Assembly: GCA_017991895.1 (NCBI GenBank)
Contig: JAGOPR010000006.1
Location: 1 to 34,541, forward strand
Origin: Minisyncoccota bacterium
GTDB lineage: Bacteria > Patescibacteriota > Minisyncoccia > Phycocordibacterales > UBA9973
Reading direction: 5' to 3'
Length of the DNA stretch: 34,541 bases
A program made the position numbers and the translations under genes. Below the pieces are notes generated by a model. That model saw nothing but the letters and a program-made list of their open reading frames with translations. It had not been told where the DNA came from and ran no database searches. This document shows, piece by piece, positions 1 to 34,541 of this stretch (position 1 is its first letter; the number at the start of each line of letters is the position of its first letter).

Positions 1-484
1 CTTTGAAATCCTTAAGGAGGAAATCGAGTACGGCTTTTTCACCAGAAGGTTTTTTTATTTTGCCAGAAGGTGTGTGAGGAGATACTCCTACACGAACGCG
101 AATAAATGCTTCACTTTTTAGAGCGCGAATTATATCACCAAGTCCGTTGTGTCCCCCGCTACTTCTATTGAATGAGATTTTTATTTTTCCCATAGGCAAA
201 TCGAGGTCATCATAGACAACAACAAGACCCTCTAAATCTTTTTTAGTTTTCATGAGAGGCTTTACACTACCCCCAGAATTATTCATGAAATTATCCGGCG
301 CGACAAACTGAAACTTTTTTGTTCCAAGCTTTCCTGTGGACCAAAGCGCGCGAGTTTTTTTGTCTGCATACCAATCTGAAAAACCATTTTTCTTTGCGAG
401 TAACTCTAAAATAATCCTCCCCGCATTGTGACGGTTGTTTTCGTATTCCTTGCCCGGATTTCCAAGACCAACTACTATTATCAT
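1..484 (-). CDS. pth: Peptidyl-tRNA hydrolase, C-terminus beyond the window edge
   Basis: Pth cleaves the ester bond of peptidyl-tRNAs that drop off ribosomes and so recycles tRNA in the cytoplasm. The 161 visible codons show the family motifs in order: GLGNPGKEYENNRHNAG at residues 6-22 (with the catalytic His at 19), FMNNSGGS, YDDLDLPMG and GGHNGLGDI. The family usually has 185-200 residues, so roughly 30 are missing past the left edge. The start is the ATG at 484. A TATCAT hexamer lies exactly six bases upstream (491-496) and no Shine-Dalgarno sequence is visible, which suggests a leaderless mRNA. The usual Thr before Arg-His-Asn is Asn17. It is divergent from lepB. The family call is secure; only the C-terminus is unseen. 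Confidence 0.95.
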   Translation of the reverse strand, partial: MIIVVGLGNPGKEYENNRHNAGRIILELLAKKNGFSDWYADKKTRALWSTGKLGTKKFQFVAPDNFMNNSGGSVKPLMKTKKDLEGLVVVYDDLDLPMGKIKISFNRSSGGHNGLGDIIRALKSEAFIRVRVGVSPHTPSGKIKKPSGEKAVLDFLLKDFK

Positions 485-509
485 GAATGCATGATAACAG
501 AGAAACTTC

Positions 510-577
510 AAACACTAAAATCTAAACACCGAGTGAACGCGAATTCTTTAAAGTTTGCTGTTTAGAGTTTGATGTTT
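510..577. repeat. Imperfect inverted repeat between pth and lepB
   Basis: Arms 510-528 and 559-577 match at 16 of 19 positions, with a loop of about 30 bases that contains GAATTC. It lies between two divergent promoters, so it is not a terminator of either gene. It may be an operator or a remnant of a structured RNA. Nothing else was found between 485 and 607. Confidence 0.45.
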
Positions 578-607
578 TCACTTTTCCGTTTGGCAACAAA
601 AAGCTGA

Positions 608-637
608 TTGTTGTCAATAGAGCTTCTGTATTACAAT
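608..637 (+). promoter_or_regulatory. lepB promoter, leaderless type
   Basis: TTGTTG (608-613) and TACAAT (632-637) are separated by 18 bases. The -10 hexamer ends six bases before the ATG at 644, so transcription should begin at or next to the start codon. Confidence 0.5.
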
Positions 638-643
638 TGCCCA

Positions 644-1243
644 ATGAATGAAGACATCGTGCCTATAAAACCTGTCCACGACTCACCAACTCACACACAT
701 AAGCCAAGTGGTGTAAAAGAATTTATAAAGTTTGCAGTAATTGTGGTCGTCGTCGTACTCGGAGTACGCACTTATATTGCGCAACCGTTTGTCGTCTCCG
801 GCGCTTCGATGGTGCCAACATTTACCGATGCAAATTACCTTATCATCGACGAACTAACGTATCGCTTTGAAGAACCTAAACGCGGTGATGTTATTGTGTT
901 TCATCCGCCTAAGGATCCAAGAAACTACTACATAAAAAGAATTATCGGGATCCCGGGAGATACTGTATCGATATCAAAGGGCGTCGTAACTATAATCAAC
1001 GAAGAGTATAAAGACGGACTTGTCCTAAATGAACCTTACATAAACAAAGCCAACCCAAACGATGTATACAATGTAAAAGTTACAGAAGACAATTATTTCG
1101 TAATGGGAGACAATCGCCCAGCAAGTTATGATTCTAGAGGGTGGGGACTTTTACCAAAGAAAAATATTACTGGACGTGCTTTTCTTCGACTCTTCCCTTT
1201 AAATAAAATCGATCTGTTCCCTGGTGAGCACCCAAATTATTAG
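644..1243 (+). CDS. lepB: Signal peptidase I
   Basis: LepB removes signal peptides from exported proteins at the outer face of the cytoplasmic membrane. The 199-residue protein has a cytoplasmic N-terminus, one membrane segment (about residues 27-46, very Val-rich), the catalytic Ser55 in SGASMVPT and the catalytic Lys98 in YYIKRIIGIPGD. The conserved box VMGDNRPASYDSRGWG follows near the C-terminus. I chose the ATG at 644 over the upstream TTG at 608 because the TTG overlaps the likely -35 element and the ATG has a -10 hexamer six bases before it. The substrates probably include the signal-peptide proteins at 6265 and 7700. No odd features; the call is firm. Confidence 0.95.
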   Translation: MNEDIVPIKPVHDSPTHTHKPSGVKEFIKFAVIVVVVVLGVRTYIAQPFVVSGASMVPTFTDANYLIIDELTYRFEEPKRGDVIVFHPPKDPRNYYIKRIIGIPGDTVSISKGVVTIINEEYKDGLVLNEPYINKANPNDVYNVKVTEDNYFVMGDNRPASYDSRGWGLLPKKNITGRAFLRLFPLNKIDLFPGEHPNY

Positions 1244-1247
1244 CCCA

Positions 1248-1275
1248 GTAAGTAATTAGTAGATAGTAGTTAGTA
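1248..1275 (+). repeat. TAGTTAGTA-type intergenic repeat, copy 1a
   Basis: This AT-rich run of TAGTAA, TAGATAG and TAGTTAG units follows the lepB stop codon. It recurs inverted at 1307-1342 and, in related form, at 2670-2699, 2711-2742, 27321-27356 and 28799-28836. Confidence 0.7.
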
Positions 1276-1306
1276 CAAAAATACAAACTACATAAGTTCA
1301 AAATAA

Positions 1307-1342
1307 TTTTCTACTAGTTACTAAATTACTATCTACTAACTA
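1307..1342 (-). repeat. TAGTTAGTA-type intergenic repeat, copy 1b
   Basis: Inverted partner of copy 1a, ending eight bases before the hisS start codon. The two copies could pair into a long AU-rich hairpin spanning the lepB-hisS gap. Confidence 0.7.
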
Positions 1343-1349
1343 AAACTAT

Positions 1350-2669
1350 ATGTCAGCAAAGAAAACAACGAAATCATCAAAAGGTACACGAAAGTCTGGC
1401 GATCCAGCGGCACCAAAAGGCATGCGCGATATAACGGGTGAGGAATACTATCTCTTTCAAGGTTTTTTTGAAAAGGCTCAAGAAATCGCAATGTACTATG
1501 GCTTTAAGCCAATAGAAACTCCAGTTTTAGAACATGAAGATATTTTCACATCAGGAATTGGTGAAGGTACAGATATTGTCGACAAAGAAATGTACACACT
1601 CCGCACAAAAGGTGGAGACCATTTAGCTCTTCGTCCAGAATATACCGCAGGAATTATGCGCTCATATATTGAAAATGGAATGGGTTCTCAACCACAACCT
1701 CTTTTCTTTTATACCTACGGTCCAACATTCCGTCACGACAATCCGCAAAAGGGACGTTACCGACAATTCTATCAATTTGATATGGAAGCAATCGGAAGTG
1801 ATAAAAGTATCGTCGACGCACTCGTAATAAAGACAATGCTGACAATAATTATCGAGTCCGGTGCACCGTCTCCATCTATCGATCTAAATTCAATTGGTTG
1901 TAAGGAATGTCGTCCACACTACATCCGCGAACTCACTTCGTACTACAAAAAACATCTCAACGCTCTTCCTTCGATTGACCGCGAGCGTCTCAAAACAAAT
2001 CCACTTCGTATTCTCGATTCAAAAGAAGAAAAAACAATTGAACTCAACGCAGGAGCACCAGAATCTGTTTCATTTCTTTGTCCAACATGTAAAAAACATT
2101 TCAAAGAAGTACTAGAGCATCTCGAAGAAATGGCTATTCCCTACTCAATAAATAAAAACCTTGTTCGCGGTCTTTCATACTATTCTCGTACAGTATTTGA
2201 AGTGATAGTCGACATGGGCGAAGGAAATCCTCCGCTTACGATTGCTGGAGGCGGACGATATGATTACCTTGCAAAACAACTCGGCAGTAAAAAAGATGTC
2301 CCCGGTATCGGTTGCGCTCTTGGTGTAGATCGAATAATAAGTATGCCTTGGTACACAAAACATTTGCCACGCATTATGAAAAAGCCAAAGGTATATTTCA
2401 TCCAGCTTGGCATCGAAGCGAAACTAAAAAGTCTTAACGTGATTGAAATACTCCGAAAGGCTCACGTTCCGATAGCACAAGCGCTCTCGAAGGATTCACT
2501 CGGTGCACAGCTTGCTATGGCTGAAAAATCTGGTGCGCCATACACAATTATTTTTGGTCAGAAAGAAGCGATAGAACAGACAGTAATTGTCCGAAATATG
2601 GAAACTCGTTCGCAAGAGACCGTGAAGCACGTAAAACTTGCTGAGTATATGAAGGGGCTTAACAAGTAA
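1350..2669 (+). CDS. hisS: Histidyl-tRNA synthetase
   Basis: HisRS charges tRNA-His with histidine. The 439-residue protein is a class II synthetase: LRPEYTAGIMR at 94-104, motif 2 with FRHDNPQKGRYRQ at about 127-139, the histidine-specific LVRGLSYYSRTVFE at 271-284, GGGRYDYL at 300-307, and a C-terminal anticodon-binding domain from about 345. Two CxxC pairs (C184/C187 and C244/C247) could bind a metal, as suggested for other HisRS with this insertion. The first 22 residues form a Lys/Ser/Thr-rich basic extension absent from compact HisRS and may contact tRNA. The gene is flanked on both sides by TAGTTAGTA-type repeats and probably shares a transcript with lepB, def and fmt. Confidence 0.97.
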   Translation: MSAKKTTKSSKGTRKSGDPAAPKGMRDITGEEYYLFQGFFEKAQEIAMYYGFKPIETPVLEHEDIFTSGIGEGTDIVDKEMYTLRTKGGDHLALRPEYTAGIMRSYIENGMGSQPQPLFFYTYGPTFRHDNPQKGRYRQFYQFDMEAIGSDKSIVDALVIKTMLTIIIESGAPSPSIDLNSIGCKECRPHYIRELTSYYKKHLNALPSIDRERLKTNPLRILDSKEEKTIELNAGAPESVSFLCPTCKKHFKEVLEHLEEMAIPYSINKNLVRGLSYYSRTVFEVIVDMGEGNPPLTIAGGGRYDYLAKQLGSKKDVPGIGCALGVDRIISMPWYTKHLPRIMKKPKVYFIQLGIEAKLKSLNVIEILRKAHVPIAQALSKDSLGAQLAMAEKSGAPYTIIFGQKEAIEQTVIVRNMETRSQETVKHVKLAEYMKGLNK

Positions 2670-2742
2670 ATAGAAAATAGAAAGTAGTTAGTAGTAACTC
2701 AAAATACAAAAACTATTTTCTATTTACTACTTTCTACTAACT
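2670..2742 (+). repeat. TAGTTAGTA-type repeats 2a and 2b, inverted pair between hisS and def
   Basis: Copy 2a (2670-2699) starts right after the hisS stop codon. Copy 2b (2711-2742) runs into the def start codon in inverted orientation. Blocks such as AATAGAAAATAGAAAGTAG have inverted counterparts, so the whole gap can fold into a hairpin. Confidence 0.7.
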
Positions 2743-3297
2743 ATGACCACTATTGTTCAAAAGGAAAATCCTGTTCTACACGCCATCGCAAAGGAAATAC
2801 CTGTTGCAGATATTGGTAGTATTAAGATAAAAAGGATTATCAAGGACATGAAGTCCGCACTCGCTACACAGTCAGACGGTGTAGCAATTGCCGCACCACA
2901 AATCGGTGCATCTTATAGAATATTTGTGGTGTCGGGAAAAATATTTGATTCAAGATGGCAACGTGGTGAAGGAATACCAATCGGAGAAAAGCCTGACTCC
3001 CCTGACGTGGCTTTCATCAATCCGGTAATTACTAAAGTTTCAAAAACAAAGAAATGGATGCATGAAGGCTGTCTATCCGTGCGTCCTCTTTGGGGTGAAG
3101 TACACCGATCTACACACGCAACAGTAACAGCCTTTGATGAACAAGGCAACAAATTTACGCGTGGTGCTTCTGGGCTTCTTGCTCATATTTTCCAGCATGA
3201 AACTGACCATCTCGATGGCATATTGTTTATAGATAAAGCGCGGAATGTTGCCCCGGGTTTTACTCCTGAATTAGAGAAAAAATCTTCTAACAAATAA
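2743..3297 (+). CDS. def: Peptide deformylase
   Basis: Def removes the N-formyl group from nascent proteins, a metal-dependent reaction at the ribosome exit. All three motifs are present in the 184-residue protein: GVAIAAPQIG (46-55), HEGCLSV with the metal-binding Cys110, and QHETDHLDG with His152, Glu153 and His156. The Trp/Arg/Gly-rich stretch at about 70-85 lengthens the loop before motif 2. The stop codon is one base before the fmt start, so def and fmt (removal and addition of the formyl group) are surely co-transcribed. The start codon directly follows the repeat in the hisS-def gap and has no recognisable ribosome binding site. Confidence 0.96.
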   Translation: MTTIVQKENPVLHAIAKEIPVADIGSIKIKRIIKDMKSALATQSDGVAIAAPQIGASYRIFVVSGKIFDSRWQRGEGIPIGEKPDSPDVAFINPVITKVSKTKKWMHEGCLSVRPLWGEVHRSTHATVTAFDEQGNKFTRGASGLLAHIFQHETDHLDGILFIDKARNVAPGFTPELEKKSSNK

Positions 3298-3298
3298 A

Positions 3299-4126
3299 AT
3301 GAATATTGCTTTCTGGGGTACACCCGAACTTACAAAAGTATATCTAGACGCTCTTAAGGATGCGGGTATGACGCCTGTTGTTGTGATAACAAACCCTGAC
3401 CGCCCTAAAGGACGTGGGCAGGAACTCGCTCCAACACCTGCAAAAGTTTGGGCGCTCGCAAACAATATTCCAGTTCTTCAACTAGAAAAACTAGACGAGG
3501 CTTTCAAACTACAACTTTCAGGTTACAACCTAGATGTTTCAGTGGTCGTTGCATACGGAAAGATAATATCGAACGAATTGATTAACCTACCAAAACACGG
3601 AACAATAAACGTCCATTATTCCCTACTACCACATCTTCGTGGAGCTTCCCCCACAGAATCAGCAATCCTAGCCGGTAACCCGGTTACCGGAGTTTCTATC
3701 CAAGTAATGCAATACAAATTGGACAGTGGACCGATTATCGCTACTGCGACAACCGAGATTGAAGCTGACGAAACAACTACCGAGCTTCGTAGTAAATTAA
3801 CAGACCTCGGAGCAAAGCTCCTTGTCTGGACACTGCCTGATTACATTGAAGACAAAATTTCTCCAGTTCCTCAGGATGAATCTCTGGCCACGCATTCAGG
3901 AAAAATTAAAAAAGAAGATGGTCTTCTAGATATAAACGGAGACGCGCTTACAAACTACAGAAAATACCGCGCGTACATTGAATGGCCACGAACTTATTTT
4001 TTTAAAAACGGAAAACGCGTAATCATCACAAAAGCCCGCTACGAAAACGACTCTTTCATCATTGAAAGAGTACTTCCTGAAGGAAAAAAAGAGATATCTT
4101 ACGCGGATTTTAGTAGACAGGTCTAG
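3299..4126 (+). CDS. fmt: Methionyl-tRNA formyltransferase
   Basis: Fmt formylates initiator Met-tRNA using 10-formyl-tetrahydrofolate. The N-terminal Rossmann-like domain has the catalytic set Asn104, His106 (INVHYSLLPHLRGASP) and Asp142 (YKLDSGPI). A shortened C-terminal OB-like domain follows from about residue 205 and contains the family feature YIEWPRTYF. At 275 residues it is about 40 shorter than E. coli Fmt. The common RGAAPI is RGASPT here. Together with def it shows that formyl-Met initiation is in use, even though initiation appears to be largely leaderless. Its last four bases overlap the 3' end of the convergent HPF gene. Confidence 0.95.
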   Translation: MNIAFWGTPELTKVYLDALKDAGMTPVVVITNPDRPKGRGQELAPTPAKVWALANNIPVLQLEKLDEAFKLQLSGYNLDVSVVVAYGKIISNELINLPKHGTINVHYSLLPHLRGASPTESAILAGNPVTGVSIQVMQYKLDSGPIIATATTEIEADETTTELRSKLTDLGAKLLVWTLPDYIEDKISPVPQDESLATHSGKIKKEDGLLDINGDALTNYRKYRAYIEWPRTYFFKNGKRVIITKARYENDSFIIERVLPEGKKEISYADFSRQV

Positions 4127-4497
4127 CGCTTTTTGAACTGATACAAATTTTTCATTAGGTTCTTTATTTTGCGTGCTCCGTGATGAAATAGAGTTCGACG
4201 GCGAGCATTTGAATGAGTAACCTCACGCATCAATTCTTCCTTTGCAATATCTATGGCAGAGAAAACTTCGCTTGATGTGCCAGTTGCAATGAAGTCGCGT
4301 GTATGGATTTTGAATTGAACCTCGGCTTTTATTGAATCTTCTCTTTCGTGTGCTGTCGTGCGTGAAATAACCACTTGCATTGCATGTGGAATTTTATCGT
4401 CCATAAATCTTTCAAACCCAGAAAAACGCTTCTCAATGTACGTACGCATTCCATCAGTGATCTCGATTGTATCGCCCGAAATTTTGTATGTAATCAT
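4123..4497 (-). CDS. hpf: Ribosome hibernation promoting factor, short form
   Basis: HPF/RaiA proteins bind the 30S decoding region and silence ribosomes in stationary phase. The 124-residue sequence has the family pattern: an N-terminal beta strand ending in ITDGMRTYIEKRF, a second strand with MQVVISRTTAHERED, AEVQFKIHTRDFIATGTSSEVFSAIDIAKEEL, and a basic tail (Lys/Arg in the last 40 residues). There is no long-form dimerisation domain. The start at 4497 is supported by a TATAAT hexamer six bases upstream (4504-4509). A GGAGG between that hexamer and the ATG is too close to act as a ribosome binding site and would mostly lie upstream of transcription. The gene is convergent with fmt and shares a CTAG at the two stop codons. 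Confidence 0.9.
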   Translation of the reverse strand: MITYKISGDTIEITDGMRTYIEKRFSGFERFMDDKIPHAMQVVISRTTAHEREDSIKAEVQFKIHTRDFIATGTSSEVFSAIDIAKEELMREVTHSNARRRTLFHHGARKIKNLMKNLYQFKKR

Positions 4498-4503
4498 GCC
4501 TCC

Positions 4504-4509
4504 ATTATA
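4504..4509 (-). promoter_or_regulatory. hpf -10 element, leaderless type
   Basis: A perfect TATAAT on the minus strand, six bases from the hpf start codon. The predicted transcription start coincides with the ATG. Confidence 0.55.
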
Positions 4510-4536
4510 CCACCCAAGCTACCCAAAAATACAAAG

Positions 4537-4559
4537 GAGTCCGCTTTAGGGTCGGACTC
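4537..4559 (-). terminator. Terminator-like hairpin downstream of the DUF167 gene
   Basis: GAGTCCG (4537-4543) pairs with CGGACTC (4553-4559) around a nine-base loop. On the minus strand the stem is followed by a T-rich run, which suits the end of the DUF167 transcript. The rest of 4498-4627 shows nothing further. Confidence 0.55.
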
Positions 4560-4627
4560 ACTTTCTTTTCTCCCTCTCGGGATGTATTCATAGGCATAAA
4601 AAATGGTTCGTCGAATACTAACATGAG

Positions 4628-4861
4628 CTAGCCTGCAACATCAATCGCTACGGAGAAAATCTTATGCGGACTTTGGTGCCCTGAAATAAGGCGAAATTTA
4701 CCAACAGGAATGCCTAATTCTATTGCCAAAAGCTCTTTAATGCGTGTATTTGCCATGTTACGCTCGGCTTTCTCTCTAACAGCTATATCGTATCGATCTG
4801 GTGAAATACGCTCTATTTTCTCTCTTTTTGCCCCTGCTGTTGCATTTACTCTGATGTACAT
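4628..4861 (-). CDS. DUF167 (YggU-like) family protein
   Basis: A 77-residue protein of the DUF167/YggU family, a small alpha/beta fold of unknown function found in all domains of life. Recognisable features are the N-terminal NATAGAKREK, the central VREKAERNMANTRIKELLA and the C-terminal LISGHQSPHKI, which is the family's characteristic GxxSxxK-type ending. It is shorter than E. coli YggU (about 96) but covers the whole conserved domain. A TAATAT hexamer nine bases before the ATG may be its -10. It is divergent from tRNA-Asn. No biochemical role can be assigned. Confidence 0.85.
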   Translation of the reverse strand: MYIRVNATAGAKREKIERISPDRYDIAVREKAERNMANTRIKELLAIELGIPVGKFRLISGHQSPHKIFSVAIDVAG

Positions 4862-4917
4862 ACCTTTTGCATATTAACACTATTTTTGATAGTATTTCGA
4901 GGTTCGACTATATATAT

Positions 4918-4989
4918 TCCTCGGTAGCTCAATGGTAGAGCAATCGACTGTTAATCGATTGGTTGTAGGTTCGAATCCTACCCGAGGAG
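4918..4989 (+). tRNA. tRNA-Asn(GTT)
   Basis: The full cloverleaf can be drawn. The acceptor is TCCTCGG (4918-4924) with CCGAGGA (4982-4988). The D stem is GCTC/GAGC. The anticodon stem is ATCGA/TCGAT around CTGTTAA, with anticodon GTT at 4950-4952. The T arm is GTAGG/CCTAC with loop TTCGAAT. The discriminator base is G, as expected for Asn. No CCA is encoded, so it must be added after transcription. Confidence 0.98.
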
Positions 4990-4993
4990 CTTC

Positions 4994-5033
4994 AAAAAGT
5001 TCAGACCTCCACCTTGGCGGTCTGAACTTTTTT
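4994..5033 (+). terminator. tRNA-Asn terminator
   Basis: A 14-bp perfect stem (4994-5007 with 5019-5032) has a GC-rich upper part and ends in a run of T. It begins five bases after the tRNA, a classic intrinsic terminator. Confidence 0.9.
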
Positions 5034-5034
5034 A

Positions 5035-5155
5035 ACTCCTCGGAGTAAGCCAACTTCTTGGCTTACATGTAGGATTCGAAAGACTTTTCGTTACTGCGTG
5101 TACGCGGTCGAAAAGTACCCGCGGTGGTAAACCGAGAAATTCCTACCCTAGGAGT
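5035..5155. other. Highly structured intergenic element, possible ncRNA
   Basis: Nested and adjacent helices fill this gap. The outer helix is ACTCCT/AGGAGT (5035-5040, 5150-5155). Hairpin GTAAGCCAA/TTGGCTTAC (5045-5053, 5058-5066) has a CTTC loop. GTAGGA/TCCTAC (5069-5074, 5141-5146) encloses ACTTTTCG/CGAAAAGT (5083-5090, 5109-5116), which has a GCGT/ACGC tip. The 5' part repeats TCCTCGG and GTAGG-TTCGAA words of the tRNA just upstream, so it may derive from a tRNA copy. It does not fold as a tRNA. No ORF was seen. Confidence 0.5.
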
Positions 5156-5175
5156 AATCCAAAATATTGTTAGTG

Positions 5176-5181
5176 TATAAT
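5176..5181 (+). promoter_or_regulatory. -10 element of the CPBP gene, leaderless type
   Basis: A perfect TATAAT six bases before the ATG at 5188. No good -35 is visible. Confidence 0.55.
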
Positions 5182-5187
5182 TCAATT

Positions 5188-5700
5188 ATGACAGGTCCAG
5201 AAAATTTATTTATTTATATAACACTTTTCTTAATTATTGTTCTCGCTTTTTTAGTTAAAAAAATCGAGTGGAACAGGATTGGTTTCAATCCAAAACCGTG
5301 GCATAAAGGTTGTCTATCTATATTTCTATTTAGTTTAGGTGTTTTTATATTAGTACAATTCTCTGCAAATTTTTTAAAACTCCCAGATTGGGTTACTGAT
5401 AATGATCCCATATTCTCCCTTTTAGTAATAGTATTTCTTCAGGAATTAATATTTAGAGGGCTTTTGATAACTTGGCTAGAAAAATGGGGCCAGCAAAAAG
5501 CATTATGGATTAGTACAATAATTTTTGGTTTGATTCATTTAATTCAACCAAGTTCTTGGTTGATTACTACTTTGAGTTTTATCGGAGGGTATTTCTGGGG
5601 TTGGCATTTTTTGAAATATCGAAATATATACTTGCTTACTGTATCGCACCTGATAGTTAATTTGAGTTTCAATTACGTAATTTTAAGTTTACTTAAGTAA
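5188..5700 (+). CDS. CPBP family intramembrane protease
   Basis: A 170-residue integral membrane protein of the CPBP (CAAX protease and bacteriocin-processing, Abi) family. Hydrophobic segments lie near residues 6-24, 42-60, 75-95, 105-120, 124-142 and 146-168. The three catalytic motifs are present: QELIFRG with Glu86 and Arg90, FGLIH with Phe113 and His117, and SHLIVN with His154 and Asn158. The first Glu of the usual EExxxR motif is Gln85 here, which may alter or weaken activity. The start at 5188 is chosen over a TTG at 5167 because a TATAAT lies between them, six bases before the ATG. The substrate is unknown. The gene stands alone between the tRNA and a terminator. Confidence 0.85.
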   Translation: MTGPENLFIYITLFLIIVLAFLVKKIEWNRIGFNPKPWHKGCLSIFLFSLGVFILVQFSANFLKLPDWVTDNDPIFSLLVIVFLQELIFRGLLITWLEKWGQQKALWISTIIFGLIHLIQPSSWLITTLSFIGGYFWGWHFLKYRNIYLLTVSHLIVNLSFNYVILSLLK

Positions 5701-5740
5701 ACTCCACCTCCCGATGACAATCCTCGGGAGGTGGAGTTTA
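5698..5740. terminator. Hairpin shared by the convergent CPBP and YdeI-like genes
   Basis: A 17-bp perfect stem (5698-5714 with 5724-5740), GC-rich in the middle, overlaps both stop codons. It can act as a bidirectional terminator, although the T run is short. Confidence 0.75.
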
Positions 5741-5983
5741 TCTGTGAATACACCCTGCCCAACAGCAGGGTCGGCGTTTGCCTTCGATAAGCTCAAGAAC
5801 AGTCCTCTCAATTCTGTTTTTCCTTGTTTCTGGTTTCTGTGAGGAAATTATCCAACAAATCCACTCATTGCGTGCAAGAGGAGTTATATCGTTCCAAAGA
5901 CCGAGGACCTTAGCATTTGATGAAAGTGATTTTTTCAAATCATTTGGAGACGTGTGTGGAATGCTAACCTTGGCTTTTTTCAT
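5738..5983 (-). CDS. YdeI/OmpD-associated family protein
   Basis: An 81-residue protein resembling the YdeI/OmpD-associated C-terminal domain, sometimes called bacteriocin-protection. It has NDITPLARNEWICWIISSQK followed by ETRKNRIERT and EGKRRPCCW. This fits the family pattern of a Ser/Thr-Pro-x-Ala-Arg turn, a Trp-Ile helix, an ETR-x-RRI helix and a GKR tail. The last residues contain a Cys-Cys...Cys-His cluster that could bind metal. It is a single-domain form, whereas YdeI proteins are often longer. A TAGAAT hexamer (5990-5995), preceded by TG, lies six bases before the ATG. The true function of the family is unclear. Confidence 0.75.
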   Translation of the reverse strand: MKKAKVSIPHTSPNDLKKSLSSNAKVLGLWNDITPLARNEWICWIISSQKPETRKNRIERTVLELIEGKRRPCCWAGCIHR

Positions 5984-5989
5984 AAATTG

Positions 5990-5995
5990 ATTCTA
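5990..5995 (-). promoter_or_regulatory. -10 element of the YdeI-like gene, leaderless type
   Basis: TAGAAT on the minus strand, with an upstream TG giving an extended -10, exactly six bases before the ATG at 5983. Confidence 0.5.
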
Positions 5996-6023
5996 TCAAA
6001 TTAATTTAACATTACTCTAGTAC

Positions 6024-6052
6024 TTACCCAATTTAAGAAAAGATAGTATACT
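6024..6052 (+). promoter_or_regulatory. Promoter of the 43-residue basic protein gene
   Basis: TTACCC (6024-6029) and TATACT (6047-6052) are 17 bases apart. The predicted leader is about 25 bases, longer than for most genes here. Confidence 0.45.
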
Positions 6053-6083
6053 TGAGTTCTTAGTAACCAATAAACATATTTAC

Positions 6084-6215
6084 ATGGCAAAACGAAAAAC
6101 ATCTGTGAGCCCAAAAAAAATGCCTAAGGGCCCACACAAGACTGCAAAGCGTAAGGTAGCAAAAAACGCAATGCTTAAGGCAAAGAAAGTTGGAACAAAA
6201 AAGCGCGCTCGATAA
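6084..6215 (+). CDS. Very basic 43-residue protein
   Basis: This short ORF encodes 43 residues, nearly half of them Lys or Arg and almost none acidic. It begins MAKRKTSVSPKKMPKG and ends in KKVGTKKRAR. It has its own promoter and is followed nine bases after its stop codon by a strong terminator, so it is very probably expressed. The composition suggests binding to nucleic acid, like a small nucleoid or ribosome-associated protein. I do not recognise it as L34, L36, S21 or another known ribosomal protein. It stands alone between divergent and convergent neighbours. Confidence 0.75.
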   Translation: MAKRKTSVSPKKMPKGPHKTAKRKVAKNAMLKAKKVGTKKRAR

Positions 6216-6223
6216 ATAAATAT

Positions 6224-6253
6224 AAAAACACCCCGCCTAGGCGGGGTGTTTTT
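6224..6253. terminator. Bidirectional terminator
   Basis: AAAAACACCCCGCC (6224-6237) pairs with its exact complement at 6240-6253. A GC core is flanked by A and T runs, so it can stop both the 43-residue gene and the convergent peptidoglycan-binding gene. Confidence 0.9.
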
Positions 6254-6264
6254 ATATACTGCAA

Positions 6265-7575
6265 CTAGTAAATATTTATAGTTGGAGTAATTATTGTCGG
6301 CAGAATTGTTCCCGCTGAAACGAGCTGGTCATTTACTACCCCACTAATAGAAGCTGTTCCCAAAAATTCAATGAGTTGAATTTTGAAATATACAAGCGTA
6401 CCTGAAGTTAAAGCACCAGATGAAGAAAGAGTATATCCGTATTCTTGTGCGTTCACATTACGTGAGTCTGTAACAATCGAGAAGTCTTCTGAACTATGCG
6501 CTCCAATTGTAACCGCGTATGCTGGAGTAAGGAATGTGAGAACACGAGGTCCGACGATATATACCATTCCAGATATCGAAGTTGCACCTGTTGGAATAGT
6601 TGCTGGAGAAGTGATATTCACTGTCATTGTTACACCTGATGGAATCGCAGTAATTGTACCCATAGTATTCCATGCACCAGCAGTACCAAGATGCAAATAA
6701 CTTCCGTCAATTTTGACAGTATCTCCAACTGTAAATCCTGAACTTGAACCAACGCCGATAGTTGAAACACCAGAAGAAGTAACTGTACCTGATGCATATG
6801 TTGCACCAGTGCCACCCGGCATAAGCGTTGCGCCTAGTTGAGTACTACCATGCATAAGTTTTACATTCTGAACTGGAGGCCATGTTGTCATATCATTCGT
6901 GTCGATATGTATTTGAACTTTTGAAACCTTTGTCGGACAGTCTGTAGGATTACTTAGTTTAAAATTAAGCCATGAAGCACCGAGTACTCCGCCGGTCGCA
7001 GTTGTAACCGAAGTAGGAGTCCCAGATGGAGCTCCGAGAAGAGTTGTTGTAAGCGCGATTGGTGTTGATGTATCGCAACGTCCGTCGCCACCCTCACCTC
7101 CACCCTGATTTTTTGTGTCGTCTGGGTTCTTTTTCGGTGGATCATTTGGTGCCTGTACACCCTTTCCACTTCCATCACATGGCTCGCCATTTATCGAACT
7201 AAAGACTGAGGTATCGGTACAACCAGCTACTTGTGAAATTTTCTTTATAATTCCTTTCATCTTGCCAAGCATTGCACGAGACTTCACACCTAAAATTCCA
7301 TCGGCAGTTACACCGAGTTTTTTCTGGAGCAATTTTACTGCATTCAGAGTTTTTGGTCCAAAGTAGTTTGTCGGAGTTGTACCGGCGAGAAACCCATTGT
7401 CGATAAGATACTGCTGAAGTTTCTTCACCTCATCGAGACGCTGTCCATAACGAAGCGTGCGTGTTAGAGAAAGTGGAGGAAGACTCGTTTCGCTCGGAGT
7501 CTCGACTGCATACGCCACGCCAAAAGATGAAACCGCAAACAAAACTGCAAGAGCTAACGTAACTAATTTTTTCAT
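6265..7575 (-). CDS. Exported protein with a peptidoglycan-binding domain
   Basis: A 436-residue protein with a clear signal peptide (residues 1-23, cleavage likely after AYA). A PG_binding_1 domain follows at about 40-105, with LRYGQRLDEVKKLQQYL, a YFGPKTLNAVKLLQKKLGV core and DGILGVKSRAML. Residues 130-165 form a Gly/Pro/Lys/Asp linker. The rest, about 170-436, is Thr/Ser/Gly/Val-rich and looks like beta-sandwich surface domains with no catalytic motif. Cys119, Cys133, Cys167 and Cys214 could form disulfides outside the cell. The likely role is a cell-wall anchored surface protein. A TAAAAT hexamer lies five bases before the start. The C-terminal region is unrecognised. Confidence 0.8.
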   Translation of the reverse strand: MKKLVTLALAVLFAVSSFGVAYAVETPSETSLPPLSLTRTLRYGQRLDEVKKLQQYLIDNGFLAGTTPTNYFGPKTLNAVKLLQKKLGVTADGILGVKSRAMLGKMKGIIKKISQVAGCTDTSVFSSINGEPCDGSGKGVQAPNDPPKKNPDDTKNQGGGEGGDGRCDTSTPIALTTTLLGAPSGTPTSVTTATGGVLGASWLNFKLSNPTDCPTKVSKVQIHIDTNDMTTWPPVQNVKLMHGSTQLGATLMPGGTGATYASGTVTSSGVSTIGVGSSSGFTVGDTVKIDGSYLHLGTAGAWNTMGTITAIPSGVTMTVNITSPATIPTGATSISGMVYIVGPRVLTFLTPAYAVTIGAHSSEDFSIVTDSRNVNAQEYGYTLSSSGALTSGTLVYFKIQLIEFLGTASISGVVNDQLVSAGTILPTIITPTINIY

Positions 7576-7640
7576 AATAAATTTTAATGTTTATAATATG
7601 CACTCGACTCGACTTTAGTAACCTAGACACTATTGTAACA

Positions 7641-7676
7641 ACTCCCCGCGTATTTGCTAGCAAATACGCGGGGAGT
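7641..7676 (-). terminator. Perfect 36-base palindrome after the coiled-coil gene
   Basis: ACTCCCCGCGTATTTGCT is followed directly by its exact complement, centred on CTAG. It lies just past the coiled-coil gene stop codon on the minus strand. It is a likely terminator, although the T run after it is weak. The rest of 7576-7699 holds only the promoter region of the neighbouring gene. Confidence 0.65.
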
Positions 7677-7699
7677 ATAAATCCGAAATATTTAAGTAA

Positions 7700-8602
7700 T
7701 TATTGAGTTACTTTTGTTCCAGAATCTTCAACTTTTTTTGAATCATCGTCCATCTTTTTTTCACCCTCTACTCGTGCCTGACCACGCAATCCTTTTGTGA
7801 TTATTTTCACATCTTTTTGTGCTGAATTTAGATCATTGTTTGCTGTCTTTAGAGCAGAGCGTGCAGACTTAAGAGCTTCATTGTTTGCAGTCATTTTTGC
7901 CTTATCTCCACCGTCTGGGACAAGTCCAGAAATTTTAGTAGAAGCTATACCTGCCTGAGTAGTCGCATCAGCAATCTTAGCCTTAAAGTCTGCTAGCGCT
8001 GACTTGAGGGATGTTACATCCTTACCTGAAGTCTCGAGAGCTGTGATGCGTGCTTCAAGCTTTGGAGTAAGAGCTGTTAGCATCGTTGCAACTTGATTTA
8101 CTTTATCGATTGCTACAAAAATACGAGTCTGAGGTTCTACAAGAGCGTAAATACGACTTCCTGATACAACCTGCTTTCCTAGCTCTTTTAGTTTTGCTGT
8201 ATCTGTCTCGCTAGATATAGAGACCTTTAGAGCTTCCAATTTAGCGATTTCAGCTTCTAGCGAAGTAGAGAGTGTCGACTTTGTAGTATCGCTAACTCGT
8301 TTCATTTCAGTAATACGTGCCTGAAGTTTTTTCAAATCTTCAATGCGTCGAGTTATTGCTTGACCTTCTTTTTCACGAATACTTTCAATAGTATTACCTT
8401 TCTTTATTTCCTTCTTTTCTTTAATTTCGTTCAATCCAATACCACGGAGTTCTGGTTTTTCACCCAACATTCTCTTGGCATCAGTATCTCTTCGAACTTC
8501 CTCAGGCTTACTTTCTTCAGCAAGTGCCAAAGTTGCAAGCCCGAAGAATACGGCACTAGAAAGCACTACTCCTGCTACCTTTTGTAAATTTTTATTTTTC
8601 AT
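7700..8602 (-). CDS. Exported coiled-coil protein of unknown function
   Basis: A 300-residue protein with a signal peptide (residues 1-28, cleavage after ALA). A highly charged segment follows (about 30-80), then long Ala/Lys/Leu/Glu/Thr helices with heptad character (about 83-145 and 175-285), such as IEDLKKLQARITEMKR. The C-terminus is Lys/Asp-rich. There is no enzymatic motif. It resembles the periplasmic or cell-surface helical proteins common in Parcubacteria-like genomes. The 90-residue-class membrane protein gene ends 31 bases upstream on the same strand, so the two may form an operon. No clear ribosome binding site or six-base -10 spacing is seen. Confidence 0.75.
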   Translation of the reverse strand: MKNKNLQKVAGVVLSSAVFFGLATLALAEESKPEEVRRDTDAKRMLGEKPELRGIGLNEIKEKKEIKKGNTIESIREKEGQAITRRIEDLKKLQARITEMKRVSDTTKSTLSTSLEAEIAKLEALKVSISSETDTAKLKELGKQVVSGSRIYALVEPQTRIFVAIDKVNQVATMLTALTPKLEARITALETSGKDVTSLKSALADFKAKIADATTQAGIASTKISGLVPDGGDKAKMTANNEALKSARSALKTANNDLNSAQKDVKIITKGLRGQARVEGEKKMDDDSKKVEDSGTKVTQ

Positions 8603-8633
8603 ATTTATATTTGGATTATCTTATAATAAGAGA

Positions 8634-8897
8634 TTATTCGAATGCTCCAGCTGCATCAGCGCCGAGATTTATAAGCTCTTTATCAATCATGTCCACATCC
8701 ATATCAAGAGATGCATCTGACGTTCCGCTATTCTCTATCTGCTCTGTAATAGAATCATCCGACTCTGAAGTTGTTGTTTGATCTACTGGCAAGGTTTCAA
8801 CCATTGGTTTTTTAGCGAGGAACCATATAGCAGCAAGTATAACGAGAATAATTACAAAAATAATAGCGATGTTACCTTTTGAGTTTGAATTGGTCAT
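8634..8897 (-). CDS. Small single-pass membrane protein with an acidic tail
   Basis: An 87-residue protein with a short N-terminus (MTNSNSKGN), one membrane helix at about residues 10-28 and a strongly acidic, Ser/Thr/Asp-rich exterior tail. It has no recognised domain. An in-frame ATG three codons earlier, at 8906, is an alternative start, and neither has a Shine-Dalgarno sequence. A TATAAT about 40 bases upstream (8945-8950) gives this gene a longer leader than most here. It probably belongs with the exported coiled-coil gene downstream and may be an envelope component. Confidence 0.7.
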   Translation of the reverse strand: MTNSNSKGNIAIIFVIILVILAAIWFLAKKPMVETLPVDQTTTSESDDSITEQIENSGTSDASLDMDVDMIDKELINLGADAAGAFE

Positions 8898-8944
8898 ATA
8901 AAACATATGTATTTACTAATAAACTAACCGACAAGCACCTCTAC

Positions 8945-8950
8945 ATTATA
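8945..8950 (-). promoter_or_regulatory. -10 element upstream of the small membrane protein gene
   Basis: TATAAT on the minus strand. The predicted leader is about 40 bases. A GTG six bases downstream opens a four-codon ORF, which is probably chance. Confidence 0.4.
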
Positions 8951-8988
8951 TAGCAATAAAACGGATATGCTAATACTAAAAATACGTG

Positions 8989-10497
8989 CTATTTAAAGAG
9001 TATTTTACCAGTCATGCTTTTCGGAATCTCGATACCAAAAAGTGATAATATTGTTGGAGCAATGTCTGAAAGTACACCATTTTTCAAGGTGTGACCCTTT
9101 TCAGTGAGAATTAAAGGTACAACATTTAGCGTATGTGCTGTATGGCGTTCCCCAGTAGTCTGATCTACGTTCATTTCGGCATTTCCATGATCAGCAGTGA
9201 CAATTACTATGCCTCCTTTTGCCACAAGTGTGCCAACGACACGACCAAGTTCCCTGTCTACCGTTTCTACAGCCGTGATGATTGCCGGCTTATTCGCTGT
9301 ATGTCCCACCATATCAGCATTAGCAAAATTTATAAAAATAAAATCTGTACCGGTCATAATCTTTGCAATTGCAGAATCGGCAATTTCCTTGGCACGCATT
9401 TCTGGTGCAAGGTCATGAGTAAGCACATCTTTCCTGCTATCAATCAAAACGTGCTCTTCCCCTTCATATGGCTCTTCACGTCCCCCATTTAAAAAATAAG
9501 TAGCGTGAGGATATTTCTCTGTCTCAGCAATATGAGCTTGAGTAAGTCCGACTTTTGAAATCTCAGCTCCTAGGGTAGTTTCAATTTTAGTCGGCATAAA
9601 TGCCACGTTTGTTTTAAGAGTCTTATCGTATTCTGTAAGAGTTGCAAAATAGAGATTCATTGCATCCTTTTTATCTAAAATCAATTTTGAAAGTTGTCTT
9701 GCTCTATCATGTCGGAAATTGAAAAAGATAACGCTATCATTTTGTCCGATAGTTCTTTTTATACCGTCATCTGTAAATACGAGCGGTTCGATAAATTCAT
9801 CGTATATTCCATTCGAATACATTTTTTTTATGACTTCGCTTGGTTTTGCATTTTCTATTACTTCTCCTACTCCATCAAAAATAGCCTTCGAAACCTTTTC
9901 TGTTCTTTGCCAATTTTTGTCACGGTCCATTGCGTAAAGTCTTCCACTTACTGTTCCTATGTGTCCAAGCCGAAGACTCTCGCACAAGGTTTCAAGCTCA
10001 CGTAAAGAATCACCTCCGCTTTCCGGAGCAACGTCACGTCCATCTGTAAATGCGTGAATAACAACGTTTTTTACGAGCGCTTCCTTGCAAGCCTTTAGCA
10101 AGCCGTGCAAATGCGCTTCATGACTGTGTACTCCACCAGAAGAAACAAGCCCAACGATATGAAGAGTGGAATCGTTTTTCTTTACATGTTCATACGCACC
10201 TTTCAAAGCTTGATTGGTGATAAATTCCCCAGCATTCATAGCCTTTGTTATACGAACAAGGTCTGTATCGATAACCGTACCCGCACCAATTGTCATGTGT
10301 CCCACTTCACTATTTCCAATCTGCCCTTTAGGTAAACCAACATTTTCTTCAGATGCATCGAGCGTGGCATGAGGATATTCATTCCAAAGCGCATCAAAAA
10401 ATGGTGTCCGAGCTTCTGCTATTGCATTGTCTTTTGTATCAGGACGATAACCCCAGCCGTCGAGAACTATTAGAGCTATTTGCTTATTTTTTTCCAT
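8989..10497 (-). CDS. gpmI: 2,3-bisphosphoglycerate-independent phosphoglycerate mutase
   Basis: GpmI interconverts 3- and 2-phosphoglycerate in glycolysis using two metal ions, usually manganese. The 502-residue protein has the alkaline-phosphatase-superfamily pattern: metal-binding Asp13 in VLDGWGYR, the phosphoserine nucleophile Ser63 in GNSEVGHM, HAFTDGRDVAPESG in the inserted transferase domain, NFRHDRARQL, NFANADMVGHT and TADHGNAE. The length is typical of the family. The ATG overlaps the eno stop codon as TAATG, so translation is coupled to enolase, the next step in the pathway. No terminator is obvious after the gene. Confidence 0.97.
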   Translation of the reverse strand: MEKNKQIALIVLDGWGYRPDTKDNAIAEARTPFFDALWNEYPHATLDASEENVGLPKGQIGNSEVGHMTIGAGTVIDTDLVRITKAMNAGEFITNQALKGAYEHVKKNDSTLHIVGLVSSGGVHSHEAHLHGLLKACKEALVKNVVIHAFTDGRDVAPESGGDSLRELETLCESLRLGHIGTVSGRLYAMDRDKNWQRTEKVSKAIFDGVGEVIENAKPSEVIKKMYSNGIYDEFIEPLVFTDDGIKRTIGQNDSVIFFNFRHDRARQLSKLILDKKDAMNLYFATLTEYDKTLKTNVAFMPTKIETTLGAEISKVGLTQAHIAETEKYPHATYFLNGGREEPYEGEEHVLIDSRKDVLTHDLAPEMRAKEIADSAIAKIMTGTDFIFINFANADMVGHTANKPAIITAVETVDRELGRVVGTLVAKGGIVIVTADHGNAEMNVDQTTGERHTAHTLNVVPLILTEKGHTLKNGVLSDIAPTILSLFGIEIPKSMTGKILFK

Positions 10498-11786
10498 TAT
10501 TGTTTAAGAGCACTCTTACCTGCATATTTTGCTTGGTCGCCAAGCATTTCTTCAATACGAAGAAGCTCATTGTACTTAGCAATACGATCGGTACGACTCA
10601 TTGAGCCTGTCTTTATTTGTCCAGTTGAAAGACCCACAGCAAGATGTGCGATGGTTGTATCTTCTGTTTCTCCTGACCGATGTGAAATCACGGCGGTCCA
10701 TCCTGCATCTTCTGCCATTTTAACGGCATTTATAGTTTCAGTAAGTGTTCCAATTTGATTGAGTTTAATAAGTACGGAATTACACGCCTTATCAGAAATT
10801 CCACGTTTTATAAAATCAGTATTTGTAACAAGAAGATCGTCGCCAACAAGCTGGACGCTCGATCCTAGCTCGCTTGTCATTTTCTGCCAACCAGACCAAT
10901 CATCTTCAGAAAGACCATCTTCGATAGAAACGATACTGTATTCTTTTGCGAGATCTTTATACCAAGAAATCAAATCACTTGAAGAAAGTTTCTTATTTTC
11001 AGTTGCCAAATTGTATACATCTCCCTCAACTAATTCGCTCGAAGCAACATCGAGTGCAAGAAAAATATCTTTACCGAGTGTGTAACCAGCCTTTTTAATC
11101 GCATCCTTTATAAGTGAAAGAGCTTCTTTGTTACCTTCTCGGACCGCTGGAGCGTAGCCTCCTTCATCGCCGACTGTTGTGCCGTAAATATTTTCTTCAA
11201 GTACTTTTTTTAACGAATGGAAAACTTCTGTGCACATTTGTATCGCTCCCGAAAAAGTACTAGCTCCAATCGGCATAATCATAAATTCCTGAATATCAGT
11301 GGAGCCTGCTGCATGAGAACCGCCATTTATGATGTTTACCATCGGCACCGGAAGTACAAACGGTTTATTCGCACCCGATAAAGTACGGATGTGTTCGTAA
11401 AGTGGAATATTTTTTGTCAGCGCTGCAGCCTTTGCACATGCGAGTGATACAGCAAGTATGGCATTTGCTCCGAGTTTTGATTTGTTTGGTGTGCCATCAA
11501 GTGAAATCATCGCTTCATCGAGGCCTTTCTGGTCGCGAACGTCACGCCCACGTATGTTTGCAGCAATTGGTCCATTAATATTTGAAACAGCTGAAAGAAC
11601 ACCTTTGCCCCCATATTTAGTCACATCGCCATCTCGAAGCTCAAGTGCCTCGTGGGTGCCTGTAGACGCTCCAGATGGAGCTATAGCGCGACCCATAATG
11701 CCATTTTCAAGGATAACGTCAGCCTCAACTGTCGGATTACCTCTAGAATCAAGTACTTGTCGTGCGTGAATATGTTTAATTTTCAT
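10497..11786 (-). CDS. eno: Enolase
   Basis: Enolase dehydrates 2-phosphoglycerate to phosphoenolpyruvate. The 429-residue protein is full length. It has an N-terminal capping domain with [11 protein letters not shown] and [17 protein letters not shown], then the TIM barrel with GDEGGYAP, the Mg ligands in [20 protein letters not shown] and [10 protein letters not shown], the catalytic Lys in [14 protein letters not shown], and SHRSGETED. The flexible loop normally written GGxHADNxxDxQEFM reads [15 protein letters not shown] here, which is unusual but keeps the His. A TG-C-TAAAAT extended -10 (11797-11805) lies ten bases before the ATG. It is co-transcribed with gpmI. Confidence 0.97.
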
Positions 11787-11796
11787 ATGTCAGCCC

Positions 11797-11805
11797 ATTT
11801 TAGCA
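11797..11805 (-). promoter_or_regulatory. eno promoter, extended -10
   Basis: TGCTAAAAT on the minus strand, ten bases from the start codon. The same nine-base word forms the purE promoter at 20772-20780. Confidence 0.55.
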
Positions 11806-11834
11806 GATTTCGAGATTTATGGAATCGATAAAAA

Positions 11835-11856
11835 ATGCCCCGCTTTTGCGGGGCAT
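11835..11856 (-). terminator. Terminator after the 53-residue protein gene
   Basis: ATGCCCCGC (11835-11843) pairs with GCGGGGCAT (11848-11856) around TTTT. On the minus strand it is followed by six T. It separates the small gene from eno. Confidence 0.88.
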
Positions 11857-11873
11857 AATTAAACGTTAGAAAA

Positions 11874-12035
11874 TTAGAGTCCATCTGGAACCCATTCATC
11901 AATGTTCTTTTTGTAATCCTTTACCAAAAGGGCATCGTTATTCCCTTGATTTCCAGTATTATCATTTTTTACTGGCAAAACTGAAGCAACTTCTTCAATT
12001 TGTTCTTCTTTTTTGGTTTCTTTTTCCTGATACAT
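11874..12035 (-). CDS. 53-residue charged protein, unknown
   Basis: This short ORF begins MYQEKETKKEEQIEEVASVL and ends in NIDEWVPDGL. It is Glu/Lys-rich at the N-terminus, Asn/Asp-rich in the middle, and has no signal peptide or membrane segment. A strong terminator 17 bases after its stop codon and a TAAAAT eight bases before its ATG support a real gene. It lies just downstream of a tiny transcription unit (12153-12230 plus the hairpin 12091-12136) that may control it by attenuation. No family was recognised. Confidence 0.65.
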   Translation of the reverse strand: MYQEKETKKEEQIEEVASVLPVKNDNTGNQGNNDALLVKDYKKNIDEWVPDGL

Positions 12036-12090
12036 GTCTGTAAATTTTAAGATGAGAAATATTTATTTTTTAATGAACAATTTAACCTAT

Positions 12091-12136
12091 CCAACAAAAA
12101 AGAAAGCCCTCTTTCGAGGGCTTTCTTTTTTGTTGG
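12091..12136 (-). terminator. 21-bp perfect terminator hairpin with GAAA loop (element B, copy 1)
   Basis: Arms 12091-12111 and 12116-12136 are exact complements with a GC-rich top (GCCCTC/GAGGGC). The loop reads GAAA on the minus strand and the descending arm carries a T-rich run. It sits between a tiny ORF and the 53-residue gene, as the homologous hairpin 15369-15404 does before another hypothetical gene. Confidence 0.85.
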
Positions 12137-12152
12137 ATATTTCGGTTATTAT

Positions 12153-12230
12153 CTACGCAACAAAAGTGACCCTCGCAAATGTGCTTGCGACGACCACGAC
12201 GACTGAACTGATGTTTCTTGTTGCGAACAT
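12153..12230 (-). CDS. Tiny 25-codon ORF, candidate leader peptide or microprotein (element B, copy 1)
   Basis: The ORF encodes MFATRNISSVVVVVASTF followed by ARVTFVA and a TAG stop. Its promoter is strikingly good: TAGACA (12260-12265), a 17-base spacer and TATACA (12237-12242), six bases before the ATG. The run of five Val codons recalls amino-acid attenuation leader peptides. The RNA can also pair GCAACAA (12157-12163) with TTGTTGC (12218-12224) around an inner TCGCAA/TTGCGA hairpin. A second unit at 15428-15499 shares FAT(K/R) near the start, VA-TAG at the end and the following terminator. It could be a leader peptide, a microprotein or simply a small RNA. The transcription unit is better supported than translation. 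Confidence 0.45.
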   Translation of the reverse strand: MFATRNISSVVVVVASTFARVTFVA

Positions 12231-12236
12231 ACCTTA

Positions 12237-12265
12237 TGTATAACAAAACTTGTGTTAATTGTCTA
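12237..12265 (-). promoter_or_regulatory. Promoter of element B copy 1
   Basis: TAGACA and TATACA hexamers on the minus strand, 17 bases apart. The -35 lies inside the 3' end of truB. The -10 is six bases from the tiny ORF's ATG. Confidence 0.6.
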
Positions 12266-12893
12266 GCTTTTCTGCCCCTTCGATTAGATACTCCCCAATG
12301 CGTGTCCTACGGAGATTCTTAAGAGTAGCTACTGTGCCAAGCTGTCTGCCAATTTCCTCTGCTAGTGAGCGAATATATGTACCGCTACCAACATCGAAAA
12401 CAATAGTTACGATTGGTAAATCAAAACTTTCAATCTCCGCACTAAATACTTTCATTTCCTTTATTGGTGGAACAACTTCCTGTCCTTTGTATGCTCGTTT
12501 GTAAAGCGGTTTGCCTTTCTGTTTTACAGCAGAAAAAATCGGCACAGGAAGAGCCACTGTGCCAACAAGATTCGCCAGCACTTTTTGCAGTTCATTACTT
12601 GATAAAGCTCCTACTTCTTTTGTCTCAAGTATTTTTCCATCTATGTCACCGGTGTCGGTACGAACCCCTAAAAGAATTTCAGCAATATAGGTTTTCGGAA
12701 GACCAATTAGATTTTTTAACTCCTTTGTTCCCTGCCCAACGCCAATAAGTAGCAGACCACTCGCGTTTGGGTCGAGAGTACCGGAATGCCCCATCTTTCT
12801 GATATTGTGTTTTCTTCTAAGGCGCCGTATTACATCAAAAGAAGTAATACCCTTCGGCTTGTCGACAAGAATAAGTTGCGGTATTTCCTCCAT
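12255..12893 (-). CDS. truB: tRNA pseudouridine(55) synthase, short form
   Basis: TruB makes pseudouridine 55 in the T loop of tRNAs. The 212-residue protein begins MEEIPQLILVDKPKGITSFD and has the catalytic Asp41 in GHSGTLDPNASGLL. These are followed by TYIAEILLGVRTDTGD, QKGKPLYKRAYKG and the C-terminal core FDVGSGTYIRSLAEEIGRQLG. E. coli TruB has 314 residues; this one ends after the catalytic domain and lacks the PUA domain. The ATG at 12893 is chosen over one 12 codons upstream, because the TATACT or TACTAT -10 region lies between them. Its promoter overlaps that of the divergent purH gene. Confidence 0.93.
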   Translation of the reverse strand: MEEIPQLILVDKPKGITSFDVIRRLRRKHNIRKMGHSGTLDPNASGLLLIGVGQGTKELKNLIGLPKTYIAEILLGVRTDTGDIDGKILETKEVGALSSNELQKVLANLVGTVALPVPIFSAVKQKGKPLYKRAYKGQEVVPPIKEMKVFSAEIESFDLPIVTIVFDVGSGTYIRSLAEEIGRQLGTVATLKNLRRTRIGEYLIEGAEKLDN

Positions 12894-12900
12894 ACAAATA

Positions 12901-12912
12901 ATAGTATATAGT
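12901..12912. promoter_or_regulatory. Overlapping divergent -10 elements of truB and purH
   Basis: The plus strand carries TATAGT (12907-12912), six bases before the purH ATG at 12919. The minus strand carries TATACT (12903-12908), nine bases before the truB ATG. The two hexamers overlap, so only one polymerase can occupy the site at a time. Confidence 0.55.
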
Positions 12913-12918
12913 AATCCA

Positions 12919-14526
12919 ATGAAACGCACGGCACTTCTCTCAGTTTACGATAAAACAGGAATAGTCGAGTTCGCAAATAGCCTAAAGTCTCTACCAAATC
13001 AAGAATGGGAAATTTTAGCTTCGGGAGGTACAGCAAAAGTCCTCACTGAGGCAGGTATTCCTGTGACTGACACCGGTTCAATCGTTGGTGGTCCAATATT
13101 AGGCCACCGAGTAGTCACACTATCCCGAGAAATCCATGCCGGACTTCTTGCAAAAAACAATGCGGAAGACCGTGCCGAACTCGAGAAACTTAATATCCGA
13201 TATATTGATCTAGTTTGTTGCGACCTATATCCACTCAAAGCTGAAATTGCAAAAATTGGCTCAACAAAAGAATCTGTTATTGAACAAACAGACATCGGTG
13301 GCCCGACGATGCTTCGTTCTGGTGCGAAAGGCGGGCGCATTACTATTTGCGATCCTACTGACAGAGCAAAAGTTATAGAATGGCTTAAAGCTGGCGAGCT
13401 TGAAAAAGAAAACTTTATTCAAATGCTCCACGCAAAGGCTGAGTTTGTTATCGCTGACTATGTTCTTACCTCAGCACAATATCATGGAGCGGGAATGTAT
13501 GCGGGATTCGACGGAACGATGATTGCAGAGTGCAAGTATGGTGAGAATGCATACCAAACTCCAGCTCGTGTTTATACAAATGGTACAACCGATCCTCTTT
13601 CATTGGATAAGTTTACACTTGTTGCGGGTTCTGCCCCTTCATACAACAACTGGTGCGACGTAGACCGTATGCTTCAAACGGCAACCCATATCGCGGGAGG
13701 TTTTGATAAAAATTATGGGAAAGTTCCTCTCATCGCACTTGCCGTAAAACATGGAAATACTTGCGGAGCCTCTGTTGGCGATAATGCAGTGGAAGTATTA
13801 CAAAAAATGATAATGGGAGACCCGCGCGCAATTTTTGGCGGACTCGTAATGACAAACTTCCCTATCGATGATGCACTCGCTGAAGTATTACTTTCCTACA
13901 ACATGGAAGGAGGCCGCAGAATTCTTGATGGAATAATTGCACCGTCGTTTACAGAAGGAGCAGTAGAACATTTGAAAAGAAAGGGCGACAAGTGTCGCTT
14001 CCTAGCAAATCCCGCCCTTGAGAAAATGACAACTGCAAGCCTTGATACAAATACTCGTTTCCGCTACACACGTGGAGGATTTCTCACACAGCCAAACTAT
14101 ACTTTTGTGCTCGATTTAAAATCTAGTGACCTCGTAAAAAACGGGACTGCTACAGAGGCACAAGAAAAAGATATGCTTCTTGCAAAAGCTATCTGTGATA
14201 CCTCAAACTCAAATACAATTGCTATCGTGAAGAATGGTCAACTCATCGGAAACGGTGTTGGTCAACAAGACCGTGTAAGTGCGGCGAACCTTGCCATTAT
14301 GCGAGCGCAGTCTGCCGGCCATGATACAAATGGAGGAACTGCATCGAGCGACAGCTTCTTCCCATTCCCTGATGCTCCCGATGTACTCATCAAGGCTGGT
14401 ATAAAAGTAATCCTCTCAACATCAGGCTCAGTAAACGATGTGAAATCTATTGAACTCTGTAAGGAAAATAATGTTCCGCTGTATTTAATACCAGACTCAC
14501 TTGGTCGAGGATTTTTCGGACACTAG
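12919..14526 (+). CDS. purH: Bifunctional AICAR transformylase / IMP cyclohydrolase
   Basis: PurH performs the last two steps to IMP: formylation of AICAR with 10-formyl-THF, then ring closure. The 535-residue protein has an N-terminal MGS-like cyclohydrolase domain (about 1-150) with LLSVYDKTGIVEFA, ASGGTAKVL and TDIGGPTMLRSGAKG, then the transformylase domain with KYGENAYQTPARVYT, VKHGNTCGAS (Lys277, His278) and SSDSFFPFPDAPD. The usual LHPKIHGGLL reads LSREIHAGLL and NPCGAA reads NTCGAS, so it is a divergent PurH. The ATG at 12919 fits the promoter TATAGT six bases upstream. It is the only purine gene here on the plus strand. Structured element A begins at its stop codon. Confidence 0.95.
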   Translation: MKRTALLSVYDKTGIVEFANSLKSLPNQEWEILASGGTAKVLTEAGIPVTDTGSIVGGPILGHRVVTLSREIHAGLLAKNNAEDRAELEKLNIRYIDLVCCDLYPLKAEIAKIGSTKESVIEQTDIGGPTMLRSGAKGGRITICDPTDRAKVIEWLKAGELEKENFIQMLHAKAEFVIADYVLTSAQYHGAGMYAGFDGTMIAECKYGENAYQTPARVYTNGTTDPLSLDKFTLVAGSAPSYNNWCDVDRMLQTATHIAGGFDKNYGKVPLIALAVKHGNTCGASVGDNAVEVLQKMIMGDPRAIFGGLVMTNFPIDDALAEVLLSYNMEGGRRILDGIIAPSFTEGAVEHLKRKGDKCRFLANPALEKMTTASLDTNTRFRYTRGGFLTQPNYTFVLDLKSSDLVKNGTATEAQEKDMLLAKAICDTSNSNTIAIVKNGQLIGNGVGQQDRVSAANLAIMRAQSAGHDTNGGTASSDSFFPFPDAPDVLIKAGIKVILSTSGSVNDVKSIELCKENNVPLYLIPDSLGRGFFGH

Positions 14527-14648
14527 AACTTCCAGATACGGCGCATTTCTGTGTTACTTCACTCATTCGCTCCCGCAACGTATTTCTTATACGTCTTGGT
14601 CGCGAGCCTCGATTGTGCCTTGAACTGCATCCGTCTCTGTAAGTTCTA
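14524..14648. ncRNA. Structured element A, copy 1, at the purH stop codon
   Basis: This 125-base element starts with the purH TAG itself. An 18-bp outer helix (14524-14541 with 14631-14648, 16 of 18 paired) encloses a core. The core contains GGCGC/GTGCC, an ACGTA/TACGT hairpin and invariant words such as GCTCCCGCAACGTA and TACGTCTTGGTCGC. A second copy lies at 33931-34056, starting at the guaB stop codon. The cores are about 80% identical by eye, while the outer arms differ but remain complementary. The sense strand is undecided, because G-T pairs support each orientation at different positions. Short ORFs inside do not keep frame between copies. Confidence 0.6.
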
Positions 14649-14656
14649 GAAATAGT

Positions 14657-14690
14657 AAAGCCCCCTTTTTTCGGGAGGCTTTTCTACTTT
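14657..14690 (+). terminator. purH terminator
   Basis: AAAGCCCCC pairs with GGGAGGCTTT around a T-rich loop with one bulged A, followed by TTTTCTACTTTT. It comes eight bases after element A. Confidence 0.8.
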
Positions 14691-14722
14691 TATTTAATCC
14701 TACTTTTTCACTGGCAAAATCC

Positions 14723-15265
14723 TTATCCTAAATTAATTGATTTGGGCACGAGATAATTATTTTGCGGTCTCGCCGGTAAAACTGGTGAATCACTGCAAAA
14801 AATATATCCTGTTCCGGTTGGCATTGTTACTTTTACTTTTGGGTCAATGTGCTCAATTTTAATTTTACGCACCTTACCCTCTTGCGTAATAACTACACAG
14901 CAGTTGTAATTCTTGTGCTTATCCGAAGGAAAAGCAATAAACTTTTGTCCTGAAGTAAGCATTTTGGTCAGGCCTTTTGCAGAAATTAGTATCTGAATGA
15001 GAGTCGGTACTTTCTTAAAAAAGGTTCTAGCCTTTTCCTGTACAACCCTGTTAGAAATCTGGGTTGTTGATGTACCGTATAACAAATAGGTTTTTTCAAA
15101 TGGTCCTTGTTCGAGCCCAGCGCCAAACCACTCTAGGATTTGTGCATCAACAAGAAAGCCATTTTTTTGCAATTCATCAACCACTTTCGCTAAGTAAACT
15201 GGAGACGTAACAGGACTTGGACAATCAAGATGTCCAAAATTTCGGAAGTTGTGATACACATTCAT
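14723..15265 (-). CDS. Hypothetical 180-residue protein
   Basis: I do not recognise this protein. It begins MNVYHNFRNFGHLDCPSPV and is a mixed alpha/beta sequence without signal peptide or membrane segment. It has a basic middle (Lys-rich around 85-125), a Cys-Cys pair in NYNCCVVITQEGKVRKIKIE and a Pro-rich end (PVLPARPQNN). Translation could begin upstream at 15352, but that ATG lies inside a hairpin stem (15326-15334 with 15350-15358), so I prefer 15265. It lies downstream of element B copy 2 on the same strand and may be controlled by that unit's terminator. Confidence 0.65.
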   Translation of the reverse strand: MNVYHNFRNFGHLDCPSPVTSPVYLAKVVDELQKNGFLVDAQILEWFGAGLEQGPFEKTYLLYGTSTTQISNRVVQEKARTFFKKVPTLIQILISAKGLTKMLTSGQKFIAFPSDKHKNYNCCVVITQEGKVRKIKIEHIDPKVKVTMPTGTGYIFCSDSPVLPARPQNNYLVPKSINLG

Positions 15266-15325
15266 ATTTTTTGATTTTGTGAGTGAGGAGATATTTATTT
15301 TTAAATGTACAAGCCTTTTGAAGGG

Positions 15326-15358
15326 CTTATGTCGAGATTCTTTAAACACCGACATAAG
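15326..15358 (-). promoter_or_regulatory. Leader hairpin before the 180-residue gene
   Basis: CTTATGTCG (15326-15334) pairs with CGACATAAG (15350-15358) across a 15-base loop. It lies between the element B terminator and the start of the hypothetical gene. Confidence 0.45.
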
Positions 15359-15368
15359 CACTCCACCC

Positions 15369-15404
15369 AAAACAAAACGCTCTCTTTCGAGAGCGTTTTG
15401 TTTT
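15369..15404 (-). terminator. 16-bp perfect terminator hairpin with GAAA loop (element B, copy 2)
   Basis: Arms 15369-15384 and 15389-15404 are exact complements. The CTC-GAAA-GAG apex on the minus strand is the same as in the hairpin 12091-12136, and a T-rich descending arm follows. Confidence 0.85.
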
Positions 15405-15427
15405 TTAGATTCGTTGGAAATTCGTAT

Positions 15428-15499
15428 CTATGCAACAATAGCGCTCTCATTTGAGAGTGTCTTAAACTTCTTTGTCTTTGTTGCAAACGTAAAATTCAT
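15428..15499 (-). CDS. Tiny 23-codon ORF, candidate leader peptide or microprotein (element B, copy 2)
   Basis: The ORF encodes MNFTFATKTKKFKTLSNESA followed by IVA and a TAG stop, with five Lys and four Thr codons. Its promoter is close to consensus: TTGACA (15534-15539), 16 bases, and TATTAT (15512-15517) preceded by TGC. As in copy 1, GCAACAA (15432-15438) can pair with TTGTTGC (15478-15484) around an inner hairpin, here CTCTCA/TGAGAG in place of TCGCAA/TTGCGA. A GAAA-capped terminator follows 23 bases after the stop codon. The shared parts are FAT(K/R) and the VA-TAG end. Whether the peptide or the RNA is the product cannot be told from sequence. Confidence 0.45.
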   Translation of the reverse strand: MNFTFATKTKKFKTLSNESAIVA

Positions 15500-15511
15500 A
15501 GCTGTATTTTG

Positions 15512-15539
15512 ATAATAGCAGACAAGAGGACTATGTCAA
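15512..15539 (-). promoter_or_regulatory. Near-consensus promoter of element B copy 2
   Basis: A perfect TTGACA, a 16-base spacer and TGC-TATTAT, the best sigma-70-like promoter in the window. The predicted leader before the tiny ORF is only a few bases. Confidence 0.75.
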
Positions 15540-15556
15540 TACCAACAAATATTAGC

Positions 15557-15584
15557 TTGACGGATACAGCTGAGCTGATATGGT
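15557..15584 (+). promoter_or_regulatory. Promoter of the small zinc-ribbon gene leader
   Basis: TTGACG (15557-15562) and TATGGT (15579-15584) are separated by 16 bases. The -10 ends exactly six bases before the ATG of a 30-codon ORF at 15591. Confidence 0.6.
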
Positions 15585-15590
15585 AGATAT

Positions 15591-15683
15591 ATGGCATCAA
15601 ATGTCCGCAAATCAAATACCAAATGCTTGCCGAACGCATTTTACTTTGGAACCCCAAAAATTAAGGGCTCCTCTTTGCGCTGA
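15591..15683 (+). CDS. 30-codon leader ORF upstream of an attenuator-like terminator
   Basis: The ORF encodes MASNVRKSNTKCLPNAFYFG followed by TPKIKGSSLR and a TGA stop. A good promoter ends six bases before its ATG, matching the leaderless pattern of this genome. The zinc-ribbon gene at 15756 is in the same frame, with only this TGA as a stop between them, so read-through would fuse the two. The last codons cover AGGGCT (15664-15669), which can pair with AGCCCT (15715-15720) of the terminator stem. Translation of this ORF could therefore choose between terminator and antiterminator. It may also be chance, since no run of a single amino-acid codon is obvious. Confidence 0.4.
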   Translation: MASNVRKSNTKCLPNAFYFGTPKIKGSSLR

Positions 15684-15714
15684 TACTTAAACAAAACTCT
15701 GCAGAATAAAAAGA

Positions 15715-15743
15715 AGCCCTCTAATTTGGAGGGTTATTTTTTT
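15715..15743 (+). terminator. Attenuator-like terminator upstream of the zinc-ribbon gene
   Basis: AGCCCTC (15715-15721) pairs with GAGGGTT (15729-15735, one G-T pair), followed by TTATTTTTTT. It precedes the next ATG by only 12 bases, so it must be bypassed for that gene to be expressed. Confidence 0.65.
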
Positions 15744-15755
15744 AAAACTAAATAT

Positions 15756-15959
15756 ATGGAAAACAACAATCACAAGATTACTGAAGTTCATAAAAATGAA
15801 CTCGATCAAGAGTATGGTACTTGTACCTGCGGAGAACTACATCTCGTTACATGGCAAGAAGGTGTAATTCCAATAGCTGATACAACAACAAAACTCTGCA
15901 AAGAGTGCAAGAAAAATTTTTGTTGCAATATGTGTAGACTATTGTCAGCCGTACATTAA
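15756..15959 (+). CDS. Small Cys-rich, zinc-ribbon-like protein
   Basis: A 67-residue protein beginning MENNNHKITEVHKNELDQEY. Cysteines cluster in TCTCGELH, LCKECKKNFCCNMC and a short tail, giving two CxC or CxxC knuckles that could hold one or two zinc ions. There is no membrane segment. No family was recognised with certainty. The ATG at 15756 is preferred to an in-frame TTG at 15726, which lies inside the terminator stem. The gene appears to be controlled by the upstream leader with its attenuator. It is convergent with purB. Confidence 0.65.
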   Translation: MENNNHKITEVHKNELDQEYGTCTCGELHLVTWQEGVIPIADTTTKLCKECKKNFCCNMCRLLSAVH

Positions 15960-15963
15960 ATCT

Positions 15964-15989
15964 AACACGACAGCTTTCGCTGTCGTGTT
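15964..15989. terminator. Bidirectional terminator between the zinc-ribbon gene and purB
   Basis: AACACGACAGC (15964-15974) pairs with GCTGTCGTGTT (15979-15989) around TTTC, with A and T runs on the outer sides. The loop reads GAAA on the purB strand. Confidence 0.85.
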
Positions 15990-17366
15990 TTACATTTTCG
16001 CTAGTTTTTCAGCAAGACCAATATAATTTTCTGGAGTGAATGCAAGAAGTTCTTTTTTTACATCATCACTTACTTCTAGAGCATTTATGAACTTTCCAAA
16101 CTCTTCCATGGTTACAGCACGCCCGCGAGTGAGTTCCTTAAGCTTCTCGTACGGCATTTCCACCTTTTCACGACGAAGTACTGTTTGAATTGCTTCTGCA
16201 ATAACTTCAGGATGAGAAAGTAGCGCTTCACGGATATTTGCTTCTGATACAGCAATCTTCGACAAACCTTTCATGAGCGAGCTGTAGGCTAAAATACTGT
16301 AGCCAAACGCACTACCAAAGTTGCGCTCTACTGTTGAGTCTGAAAGGTCGCGCTGTAGGCGTGATATTGGAAGCTTCGTCGCAAAATACATTAACATTGC
16401 ATTTGCCATACCAAGATTGCCTTCTGAGTTTTCAAAATCAATCGGATTTACTTTGTGAGGCATTGTAGAGGAGCCCACTTCCCCCGCCTTCGGCTTTTGT
16501 ATTATCCACGCGTCAGAAATGTAGCGCCACATGTCCTGATTAAAATCTATGAGAATTGTGTTTGCTCGACGAATTGTGTCGCAAAGCTCGGCATATGTAT
16601 CGTGAGATTCAATTTGTGTTGTAAGCAAATTTGCTTCGAGCTTTGCTCCATCTTTATTTTGATTTAATGATGAAATAAATTCTTTTGAAAATGAAACCCA
16701 GTCAATATCTGGAAATGCCGAAACATGGGCATTGTAATTGCCTGTTGCGCCATTTATTTTTGCAAGAATTTTAAAGTTCATTAGCATTTCAATTTGGCGA
16801 CCCAAACGATGAGCATAGACTGCAAATTCTTTTCCAAGTGTTGTTGGTGACGCACTCTGTCCATGAGTACGCGAGAGCATTGGAAGCCTTGCATATTCTT
16901 TCGAGTAGCCAGATAGCTTCTCATGAATACTTTCAAGCGCAGGAATAAGTACTTCATTTACTCCGTCACGAAGCATAAGTGCGTAAGAAAGATTGTTTGC
17001 ATCTTCTGAGGTAAGCCCAAAGTGAATCCACTCTATTTCCTCGGCAATCGAGGTCTTACCTAGCATTTCCTTCAAGAAATACTCAACTGCCTTTACATCA
17101 TGGTTTGTCGTCGCCTCAAAAGCTTTTACGGCTTCGGCATCAGTAGGAGTAAGCGAACACACTTTACGAATCGTTGCTTTCTCAGCATCAGTAAATTTAC
17201 GAAGACCGAGGCCTGCAGTTTCTGAAAGTGCGATAAGATACTCGCCTTCTACAACTGCGCGGTATTTCATCAAGCCTGCCTCACTAAAGTATGGGCGAAG
17301 ACTTGCTACCTTGTCAGCATAGCGTCCATCAAGTGGCGAAAGTGCCTCTATTTCTCTATGCGACAT
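15990..17366 (-). CDS. purB: Adenylosuccinate lyase
   Basis: PurB releases fumarate twice in purine synthesis: SAICAR to AICAR, and adenylosuccinate to AMP. The protein (458 residues from 17366) is of the E. coli-like type. It shows ALSPLDGRYADKV at the start, TNHDVKAVEYF, WIHFGLTSEDANNLSY, MLSRTHGQSASPTTLGKE with the catalytic His, and the superfamily signature GSSTMPHKVNPIDFENSEGN. An ATG four codons earlier (17378) is possible. I prefer 17366 because it matches the spacing to SPxDGRY in E. coli PurB. Either start overlaps the end of purC, so the two genes are translationally coupled and act in consecutive steps. Confidence 0.96.
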   Translation of the reverse strand: MSHREIEALSPLDGRYADKVASLRPYFSEAGLMKYRAVVEGEYLIALSETAGLGLRKFTDAEKATIRKVCSLTPTDAEAVKAFEATTNHDVKAVEYFLKEMLGKTSIAEEIEWIHFGLTSEDANNLSYALMLRDGVNEVLIPALESIHEKLSGYSKEYARLPMLSRTHGQSASPTTLGKEFAVYAHRLGRQIEMLMNFKILAKINGATGNYNAHVSAFPDIDWVSFSKEFISSLNQNKDGAKLEANLLTTQIESHDTYAELCDTIRRANTILIDFNQDMWRYISDAWIIQKPKAGEVGSSTMPHKVNPIDFENSEGNLGMANAMLMYFATKLPISRLQRDLSDSTVERNFGSAFGYSILAYSSLMKGLSKIAVSEANIREALLSHPEVIAEAIQTVLRREKVEMPYEKLKELTRGRAVTMEEFGKFINALEVSDDVKKELLAFTPENYIGLAEKLAKM

Positions 17367-18327
17367 TGTATTTTTCAAGATTAGCTTGTATACGTTCTTC
17401 TATTGGCTTAGAAAAATCCATTTTAAATTCTTTCTTCGTCATTGTCTCGTAAATTTCTATATAACGATGCGAAAGCTCAGCTACCATATCCTTCGGAGCT
17501 TCAGGAAGCGTTACGTCGTTGTATGGATCACAATTGTCTTTAAACCAAAGACGAAGAAATTCTTTATCAAAGTTTTCAGGATCCTTTCCTTCTTTCATTC
17601 GTTCGTCGTATGAAGCAAGCTTCCAGTAGCGAGAAGAGTCGGGCGTGTGAATTTCATCAATGAGAGTAAGTACGCCATTTTCATCAAGGCCGAACTCATA
17701 TTTTGTATCGACAAGAATAAGGCCATGCTTTGCTGAAATTTCTTGTCCACGCTTGAAGAGTGCGAGTGCGGTCTCTTTGAGTTGTGTGAGTACTTCTTTT
17801 GTAGCAAAACCTTCGGCAATGAGTTCGTCGATAGTAAGAGCACGGTCGTGTTCGTCCTCTTTAGTTGTGGGGTCAAAGATTGGCTCAGGAAGTTTCTCGT
17901 TTTTCTTTATGCCGTCTGGATATGTATGGCCACCAAAATTACGCTCACCTGCTTGGTAACGCATCCAGATAGATGTATTTGTCGAGCCAGTCATATACCC
18001 GCGGACGACTGCTTCCACTTTGATAACTTCACATTTTTTTGCCACGACTACGTTTGCGTCAGGCATATCGATGATGTGATTTGGCACAATGTCCTTGGTC
18101 TGCTCAAACCAAAAATGACTCGTTCCAGTAAGCACTGCACCTTTGCATGGAATATGCGCAATGATACGGTCGAAAGAAGTGTGGCGGTCGGTAGAAACTA
18201 AAATAATCTTATCTTTTTGAATATAAATATCTCGAACCTTGCCCACTTTCTTTTCGCCCATGTTTTTAAGGTTGGTTTCGTGAAGAACGAAACCGACATG
18301 CTCTTTAAGAGTTTCGATAGGTATCAT
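17356..18327 (-). CDS. purC: SAICAR synthase
   Basis: PurC joins CAIR and aspartate with ATP to give SAICAR. The 323-residue protein is longer than the 237-residue E. coli enzyme and resembles the yeast-like long form. It shows KVGKVRDIY near the start, VSTDRHTSFDRI, the signature VEAVVRGYMTGS, LVDTKYEFGLDENG and DEIHTPDSSRYW. The gene overlaps purB at its 3' end. Upstream, a TAAAAT -10 lies eight bases from the ATG, and a perfect 17-base palindrome covers the -35 position, a likely operator. It is divergent from a small hypothetical gene. Confidence 0.96.
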   Translation of the reverse strand: MIPIETLKEHVGFVLHETNLKNMGEKKVGKVRDIYIQKDKIILVSTDRHTSFDRIIAHIPCKGAVLTGTSHFWFEQTKDIVPNHIIDMPDANVVVAKKCEVIKVEAVVRGYMTGSTNTSIWMRYQAGERNFGGHTYPDGIKKNEKLPEPIFDPTTKEDEHDRALTIDELIAEGFATKEVLTQLKETALALFKRGQEISAKHGLILVDTKYEFGLDENGVLTLIDEIHTPDSSRYWKLASYDERMKEGKDPENFDKEFLRLWFKDNCDPYNDVTLPEAPKDMVAELSHRYIEIYETMTKKEFKMDFSKPIEERIQANLEKYNVA

Positions 18328-18335
18328 AGACGCCT

Positions 18336-18369
18336 ATTTTACTTGAAATTTCATGATTTTCAAAATCAT
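18336..18369 (-). promoter_or_regulatory. purC promoter with palindromic operator candidate
   Basis: The -10 is TAAAAT on the minus strand (18336-18341). ATGATTTT-C-AAAATCAT (18353-18369) is a perfect 17-base palindrome centred on 18361, where the -35 hexamer should be. This fits a repressor site. Confidence 0.5.
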
Positions 18370-18431
18370 TGACCTTAAGCAAATTAAATGGTAGAAAGAA
18401 ATTCATTGTTTAACCTTCTTAATCAAAAATT

Positions 18432-18737
18432 ATGAAAAAGAGATTCTTTGCCATTATCCCCGTGCTTAATGCAGAGGATATGAATAAGGTGTTGGTATAC
18501 CTTAACGATGTACATAAAAAAGAGGTAATGCACACAGCTCACTTCGAAAAAGTATTGATATTCCCGACAGATGGTGAGCCGGAGATTACGGTAATTATGG
18601 TGGCCAAGTCTGTAGAGCATGCAGACCAGTACGAAAAAGATGACCGCGCAGAAATAGGCGGACACTACGTACGTGACCTCGTAGATACCGGACTTGTTGG
18701 CCCAGCAAAAAAGTGGACCTCTACAACCGAAGAATAA
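18432..18737 (+). CDS. Hypothetical 101-residue protein
   Basis: I do not recognise this protein. It begins MKKRFFAIIPVLNAEDMNKV and looks like a compact alpha/beta fold: two hydrophobic strands (FFAIIPV and EVMHTAHFEKVLIFP), a third strand (EITVIMVAKSV) and an acidic/basic C-terminal helix region ending in WTSTTEE. It has no signal peptide or membrane segment. It is divergent from purC and followed by a terminator, so it is a monocistronic unit embedded among purine genes. No clear -10 at six-base spacing is seen; TTAATC lies seven bases before the ATG. Confidence 0.65.
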   Translation: MKKRFFAIIPVLNAEDMNKVLVYLNDVHKKEVMHTAHFEKVLIFPTDGEPEITVIMVAKSVEHADQYEKDDRAEIGGHYVRDLVDTGLVGPAKKWTSTTEE

Positions 18738-18754
18738 CGGGTACAAACCCTATC

Positions 18755-18790
18755 ACCGCGTTAGAAACTGAGTTTCTGACGCGGTTTCTA
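18755..18790 (+). terminator. Terminator after the 101-residue gene
   Basis: ACCGCGT-AGAAAC pairs with GTTTCT-ACGCGGT (18755-18768 with 18772-18785) around TGA with one mismatch, followed by TTTCTATTTG. Confidence 0.85.
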
Positions 18791-18801
18791 TTTGTATCAA
18801 A

Positions 18802-18829
18802 TTGACTTTATCTATATGTATTGTAGTAT
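18802..18829 (+). promoter_or_regulatory. Promoter of the 103-residue gene
   Basis: TTGACT (18802-18807) and TAGTAT (18824-18829) are 16 bases apart. The leader would be about ten bases. Confidence 0.6.
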
Positions 18830-18846
18830 AAATAAAAAAATTGAGT

Positions 18847-19158
18847 ATGAAAAACATATATTTCACCTTTAGAGTATCTTGGCAGGTGGAATATGTTTTC
18901 ACCTCTTGGATTGTACTTGTATTTCAGGACACGAAATCCCAATACAAGGATATTTTTATTTCATTCAATGCGTACGATAAAGTTGGGTCAGACTCGATAT
19001 ATCTCTTAAAACTAAAAAACATAGATGGAGAAAAAATCCGAGCATGGTTAAACCAATTTGAAGAAACGTGGGCAAACGAAATAGATGATAACAAAATTAA
19101 GAAAAAAATTGTAAGCGAAGAAATCGCTTCAGCTTATGAAAAACGCCGGCTCAACTAG
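18847..19158 (+). CDS. Hypothetical 103-residue protein
   Basis: I do not recognise this protein. It begins MKNIYFTFRVSWQVEYVFTS, with aromatic-rich beta strands in the first half (SWIVLVFQD, DIFISFNAYD, IYLLKLKN) and a charged helical second half (KIRAWLNQFEETWANEIDDN, then Lys/Glu-rich). It has no signal peptide. The ATG at 18847 is preferred to a TTG at 18841. It has a good promoter, and its stop codon lies inside the loop-stem of a shared terminator with purM. It is another small monocistronic gene facing the purine genes. Confidence 0.65.
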   Translation: MKNIYFTFRVSWQVEYVFTSWIVLVFQDTKSQYKDIFISFNAYDKVGSDSIYLLKLKNIDGEKIRAWLNQFEETWANEIDDNKIKKKIVSEEIASAYEKRRLN

Positions 19159-19167
19159 CCGGCGTTT
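19141..19167. terminator. Bidirectional terminator, 103-residue gene and purM
   Basis: AAACGCCGGC (19141-19150) pairs with GCCGGCGTTT (19158-19167). It overlaps the plus-strand stop codon and abuts the purM stop codon. Confidence 0.85.
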
Positions 19168-19169
19168 AA

Positions 19170-20213
19170 CTATACCAAAACTGTTTTTCCTTCTCCTGTT
19201 ATCACCTCGCCAATTTCGTATGCTTTGAATTTTGATTCAGTCGCAAGCATTTCAATGACACGAGCTTTATCTCCTTGTGGAACCATGAGGACCATGCCGA
19301 TACCCATATTGAATGAACGATATTGATCAGATTCCGAAACATTAGCGATTTTTATAATCGCATTAAATACAGGAAGAATGGGCCATGTTCCCTTTTTGAT
19401 TTGTGCGTTTACTCCACTTGGTAGCACGCGTGGGATATTTTCAATAAATCCTCCACCTGTGAGATGCGCGATACCATTTATTTGAACGCCACTATCGATA
19501 AGGCGAAGCACTGCAGGAGCATAGTTTAAATGCGCATGGAGCAAAGCTTGTCCAATTGTCTCTCCTAAACCTTCGTACGTATCATTTACAGAAAGTTTTG
19601 CAGTATCAAAAAAAGCTTTTCGAGCGAGTGAGTAGCCGTTTGTATGCAAACCACTTGAAGAAAGTCCGATGATTGCATCCCCCACTGAAATACGCTCTCC
19701 TCCGATTATTTTATCTTTCTCAACTACTCCTGTAATCGCACCTGCAATATCATGCTCGCCAGAAACATATACCCCTGGCATTTCAGCAGTCTCACCACCT
19801 ATGAGTGAAATCCCGCCTTCACGACATGCCTCGGCCATTCCGCGCATGATTTCTCCCATAACATTTACATCAAGTTTTTCGTGTGCGACATAGTCTAGAA
19901 AAGTAAGACCTTTCGCTCCCATACAAACAATGTCATTTGCACTATGATTGACGATGTCTGCTCCAACTTTTGAATAGTCATTGGCGAGTTTTGCCACCAT
20001 TAGCTTTGTACCTACTCCATCCACACTCTGCACAAGAACAGGATTTTTGTATTCTTTAGCAATATCAGAAATATCAAAAAGAGCACCGAAGCTTCCGATG
20101 CCTACAAGTACATTTTTTGAATGCGTAGCTTTTACGATATCTTTTATCTGGCGAACAACTTCATTTCCAGCATCAATATTTACACCTGACTTTGCGTAAG
20201 CATCTTCAGCCAT
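19170..20213 (-). CDS. purM: AIR synthetase (FGAM cyclo-ligase)
   Basis: PurM closes the imidazole ring, converting FGAM to AIR with ATP. The 347-residue protein has the usual length and motifs: YAKSGVNIDAGNEVV at the N-terminus, VQSVDGVGTKL, VNHSANDIVCMGAKGLTFLDY, LIGGETAEMPGVY, LSSSGLHTNGYSLAR and the C-terminal HLTGGGFIENIPRVLP and SFNMGIGMVL. Its ATG comes one base after the purE stop codon, so purE and purM are one transcript. PurM product AIR feeds the PurK/PurE step. No anomalies were seen. Confidence 0.97.
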   Translation of the reverse strand: MAEDAYAKSGVNIDAGNEVVRQIKDIVKATHSKNVLVGIGSFGALFDISDIAKEYKNPVLVQSVDGVGTKLMVAKLANDYSKVGADIVNHSANDIVCMGAKGLTFLDYVAHEKLDVNVMGEIMRGMAEACREGGISLIGGETAEMPGVYVSGEHDIAGAITGVVEKDKIIGGERISVGDAIIGLSSSGLHTNGYSLARKAFFDTAKLSVNDTYEGLGETIGQALLHAHLNYAPAVLRLIDSGVQINGIAHLTGGGFIENIPRVLPSGVNAQIKKGTWPILPVFNAIIKIANVSESDQYRSFNMGIGMVLMVPQGDKARVIEMLATESKFKAYEIGEVITGEGKTVLV

Positions 20214-20214
20214 A

Positions 20215-20739
20215 TTATTTAGATTGATCCAAGTAAGCCTTCACGCCGAGCGAGTGAAGTTTTTCATTTTTAGTATTTATGTCAGATGCCATTTTTGCTT
20301 TATATTCAACAAGCTTTTGCGAAAGTGATTCATCAAAAGTCGCAAGAATTTGAATCGCAAGAAGTCCTGCATTTTTCGCAGAATTTATCCCAACAGTAGC
20401 AACGGGAATCCCCGGAGGCATTTGTACCATTGAAAGAAGTGAATCAAGTCCGTCGAGTGATTTTGATTTTATTGGAACGGCGATAACTGGAAGAGTAGTA
20501 ACCGCAGATACAACTCCGGCAAGATGAGCAGCGCCTCCAGCGGCGGCCATCATAACTTTAATACCACGAGATCTAGCAGATGTAGAATATTCATGCACGA
20601 GCGCTGGAGCGCGGTGTGCAGAAGCCACTGAGATTTCATATGGAACGCCAAACTCTTCTAGCACAGCTGTGGCTTCTGACATCACTGCCAAATCTGAATC
20701 TGAGCCCATAACTATGCCTACAAGTGGTTTTTTATCCAT
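20215..20739 (-). CDS. purE: N5-CAIR mutase, class I PurE
   Basis: PurE moves the carboxylate of N5-CAIR to carbon 4, giving CAIR. The 174-residue protein begins MDKKPLVGIVMGSDSDL and has SAHRAP, AAAGGAAHLAGVVSA, SLDGLDSLLSMVQMPPGIPVATV and a helical C-terminus. The SAHR and GSDSDL forms point to class I, closest by eye to Thermotoga-like PurE. Class I enzymes need PurK to make N5-CAIR, and purK is not in this window. The start at 20739 is chosen over an in-frame ATG at 20769 because that one lies inside the palindrome overlapping the promoter. Confidence 0.96.
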   Translation of the reverse strand: MDKKPLVGIVMGSDSDLAVMSEATAVLEEFGVPYEISVASAHRAPALVHEYSTSARSRGIKVMMAAAGGAAHLAGVVSAVTTLPVIAVPIKSKSLDGLDSLLSMVQMPPGIPVATVGINSAKNAGLLAIQILATFDESLSQKLVEYKAKMASDINTKNEKLHSLGVKAYLDQSK

Positions 20740-20740
20740 A

Positions 20741-20780
20741 TAAAATAAGTGTCTATTACTAATAGACACTTATTTTAGCA
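20741..20780 (-). promoter_or_regulatory. purE promoter embedded in a 37-base palindrome
   Basis: Arms 20741-20757 and 20761-20777 are perfect 17-bp complements around a three-base centre. The extended -10 TGCTAAAAT (20772-20780, minus strand) provides the end of one arm, and its mirror TAAAAT ends the other. Transcription should begin near 20765, inside the palindrome, so the RNA could not form the full hairpin. A DNA operator is therefore more likely than an RNA switch. Confidence 0.65.
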
Positions 20781-20790
20781 GAATTTCCTC

Positions 20791-22014
20791 CTATATCAAA
20801 CTGAGCTCTTTACCCACCTCTTCTACAATCTTCAGGGCTTTTTCCAGCTGTTGTTTACTATGTGATGCTGATACTTGGAAACGAAGTCGCGCTTCGCCTT
20901 CTGGTACCACGGGGAACCAAAGCCCGACAACATACAAACCTTTTTCGAGAAGTTTCTTACTCATCTCTTGAGCAACCTTGGCATCACCCAACATGAGCGG
21001 AACAATCGGATGACTTCCTTCAAGTGTTTTAAAACCAAGATTTTCTAATCCACTTCGGAATAAATCGGCATTTTCATGTGCGCGTTCTATGAGCTCCGGT
21101 TCTTCTTTTAGAAGCTCAAGTGCACGAAGTGACGCCATTACAACTGACGGTGGAACAGAATTTGAAAACATATATGTGCGAGATTTCTGACGAAGAAAAT
21201 CTACAAGCTCTTTTTTTCCTGCTACATATCCACCAATGGCACCTCCGAGCGCTTTGCCGAAAGTTCCAGAAAGTACGTCGATCTTTCCATGCACACCACA
21301 GTGCTCCGGTGTACCAGCGCCTGTTGCGCCAAGCACGCCTACGGCATGCGCATCATCAACAAAAAGAAGTGCCCCAAATTCATCTGCAATTTTCACTAGT
21401 TCGGCGAGGTTGGCAGTATCGCCTTCCATAGAAAATACACCATCAGTCACGATGATTTTAAATCGCAAATCTTTTGCATTATCTTCTTCAAGCATCTGGC
21501 GAAGCATTGCCAAATCTTTATGCGGATAGATGCGCTTTTCCAAACGCTCGCGATTACAGAGCTTGAATGCATCAATGATAGAGGCGTGATTTAGTGCGTC
21601 AGAATATATTGTATCCTTCCAACTTTCCTTTCCAAATGGTTCGTTTACAAGTGAGGCAAAAAAGCCAAGATTCGACATAAAGTTTGTCGAATATAAAATT
21701 GAATCTTCAGTTCCAAGAAACTCGGCGAGCTTTTTCTCCAGCGTTCGGTGAATCATCTGTGTACCAGAAATGAAACGCACAGAAGAAAGACCATAGCCTT
21801 CCTTGTCGAGTCCTTCATGCGCGGATTTTATTATTTCAGGATGATTGGCAAGACCAAGATAATTATTTGAACCAAACATGAGAACCTTCTTGCCATTCAA
21901 AGTAACCTCGGGGCCTTGTAAGCCTTCGATTTCACGCTCTACCTTAAACTTCCCCAAAGATTTGAGGTTTTCGAGTTCTTTTTGAATATTTTCAGATAAA
22001 TTTTTTGAATACAT
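20791..22014 (-). CDS. kbl: 2-amino-3-ketobutyrate CoA ligase (glycine C-acetyltransferase)
   Basis: Kbl is a PLP enzyme that cleaves 2-amino-3-oxobutyrate with CoA into glycine and acetyl-CoA. The 407-residue protein belongs to the alpha-oxoamine synthase family: MFGSNNYLGLANHPE (47-60), SSVRFISGTQMIHR, NHASIIDA with His143, VDDAHAVG with Asp220 and His223, and the PLP lysine Lys254 in SGTFGKALGG. BioF, HemA and serine palmitoyltransferase are relatives. The adjacent threonine dehydrogenase, three bases upstream, makes Kbl by far the most likely identity. Within this purine cluster the glycine made would feed PurD. Confidence 0.88.
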   Translation of the reverse strand: MYSKNLSENIQKELENLKSLGKFKVEREIEGLQGPEVTLNGKKVLMFGSNNYLGLANHPEIIKSAHEGLDKEGYGLSSVRFISGTQMIHRTLEKKLAEFLGTEDSILYSTNFMSNLGFFASLVNEPFGKESWKDTIYSDALNHASIIDAFKLCNRERLEKRIYPHKDLAMLRQMLEEDNAKDLRFKIIVTDGVFSMEGDTANLAELVKIADEFGALLFVDDAHAVGVLGATGAGTPEHCGVHGKIDVLSGTFGKALGGAIGGYVAGKKELVDFLRQKSRTYMFSNSVPPSVVMASLRALELLKEEPELIERAHENADLFRSGLENLGFKTLEGSHPIVPLMLGDAKVAQEMSKKLLEKGLYVVGLWFPVVPEGEARLRFQVSASHSKQQLEKALKIVEEVGKELSLI

Positions 22015-22017
22015 AGA

Positions 22018-22965
22018 TTATTTAAGGTTTGTAAGCATCGCCTCTGTCATCTTTGGTAAATCAAACTCGTGCTTCCATCCCCACTCAGCTCGTGCGACAG
22101 AATCATCAATAGAGCCCGGCCAGCTATCTGCGATTGCTTGGCGGTGATCTGGTGCATAATTAATTTCAAAATTTGGAACGTGTTTTTTTATTTCTTCGGC
22201 CACATCGCGCGGAGTAAAGCTCATTGCAGAAAGATTGTACGCCATATGCGTTTTCAATTTTTCAATTGGTGCTTGCATGAGCTCGATAGTTGCTCGAATT
22301 GCATCATCCATATACATCATTGGAAGTGGAGTGTTTTCAGATAGGAAACACGTGTATTTACCAGTCTTGAGCGCTTGTATATAGATATCCACGGCGTAGT
22401 CCGTCGTGCCACCACCCGGAGCAGTTTTCCAACTGATAAGCCCAGGGTAGCGAATAGAACGAACATCAACACCGTAACGATTGGCATAATACTGACAAAG
22501 AAGCTCGCCTGCATATTTTGTGATGCCGTACATCGTTGCTGGTTCGATAACTGTTTGCTGTGATGTATTCTTTTTCGGTGTGGTATTTCCAAACACAGCA
22601 ATAGAGCTCGGCCAAAAAATTTTAAACGGCTTACCTTTCTCTTTCATTTCTACGGCAAGATTGAGCACCTGGCGAAGACCCTCCATGTTGAGCTCCCAAC
22701 ACAATTTTGGATTTGCTTCTCCAGTAGCTGACATAAGCGCTGCGAGCAAATACACTTGTGTAATGCCTTCTTTTTCTACAAAAGCTTTTGTTTTCTCAGC
22801 GTCTGTCGCACTTAATGTAAGGTATGGACCAGTACCAGTTAGTACGGGATTTTCTTCGCGAATATCACTCGCCCACACATTATCTCCGCCATATGTCTTT
22901 CGTAGCGCAAGGGTGAGCTCCGAACCCACCTGTCCGCATGCACCGATAATTAGAATTTTTTCCAT
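22018..22965 (-). CDS. L-threonine 3-dehydrogenase, SDR type
   Basis: This 315-residue extended short-chain dehydrogenase oxidises L-threonine to 2-amino-3-oxobutyrate with NAD. It shows the GACGQVG nucleotide-binding motif (residues 8-14), the WPSSIAVFG active-site Ser, and Tyr146 and Lys150 in MYGITKYAGE. The C-terminal features of SDR-type TDH are TPLPMMYMDDAIRATIELM, SFTPRDVAEEIKKHVP and IADSWPGSIDDSVARAEWGWK. It is the SDR-type enzyme, not the zinc-dependent E. coli Tdh. It lies between the GlmU-like gene (14 bases) and kbl (3 bases), so the two threonine-to-glycine enzymes are co-transcribed. Confidence 0.9.
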   Translation of the reverse strand: MEKILIIGACGQVGSELTLALRKTYGGDNVWASDIREENPVLTGTGPYLTLSATDAEKTKAFVEKEGITQVYLLAALMSATGEANPKLCWELNMEGLRQVLNLAVEMKEKGKPFKIFWPSSIAVFGNTTPKKNTSQQTVIEPATMYGITKYAGELLCQYYANRYGVDVRSIRYPGLISWKTAPGGGTTDYAVDIYIQALKTGKYTCFLSENTPLPMMYMDDAIRATIELMQAPIEKLKTHMAYNLSAMSFTPRDVAEEIKKHVPNFEINYAPDHRQAIADSWPGSIDDSVARAEWGWKHEFDLPKMTEAMLTNLK

Positions 22966-22979
22966 AGTATTTTAGATTA

Positions 22980-24179
22980 TTAGAAAGTAAGCTTCGCTTT
23001 GCTGACCTTTTTATTGTTTCGTTCTTCTTGTGTTTGTTCAAACATTTTATTGAACAATTCGGTATCTTTGTCGGTGTAATTTATCATTCGTCGCGTCGCC
23101 ATAGCCTTTTGTATTTTCTCAGCCATAGCAACCGGAAGCTCAAAGAAAACTCCAGCCCTTACGTAGCTAGAAAATGACGGCACATCTTCAATGACAGTAG
23201 AATAAACATGAGATGAAACTCCGACGACTTTTCCGGGGAATATTGATGTGTTACTTCCAATTTTTGCATAGTCACCCACGATCGTACCAAGGAACTGCGA
23301 GAATGTATCGCGTCCACCAACGGCAATAGTGGAGTATGTATTTTTTAGATTTGAAACAGTGGTGCCTCCACCAATATTCACCCAGCGACCGATGTAGCTG
23401 TCGCCAAGGGAGCCAGTGTGCTGTTTATTTGAATATGCATCAATAACGCTTGCTTCAACTTCCCCGCCAACCTTACACACAGGTCCAATAGTTGAGTTTT
23501 CAAGAACTGAAAATTCTTTTACAAATGAGTTGTCGCCGATAAAAAGCGGACCCTTGAGTACTGAAAAAGATGCGACAGAAACATTGTCACCAATTACAAT
23601 ATTCCCTTTTGAGGTATCGACAACGCACTCTTTGGGAAGCTCCGTATTCTTACCAAGGTATAGTCCGCGCTTTTTTGAGCGCATACTCTTCGTAGATATC
23701 TGAAGATTCGTTGCAAGATTTTCTCGATTAAAAAAAATGATGTCTTCTGGATGAGAAAAAAGTGTTCCGATGATTTCATGCTTTTCACCAAGAACTAAAT
23801 TTGAAAGATTATTTATTTGCTCCTCAGATATATTTTGGGAAAAAACTCCTACCACTTCGCCCTTTACCAAAAAGGTATGTTCGTCTGTCCCTCGCCCAAT
23901 CATTTCAAAAATATCTTTTAAACATGAAAGACTTGGGGCAAGTCGTGCATTTAGTACAAGACATGGACCTGAGGAATCTGCATTTGAAGAAAAATCTAAT
24001 ACTCCAGAAACTTCCTTAACTTCACTTCTAAACTTTCCATAAAATGTGGCTTTTGTAAAAATGGAACGAGTTGCCTCAAAAAGCGTATATCCGCCGGTGC
24101 GAATATCGAAGGCAGGTCGAGCAAGTGTAATCGGGAAAAGCCCTGAAACTAGGTTGTCTTCGTAGAAAATGACCTTCAT
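22980..24179 (-). CDS. GlmU-like sugar nucleotidyltransferase
   Basis: A 399-residue protein of the putative sugar-nucleotidyltransferase family related to GlmU. The N-terminal part begins MKVIFYEDNLVSGLFPITLA, typical of that family, and lacks a full classical GxGxRMxP signature. Residues about 190-335 form a left-handed beta helix with hexapeptide repeats such as IGDNVSVASF, IGDNSFVKEF and IGRWVNIGGGTTVSN. UDP-GlcNAc or a similar sugar nucleotide is the likely product, but the substrate is not proven by sequence. The start at 24179 is chosen because TATACT lies exactly six bases before it. It heads the operon with the threonine dehydrogenase and kbl. Confidence 0.8.
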   Translation of the reverse strand: MKVIFYEDNLVSGLFPITLARPAFDIRTGGYTLFEATRSIFTKATFYGKFRSEVKEVSGVLDFSSNADSSGPCLVLNARLAPSLSCLKDIFEMIGRGTDEHTFLVKGEVVGVFSQNISEEQINNLSNLVLGEKHEIIGTLFSHPEDIIFFNRENLATNLQISTKSMRSKKRGLYLGKNTELPKECVVDTSKGNIVIGDNVSVASFSVLKGPLFIGDNSFVKEFSVLENSTIGPVCKVGGEVEASVIDAYSNKQHTGSLGDSYIGRWVNIGGGTTVSNLKNTYSTIAVGGRDTFSQFLGTIVGDYAKIGSNTSIFPGKVVGVSSHVYSTVIEDVPSFSSYVRAGVFFELPVAMAEKIQKAMATRRMINYTDKDTELFNKMFEQTQEERNNKKVSKAKLTF

Positions 24180-24185
24180 ATATGC

Positions 24186-24261
24186 AGTATACCCGCACAC
24201 TTACTATTTTGAAAGAGCCATACTCCTCGCCCTTTGGGCATCAAAACAGTAAGTGTACGGG
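24186..24261 (-). promoter_or_regulatory. Promoter of the GlmU-like operon with a long inverted repeat
   Basis: TATACT (24186-24191, minus strand) is six bases from the ATG. Directly upstream is an inverted repeat, arms 24192-24212 and 24241-24261, matching at 19 of 21 positions. The loop contains GCCCTTTGGGC. No T run follows the repeat on the transcribed strand, so an operator is more likely than a purD terminator. Confidence 0.5.
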
Positions 24262-24268
24262 TAAAAAA

Positions 24269-25561
24269 TTATATCTTTGGTGTGATAAGTGCCTTCTTGC
24301 CTATATCAGAGCGGTAGCGCTTTCCGGAATATAAAATCTTGGTCACTGCCTCGTATGCGAGTTTTAATGCCTCCGGCAAACTAGTGGAAAGGCATGATAC
24401 TCCTAGGACTCGTCCTCCAGAAGAAACTAGCGCACCGGATGTATCGATTTTCGTTCCGGCATGAAATACGACAACACCCGAAATTCTTTCTGCTTCTTCA
24501 ATATTTCCAATGTGTTCGCCTTTCTCATACGCGCTAGGATATCCATTTGCGGCAATAACAATATTGCAGGCAAACATGTGTTTCCATTTTATGTCTATTT
24601 CTTTCAGGCGTCCTTCCACACATGCGATGGCTATAGCAAGCAAGTCAGTTTCGAGTAGTCGCATGTAAGCTTGTGCTTCTGGGTCGCCAAAGCGTACGTT
24701 GTATTCAATAACTTTTGGACCTTCACGTGTAACCATAATCCCCGGATACAATATTCCAACGAATGGTATTTTTTCTTCTGCCATTCCTTTTATTGTTGGA
24801 GTAATTATTTCTCTATCAATCCGCGACAGGAGTTCATTTGAAACAAAAGGCACTGGAGCGACGACTCCCATTCCACCTGTATTTGGACCTTCATCACCCT
24901 CGTGTGCTCGCTTATGATCTTGCGAGGCTGGAAAAATTCTAATTGTCTGTCCATCAGAAAATGCATGAACGGAAAACTCTACACCTTCCATAAATTCCTC
25001 TATTACTACTTCGTTGCCTGAATCTCCAAAAACTTTTTCTACAAAAATACGACGAAGTGTTTCGAGTGCCTCATCTTTTGTTTTTACGATTATTACGCCC
25101 TTACCGAGTGCAAGCCCACTGGCTTTGATTACAATCGGATATGTCTGTCTGTCTGCGTACGAAACTGCACTTTCAAAATCTGAAAAGACCGCGTAGCGCG
25201 ATGTTGGAATACTGTGACGCATCATAAAATCCTTCGCGAATGCTTTTGAGGATTCGAGTTGCGAGGCAAGCTTTGATGGGCCAAATATTGGAATATTTAC
25301 TGCTTCAAACGCATCTACGATACCAAGTGCGAGCGGATCATCTGGTCCGACAAATACAAAATCAATCTTATGAGTACGTGCAAATTGAACTAAGCCTTTT
25401 ATGTCACTCGCAGGGATTGGAACATTTTCTGCCAGACTACCTGTGCCACCATTACCCGGAGCAATGTATAGCTTCTCTAAAAGTTGAGATTGGGAAAGCT
25501 TCCATGCTAGAGCATGCTCGCGTCCTCCACCTCCAATAAGTAAAACGTTCCTCTTTGACAT
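24269..25561 (-). CDS. purD: Phosphoribosylamine-glycine ligase (GAR synthetase)
   Basis: PurD joins 5-phosphoribosylamine and glycine with ATP to form GAR. The 430-residue protein is an ATP-grasp enzyme of normal length. It shows VLLIGGGGREHALAWKL at the N-terminus, YIAPGNGGT, VGPDDPLALGIVDAF, YPIVIKASGLALGKGV, HAFSDGQTI, the PurD signature RFGDPEAQAYM, and HAGTK in the C-terminal domain. A TATAGT -10 lies six bases from its ATG and is overlapped by a palindrome. Its glycine substrate can be supplied by the threonine dehydrogenase and Kbl encoded just downstream. Confidence 0.97.
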   Translation of the reverse strand: MSKRNVLLIGGGGREHALAWKLSQSQLLEKLYIAPGNGGTGSLAENVPIPASDIKGLVQFARTHKIDFVFVGPDDPLALGIVDAFEAVNIPIFGPSKLASQLESSKAFAKDFMMRHSIPTSRYAVFSDFESAVSYADRQTYPIVIKASGLALGKGVIIVKTKDEALETLRRIFVEKVFGDSGNEVVIEEFMEGVEFSVHAFSDGQTIRIFPASQDHKRAHEGDEGPNTGGMGVVAPVPFVSNELLSRIDREIITPTIKGMAEEKIPFVGILYPGIMVTREGPKVIEYNVRFGDPEAQAYMRLLETDLLAIAIACVEGRLKEIDIKWKHMFACNIVIAANGYPSAYEKGEHIGNIEEAERISGVVVFHAGTKIDTSGALVSSGGRVLGVSCLSTSLPEALKLAYEAVTKILYSGKRYRSDIGKKALITPKI

Positions 25562-25567
25562 AAATCT

Positions 25568-25595
25568 ACTATAGCATCATTAGTATGATGCTATA
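25568..25595 (-). promoter_or_regulatory. purD promoter with palindromic operator candidate
   Basis: TATAGT (25568-25573, minus strand) is six bases from the ATG. TATAGCATCAT (25570-25580) and ATGATGCTATA (25585-25595) form a perfect 11-bp inverted repeat that covers the -10 and the spacer. Confidence 0.55.
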
Positions 25596-25597
25596 AA

Positions 25598-25626
25598 TTG
25601 ACGTATACCGATATACATGTTATTAT
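25598..25626 (+). promoter_or_regulatory. Promoter of the 116-residue gene
   Basis: TTGACG (25598-25603), exactly 17 bases, then TATTAT (25621-25626). It is divergent from purD, and the purD palindrome sits immediately behind its -35. Confidence 0.65.
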
Positions 25627-25651
25627 GTAAATCAAACCAAAACTGACCATT

Positions 25652-26002
25652 ATGCCAATTACACAGCCAAATCCGACGAAGCGCAAAAGAGCGCGAAACT
25701 ATTATTTTACAAACGGCGACATCAAAAAAATTAGAAGTGGTCGTCCAATACACGAAACAGATGCCTACCAGCGCGCTGTTACATTCATGCTTGGGATAAA
25801 AGTTGCATCAATCGTACAAAAATATCGATTTCTGAAAATATCAGATGTTGAATTATTGCCCGAATCAAAAACGAAGGAATGCTCCACAGGATGTGTTTTT
25901 ATTGAAATTCCAAATCCGGTGGAAAAAATCCCTACTCCAGTTTTTGGAGACATCTTAAGTTTCATTTTCAAAAAAGAACCAGTACCAAGCTATCTATTGT
26001 AA
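25652..26002 (+). CDS. Hypothetical 116-residue protein
   Basis: I do not recognise this protein. It begins MPITQPNPTKRKRARNYYFT with a strongly basic stretch, followed by NGDIKKIRSGRPIHETDAYQ, a hydrophobic helix (RAVTFMLGIKVASIVQKY), two Cys (KECSTGC) and a Pro-rich hydrophobic end. The basic start suggests RNA or DNA binding, but this is weak evidence. It has a good promoter, a leader of about 19 bases and a strong terminator. It is the third small single gene on the plus strand placed between minus-strand purine units. Confidence 0.65.
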   Translation: MPITQPNPTKRKRARNYYFTNGDIKKIRSGRPIHETDAYQRAVTFMLGIKVASIVQKYRFLKISDVELLPESKTKECSTGCVFIEIPNPVEKIPTPVFGDILSFIFKKEPVPSYLL

Positions 26003-26021
26003 GAAATTATCTATGAAGACT

Positions 26022-26048
26022 AAGCCAGACTCTACATCTGGCTTTTTT
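26022..26048 (+). terminator. Terminator after the 116-residue gene
   Basis: AAGCCAGA (26022-26029) pairs with TCTGGCTT (26037-26044), followed by a run of T. Confidence 0.88.
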
Positions 26049-26059
26049 CCTGCCTGATA

Positions 26060-26782
26060 CTATCCTTTAGGATAAAGTTCTATCGCCTCCTTTTTGCACT
26101 TCTCGAGCATTTCATATTCGTCAGGTGTGATGAGCGGATTCTCACGCAGAAGCTCGTGCACAGTATTGTCGCGAAAATCTTTAAGCAATTCTATCTGCAC
26201 TTCGTGTTCAATCGGAAGCATGCGTTGTGAAAGTGTCTCTGGTGTATCGTCTGGGTACAGCGGAACGCGTGCTCTTTTTAGCACTGCACCTTTATCAAAT
26301 TCTACTTCTACTCGCTGAGCTGTAGCTTCACTCCACCAATCGTGATTTGTTTTTTGTACAAAAAGGATGCGAGTTGCATGTACACGAGCGCCATACATTC
26401 CGTGTCCGCCAAAGTCTGGTCGTCCAATATCAAGTGGCCCCGGATGCTGATTGGTCATCATGCCTTTGTAGCGATGGATAACATTTTCAGGAGTCTTTAC
26501 CATCCAGCCATACTGACCGACAAATTCTACACCTCGCTTTTCACACTCAGAAACTATGGCACTGCCAAATGTCCCCGGAGTTGGGAATTTCTTTGGCTCC
26601 ATAACTAGAATATTTTCCTTCGGCATTCCGAGATCGAGGGCTTTTTGTATTCCTCCTGCATCAGGACGGCTTGCAATAAGAAGCACGGGCTCGATACCTT
26701 CGAGTCTTCCACCAGAACGACACTCGGAAATAATCCGAGCCGCCGTAGTCCCCCCGCCTGAAATAAGAAGTGCAATTTTCAT
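26060..26782 (-). CDS. purN: GAR transformylase, divergent PurN
   Basis: PurN formylates GAR to FGAR using 10-formyl-THF. The 240-residue protein begins MKIALLISGGGTTAARII. The catalytic triad appears as Asn111, His113 (in TNQHPGPLD) and Asp163 (EFDKGAVL, matching the DGGPV region of E. coli PurN). After it comes VPLYPDDTPETLSQRMLPIE. Unlike the usual HPSLLPxFxG, this one reads HPGPLDIGRPDFGGHG, and an insertion of about 20 residues with a Trp-Trp pair precedes the Asp. The ATG at 26782 has a perfect TATAAT six bases upstream. A formyltransferase acting on another substrate is possible, but the purine context favours PurN. Confidence 0.85.
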   Translation of the reverse strand: MKIALLISGGGTTAARIISECRSGGRLEGIEPVLLIASRPDAGGIQKALDLGMPKENILVMEPKKFPTPGTFGSAIVSECEKRGVEFVGQYGWMVKTPENVIHRYKGMMTNQHPGPLDIGRPDFGGHGMYGARVHATRILFVQKTNHDWWSEATAQRVEVEFDKGAVLKRARVPLYPDDTPETLSQRMLPIEHEVQIELLKDFRDNTVHELLRENPLITPDEYEMLEKCKKEAIELYPKG

Positions 26783-26788
26783 ACTGGC

Positions 26789-26794
26789 ATTATA
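26789..26794 (-). promoter_or_regulatory. purN -10 element, leaderless type
   Basis: A perfect TATAAT on the minus strand, six bases from the purN start codon. Confidence 0.6.
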
Positions 26795-26816
26795 TATGAC
26801 TTCTCGGGCAAACAAA

Positions 26817-26865
26817 AAGCCGCTCCAGTGATGAAGAAGCTTTTTGCTTCTTACCGGAACGGCTT
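26817..26865 (-). terminator. Terminator after the 86-residue gene
   Basis: AAGCCG pairs with CGGCTT, with inner TCC/GGA and AGAAGC/GCTTCT helices, and a T-rich tail on the minus strand. It separates the small gene from purN. Confidence 0.8.
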
Positions 26866-26869
26866 AAAA

Positions 26870-27130
26870 TTAATTCCAGTGAACAGAATCTTTGTGAACA
26901 AAAACAGAATTACTACCATCCTCGTTAGGGCTAACACAGGTATTGCCTGCATTTTCCGCTGACGCGATGTACTTTACCGGATACACAATTGTGCCTTCTA
27001 CAAGGCCCTTTTGTGTACTCAACATTTTTCCTGTTTTTGCTGTAATCGGGGCGGCCTGAGGACGTTCAGATACTGCGGTTTCGTCGAAGGCAAATTCTGA
27101 TTTTTGTTTCTTGTTCAAACGTTTTTTCAT
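26870..27130 (-). CDS. Hypothetical 86-residue protein
   Basis: I do not recognise this protein. It begins MKKRLNKKQKSEFAFDETAV with a basic head, continues through an Ala/Pro/Lys-rich middle and ends with strand-like segments (GTIVYPVKYIASAE, NSVFVHKDSVHWN). It has no signal peptide or membrane segment. It lies between purF and purN on the same strand but has its own terminator, and a long hairpin stands upstream, so it seems to be a separate unit. The start codon has no ribosome binding site. Confidence 0.6.
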   Translation of the reverse strand: MKKRLNKKQKSEFAFDETAVSERPQAAPITAKTGKMLSTQKGLVEGTIVYPVKYIASAENAGNTCVSPNEDGSNSVFVHKDSVHWN

Positions 27131-27158
27131 AAACTTTGTTATTAGATGGTTAAAATTA

Positions 27159-27206
27159 TTAGAAAATTTGAGTGCTTACACCTAGGTAAGCGCTTAAATT
27201 TTCTAA
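27159..27206. repeat. Long near-perfect hairpin upstream of the 86-residue gene
   Basis: About 21 base pairs run from 27159 to 27206 around CCTAGG, with two G-T pairs if read on the plus strand. It has no T run, so it is not a usual terminator. The flanking 27207-27271 is AT-rich with several -10-like words and no gene. Confidence 0.6.
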
Positions 27207-27271
27207 CAATTTCACCGATTTCAACGAGTGATTTATTACGTATAGTATACCATATAATATACCAATCTGTC

Positions 27272-27312
27272 AATACTAAAATAACCCTTAAATTAAGGGT
27301 TATTTTAGTATT
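27272..27312 (-). terminator. purF terminator
   Basis: A 20-bp perfect stem (27272-27291 with 27293-27312) with CCCTTAA/TTAAGGG at the top and an AT-rich base. It follows purF after the repeat at 27321-27356. Confidence 0.75.
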
Positions 27313-27320
27313 TTATGGGT

Positions 27321-27356
27321 ATTTTCTACTAACTACTATCTACTTACTACTTACTA
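27321..27356 (-). repeat. TAGTTAGTA-type repeat at the purF 3' end
   Basis: Read on the minus strand it runs from the purF stop codon through TAGTAAGTAGATAGTAGTT-like units to TAGTAGAAAAT. It is the inverted counterpart of the copy at 28799-28836, so purF is bracketed by an inverted pair. Confidence 0.75.
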
Positions 27357-28796
27357 GTTTTTGGGTACCTCCATCGTAAAATCCCCTGTTCGCTCATGTA
27401 AATCAATCGGATACTCCCCTGTAAAACATGATGTTGAGAAACGCTCTTGTGGAAGTCCTGTCGCTTTTACAAGTCCGTCAAGAGAGATGAAGTGAAGCGA
27501 TGTTGCTCCAAGAAATTCGCGGATTTCTTCTACTGTTTTCTGTGAAGCAATAAGATTTTTCTGTTGTGGGGTGTCGATACCATAAAAATCTGGAAAACGA
27601 ACTGGCGGAGATGAAATCAAAAAGTGCACTTCTTTTGCGCCTGCTTCAAATATTGCCTGCACGAGCTGGCGACTTGTCGTACCACGAACAATTGAGTCAT
27701 CCATAATAATGACACTCTTGCCGACAAGGACTTCCGCAAGTGGAGTAAGCTTGAGCTTCACTCCAAGATCACGCGTGTGCTGTTCTGGCTCGATGAACGT
27801 GCGATGAATGTAACGATTTTTTACGAGCGCCATTTCAAGAGGAATACCACTCTCTGCTGAAAATCCGATAGCAACGGGAATTGCTGTCTCTGGAACAGGG
27901 ACCACAATGTCAGCTTTTATTTTAAATTCGCGAGCTAGTTCAACTCCAGAATTGCGACGAACATCATAAACAAGCTTCCCTGCAATTGTTGAATCTGGAC
28001 GAGCGAAGTATACAAATTCGAAAAGGTCGAGCTTTGGTGTTGGTGGGATAACTTGTTCTTGTCTCATACCATGTTCGTCAAACCAAACCATTTCCCCCGG
28101 TTCAATTTCGCGCATGAATGTTGCTCCCATTGATTTGAACGCGCATGATTCTGACGCAACAGCAAATCCCCCATTTATTTTTCCAAGACAAAGTGGTCGA
28201 ATTCCAAATCCATCACGCACGGCAAGAAGTGTCGTCGGTGTGGCGATGACAAGTGCGTATGCTCCTGTAAACAAATGAAGAACTGCCTTAACTGCGTCTT
28301 GTAATTGTTTACCATTGTTCATTTCGTGAGCAATAGCTTCGGTCATGAGCTCAGAATCACTTCGATGATCAAGACGGACACCTGTATTTTTTAAAAATTC
28401 TTTAAGTGCTTCGACGCTCGGCAAATTTCCATTGTGAGCGAGTGCGACGATACCACCAGAAGAATCTTCGTTGTGAGGGTCAGTCTGAACATCGATAACC
28501 TCATCTATGACAATCGGCTGAGAATGACAAAGCATTGAGTCGCCACTTGTTGAATATCGATTGTGTCCAATAGCAAGAAATCCCTGTAGACGTTTTAAAT
28601 GCTCTTCAGTATAGGCAGAAGAAACAAGACCCATTCCACGATGCGTGTAAAGAGCCTCTCCGTTTCCTACAGTAATTCCAGAACTTTCCTGTCCTCTATG
28701 CTGGAGAGAAAACAAACCGAAAAATGAAAGACGAGAGACATCTAATCCCTTGCCATAGATTCCGAATATTCCGCATTTTTCTCCAAGATGTTCCAT
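27354..28796 (-). CDS. purF: Amidophosphoribosyltransferase
   Basis: PurF makes 5-phosphoribosylamine from PRPP and glutamine, the committed step of the pathway. The 480-residue protein has a short propeptide (MEHLGEK) before the nucleophile Cys8 in CGIFGIYG. It then shows LQHRGQESSGI, GHNRYSTSG, HNGNL and DHRSDSELM in the glutaminase domain, and VIIMDDSIVRGTT as the PRPP loop. It is B. subtilis-like in sequence. Two of the four iron-sulfur Cys positions look replaced, however: PDFYGID where PCFYGID is usual, and STSCFTG where CxxCFTG is usual. An intact 4Fe-4S cluster is unlikely. Confidence 0.96.
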   Translation of the reverse strand: MEHLGEKCGIFGIYGKGLDVSRLSFFGLFSLQHRGQESSGITVGNGEALYTHRGMGLVSSAYTEEHLKRLQGFLAIGHNRYSTSGDSMLCHSQPIVIDEVIDVQTDPHNEDSSGGIVALAHNGNLPSVEALKEFLKNTGVRLDHRSDSELMTEAIAHEMNNGKQLQDAVKAVLHLFTGAYALVIATPTTLLAVRDGFGIRPLCLGKINGGFAVASESCAFKSMGATFMREIEPGEMVWFDEHGMRQEQVIPPTPKLDLFEFVYFARPDSTIAGKLVYDVRRNSGVELAREFKIKADIVVPVPETAIPVAIGFSAESGIPLEMALVKNRYIHRTFIEPEQHTRDLGVKLKLTPLAEVLVGKSVIIMDDSIVRGTTSRQLVQAIFEAGAKEVHFLISSPPVRFPDFYGIDTPQQKNLIASQKTVEEIREFLGATSLHFISLDGLVKATGLPQERFSTSCFTGEYPIDLHERTGDFTMEVPKN

Positions 28797-28798
28797 AA

Positions 28799-28836
28799 AA
28801 TAGTAAGTAGATAGTAGTTAGTAATTAGTAGAAAAT
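28799..28836 (+). repeat. TAGTTAGTA-type repeat at the purF 5' end
   Basis: Starts two bases upstream of the purF start codon and reads TAGTAAGTAGATAGTAGTTA-like units into TAGTAGAAAAT. It is inverted relative to the copy at the purF 3' end. Confidence 0.75.
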
Positions 28837-28847
28837 TCAAACCTAGG

Positions 28848-28900
28848 CCCCAGATCAAGTCTGGGGTGCCATCGATTATTTTTTAAAATAATCGATGGCA
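28848..28900 (-). terminator. Two tandem hairpins at the end of purQ
   Basis: TGCCATCGATTATTTT (28867-28882) pairs perfectly with 28885-28900 and contains the purQ stop codon. CCCCAGA (28848-28854) pairs with TCTGGGG (28860-28866) just beyond. Together they probably end the purL-purQ transcript. Confidence 0.7.
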
Positions 28901-29661
28901 TTCTGGAATAATTTAAAACCGTCTCCGTATTTTGGTATTGTTTTGCCTTTAGCTTTTAGCTCTTCACGAAGCACCATTGCGTCGGGTCGCTGGTGGAAAA
29001 ATATTCCACGCTCTGGGTGGGGCATCATTCCCAAAATACGTCCGTCGTCTGAAAACACTCCTGCAATGTTTCCTGTCGAGCCGTTCGGATTTGCCGGAAG
29101 ATTTTGATACTCACACATATCTCCTTCTGCATACCGAAAGGCTATTGTACCACTATCTTCCATACTCTTTATATCGCCCTCTGGTGGAATATATTTTCCT
29201 TCTCCGTGCGCTATAGGTAAAGAAATCATACCTAAACCCTTTGTCCATGGACTTCGTCCTTCGGGTACGAGATCAACCCATCTGTCGATGTATCGAGCGC
29301 TCTCGTTGTATGTAAGAGCTCCTTCAATAATATCTGCTCCTGTTAGAATTTGAAATCCGTTGCAAATACCGAGCATGAGTGTGTCGCGCTTTCTGAAATC
29401 CGCGATAACTTCGGCTAGATGATTGCGCAAACGATTGCCATACGCCTTTCCCGAACCTGTATCATCGCCATATGAAAATCCTCCCGGCATTGCGAGTATC
29501 TGATACTTATCAAGAATTTTTGGATTCGCGATGACATCATTGATGTGCACGATATCAGCCGAGCCACCTGCTTCTTCAAAAGCAAACTTTGTTTCTTCTT
29601 CGCAGTTGAGACCGTAACCGGAAAAAATAATTACCTTTGGTTTTTTAATAGTCTTTTTCAT
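28876..29661 (-). CDS. purQ: FGAM synthase glutaminase subunit
   Basis: PurQ releases ammonia from glutamine for the PurL subunit that converts FGAR to FGAM. The 261-residue class I amidotransferase has Cys100 in GICNGFQILTG and the His215/Glu217 pair in MMPHPERG. ILAMPGGFSYGDD forms the oxyanion region. It is slightly longer than B. subtilis PurQ (227). The ATG at 29661 begins one base after the purL stop codon, so the two subunits are made from one transcript. An upstream in-frame ATG at 29694 would overlap purL and is less likely. Confidence 0.95.
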   Translation of the reverse strand: MKKTIKKPKVIIFSGYGLNCEEETKFAFEEAGGSADIVHINDVIANPKILDKYQILAMPGGFSYGDDTGSGKAYGNRLRNHLAEVIADFRKRDTLMLGICNGFQILTGADIIEGALTYNESARYIDRWVDLVPEGRSPWTKGLGMISLPIAHGEGKYIPPEGDIKSMEDSGTIAFRYAEGDMCEYQNLPANPNGSTGNIAGVFSDDGRILGMMPHPERGIFFHQRPDAMVLREELKAKGKTIPKYGDGFKLFQNAIDYFKK

Positions 29662-29662
29662 A

Positions 29663-32602
29663 TTAGTATCCCTTAAAGGTTTTATTAAATGCACCGGCTA
29701 ATTTCTCGACCGATGTTTCAATTATTTTTTTCTTGTTTTGTGTAATAACAATCTTTTCATCGTCAGTAACTCGTCCAAGAAGTATGCAATTCTTTCCCAT
29801 AATTTTTTGGAATGCAGACTTGTTCTTTGATGAAACCGTACAAACAATACGTCCCTGACTTTCAGAAAAGAGTGCTCCTTGTGGAGATGTCCATGTGCCA
29901 GAAAGTTTTCCAATATCAGCTGTACAACCGAGTTTGCCTCCGATAGACATTTTCGCAAGGGCAACACCTAGACCACCGTGGCTTACGGCAAATCCTGCGC
30001 TCGTATACTTTCTTGCGCGAGAATATTTCTTGTAGAGCGTTGACCATTTTTTTGCGTCTGTTTTTGGAACATTTTTAGTAACACCACCCACCATTGCGCC
30101 ATAATGAGTTCCGCCAAATTCATCGTGTGTATCACCTATTACAAAAATATAGTCTCCGGCTTTTTTAAAATCGAGCGATACTGCATCGAGAGCGTTAGGC
30201 ATTACAGCAATAGCGGAGATAAGGATTGTTGGGGGAATTGAAATCGCAACGGGCTTTCCGTCTTTATCATAACCTCTAAAATCATTGTGCATACTATCCT
30301 TTCCAGAAATAAAAGGTGTTCCATATATAACTGCTGTCTCATAACATGCACGTCCTGCTTCACGAAGCTCATAGAGAGATTCTGGAGTATCAGATTTTGA
30401 CCAACAGAAATTGTCTAGAATCGCGATAGCATCAAGCGATGCACCTCCCACCAAAGATTGGCGAACTGCCGTATCGATAGCTGAAGATGTCATATTGTAT
30501 GTGTCGCCATCTCCATATGTTGGGTATAACGCACTGGTCATAAGTACTCCAAAAGGTGATCTTAGAACAGGTTTTATTACAGCTGTCGGCGAAGGCACAC
30601 GTCCGCGTCCAACTATCGGTTTTAAAACTGAGCTTCCTTGAACCTCATGATCATACTGCTCCGCTATATATGCATGTGACGAAATAGAAGGACGAGAAAG
30701 TAACGACAGGAGCTCTTTTTCTGGATTACCAAATTTTTTCGGAGAGATTGGAGTCGGAGAATGCTCTCCTTTTTTTACCAGAAGCTCCTCGCGTGGCCAA
30801 CCGTTGTGTAAAAATTCTAGGGACAAATCCATAAGAACATTATTTTCCCAAGAAACTACAGCTCGTCCAGATTTTGTAAATTCTCCAATAACTGTCGCTT
30901 CGACTCCCCGACTCTTACAGAGAGCTTCAAGCTTATTCCATTTTGATTTTGGTACAGAAAGCGTTATGCGTTCCTGAGATTCTGAAATCCAAATCTGCCA
31001 TGGCGCAAGTCCAGAATATTTTACTGGAACTTTTTCTAAATCAACTGCACAACCACCTGCCTCGCGAGCCATTTCAGCGACAGCACATGAAATTCCTCCA
31101 GCACCGTTGTCGGTAATGCTTGTGTAGAGACCAAGGTCTCGAGCTTCTTTTACAATTGCGTCAGAAAATTTCTTTTGAGTTATCGGGTCACCAATCTGGA
31201 CAGCGGTTGCCGGAGAGCCTGAATCGAGCGCAACTGATGAAAATGTTGCTCCATGAATACCATCGAGGCCAACACGATTACCTACGGAAACAATATATTC
31301 GCCAGCGCTTGCAGATTTTTCCCATGAGGGTTTACCGAGAACTTTACGTGGTAGGAGTCCTACTGTTCCGGCAAAGACAAGTGGCTTACCGCGAAAACGG
31401 TCTTCAGTAAGAAGAAATCCATGTGGAGTAGGAATTCCTGATGAGTTACCCCCCACATTTATTCCGCGCACAACACCATCTAGAATACGACGAGGCAATA
31501 GCATCTGTTCACTACATTTTGCGTCTCGGTATAGTGGTCTATCGTCAGTAGGATTGCCCACGCAAAATCCATACATGTTTGCGACTGGTTTTGCACCAAG
31601 CCCTGTACCGATAGCATCGCGATTTACACCTACTACTCCAGTGATTGCACCACCGAATGGGTCGAGCGCACTTGGTGAATTGTGTGTTTCTACTTTATGA
31701 GTTACTAGCCAATTCTTGTCGAAGTCGATGATACCTGAGTTGTCAGAAAAAACTGAGCGACAAAAATCTTTTTTACCTTTCGCCTTTCTGATTTCAACAG
31801 TGGCGCGCTTAATGTAATTTTTATAAATACCGTCGGGAATACCTTCCATTGGTGAAGCAAAAATACGATGCTTGCAATGCTCACTCCATGTCTGAGCAAT
31901 AGACTCAATCTCAATATCTGTCGGACTGCGACCTTCACCTTTAAAATAATCACGAATTGTTTCCATGTCTTTTAAAGAGAGGGCGAGTGGTCCACGACGC
32001 ACACCATCTGTACTTGCGATACCAAGAGTACCTATTTTTTGTAGCTCGTCCGGTGATACATCAAGCGACACTTTGTCGGCCTTGGCATTTGAATAAAGTG
32101 AAACACGAGTAACTTTCTTTGAGAATCCATTCCCGCTCATGTAATCTTTCCATGTAACAATGGTTGCACGTTCGATAAGAGGATTGTGTAGAGACTTTTT
32201 TATTTTTGAAAGCGCCTCGTCTGTAATATCTCCGTATAAAACGTAAACTCTCGCAGATGAAACTATTCCATCTTTTTTCTCGCCAATAACATCAAAAATT
32301 GTTTCTTGGGTTGTTGTTCCAACATTGTCGGTAACTCCTGCCAAATACGCGATTTCTATCGCGACAGAAAAAGGCTTGGCTAGTATCTTGCCGTTTGCAA
32401 AACCCCTTTCGATATGCGGATTGGTAAGAGATGATACAACTTTCGTGACCTCATGCGGAAGAAGCGGAATATCTGTAATATATGAATCAACTATTACAAC
32501 ATCTGTAATACTCTTTGCACCGTGCGATTTGAAATCGCGCATCATCCCCTTCGCCCGAGCATCGGGGATTGTAAGAATGACATCGATACGAGTAGTTTGC
32601 AT
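29663..32602 (-). CDS. purL: FGAM synthase subunit PurSL (PurS-PurL fusion)
   Basis: This is the synthetase part of FGAM synthase, turning FGAR into FGAM with ATP and ammonia from PurQ. At 979 residues it is longer than a stand-alone PurL (about 740) and shorter than the single-chain PurL with a fused glutaminase (about 1300). Residues 1-90 and 95-170 resemble two PurS-like modules (for example NPHIERG and NPLIERA). The catalytic part follows with QTWSEHCKHRIF (His242), KVETHNSPSALDPFGGA, GVGVNRDAIGTG-like loops, TDNGAGGISCAVAEMA and SGKDSMHND. PurQ is a separate gene. The gene lies 17 bases after purA. Confidence 0.95.
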   Translation of the reverse strand: MQTTRIDVILTIPDARAKGMMRDFKSHGAKSITDVVIVDSYITDIPLLPHEVTKVVSSLTNPHIERGFANGKILAKPFSVAIEIAYLAGVTDNVGTTTQETIFDVIGEKKDGIVSSARVYVLYGDITDEALSKIKKSLHNPLIERATIVTWKDYMSGNGFSKKVTRVSLYSNAKADKVSLDVSPDELQKIGTLGIASTDGVRRGPLALSLKDMETIRDYFKGEGRSPTDIEIESIAQTWSEHCKHRIFASPMEGIPDGIYKNYIKRATVEIRKAKGKKDFCRSVFSDNSGIIDFDKNWLVTHKVETHNSPSALDPFGGAITGVVGVNRDAIGTGLGAKPVANMYGFCVGNPTDDRPLYRDAKCSEQMLLPRRILDGVVRGINVGGNSSGIPTPHGFLLTEDRFRGKPLVFAGTVGLLPRKVLGKPSWEKSASAGEYIVSVGNRVGLDGIHGATFSSVALDSGSPATAVQIGDPITQKKFSDAIVKEARDLGLYTSITDNGAGGISCAVAEMAREAGGCAVDLEKVPVKYSGLAPWQIWISESQERITLSVPKSKWNKLEALCKSRGVEATVIGEFTKSGRAVVSWENNVLMDLSLEFLHNGWPREELLVKKGEHSPTPISPKKFGNPEKELLSLLSRPSISSHAYIAEQYDHEVQGSSVLKPIVGRGRVPSPTAVIKPVLRSPFGVLMTSALYPTYGDGDTYNMTSSAIDTAVRQSLVGGASLDAIAILDNFCWSKSDTPESLYELREAGRACYETAVIYGTPFISGKDSMHNDFRGYDKDGKPVAISIPPTILISAIAVMPNALDAVSLDFKKAGDYIFVIGDTHDEFGGTHYGAMVGGVTKNVPKTDAKKWSTLYKKYSRARKYTSAGFAVSHGGLGVALAKMSIGGKLGCTADIGKLSGTWTSPQGALFSESQGRIVCTVSSKNKSAFQKIMGKNCILLGRVTDDEKIVITQNKKKIIETSVEKLAGAFNKTFKGY

Positions 32603-32619
32603 AGTTTTATATATAAATA

Positions 32620-33918
32620 TTATTTTTTAACGACGATCATCTCTGTACGAGCGGGACCGGTCGAAATTATAGAAATGGGTACGCCTACGATACGTTCAAT
32701 GTGTGCAAGGTATTTTTTTGCTTCGTCTGGTAATTCTTTTTCGTTCTGTGCTCCTCGGATTGTAGTCTTCCATCCTTTGAAATGTTCATAATTGGCAACA
32801 ATCTTACTTCCCTCTGTTTCAAAAGGCATAGTTGTGACAGTCTTATCACCTATCTGGTATGAAGTAACAACTGGAATATCATCACACATAGATAGAATAT
32901 CGAGCTTTGTGAGGGCTATTTCTGTAACACCCGAAAGAAGAACTGCGTGTCGGAGAGCTACGAGGTCGAGCCATCCACATCCTCGAGGACGTCCGGTAGT
33001 AGCTCCGTACTCTCCACCCCATTCGCGAAGTTTTGGTTCCATTTCTTCATTTGCGCGAGATGGAAACGGTCCACCACCAACACGTGTTGCATAAGCTTTT
33101 GAAATTCCGATAACACGTCCGATTTTCTGAGGAGCTACTCCTAGGCCTGTACAGACTCCTGAGGCAAGTGTGTTACTTGAAGTAACAAACGGATATGCGA
33201 AACCGTGATCGATGTCGAGCATAGAGCCTTGAGCTCCTTCACCAAGAATTTTTTTATTTAGTGCGAGCTGTTCGTGAACAAAGTTTGAACATTCGACAAA
33301 TTTGTATGTCTTTAGATATTCGATGCAATCAAAAAAATCTTTTTCATTCTTTGCAAAAAGTTCTGAGTCGATTTTAAAATTCATTGCAGACAAGAGCATC
33401 TTATGGTGCTCAGTAAGAACTTTGTATCGATCCATGAAGTCAGCTTCAAAAATGTAACCGCTTCGAATACCGAGGCGTCCTACCTTGTCCATGTATGTTG
33501 GTCCGATACCACGAAGAGTTGTCCCGATTTTGCCAACACCCTTGCTTTCTTCAGTCGCCTTATCGAGTAGCTTGTGAGTTGGAAGTACGAGATTTGCCTC
33601 TTTGGCAATGACAAGACGCTTTCTCGCGCTTGGAGAAAAATTCTCAACATTATCCATTTCTTCTTTAAAACTCACTGGATCTAGCACGACATTGGCACCG
33701 ATAAGATTCATTGGAGCGCATAAAATACCAGATGGAACTGTGTGCAAAATAACAGTCTGATCTCCAGCTGTTACTGTATGTCCTGCATTCGCGCCACCCT
33801 GAAAACGTGCAACGAGATCGTACTCACTTGCAATGGCGTCAACAATTTTTCCTTTTCCTTCATCTCCCCACTGTAACCCTAACACTACGTCGATTTTTGC
33901 TTCGTTGTTGTTATTCAT
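32620..33918 (-). CDS. purA: Adenylosuccinate synthetase
   Basis: PurA joins IMP and aspartate with GTP, the first step from IMP to AMP. The 432-residue protein has the P-loop GLQWGDEGKGK with Asp19, ARFQGGANAGHTV with His47, TLRGIGPTYMDKVGR, EGAQGSMLDIDHG, SSNTLASGVCTGLG, GPFPSRANEE and GATTGRPRGCGWLD. The length is normal. PurB, at 15990, completes the branch to AMP. Upstream lies element A copy 2 and then guaB, so the two enzymes that compete for IMP are neighbours on one strand. A TATAAA lies four bases before the start. Confidence 0.97.
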   Translation of the reverse strand: MNNNNEAKIDVVLGLQWGDEGKGKIVDAIASEYDLVARFQGGANAGHTVTAGDQTVILHTVPSGILCAPMNLIGANVVLDPVSFKEEMDNVENFSPSARKRLVIAKEANLVLPTHKLLDKATEESKGVGKIGTTLRGIGPTYMDKVGRLGIRSGYIFEADFMDRYKVLTEHHKMLLSAMNFKIDSELFAKNEKDFFDCIEYLKTYKFVECSNFVHEQLALNKKILGEGAQGSMLDIDHGFAYPFVTSSNTLASGVCTGLGVAPQKIGRVIGISKAYATRVGGGPFPSRANEEMEPKLREWGGEYGATTGRPRGCGWLDLVALRHAVLLSGVTEIALTKLDILSMCDDIPVVTSYQIGDKTVTTMPFETEGSKIVANYEHFKGWKTTIRGAQNEKELPDEAKKYLAHIERIVGVPISIISTGPARTEMIVVKK

Positions 33919-33930
33919 ATCGTTTATATC

Positions 33931-34056
33931 TAGAAATTAAGAAAATGGATGCAGTTCGAGGCGCGAGTAAGGCTTGCGACCAAGACGTACTTTGAGGTAC
34001 GTTGCGGGAGCAAACGAGCGATGCAACGAAGAAATGCGCCATTTGCTTATTTTCTA
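33931..34056. ncRNA. Structured element A, copy 2, between guaB and purA
   Basis: This 126-base element begins on the base after the guaB TGA. The outer 18-bp helix (33931-33948 with 34039-34056, 16 of 18 paired) has a different sequence from copy 1 but the same length and the same TAGAA/TTCTA ends. The core conserves the GGCGC/GCGCC helix and the ACGTAC/GTACGT hairpin (ACGTAT/ATACGT in copy 1, a compensated change). It fills nearly all of the 138-base guaB-purA gap, so it would lie in a guaB-purA transcript. Confidence 0.6.

Positions 34057-34541
<485 letters not shown>

Follow-up and report, generated by a model that had tools for sequence, protein, structure and literature searches.

The 125-nt palindrome that begins at the stop codon of purH in the DNA studied here is probably a non-autonomous, MITE-like mobile DNA element of the Patescibacteria, whose arms are kept complementary as DNA and whose sense copies at stop codons are retained. 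Patescibacteria have very small genomes; despite this, about one in three of the genomes sampled from the order carries this putatively mobile hairpin family, often in multiple copies. Covariation is usually assumed to mean RNA. The family provides a natural case in which three causes of covariation can be told apart: selection may act on RNA or on folded DNA, or template-switch repair may be at work. It is also a warning that covariance-model searches can label a transposon as an RNA family.

Two copies of the palindrome in one contig

The window, i.e. the whole stretch of 34,541 nucleotides that was analysed, carries two copies of the element, A and B, which lie behind purH and guaB, respectively:

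12805..14526, + strand: purH ORF; start codon as given by the ORF tool, the true start being probably downstream; its stop codon is the element's first three bases
14524..14648, + strand: element copy A, imperfect palindrome of 125 nt (covariance-model score 130.4; fold compared with shuffles; recounted)
14524..14539, + strand: copy A, 5' arm: degenerate terminal inverted repeat that opens with the purH stop TAG
14540..14549, + strand: left core end of copy A, conserved, GGCGCATTTC
14570..14603, + strand: apical part of copy A, conserved, CTCCCGCAACGTA...TACGTCTTGGTCGC; hairpin with 2x2 internal loops
14622..14632, + strand: right core end of copy A, conserved, GAACTGCATCC
14633..14648, + strand: 3' arm of copy A; 16/18 pairs with the 5' arm, two inner G-C pairs included
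14657..14682, strand not assigned: separate stem with T-rich flanks, terminator-like, 3' of copy A
32620..33918, - strand: purA (adenylosuccinate synthase), starting 12 nt past copy B
33931..34056, - strand: element copy B (126 nt), guaB-purA intergenic (covariance-model score 137.9; fold compared with shuffles)
34057..34527, - strand: 3' part of guaB (IMP dehydrogenase), whose stop TGA directly precedes copy B

The identities of purH (NF002049), IMP dehydrogenase and purA were confirmed. The purH stop TAG occupies 14524-14526 and the guaB stop TGA 34057-34059, directly before the beginning of copy B. A preliminary description of this DNA had given sizes of 125 and 126 nt and a start at the purH stop, which proved exact to the base on recount. 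It had also counted about 75 matches over 94 core positions and outer arms that had diverged while keeping 16 of 18 pairs each; the recount gives 75 of 93-94 positions, arm identities of 8/16 (5') and 10/16 (3'), and 16/18 pairs in each copy. Both copies fold better than all 200 of their shuffles (z -5.1 and -3.7). Because a separate terminator-like stem follows at 14657..14682, copy A is not the sole candidate terminator after purH.

The window also contains another dispersed short intergenic repeat, built on AGTAGTTAGTAG, with several copies in both orientations (1243-1290, 2668-2715, 27321-27364 and 28793-28845).

A family spread through one order

BLASTN detects 11 good copies in the source genome; among five congeners, two together yield a further 8. 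A covariance model, which the preliminary description had proposed as a check, was built from 17 copies and matches 22 sequences in the 0.75-Mb source genome, 20 of which pass a stricter family-wide scan; of the options first put forward, that of a dispersed repeat is upheld. With the same type of search, the element is found in 17/147 genomes at the family level and, at the order level, in 133/397 sampled genomes belonging to 66/180 genera. This uneven occurrence, with several copies per carrier, speaks for a mobile element. A DNA pattern drawn from the core matches 76 stretches among 84,980 species genomes, and those matches that carry taxon names are all from Patescibacteria (Nomurabacteria, Taylorbacteria, Harrisonbacteria and Parcubacteria). 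Viral contigs gave no match to the element, hence no sign of viral carriage. In agreement with the initial statement that no described family was known, no Rfam family matches the element, either at the gathering score or at a relaxed threshold, and a search of the open-access literature returned no paper on CPR MITEs or on the terminal-repeat word. The 22 genome matches, together with a covariation that exceeds that of shuffles, rule out a chance origin of the structure.

Three source-genome copies include additional inner sequence (L113 2999-3200, L106 9207-9333 and L114 3094-3306), and two of them hold a second shared palindrome, AAGCTGTACACCTT...CAAGGTCTTGCGAAGCT. Elsewhere, a copy lies directly past the stop codon of a transposase gene, near or within another insertion sequence (L380 2355-2478).

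Ends, target duplications and empty sites

Genomes with young copies reveal a terminal inverted repeat of 13 bp at the ends of the element, TAGGACTTACGCA...TGCGTAAGTCCTA. When at most one mismatch is allowed, TAGGACTTACGCA has 62 and 50 matches in two genomes, compared with 1-2 for the reversed pattern. The flanks of 114 copies include an exact 5-bp target duplication in 17 cases, whereas 0.6 are expected from shuffles, and all other duplication lengths are at chance level. The preliminary description had named terminal inverted repeats and target duplications, as typical of a transposable element, among the findings that would refute its reading; relatives with young copies show both, the duplications being exact and 5 bp long. 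The idea of a TA duplication, as in IS630-like elements, was abandoned since only 5-bp duplications exceed chance. Furthermore, empty sites are found: in relatives that lack the element, the orthologous genes stop at the same codon and are followed by a short intergenic region devoid of it, and most orthologous genes in the congeners have no element. At L139 and L148, the 4-5 nt extra beside the element mismatch the opposite side.

The age of the copies differs among genomes. Copy pairs with cores at least 95% identical share about 84-93% of their arms, and two genomes display a recent amplification with near-identical arms. Core and arm conservation is.86 and.86 in Greene1014_15 and.95 and.86 in Taylorbacteria RIFCSPLOWO2_12_FULL_43_20; in the window's genus, it is.68-.88 for the cores and about.5 for the arms (.88 and.51 in G001). 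In the source genome, the copies are considered old because their target duplications have been lost and their arms have diverged, and the copies of this genus as a whole appear from these comparisons to be older, their arms having drifted but remained paired. Several observations fit the MITE-like reading less well. Neither copy A nor copy B retains a target duplication. Moreover, in the window's genus the arms diverge far faster than the cores, which simple decay does not explain. Finally, the last codons of glyA and of the gene at L130 lie within the 5' arm. In these two cases the 5' arm is partly made of coding sequence, to which the 3' arm is complementary; simple insertion does not account for them, and they suggest a rewriting of the arms after insertion. 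They also prompted the idea that arms derive from the target, each being a copy of the insertion site, which was rejected as a general rule, since arms are common to recent copies and missing from empty sites.

The same 13-bp ends also surround unrelated palindromic interiors in two genomes (L290-L308, genomes G147 and G148), among them the common palindromes TGTCATTCCCGCGAAGGCGGGAATCCAG and CTTTGCGAGGTACTCCGAAGCAATC...GCTCGCAATGACG, which looks like a single pair of ends serving many hairpin cargoes. At L283 (437-460), the terminal repeats TAGGACTTACG-CACGTAAGTCCTA are joined bare, their interior being absent, perhaps as the footprint of an excision or a deletion.

The strand under constraint and the origin of covariation

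Among the 17 copies of the model, 92.1% of the cells are paired and 26/39 pairs have changed on both sides, which answers an early proposal that covarying pairs be sought. None of 500 shuffles reaches this level of covariation, which is lost when the partner is slid. The borders of the palindrome are sharp, positions inside being mostly paired and those outside being paired at chance level. Compensatory changes in the arms are also found at the same locus across species (L140/L147, L138/L155 and L131/L137), whereas the internal mismatches TC/TC, CA/CT, T/C and C/AT are nearly invariant.

In a selected sense-strand RNA helix, G.U is expected above A.C, and an A.C on the sense strand corresponds to a G.T/U on the antisense strand. 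This expectation of sense-strand selection fails in the arms, where departures from pairing on the sense strand amount to 59 G.U and 118 A.C, an excess of A.C that is partly shared by descent (pair 13 of the arm pair table) and that counts to this extent less for the MITE-like reading. Of the two strands, the antisense one is the better folder in 174/179 copies under DNA parameters and in 168/179 under RNA parameters, far more than a composition control would give, and also in copies A and B. Arm pairing does not differ between copies located at stop codons and the others. Because of these three observations, the constraint appears to bear on bottom-strand DNA and not on mRNA. Of the first interpretation, the covarying structure stands and the option of a 3'-UTR RNA is not supported.

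Covariation could also arise without selection, if polymerase template switching between the arms kept them complementary; as an account of the covariation this is possible, if doubtful, and is a sub-hypothesis compatible with the MITE-like reading, so that the two do not exclude each other. Passages of PMC8794818 and PMC8604942 describe template switching as homogenizing the arms of inverted repeats and mimicking compensatory change. The glyA-type cases, in which the 3' arm mirrors coding sequence, and the lack of preference for G.U agree with it, but the internal mismatches that flank the arms remain nearly invariant and uncorrected, and the asymmetry of A.C over G.U is not predicted. Template switching may nevertheless contribute to the complementarity of the arms.

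If the element is indeed a MITE-like palindrome, an enzyme encoded elsewhere would cut AT-rich targets with a 5-base stagger and insert it. Arm complementarity would then be maintained as DNA, either because mobility requires a folded bottom strand, which is selected for, or because one arm is repaired from the other on the hairpin template, or for both reasons. In compact genomes, the insertion spots that survive would mostly be those directly past stop codons. Sense copies, which leave the weaker-folding strand in the mRNA, would persist because expression would suffer from a stronger hairpin at the stop codon.

Position and orientation at gene ends

The initial observation that the element begins exactly at a stop codon holds generally. 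Indeed, the stop codon of an upstream gene in sense orientation lies -14 to +2 nt from the 5' edge in 79/170 copies, and the mirror case is found in 9 (p = 4e-15 for the orientation bias, copies being treated as independent). For 28 copies the stop is at exactly -3, i.e. the first triplet of the element is the stop codon. In a second sample, of 66 copies from 16 genomes, 32 cases were sense and 4 antisense. In the source genome, 19/22 copies begin at a sense stop codon, whereas 4-9% are expected; their host genes include guaB, purH, polA, a PfkB-type kinase gene, glyA, aspS, folD, ribBA, gyrB, glmS, proA, ychF and others (names read from protein sequences, those of the window being confirmed separately). 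Neighbouring genes had been singled out at first as a point to check: the upstream genes are full-length housekeeping genes, and those comparable with congeners have normal C-termini. In the genomes with young copies, 6/31 copies are at sense stops and 2 at antisense ones. The difference between copies with a target duplication (4/17 at sense stops) and without (46/97) is suggestive only (Fisher p 0.11). None of the copies away from stop codons adjoins a tRNA gene, so that insertion next to tRNAs was set aside for them.

This placement is partly explained by the compactness of the genomes and by 5-bp targets that are AT-rich. A blind transposon does not predict the orientation bias; for what remains, the likeliest cause that we infer is the retention of harmless sense copies, with the weaker hairpin in the mRNA, targeted insertion or a function at the 3' end being possible alternatives. 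REPs located at most 15 nt from a stop codon can lower translation in Escherichia coli (PMC12306157), and selection against the stronger hairpin is therefore plausible. Placement at stop codons is the truly unusual feature of the element and is still without a full explanation; being about nine times commoner in sense than in antisense, it makes insertion targeting and survival testable against each other.

A more functional explanation would be that MITE copies have been domesticated as RNA hairpins of the 3' end and kept at the stop for the mRNA (ribosome stalling, protection or processing), as in E. coli REPs, which offer a precedent (PMC12306157). The frequency of sense stops in the source genome and the orientation bias over the 170 copies speak for it, as do the full-length housekeeping genes upstream and the compensatory changes at L140/L147, which occur in related species whose downstream flank is hardly alignable. 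It is unlikely, since pairing is kept equally well away from stop codons, the sense strand does not favour G.U over A.C and is the weaker-folding one, the element is absent from most congener orthologues and a terminator-like stem is already present after purH.

That the element is an intrinsic terminator with the core in its loop is hardly credible: one related genus has T-rich 3' arms after a G+C stem, and in a relative the corresponding position is taken by a plain terminator, AAAAAAATGGCC-TTAT-GGCCATTTTTTT, but the source genome lacks T-rich arms, and separate terminator-like stems lie behind several copies. At L143 (about 5090-5120), a plain intrinsic terminator occupies the position at which the sisters L138 and L155 carry the element, its 3' arms being T-rich; at this locus, the element may have turned into a terminator or taken the place of one.

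Candidate enzymes

Among the sampled terminal-repeat pairs and DDE_Tnp_1 genes, a partial sampling, no autonomous relative with the same ends was found, and the lack of an autonomous copy or of a transposase with this terminal repeat counts against the MITE-like reading. MITEs usually have such a relative, although it need not reside in their own genome. The ORFs between terminal-repeat pairs and the DDE_Tnp_1 genes do not fit as autonomous partners; the latter are present in three of six genomes and lack the element's ends. The source genome carries one gene encoding a Y1/RAYT-like transposase (L023 1273-1968), and RAYT homologues occur in 100/147 genomes of the family, with up to 14 per genome. 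A RAYT/REP link was discarded: the element-rich genomes G002 and G023 have no RAYT, and no element lies within 1.5 kb of 30 RAYT genes.

The 0.75-Mb genome also encodes four XerC/D/A-like tyrosine recombinases of 309-332 aa:

L376, 1979-2908: Xer-like recombinase gene
L377, 10144-11142: Xer-like recombinase gene
L378, 1605-2585: Xer-like recombinase gene
L379, 11366-12337: Xer-like recombinase gene

They would suit an attC-like single-strand recombination site, the bottom strand of which folds and is joined to gene ends by a tyrosine recombinase, orientation behind stops being thereby fixed. Sense placement at stops, the preference for the bottom strand and internal loops that are conserved while their sequence varies agree with such a site, and the attC features at issue are those described in passages of PMC2727003. 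This proposal is nonetheless very improbable. The 5-bp target duplications and long terminal repeats do not fit; the R-box AAC/GTT is not invariant, several pair types being found at these positions; cassette arrays are absent, the neighbours being housekeeping genes; and the Xer-like recombinases stay below the cut-off for integron integrases (TIGR02249, 106-135 bits for a cut-off of 265). A wider version, in which an order-wide family of DNA hairpins would be delivered to stops in fixed orientation through structure rather than sequence, by attC-like single-strand insertion without any integron, is quite improbable as well; if it were true, gene ends across a Patescibacterial genome would carry recombination-competent sites.

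Comparison with known systems

With the structured RNAs of Rfam, the element has strong covariation in common but matches no family. It resembles the REP/REPIN and RAYT systems by its dispersed hairpins near stops and by the RAYT-like gene of the source genome; however, RAYT genes neither co-occur with the element nor adjoin it, and REPs are characterized neither by 5-bp duplications nor by long terminal repeats. Integron attC sites are likewise imperfect palindromes whose bottom strand is favoured (here, a folding preference), which conserve structure over sequence and which lie in sense behind stops. Unlike them, the element has target duplications and lacks an invariant AAC/GTT box, a cassette array and an integron integrase above cut-off. 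Bacterial MITEs such as ERIC/RU-1, palindromes of about 127 bp from enterobacteria, share with it size, intergenic dispersal, terminal inverted repeats, target duplication and a non-coding nature. No sequence kinship with ERIC/RU-1 is seen, and the element differs from them by arms that covary between copies and by its location at stop codons in one orientation. The traits by which MITEs are recognized, i.e. shared terminal inverted repeats, a duplication of fixed length (5 bp) and empty orthologous sites, are found in this family.
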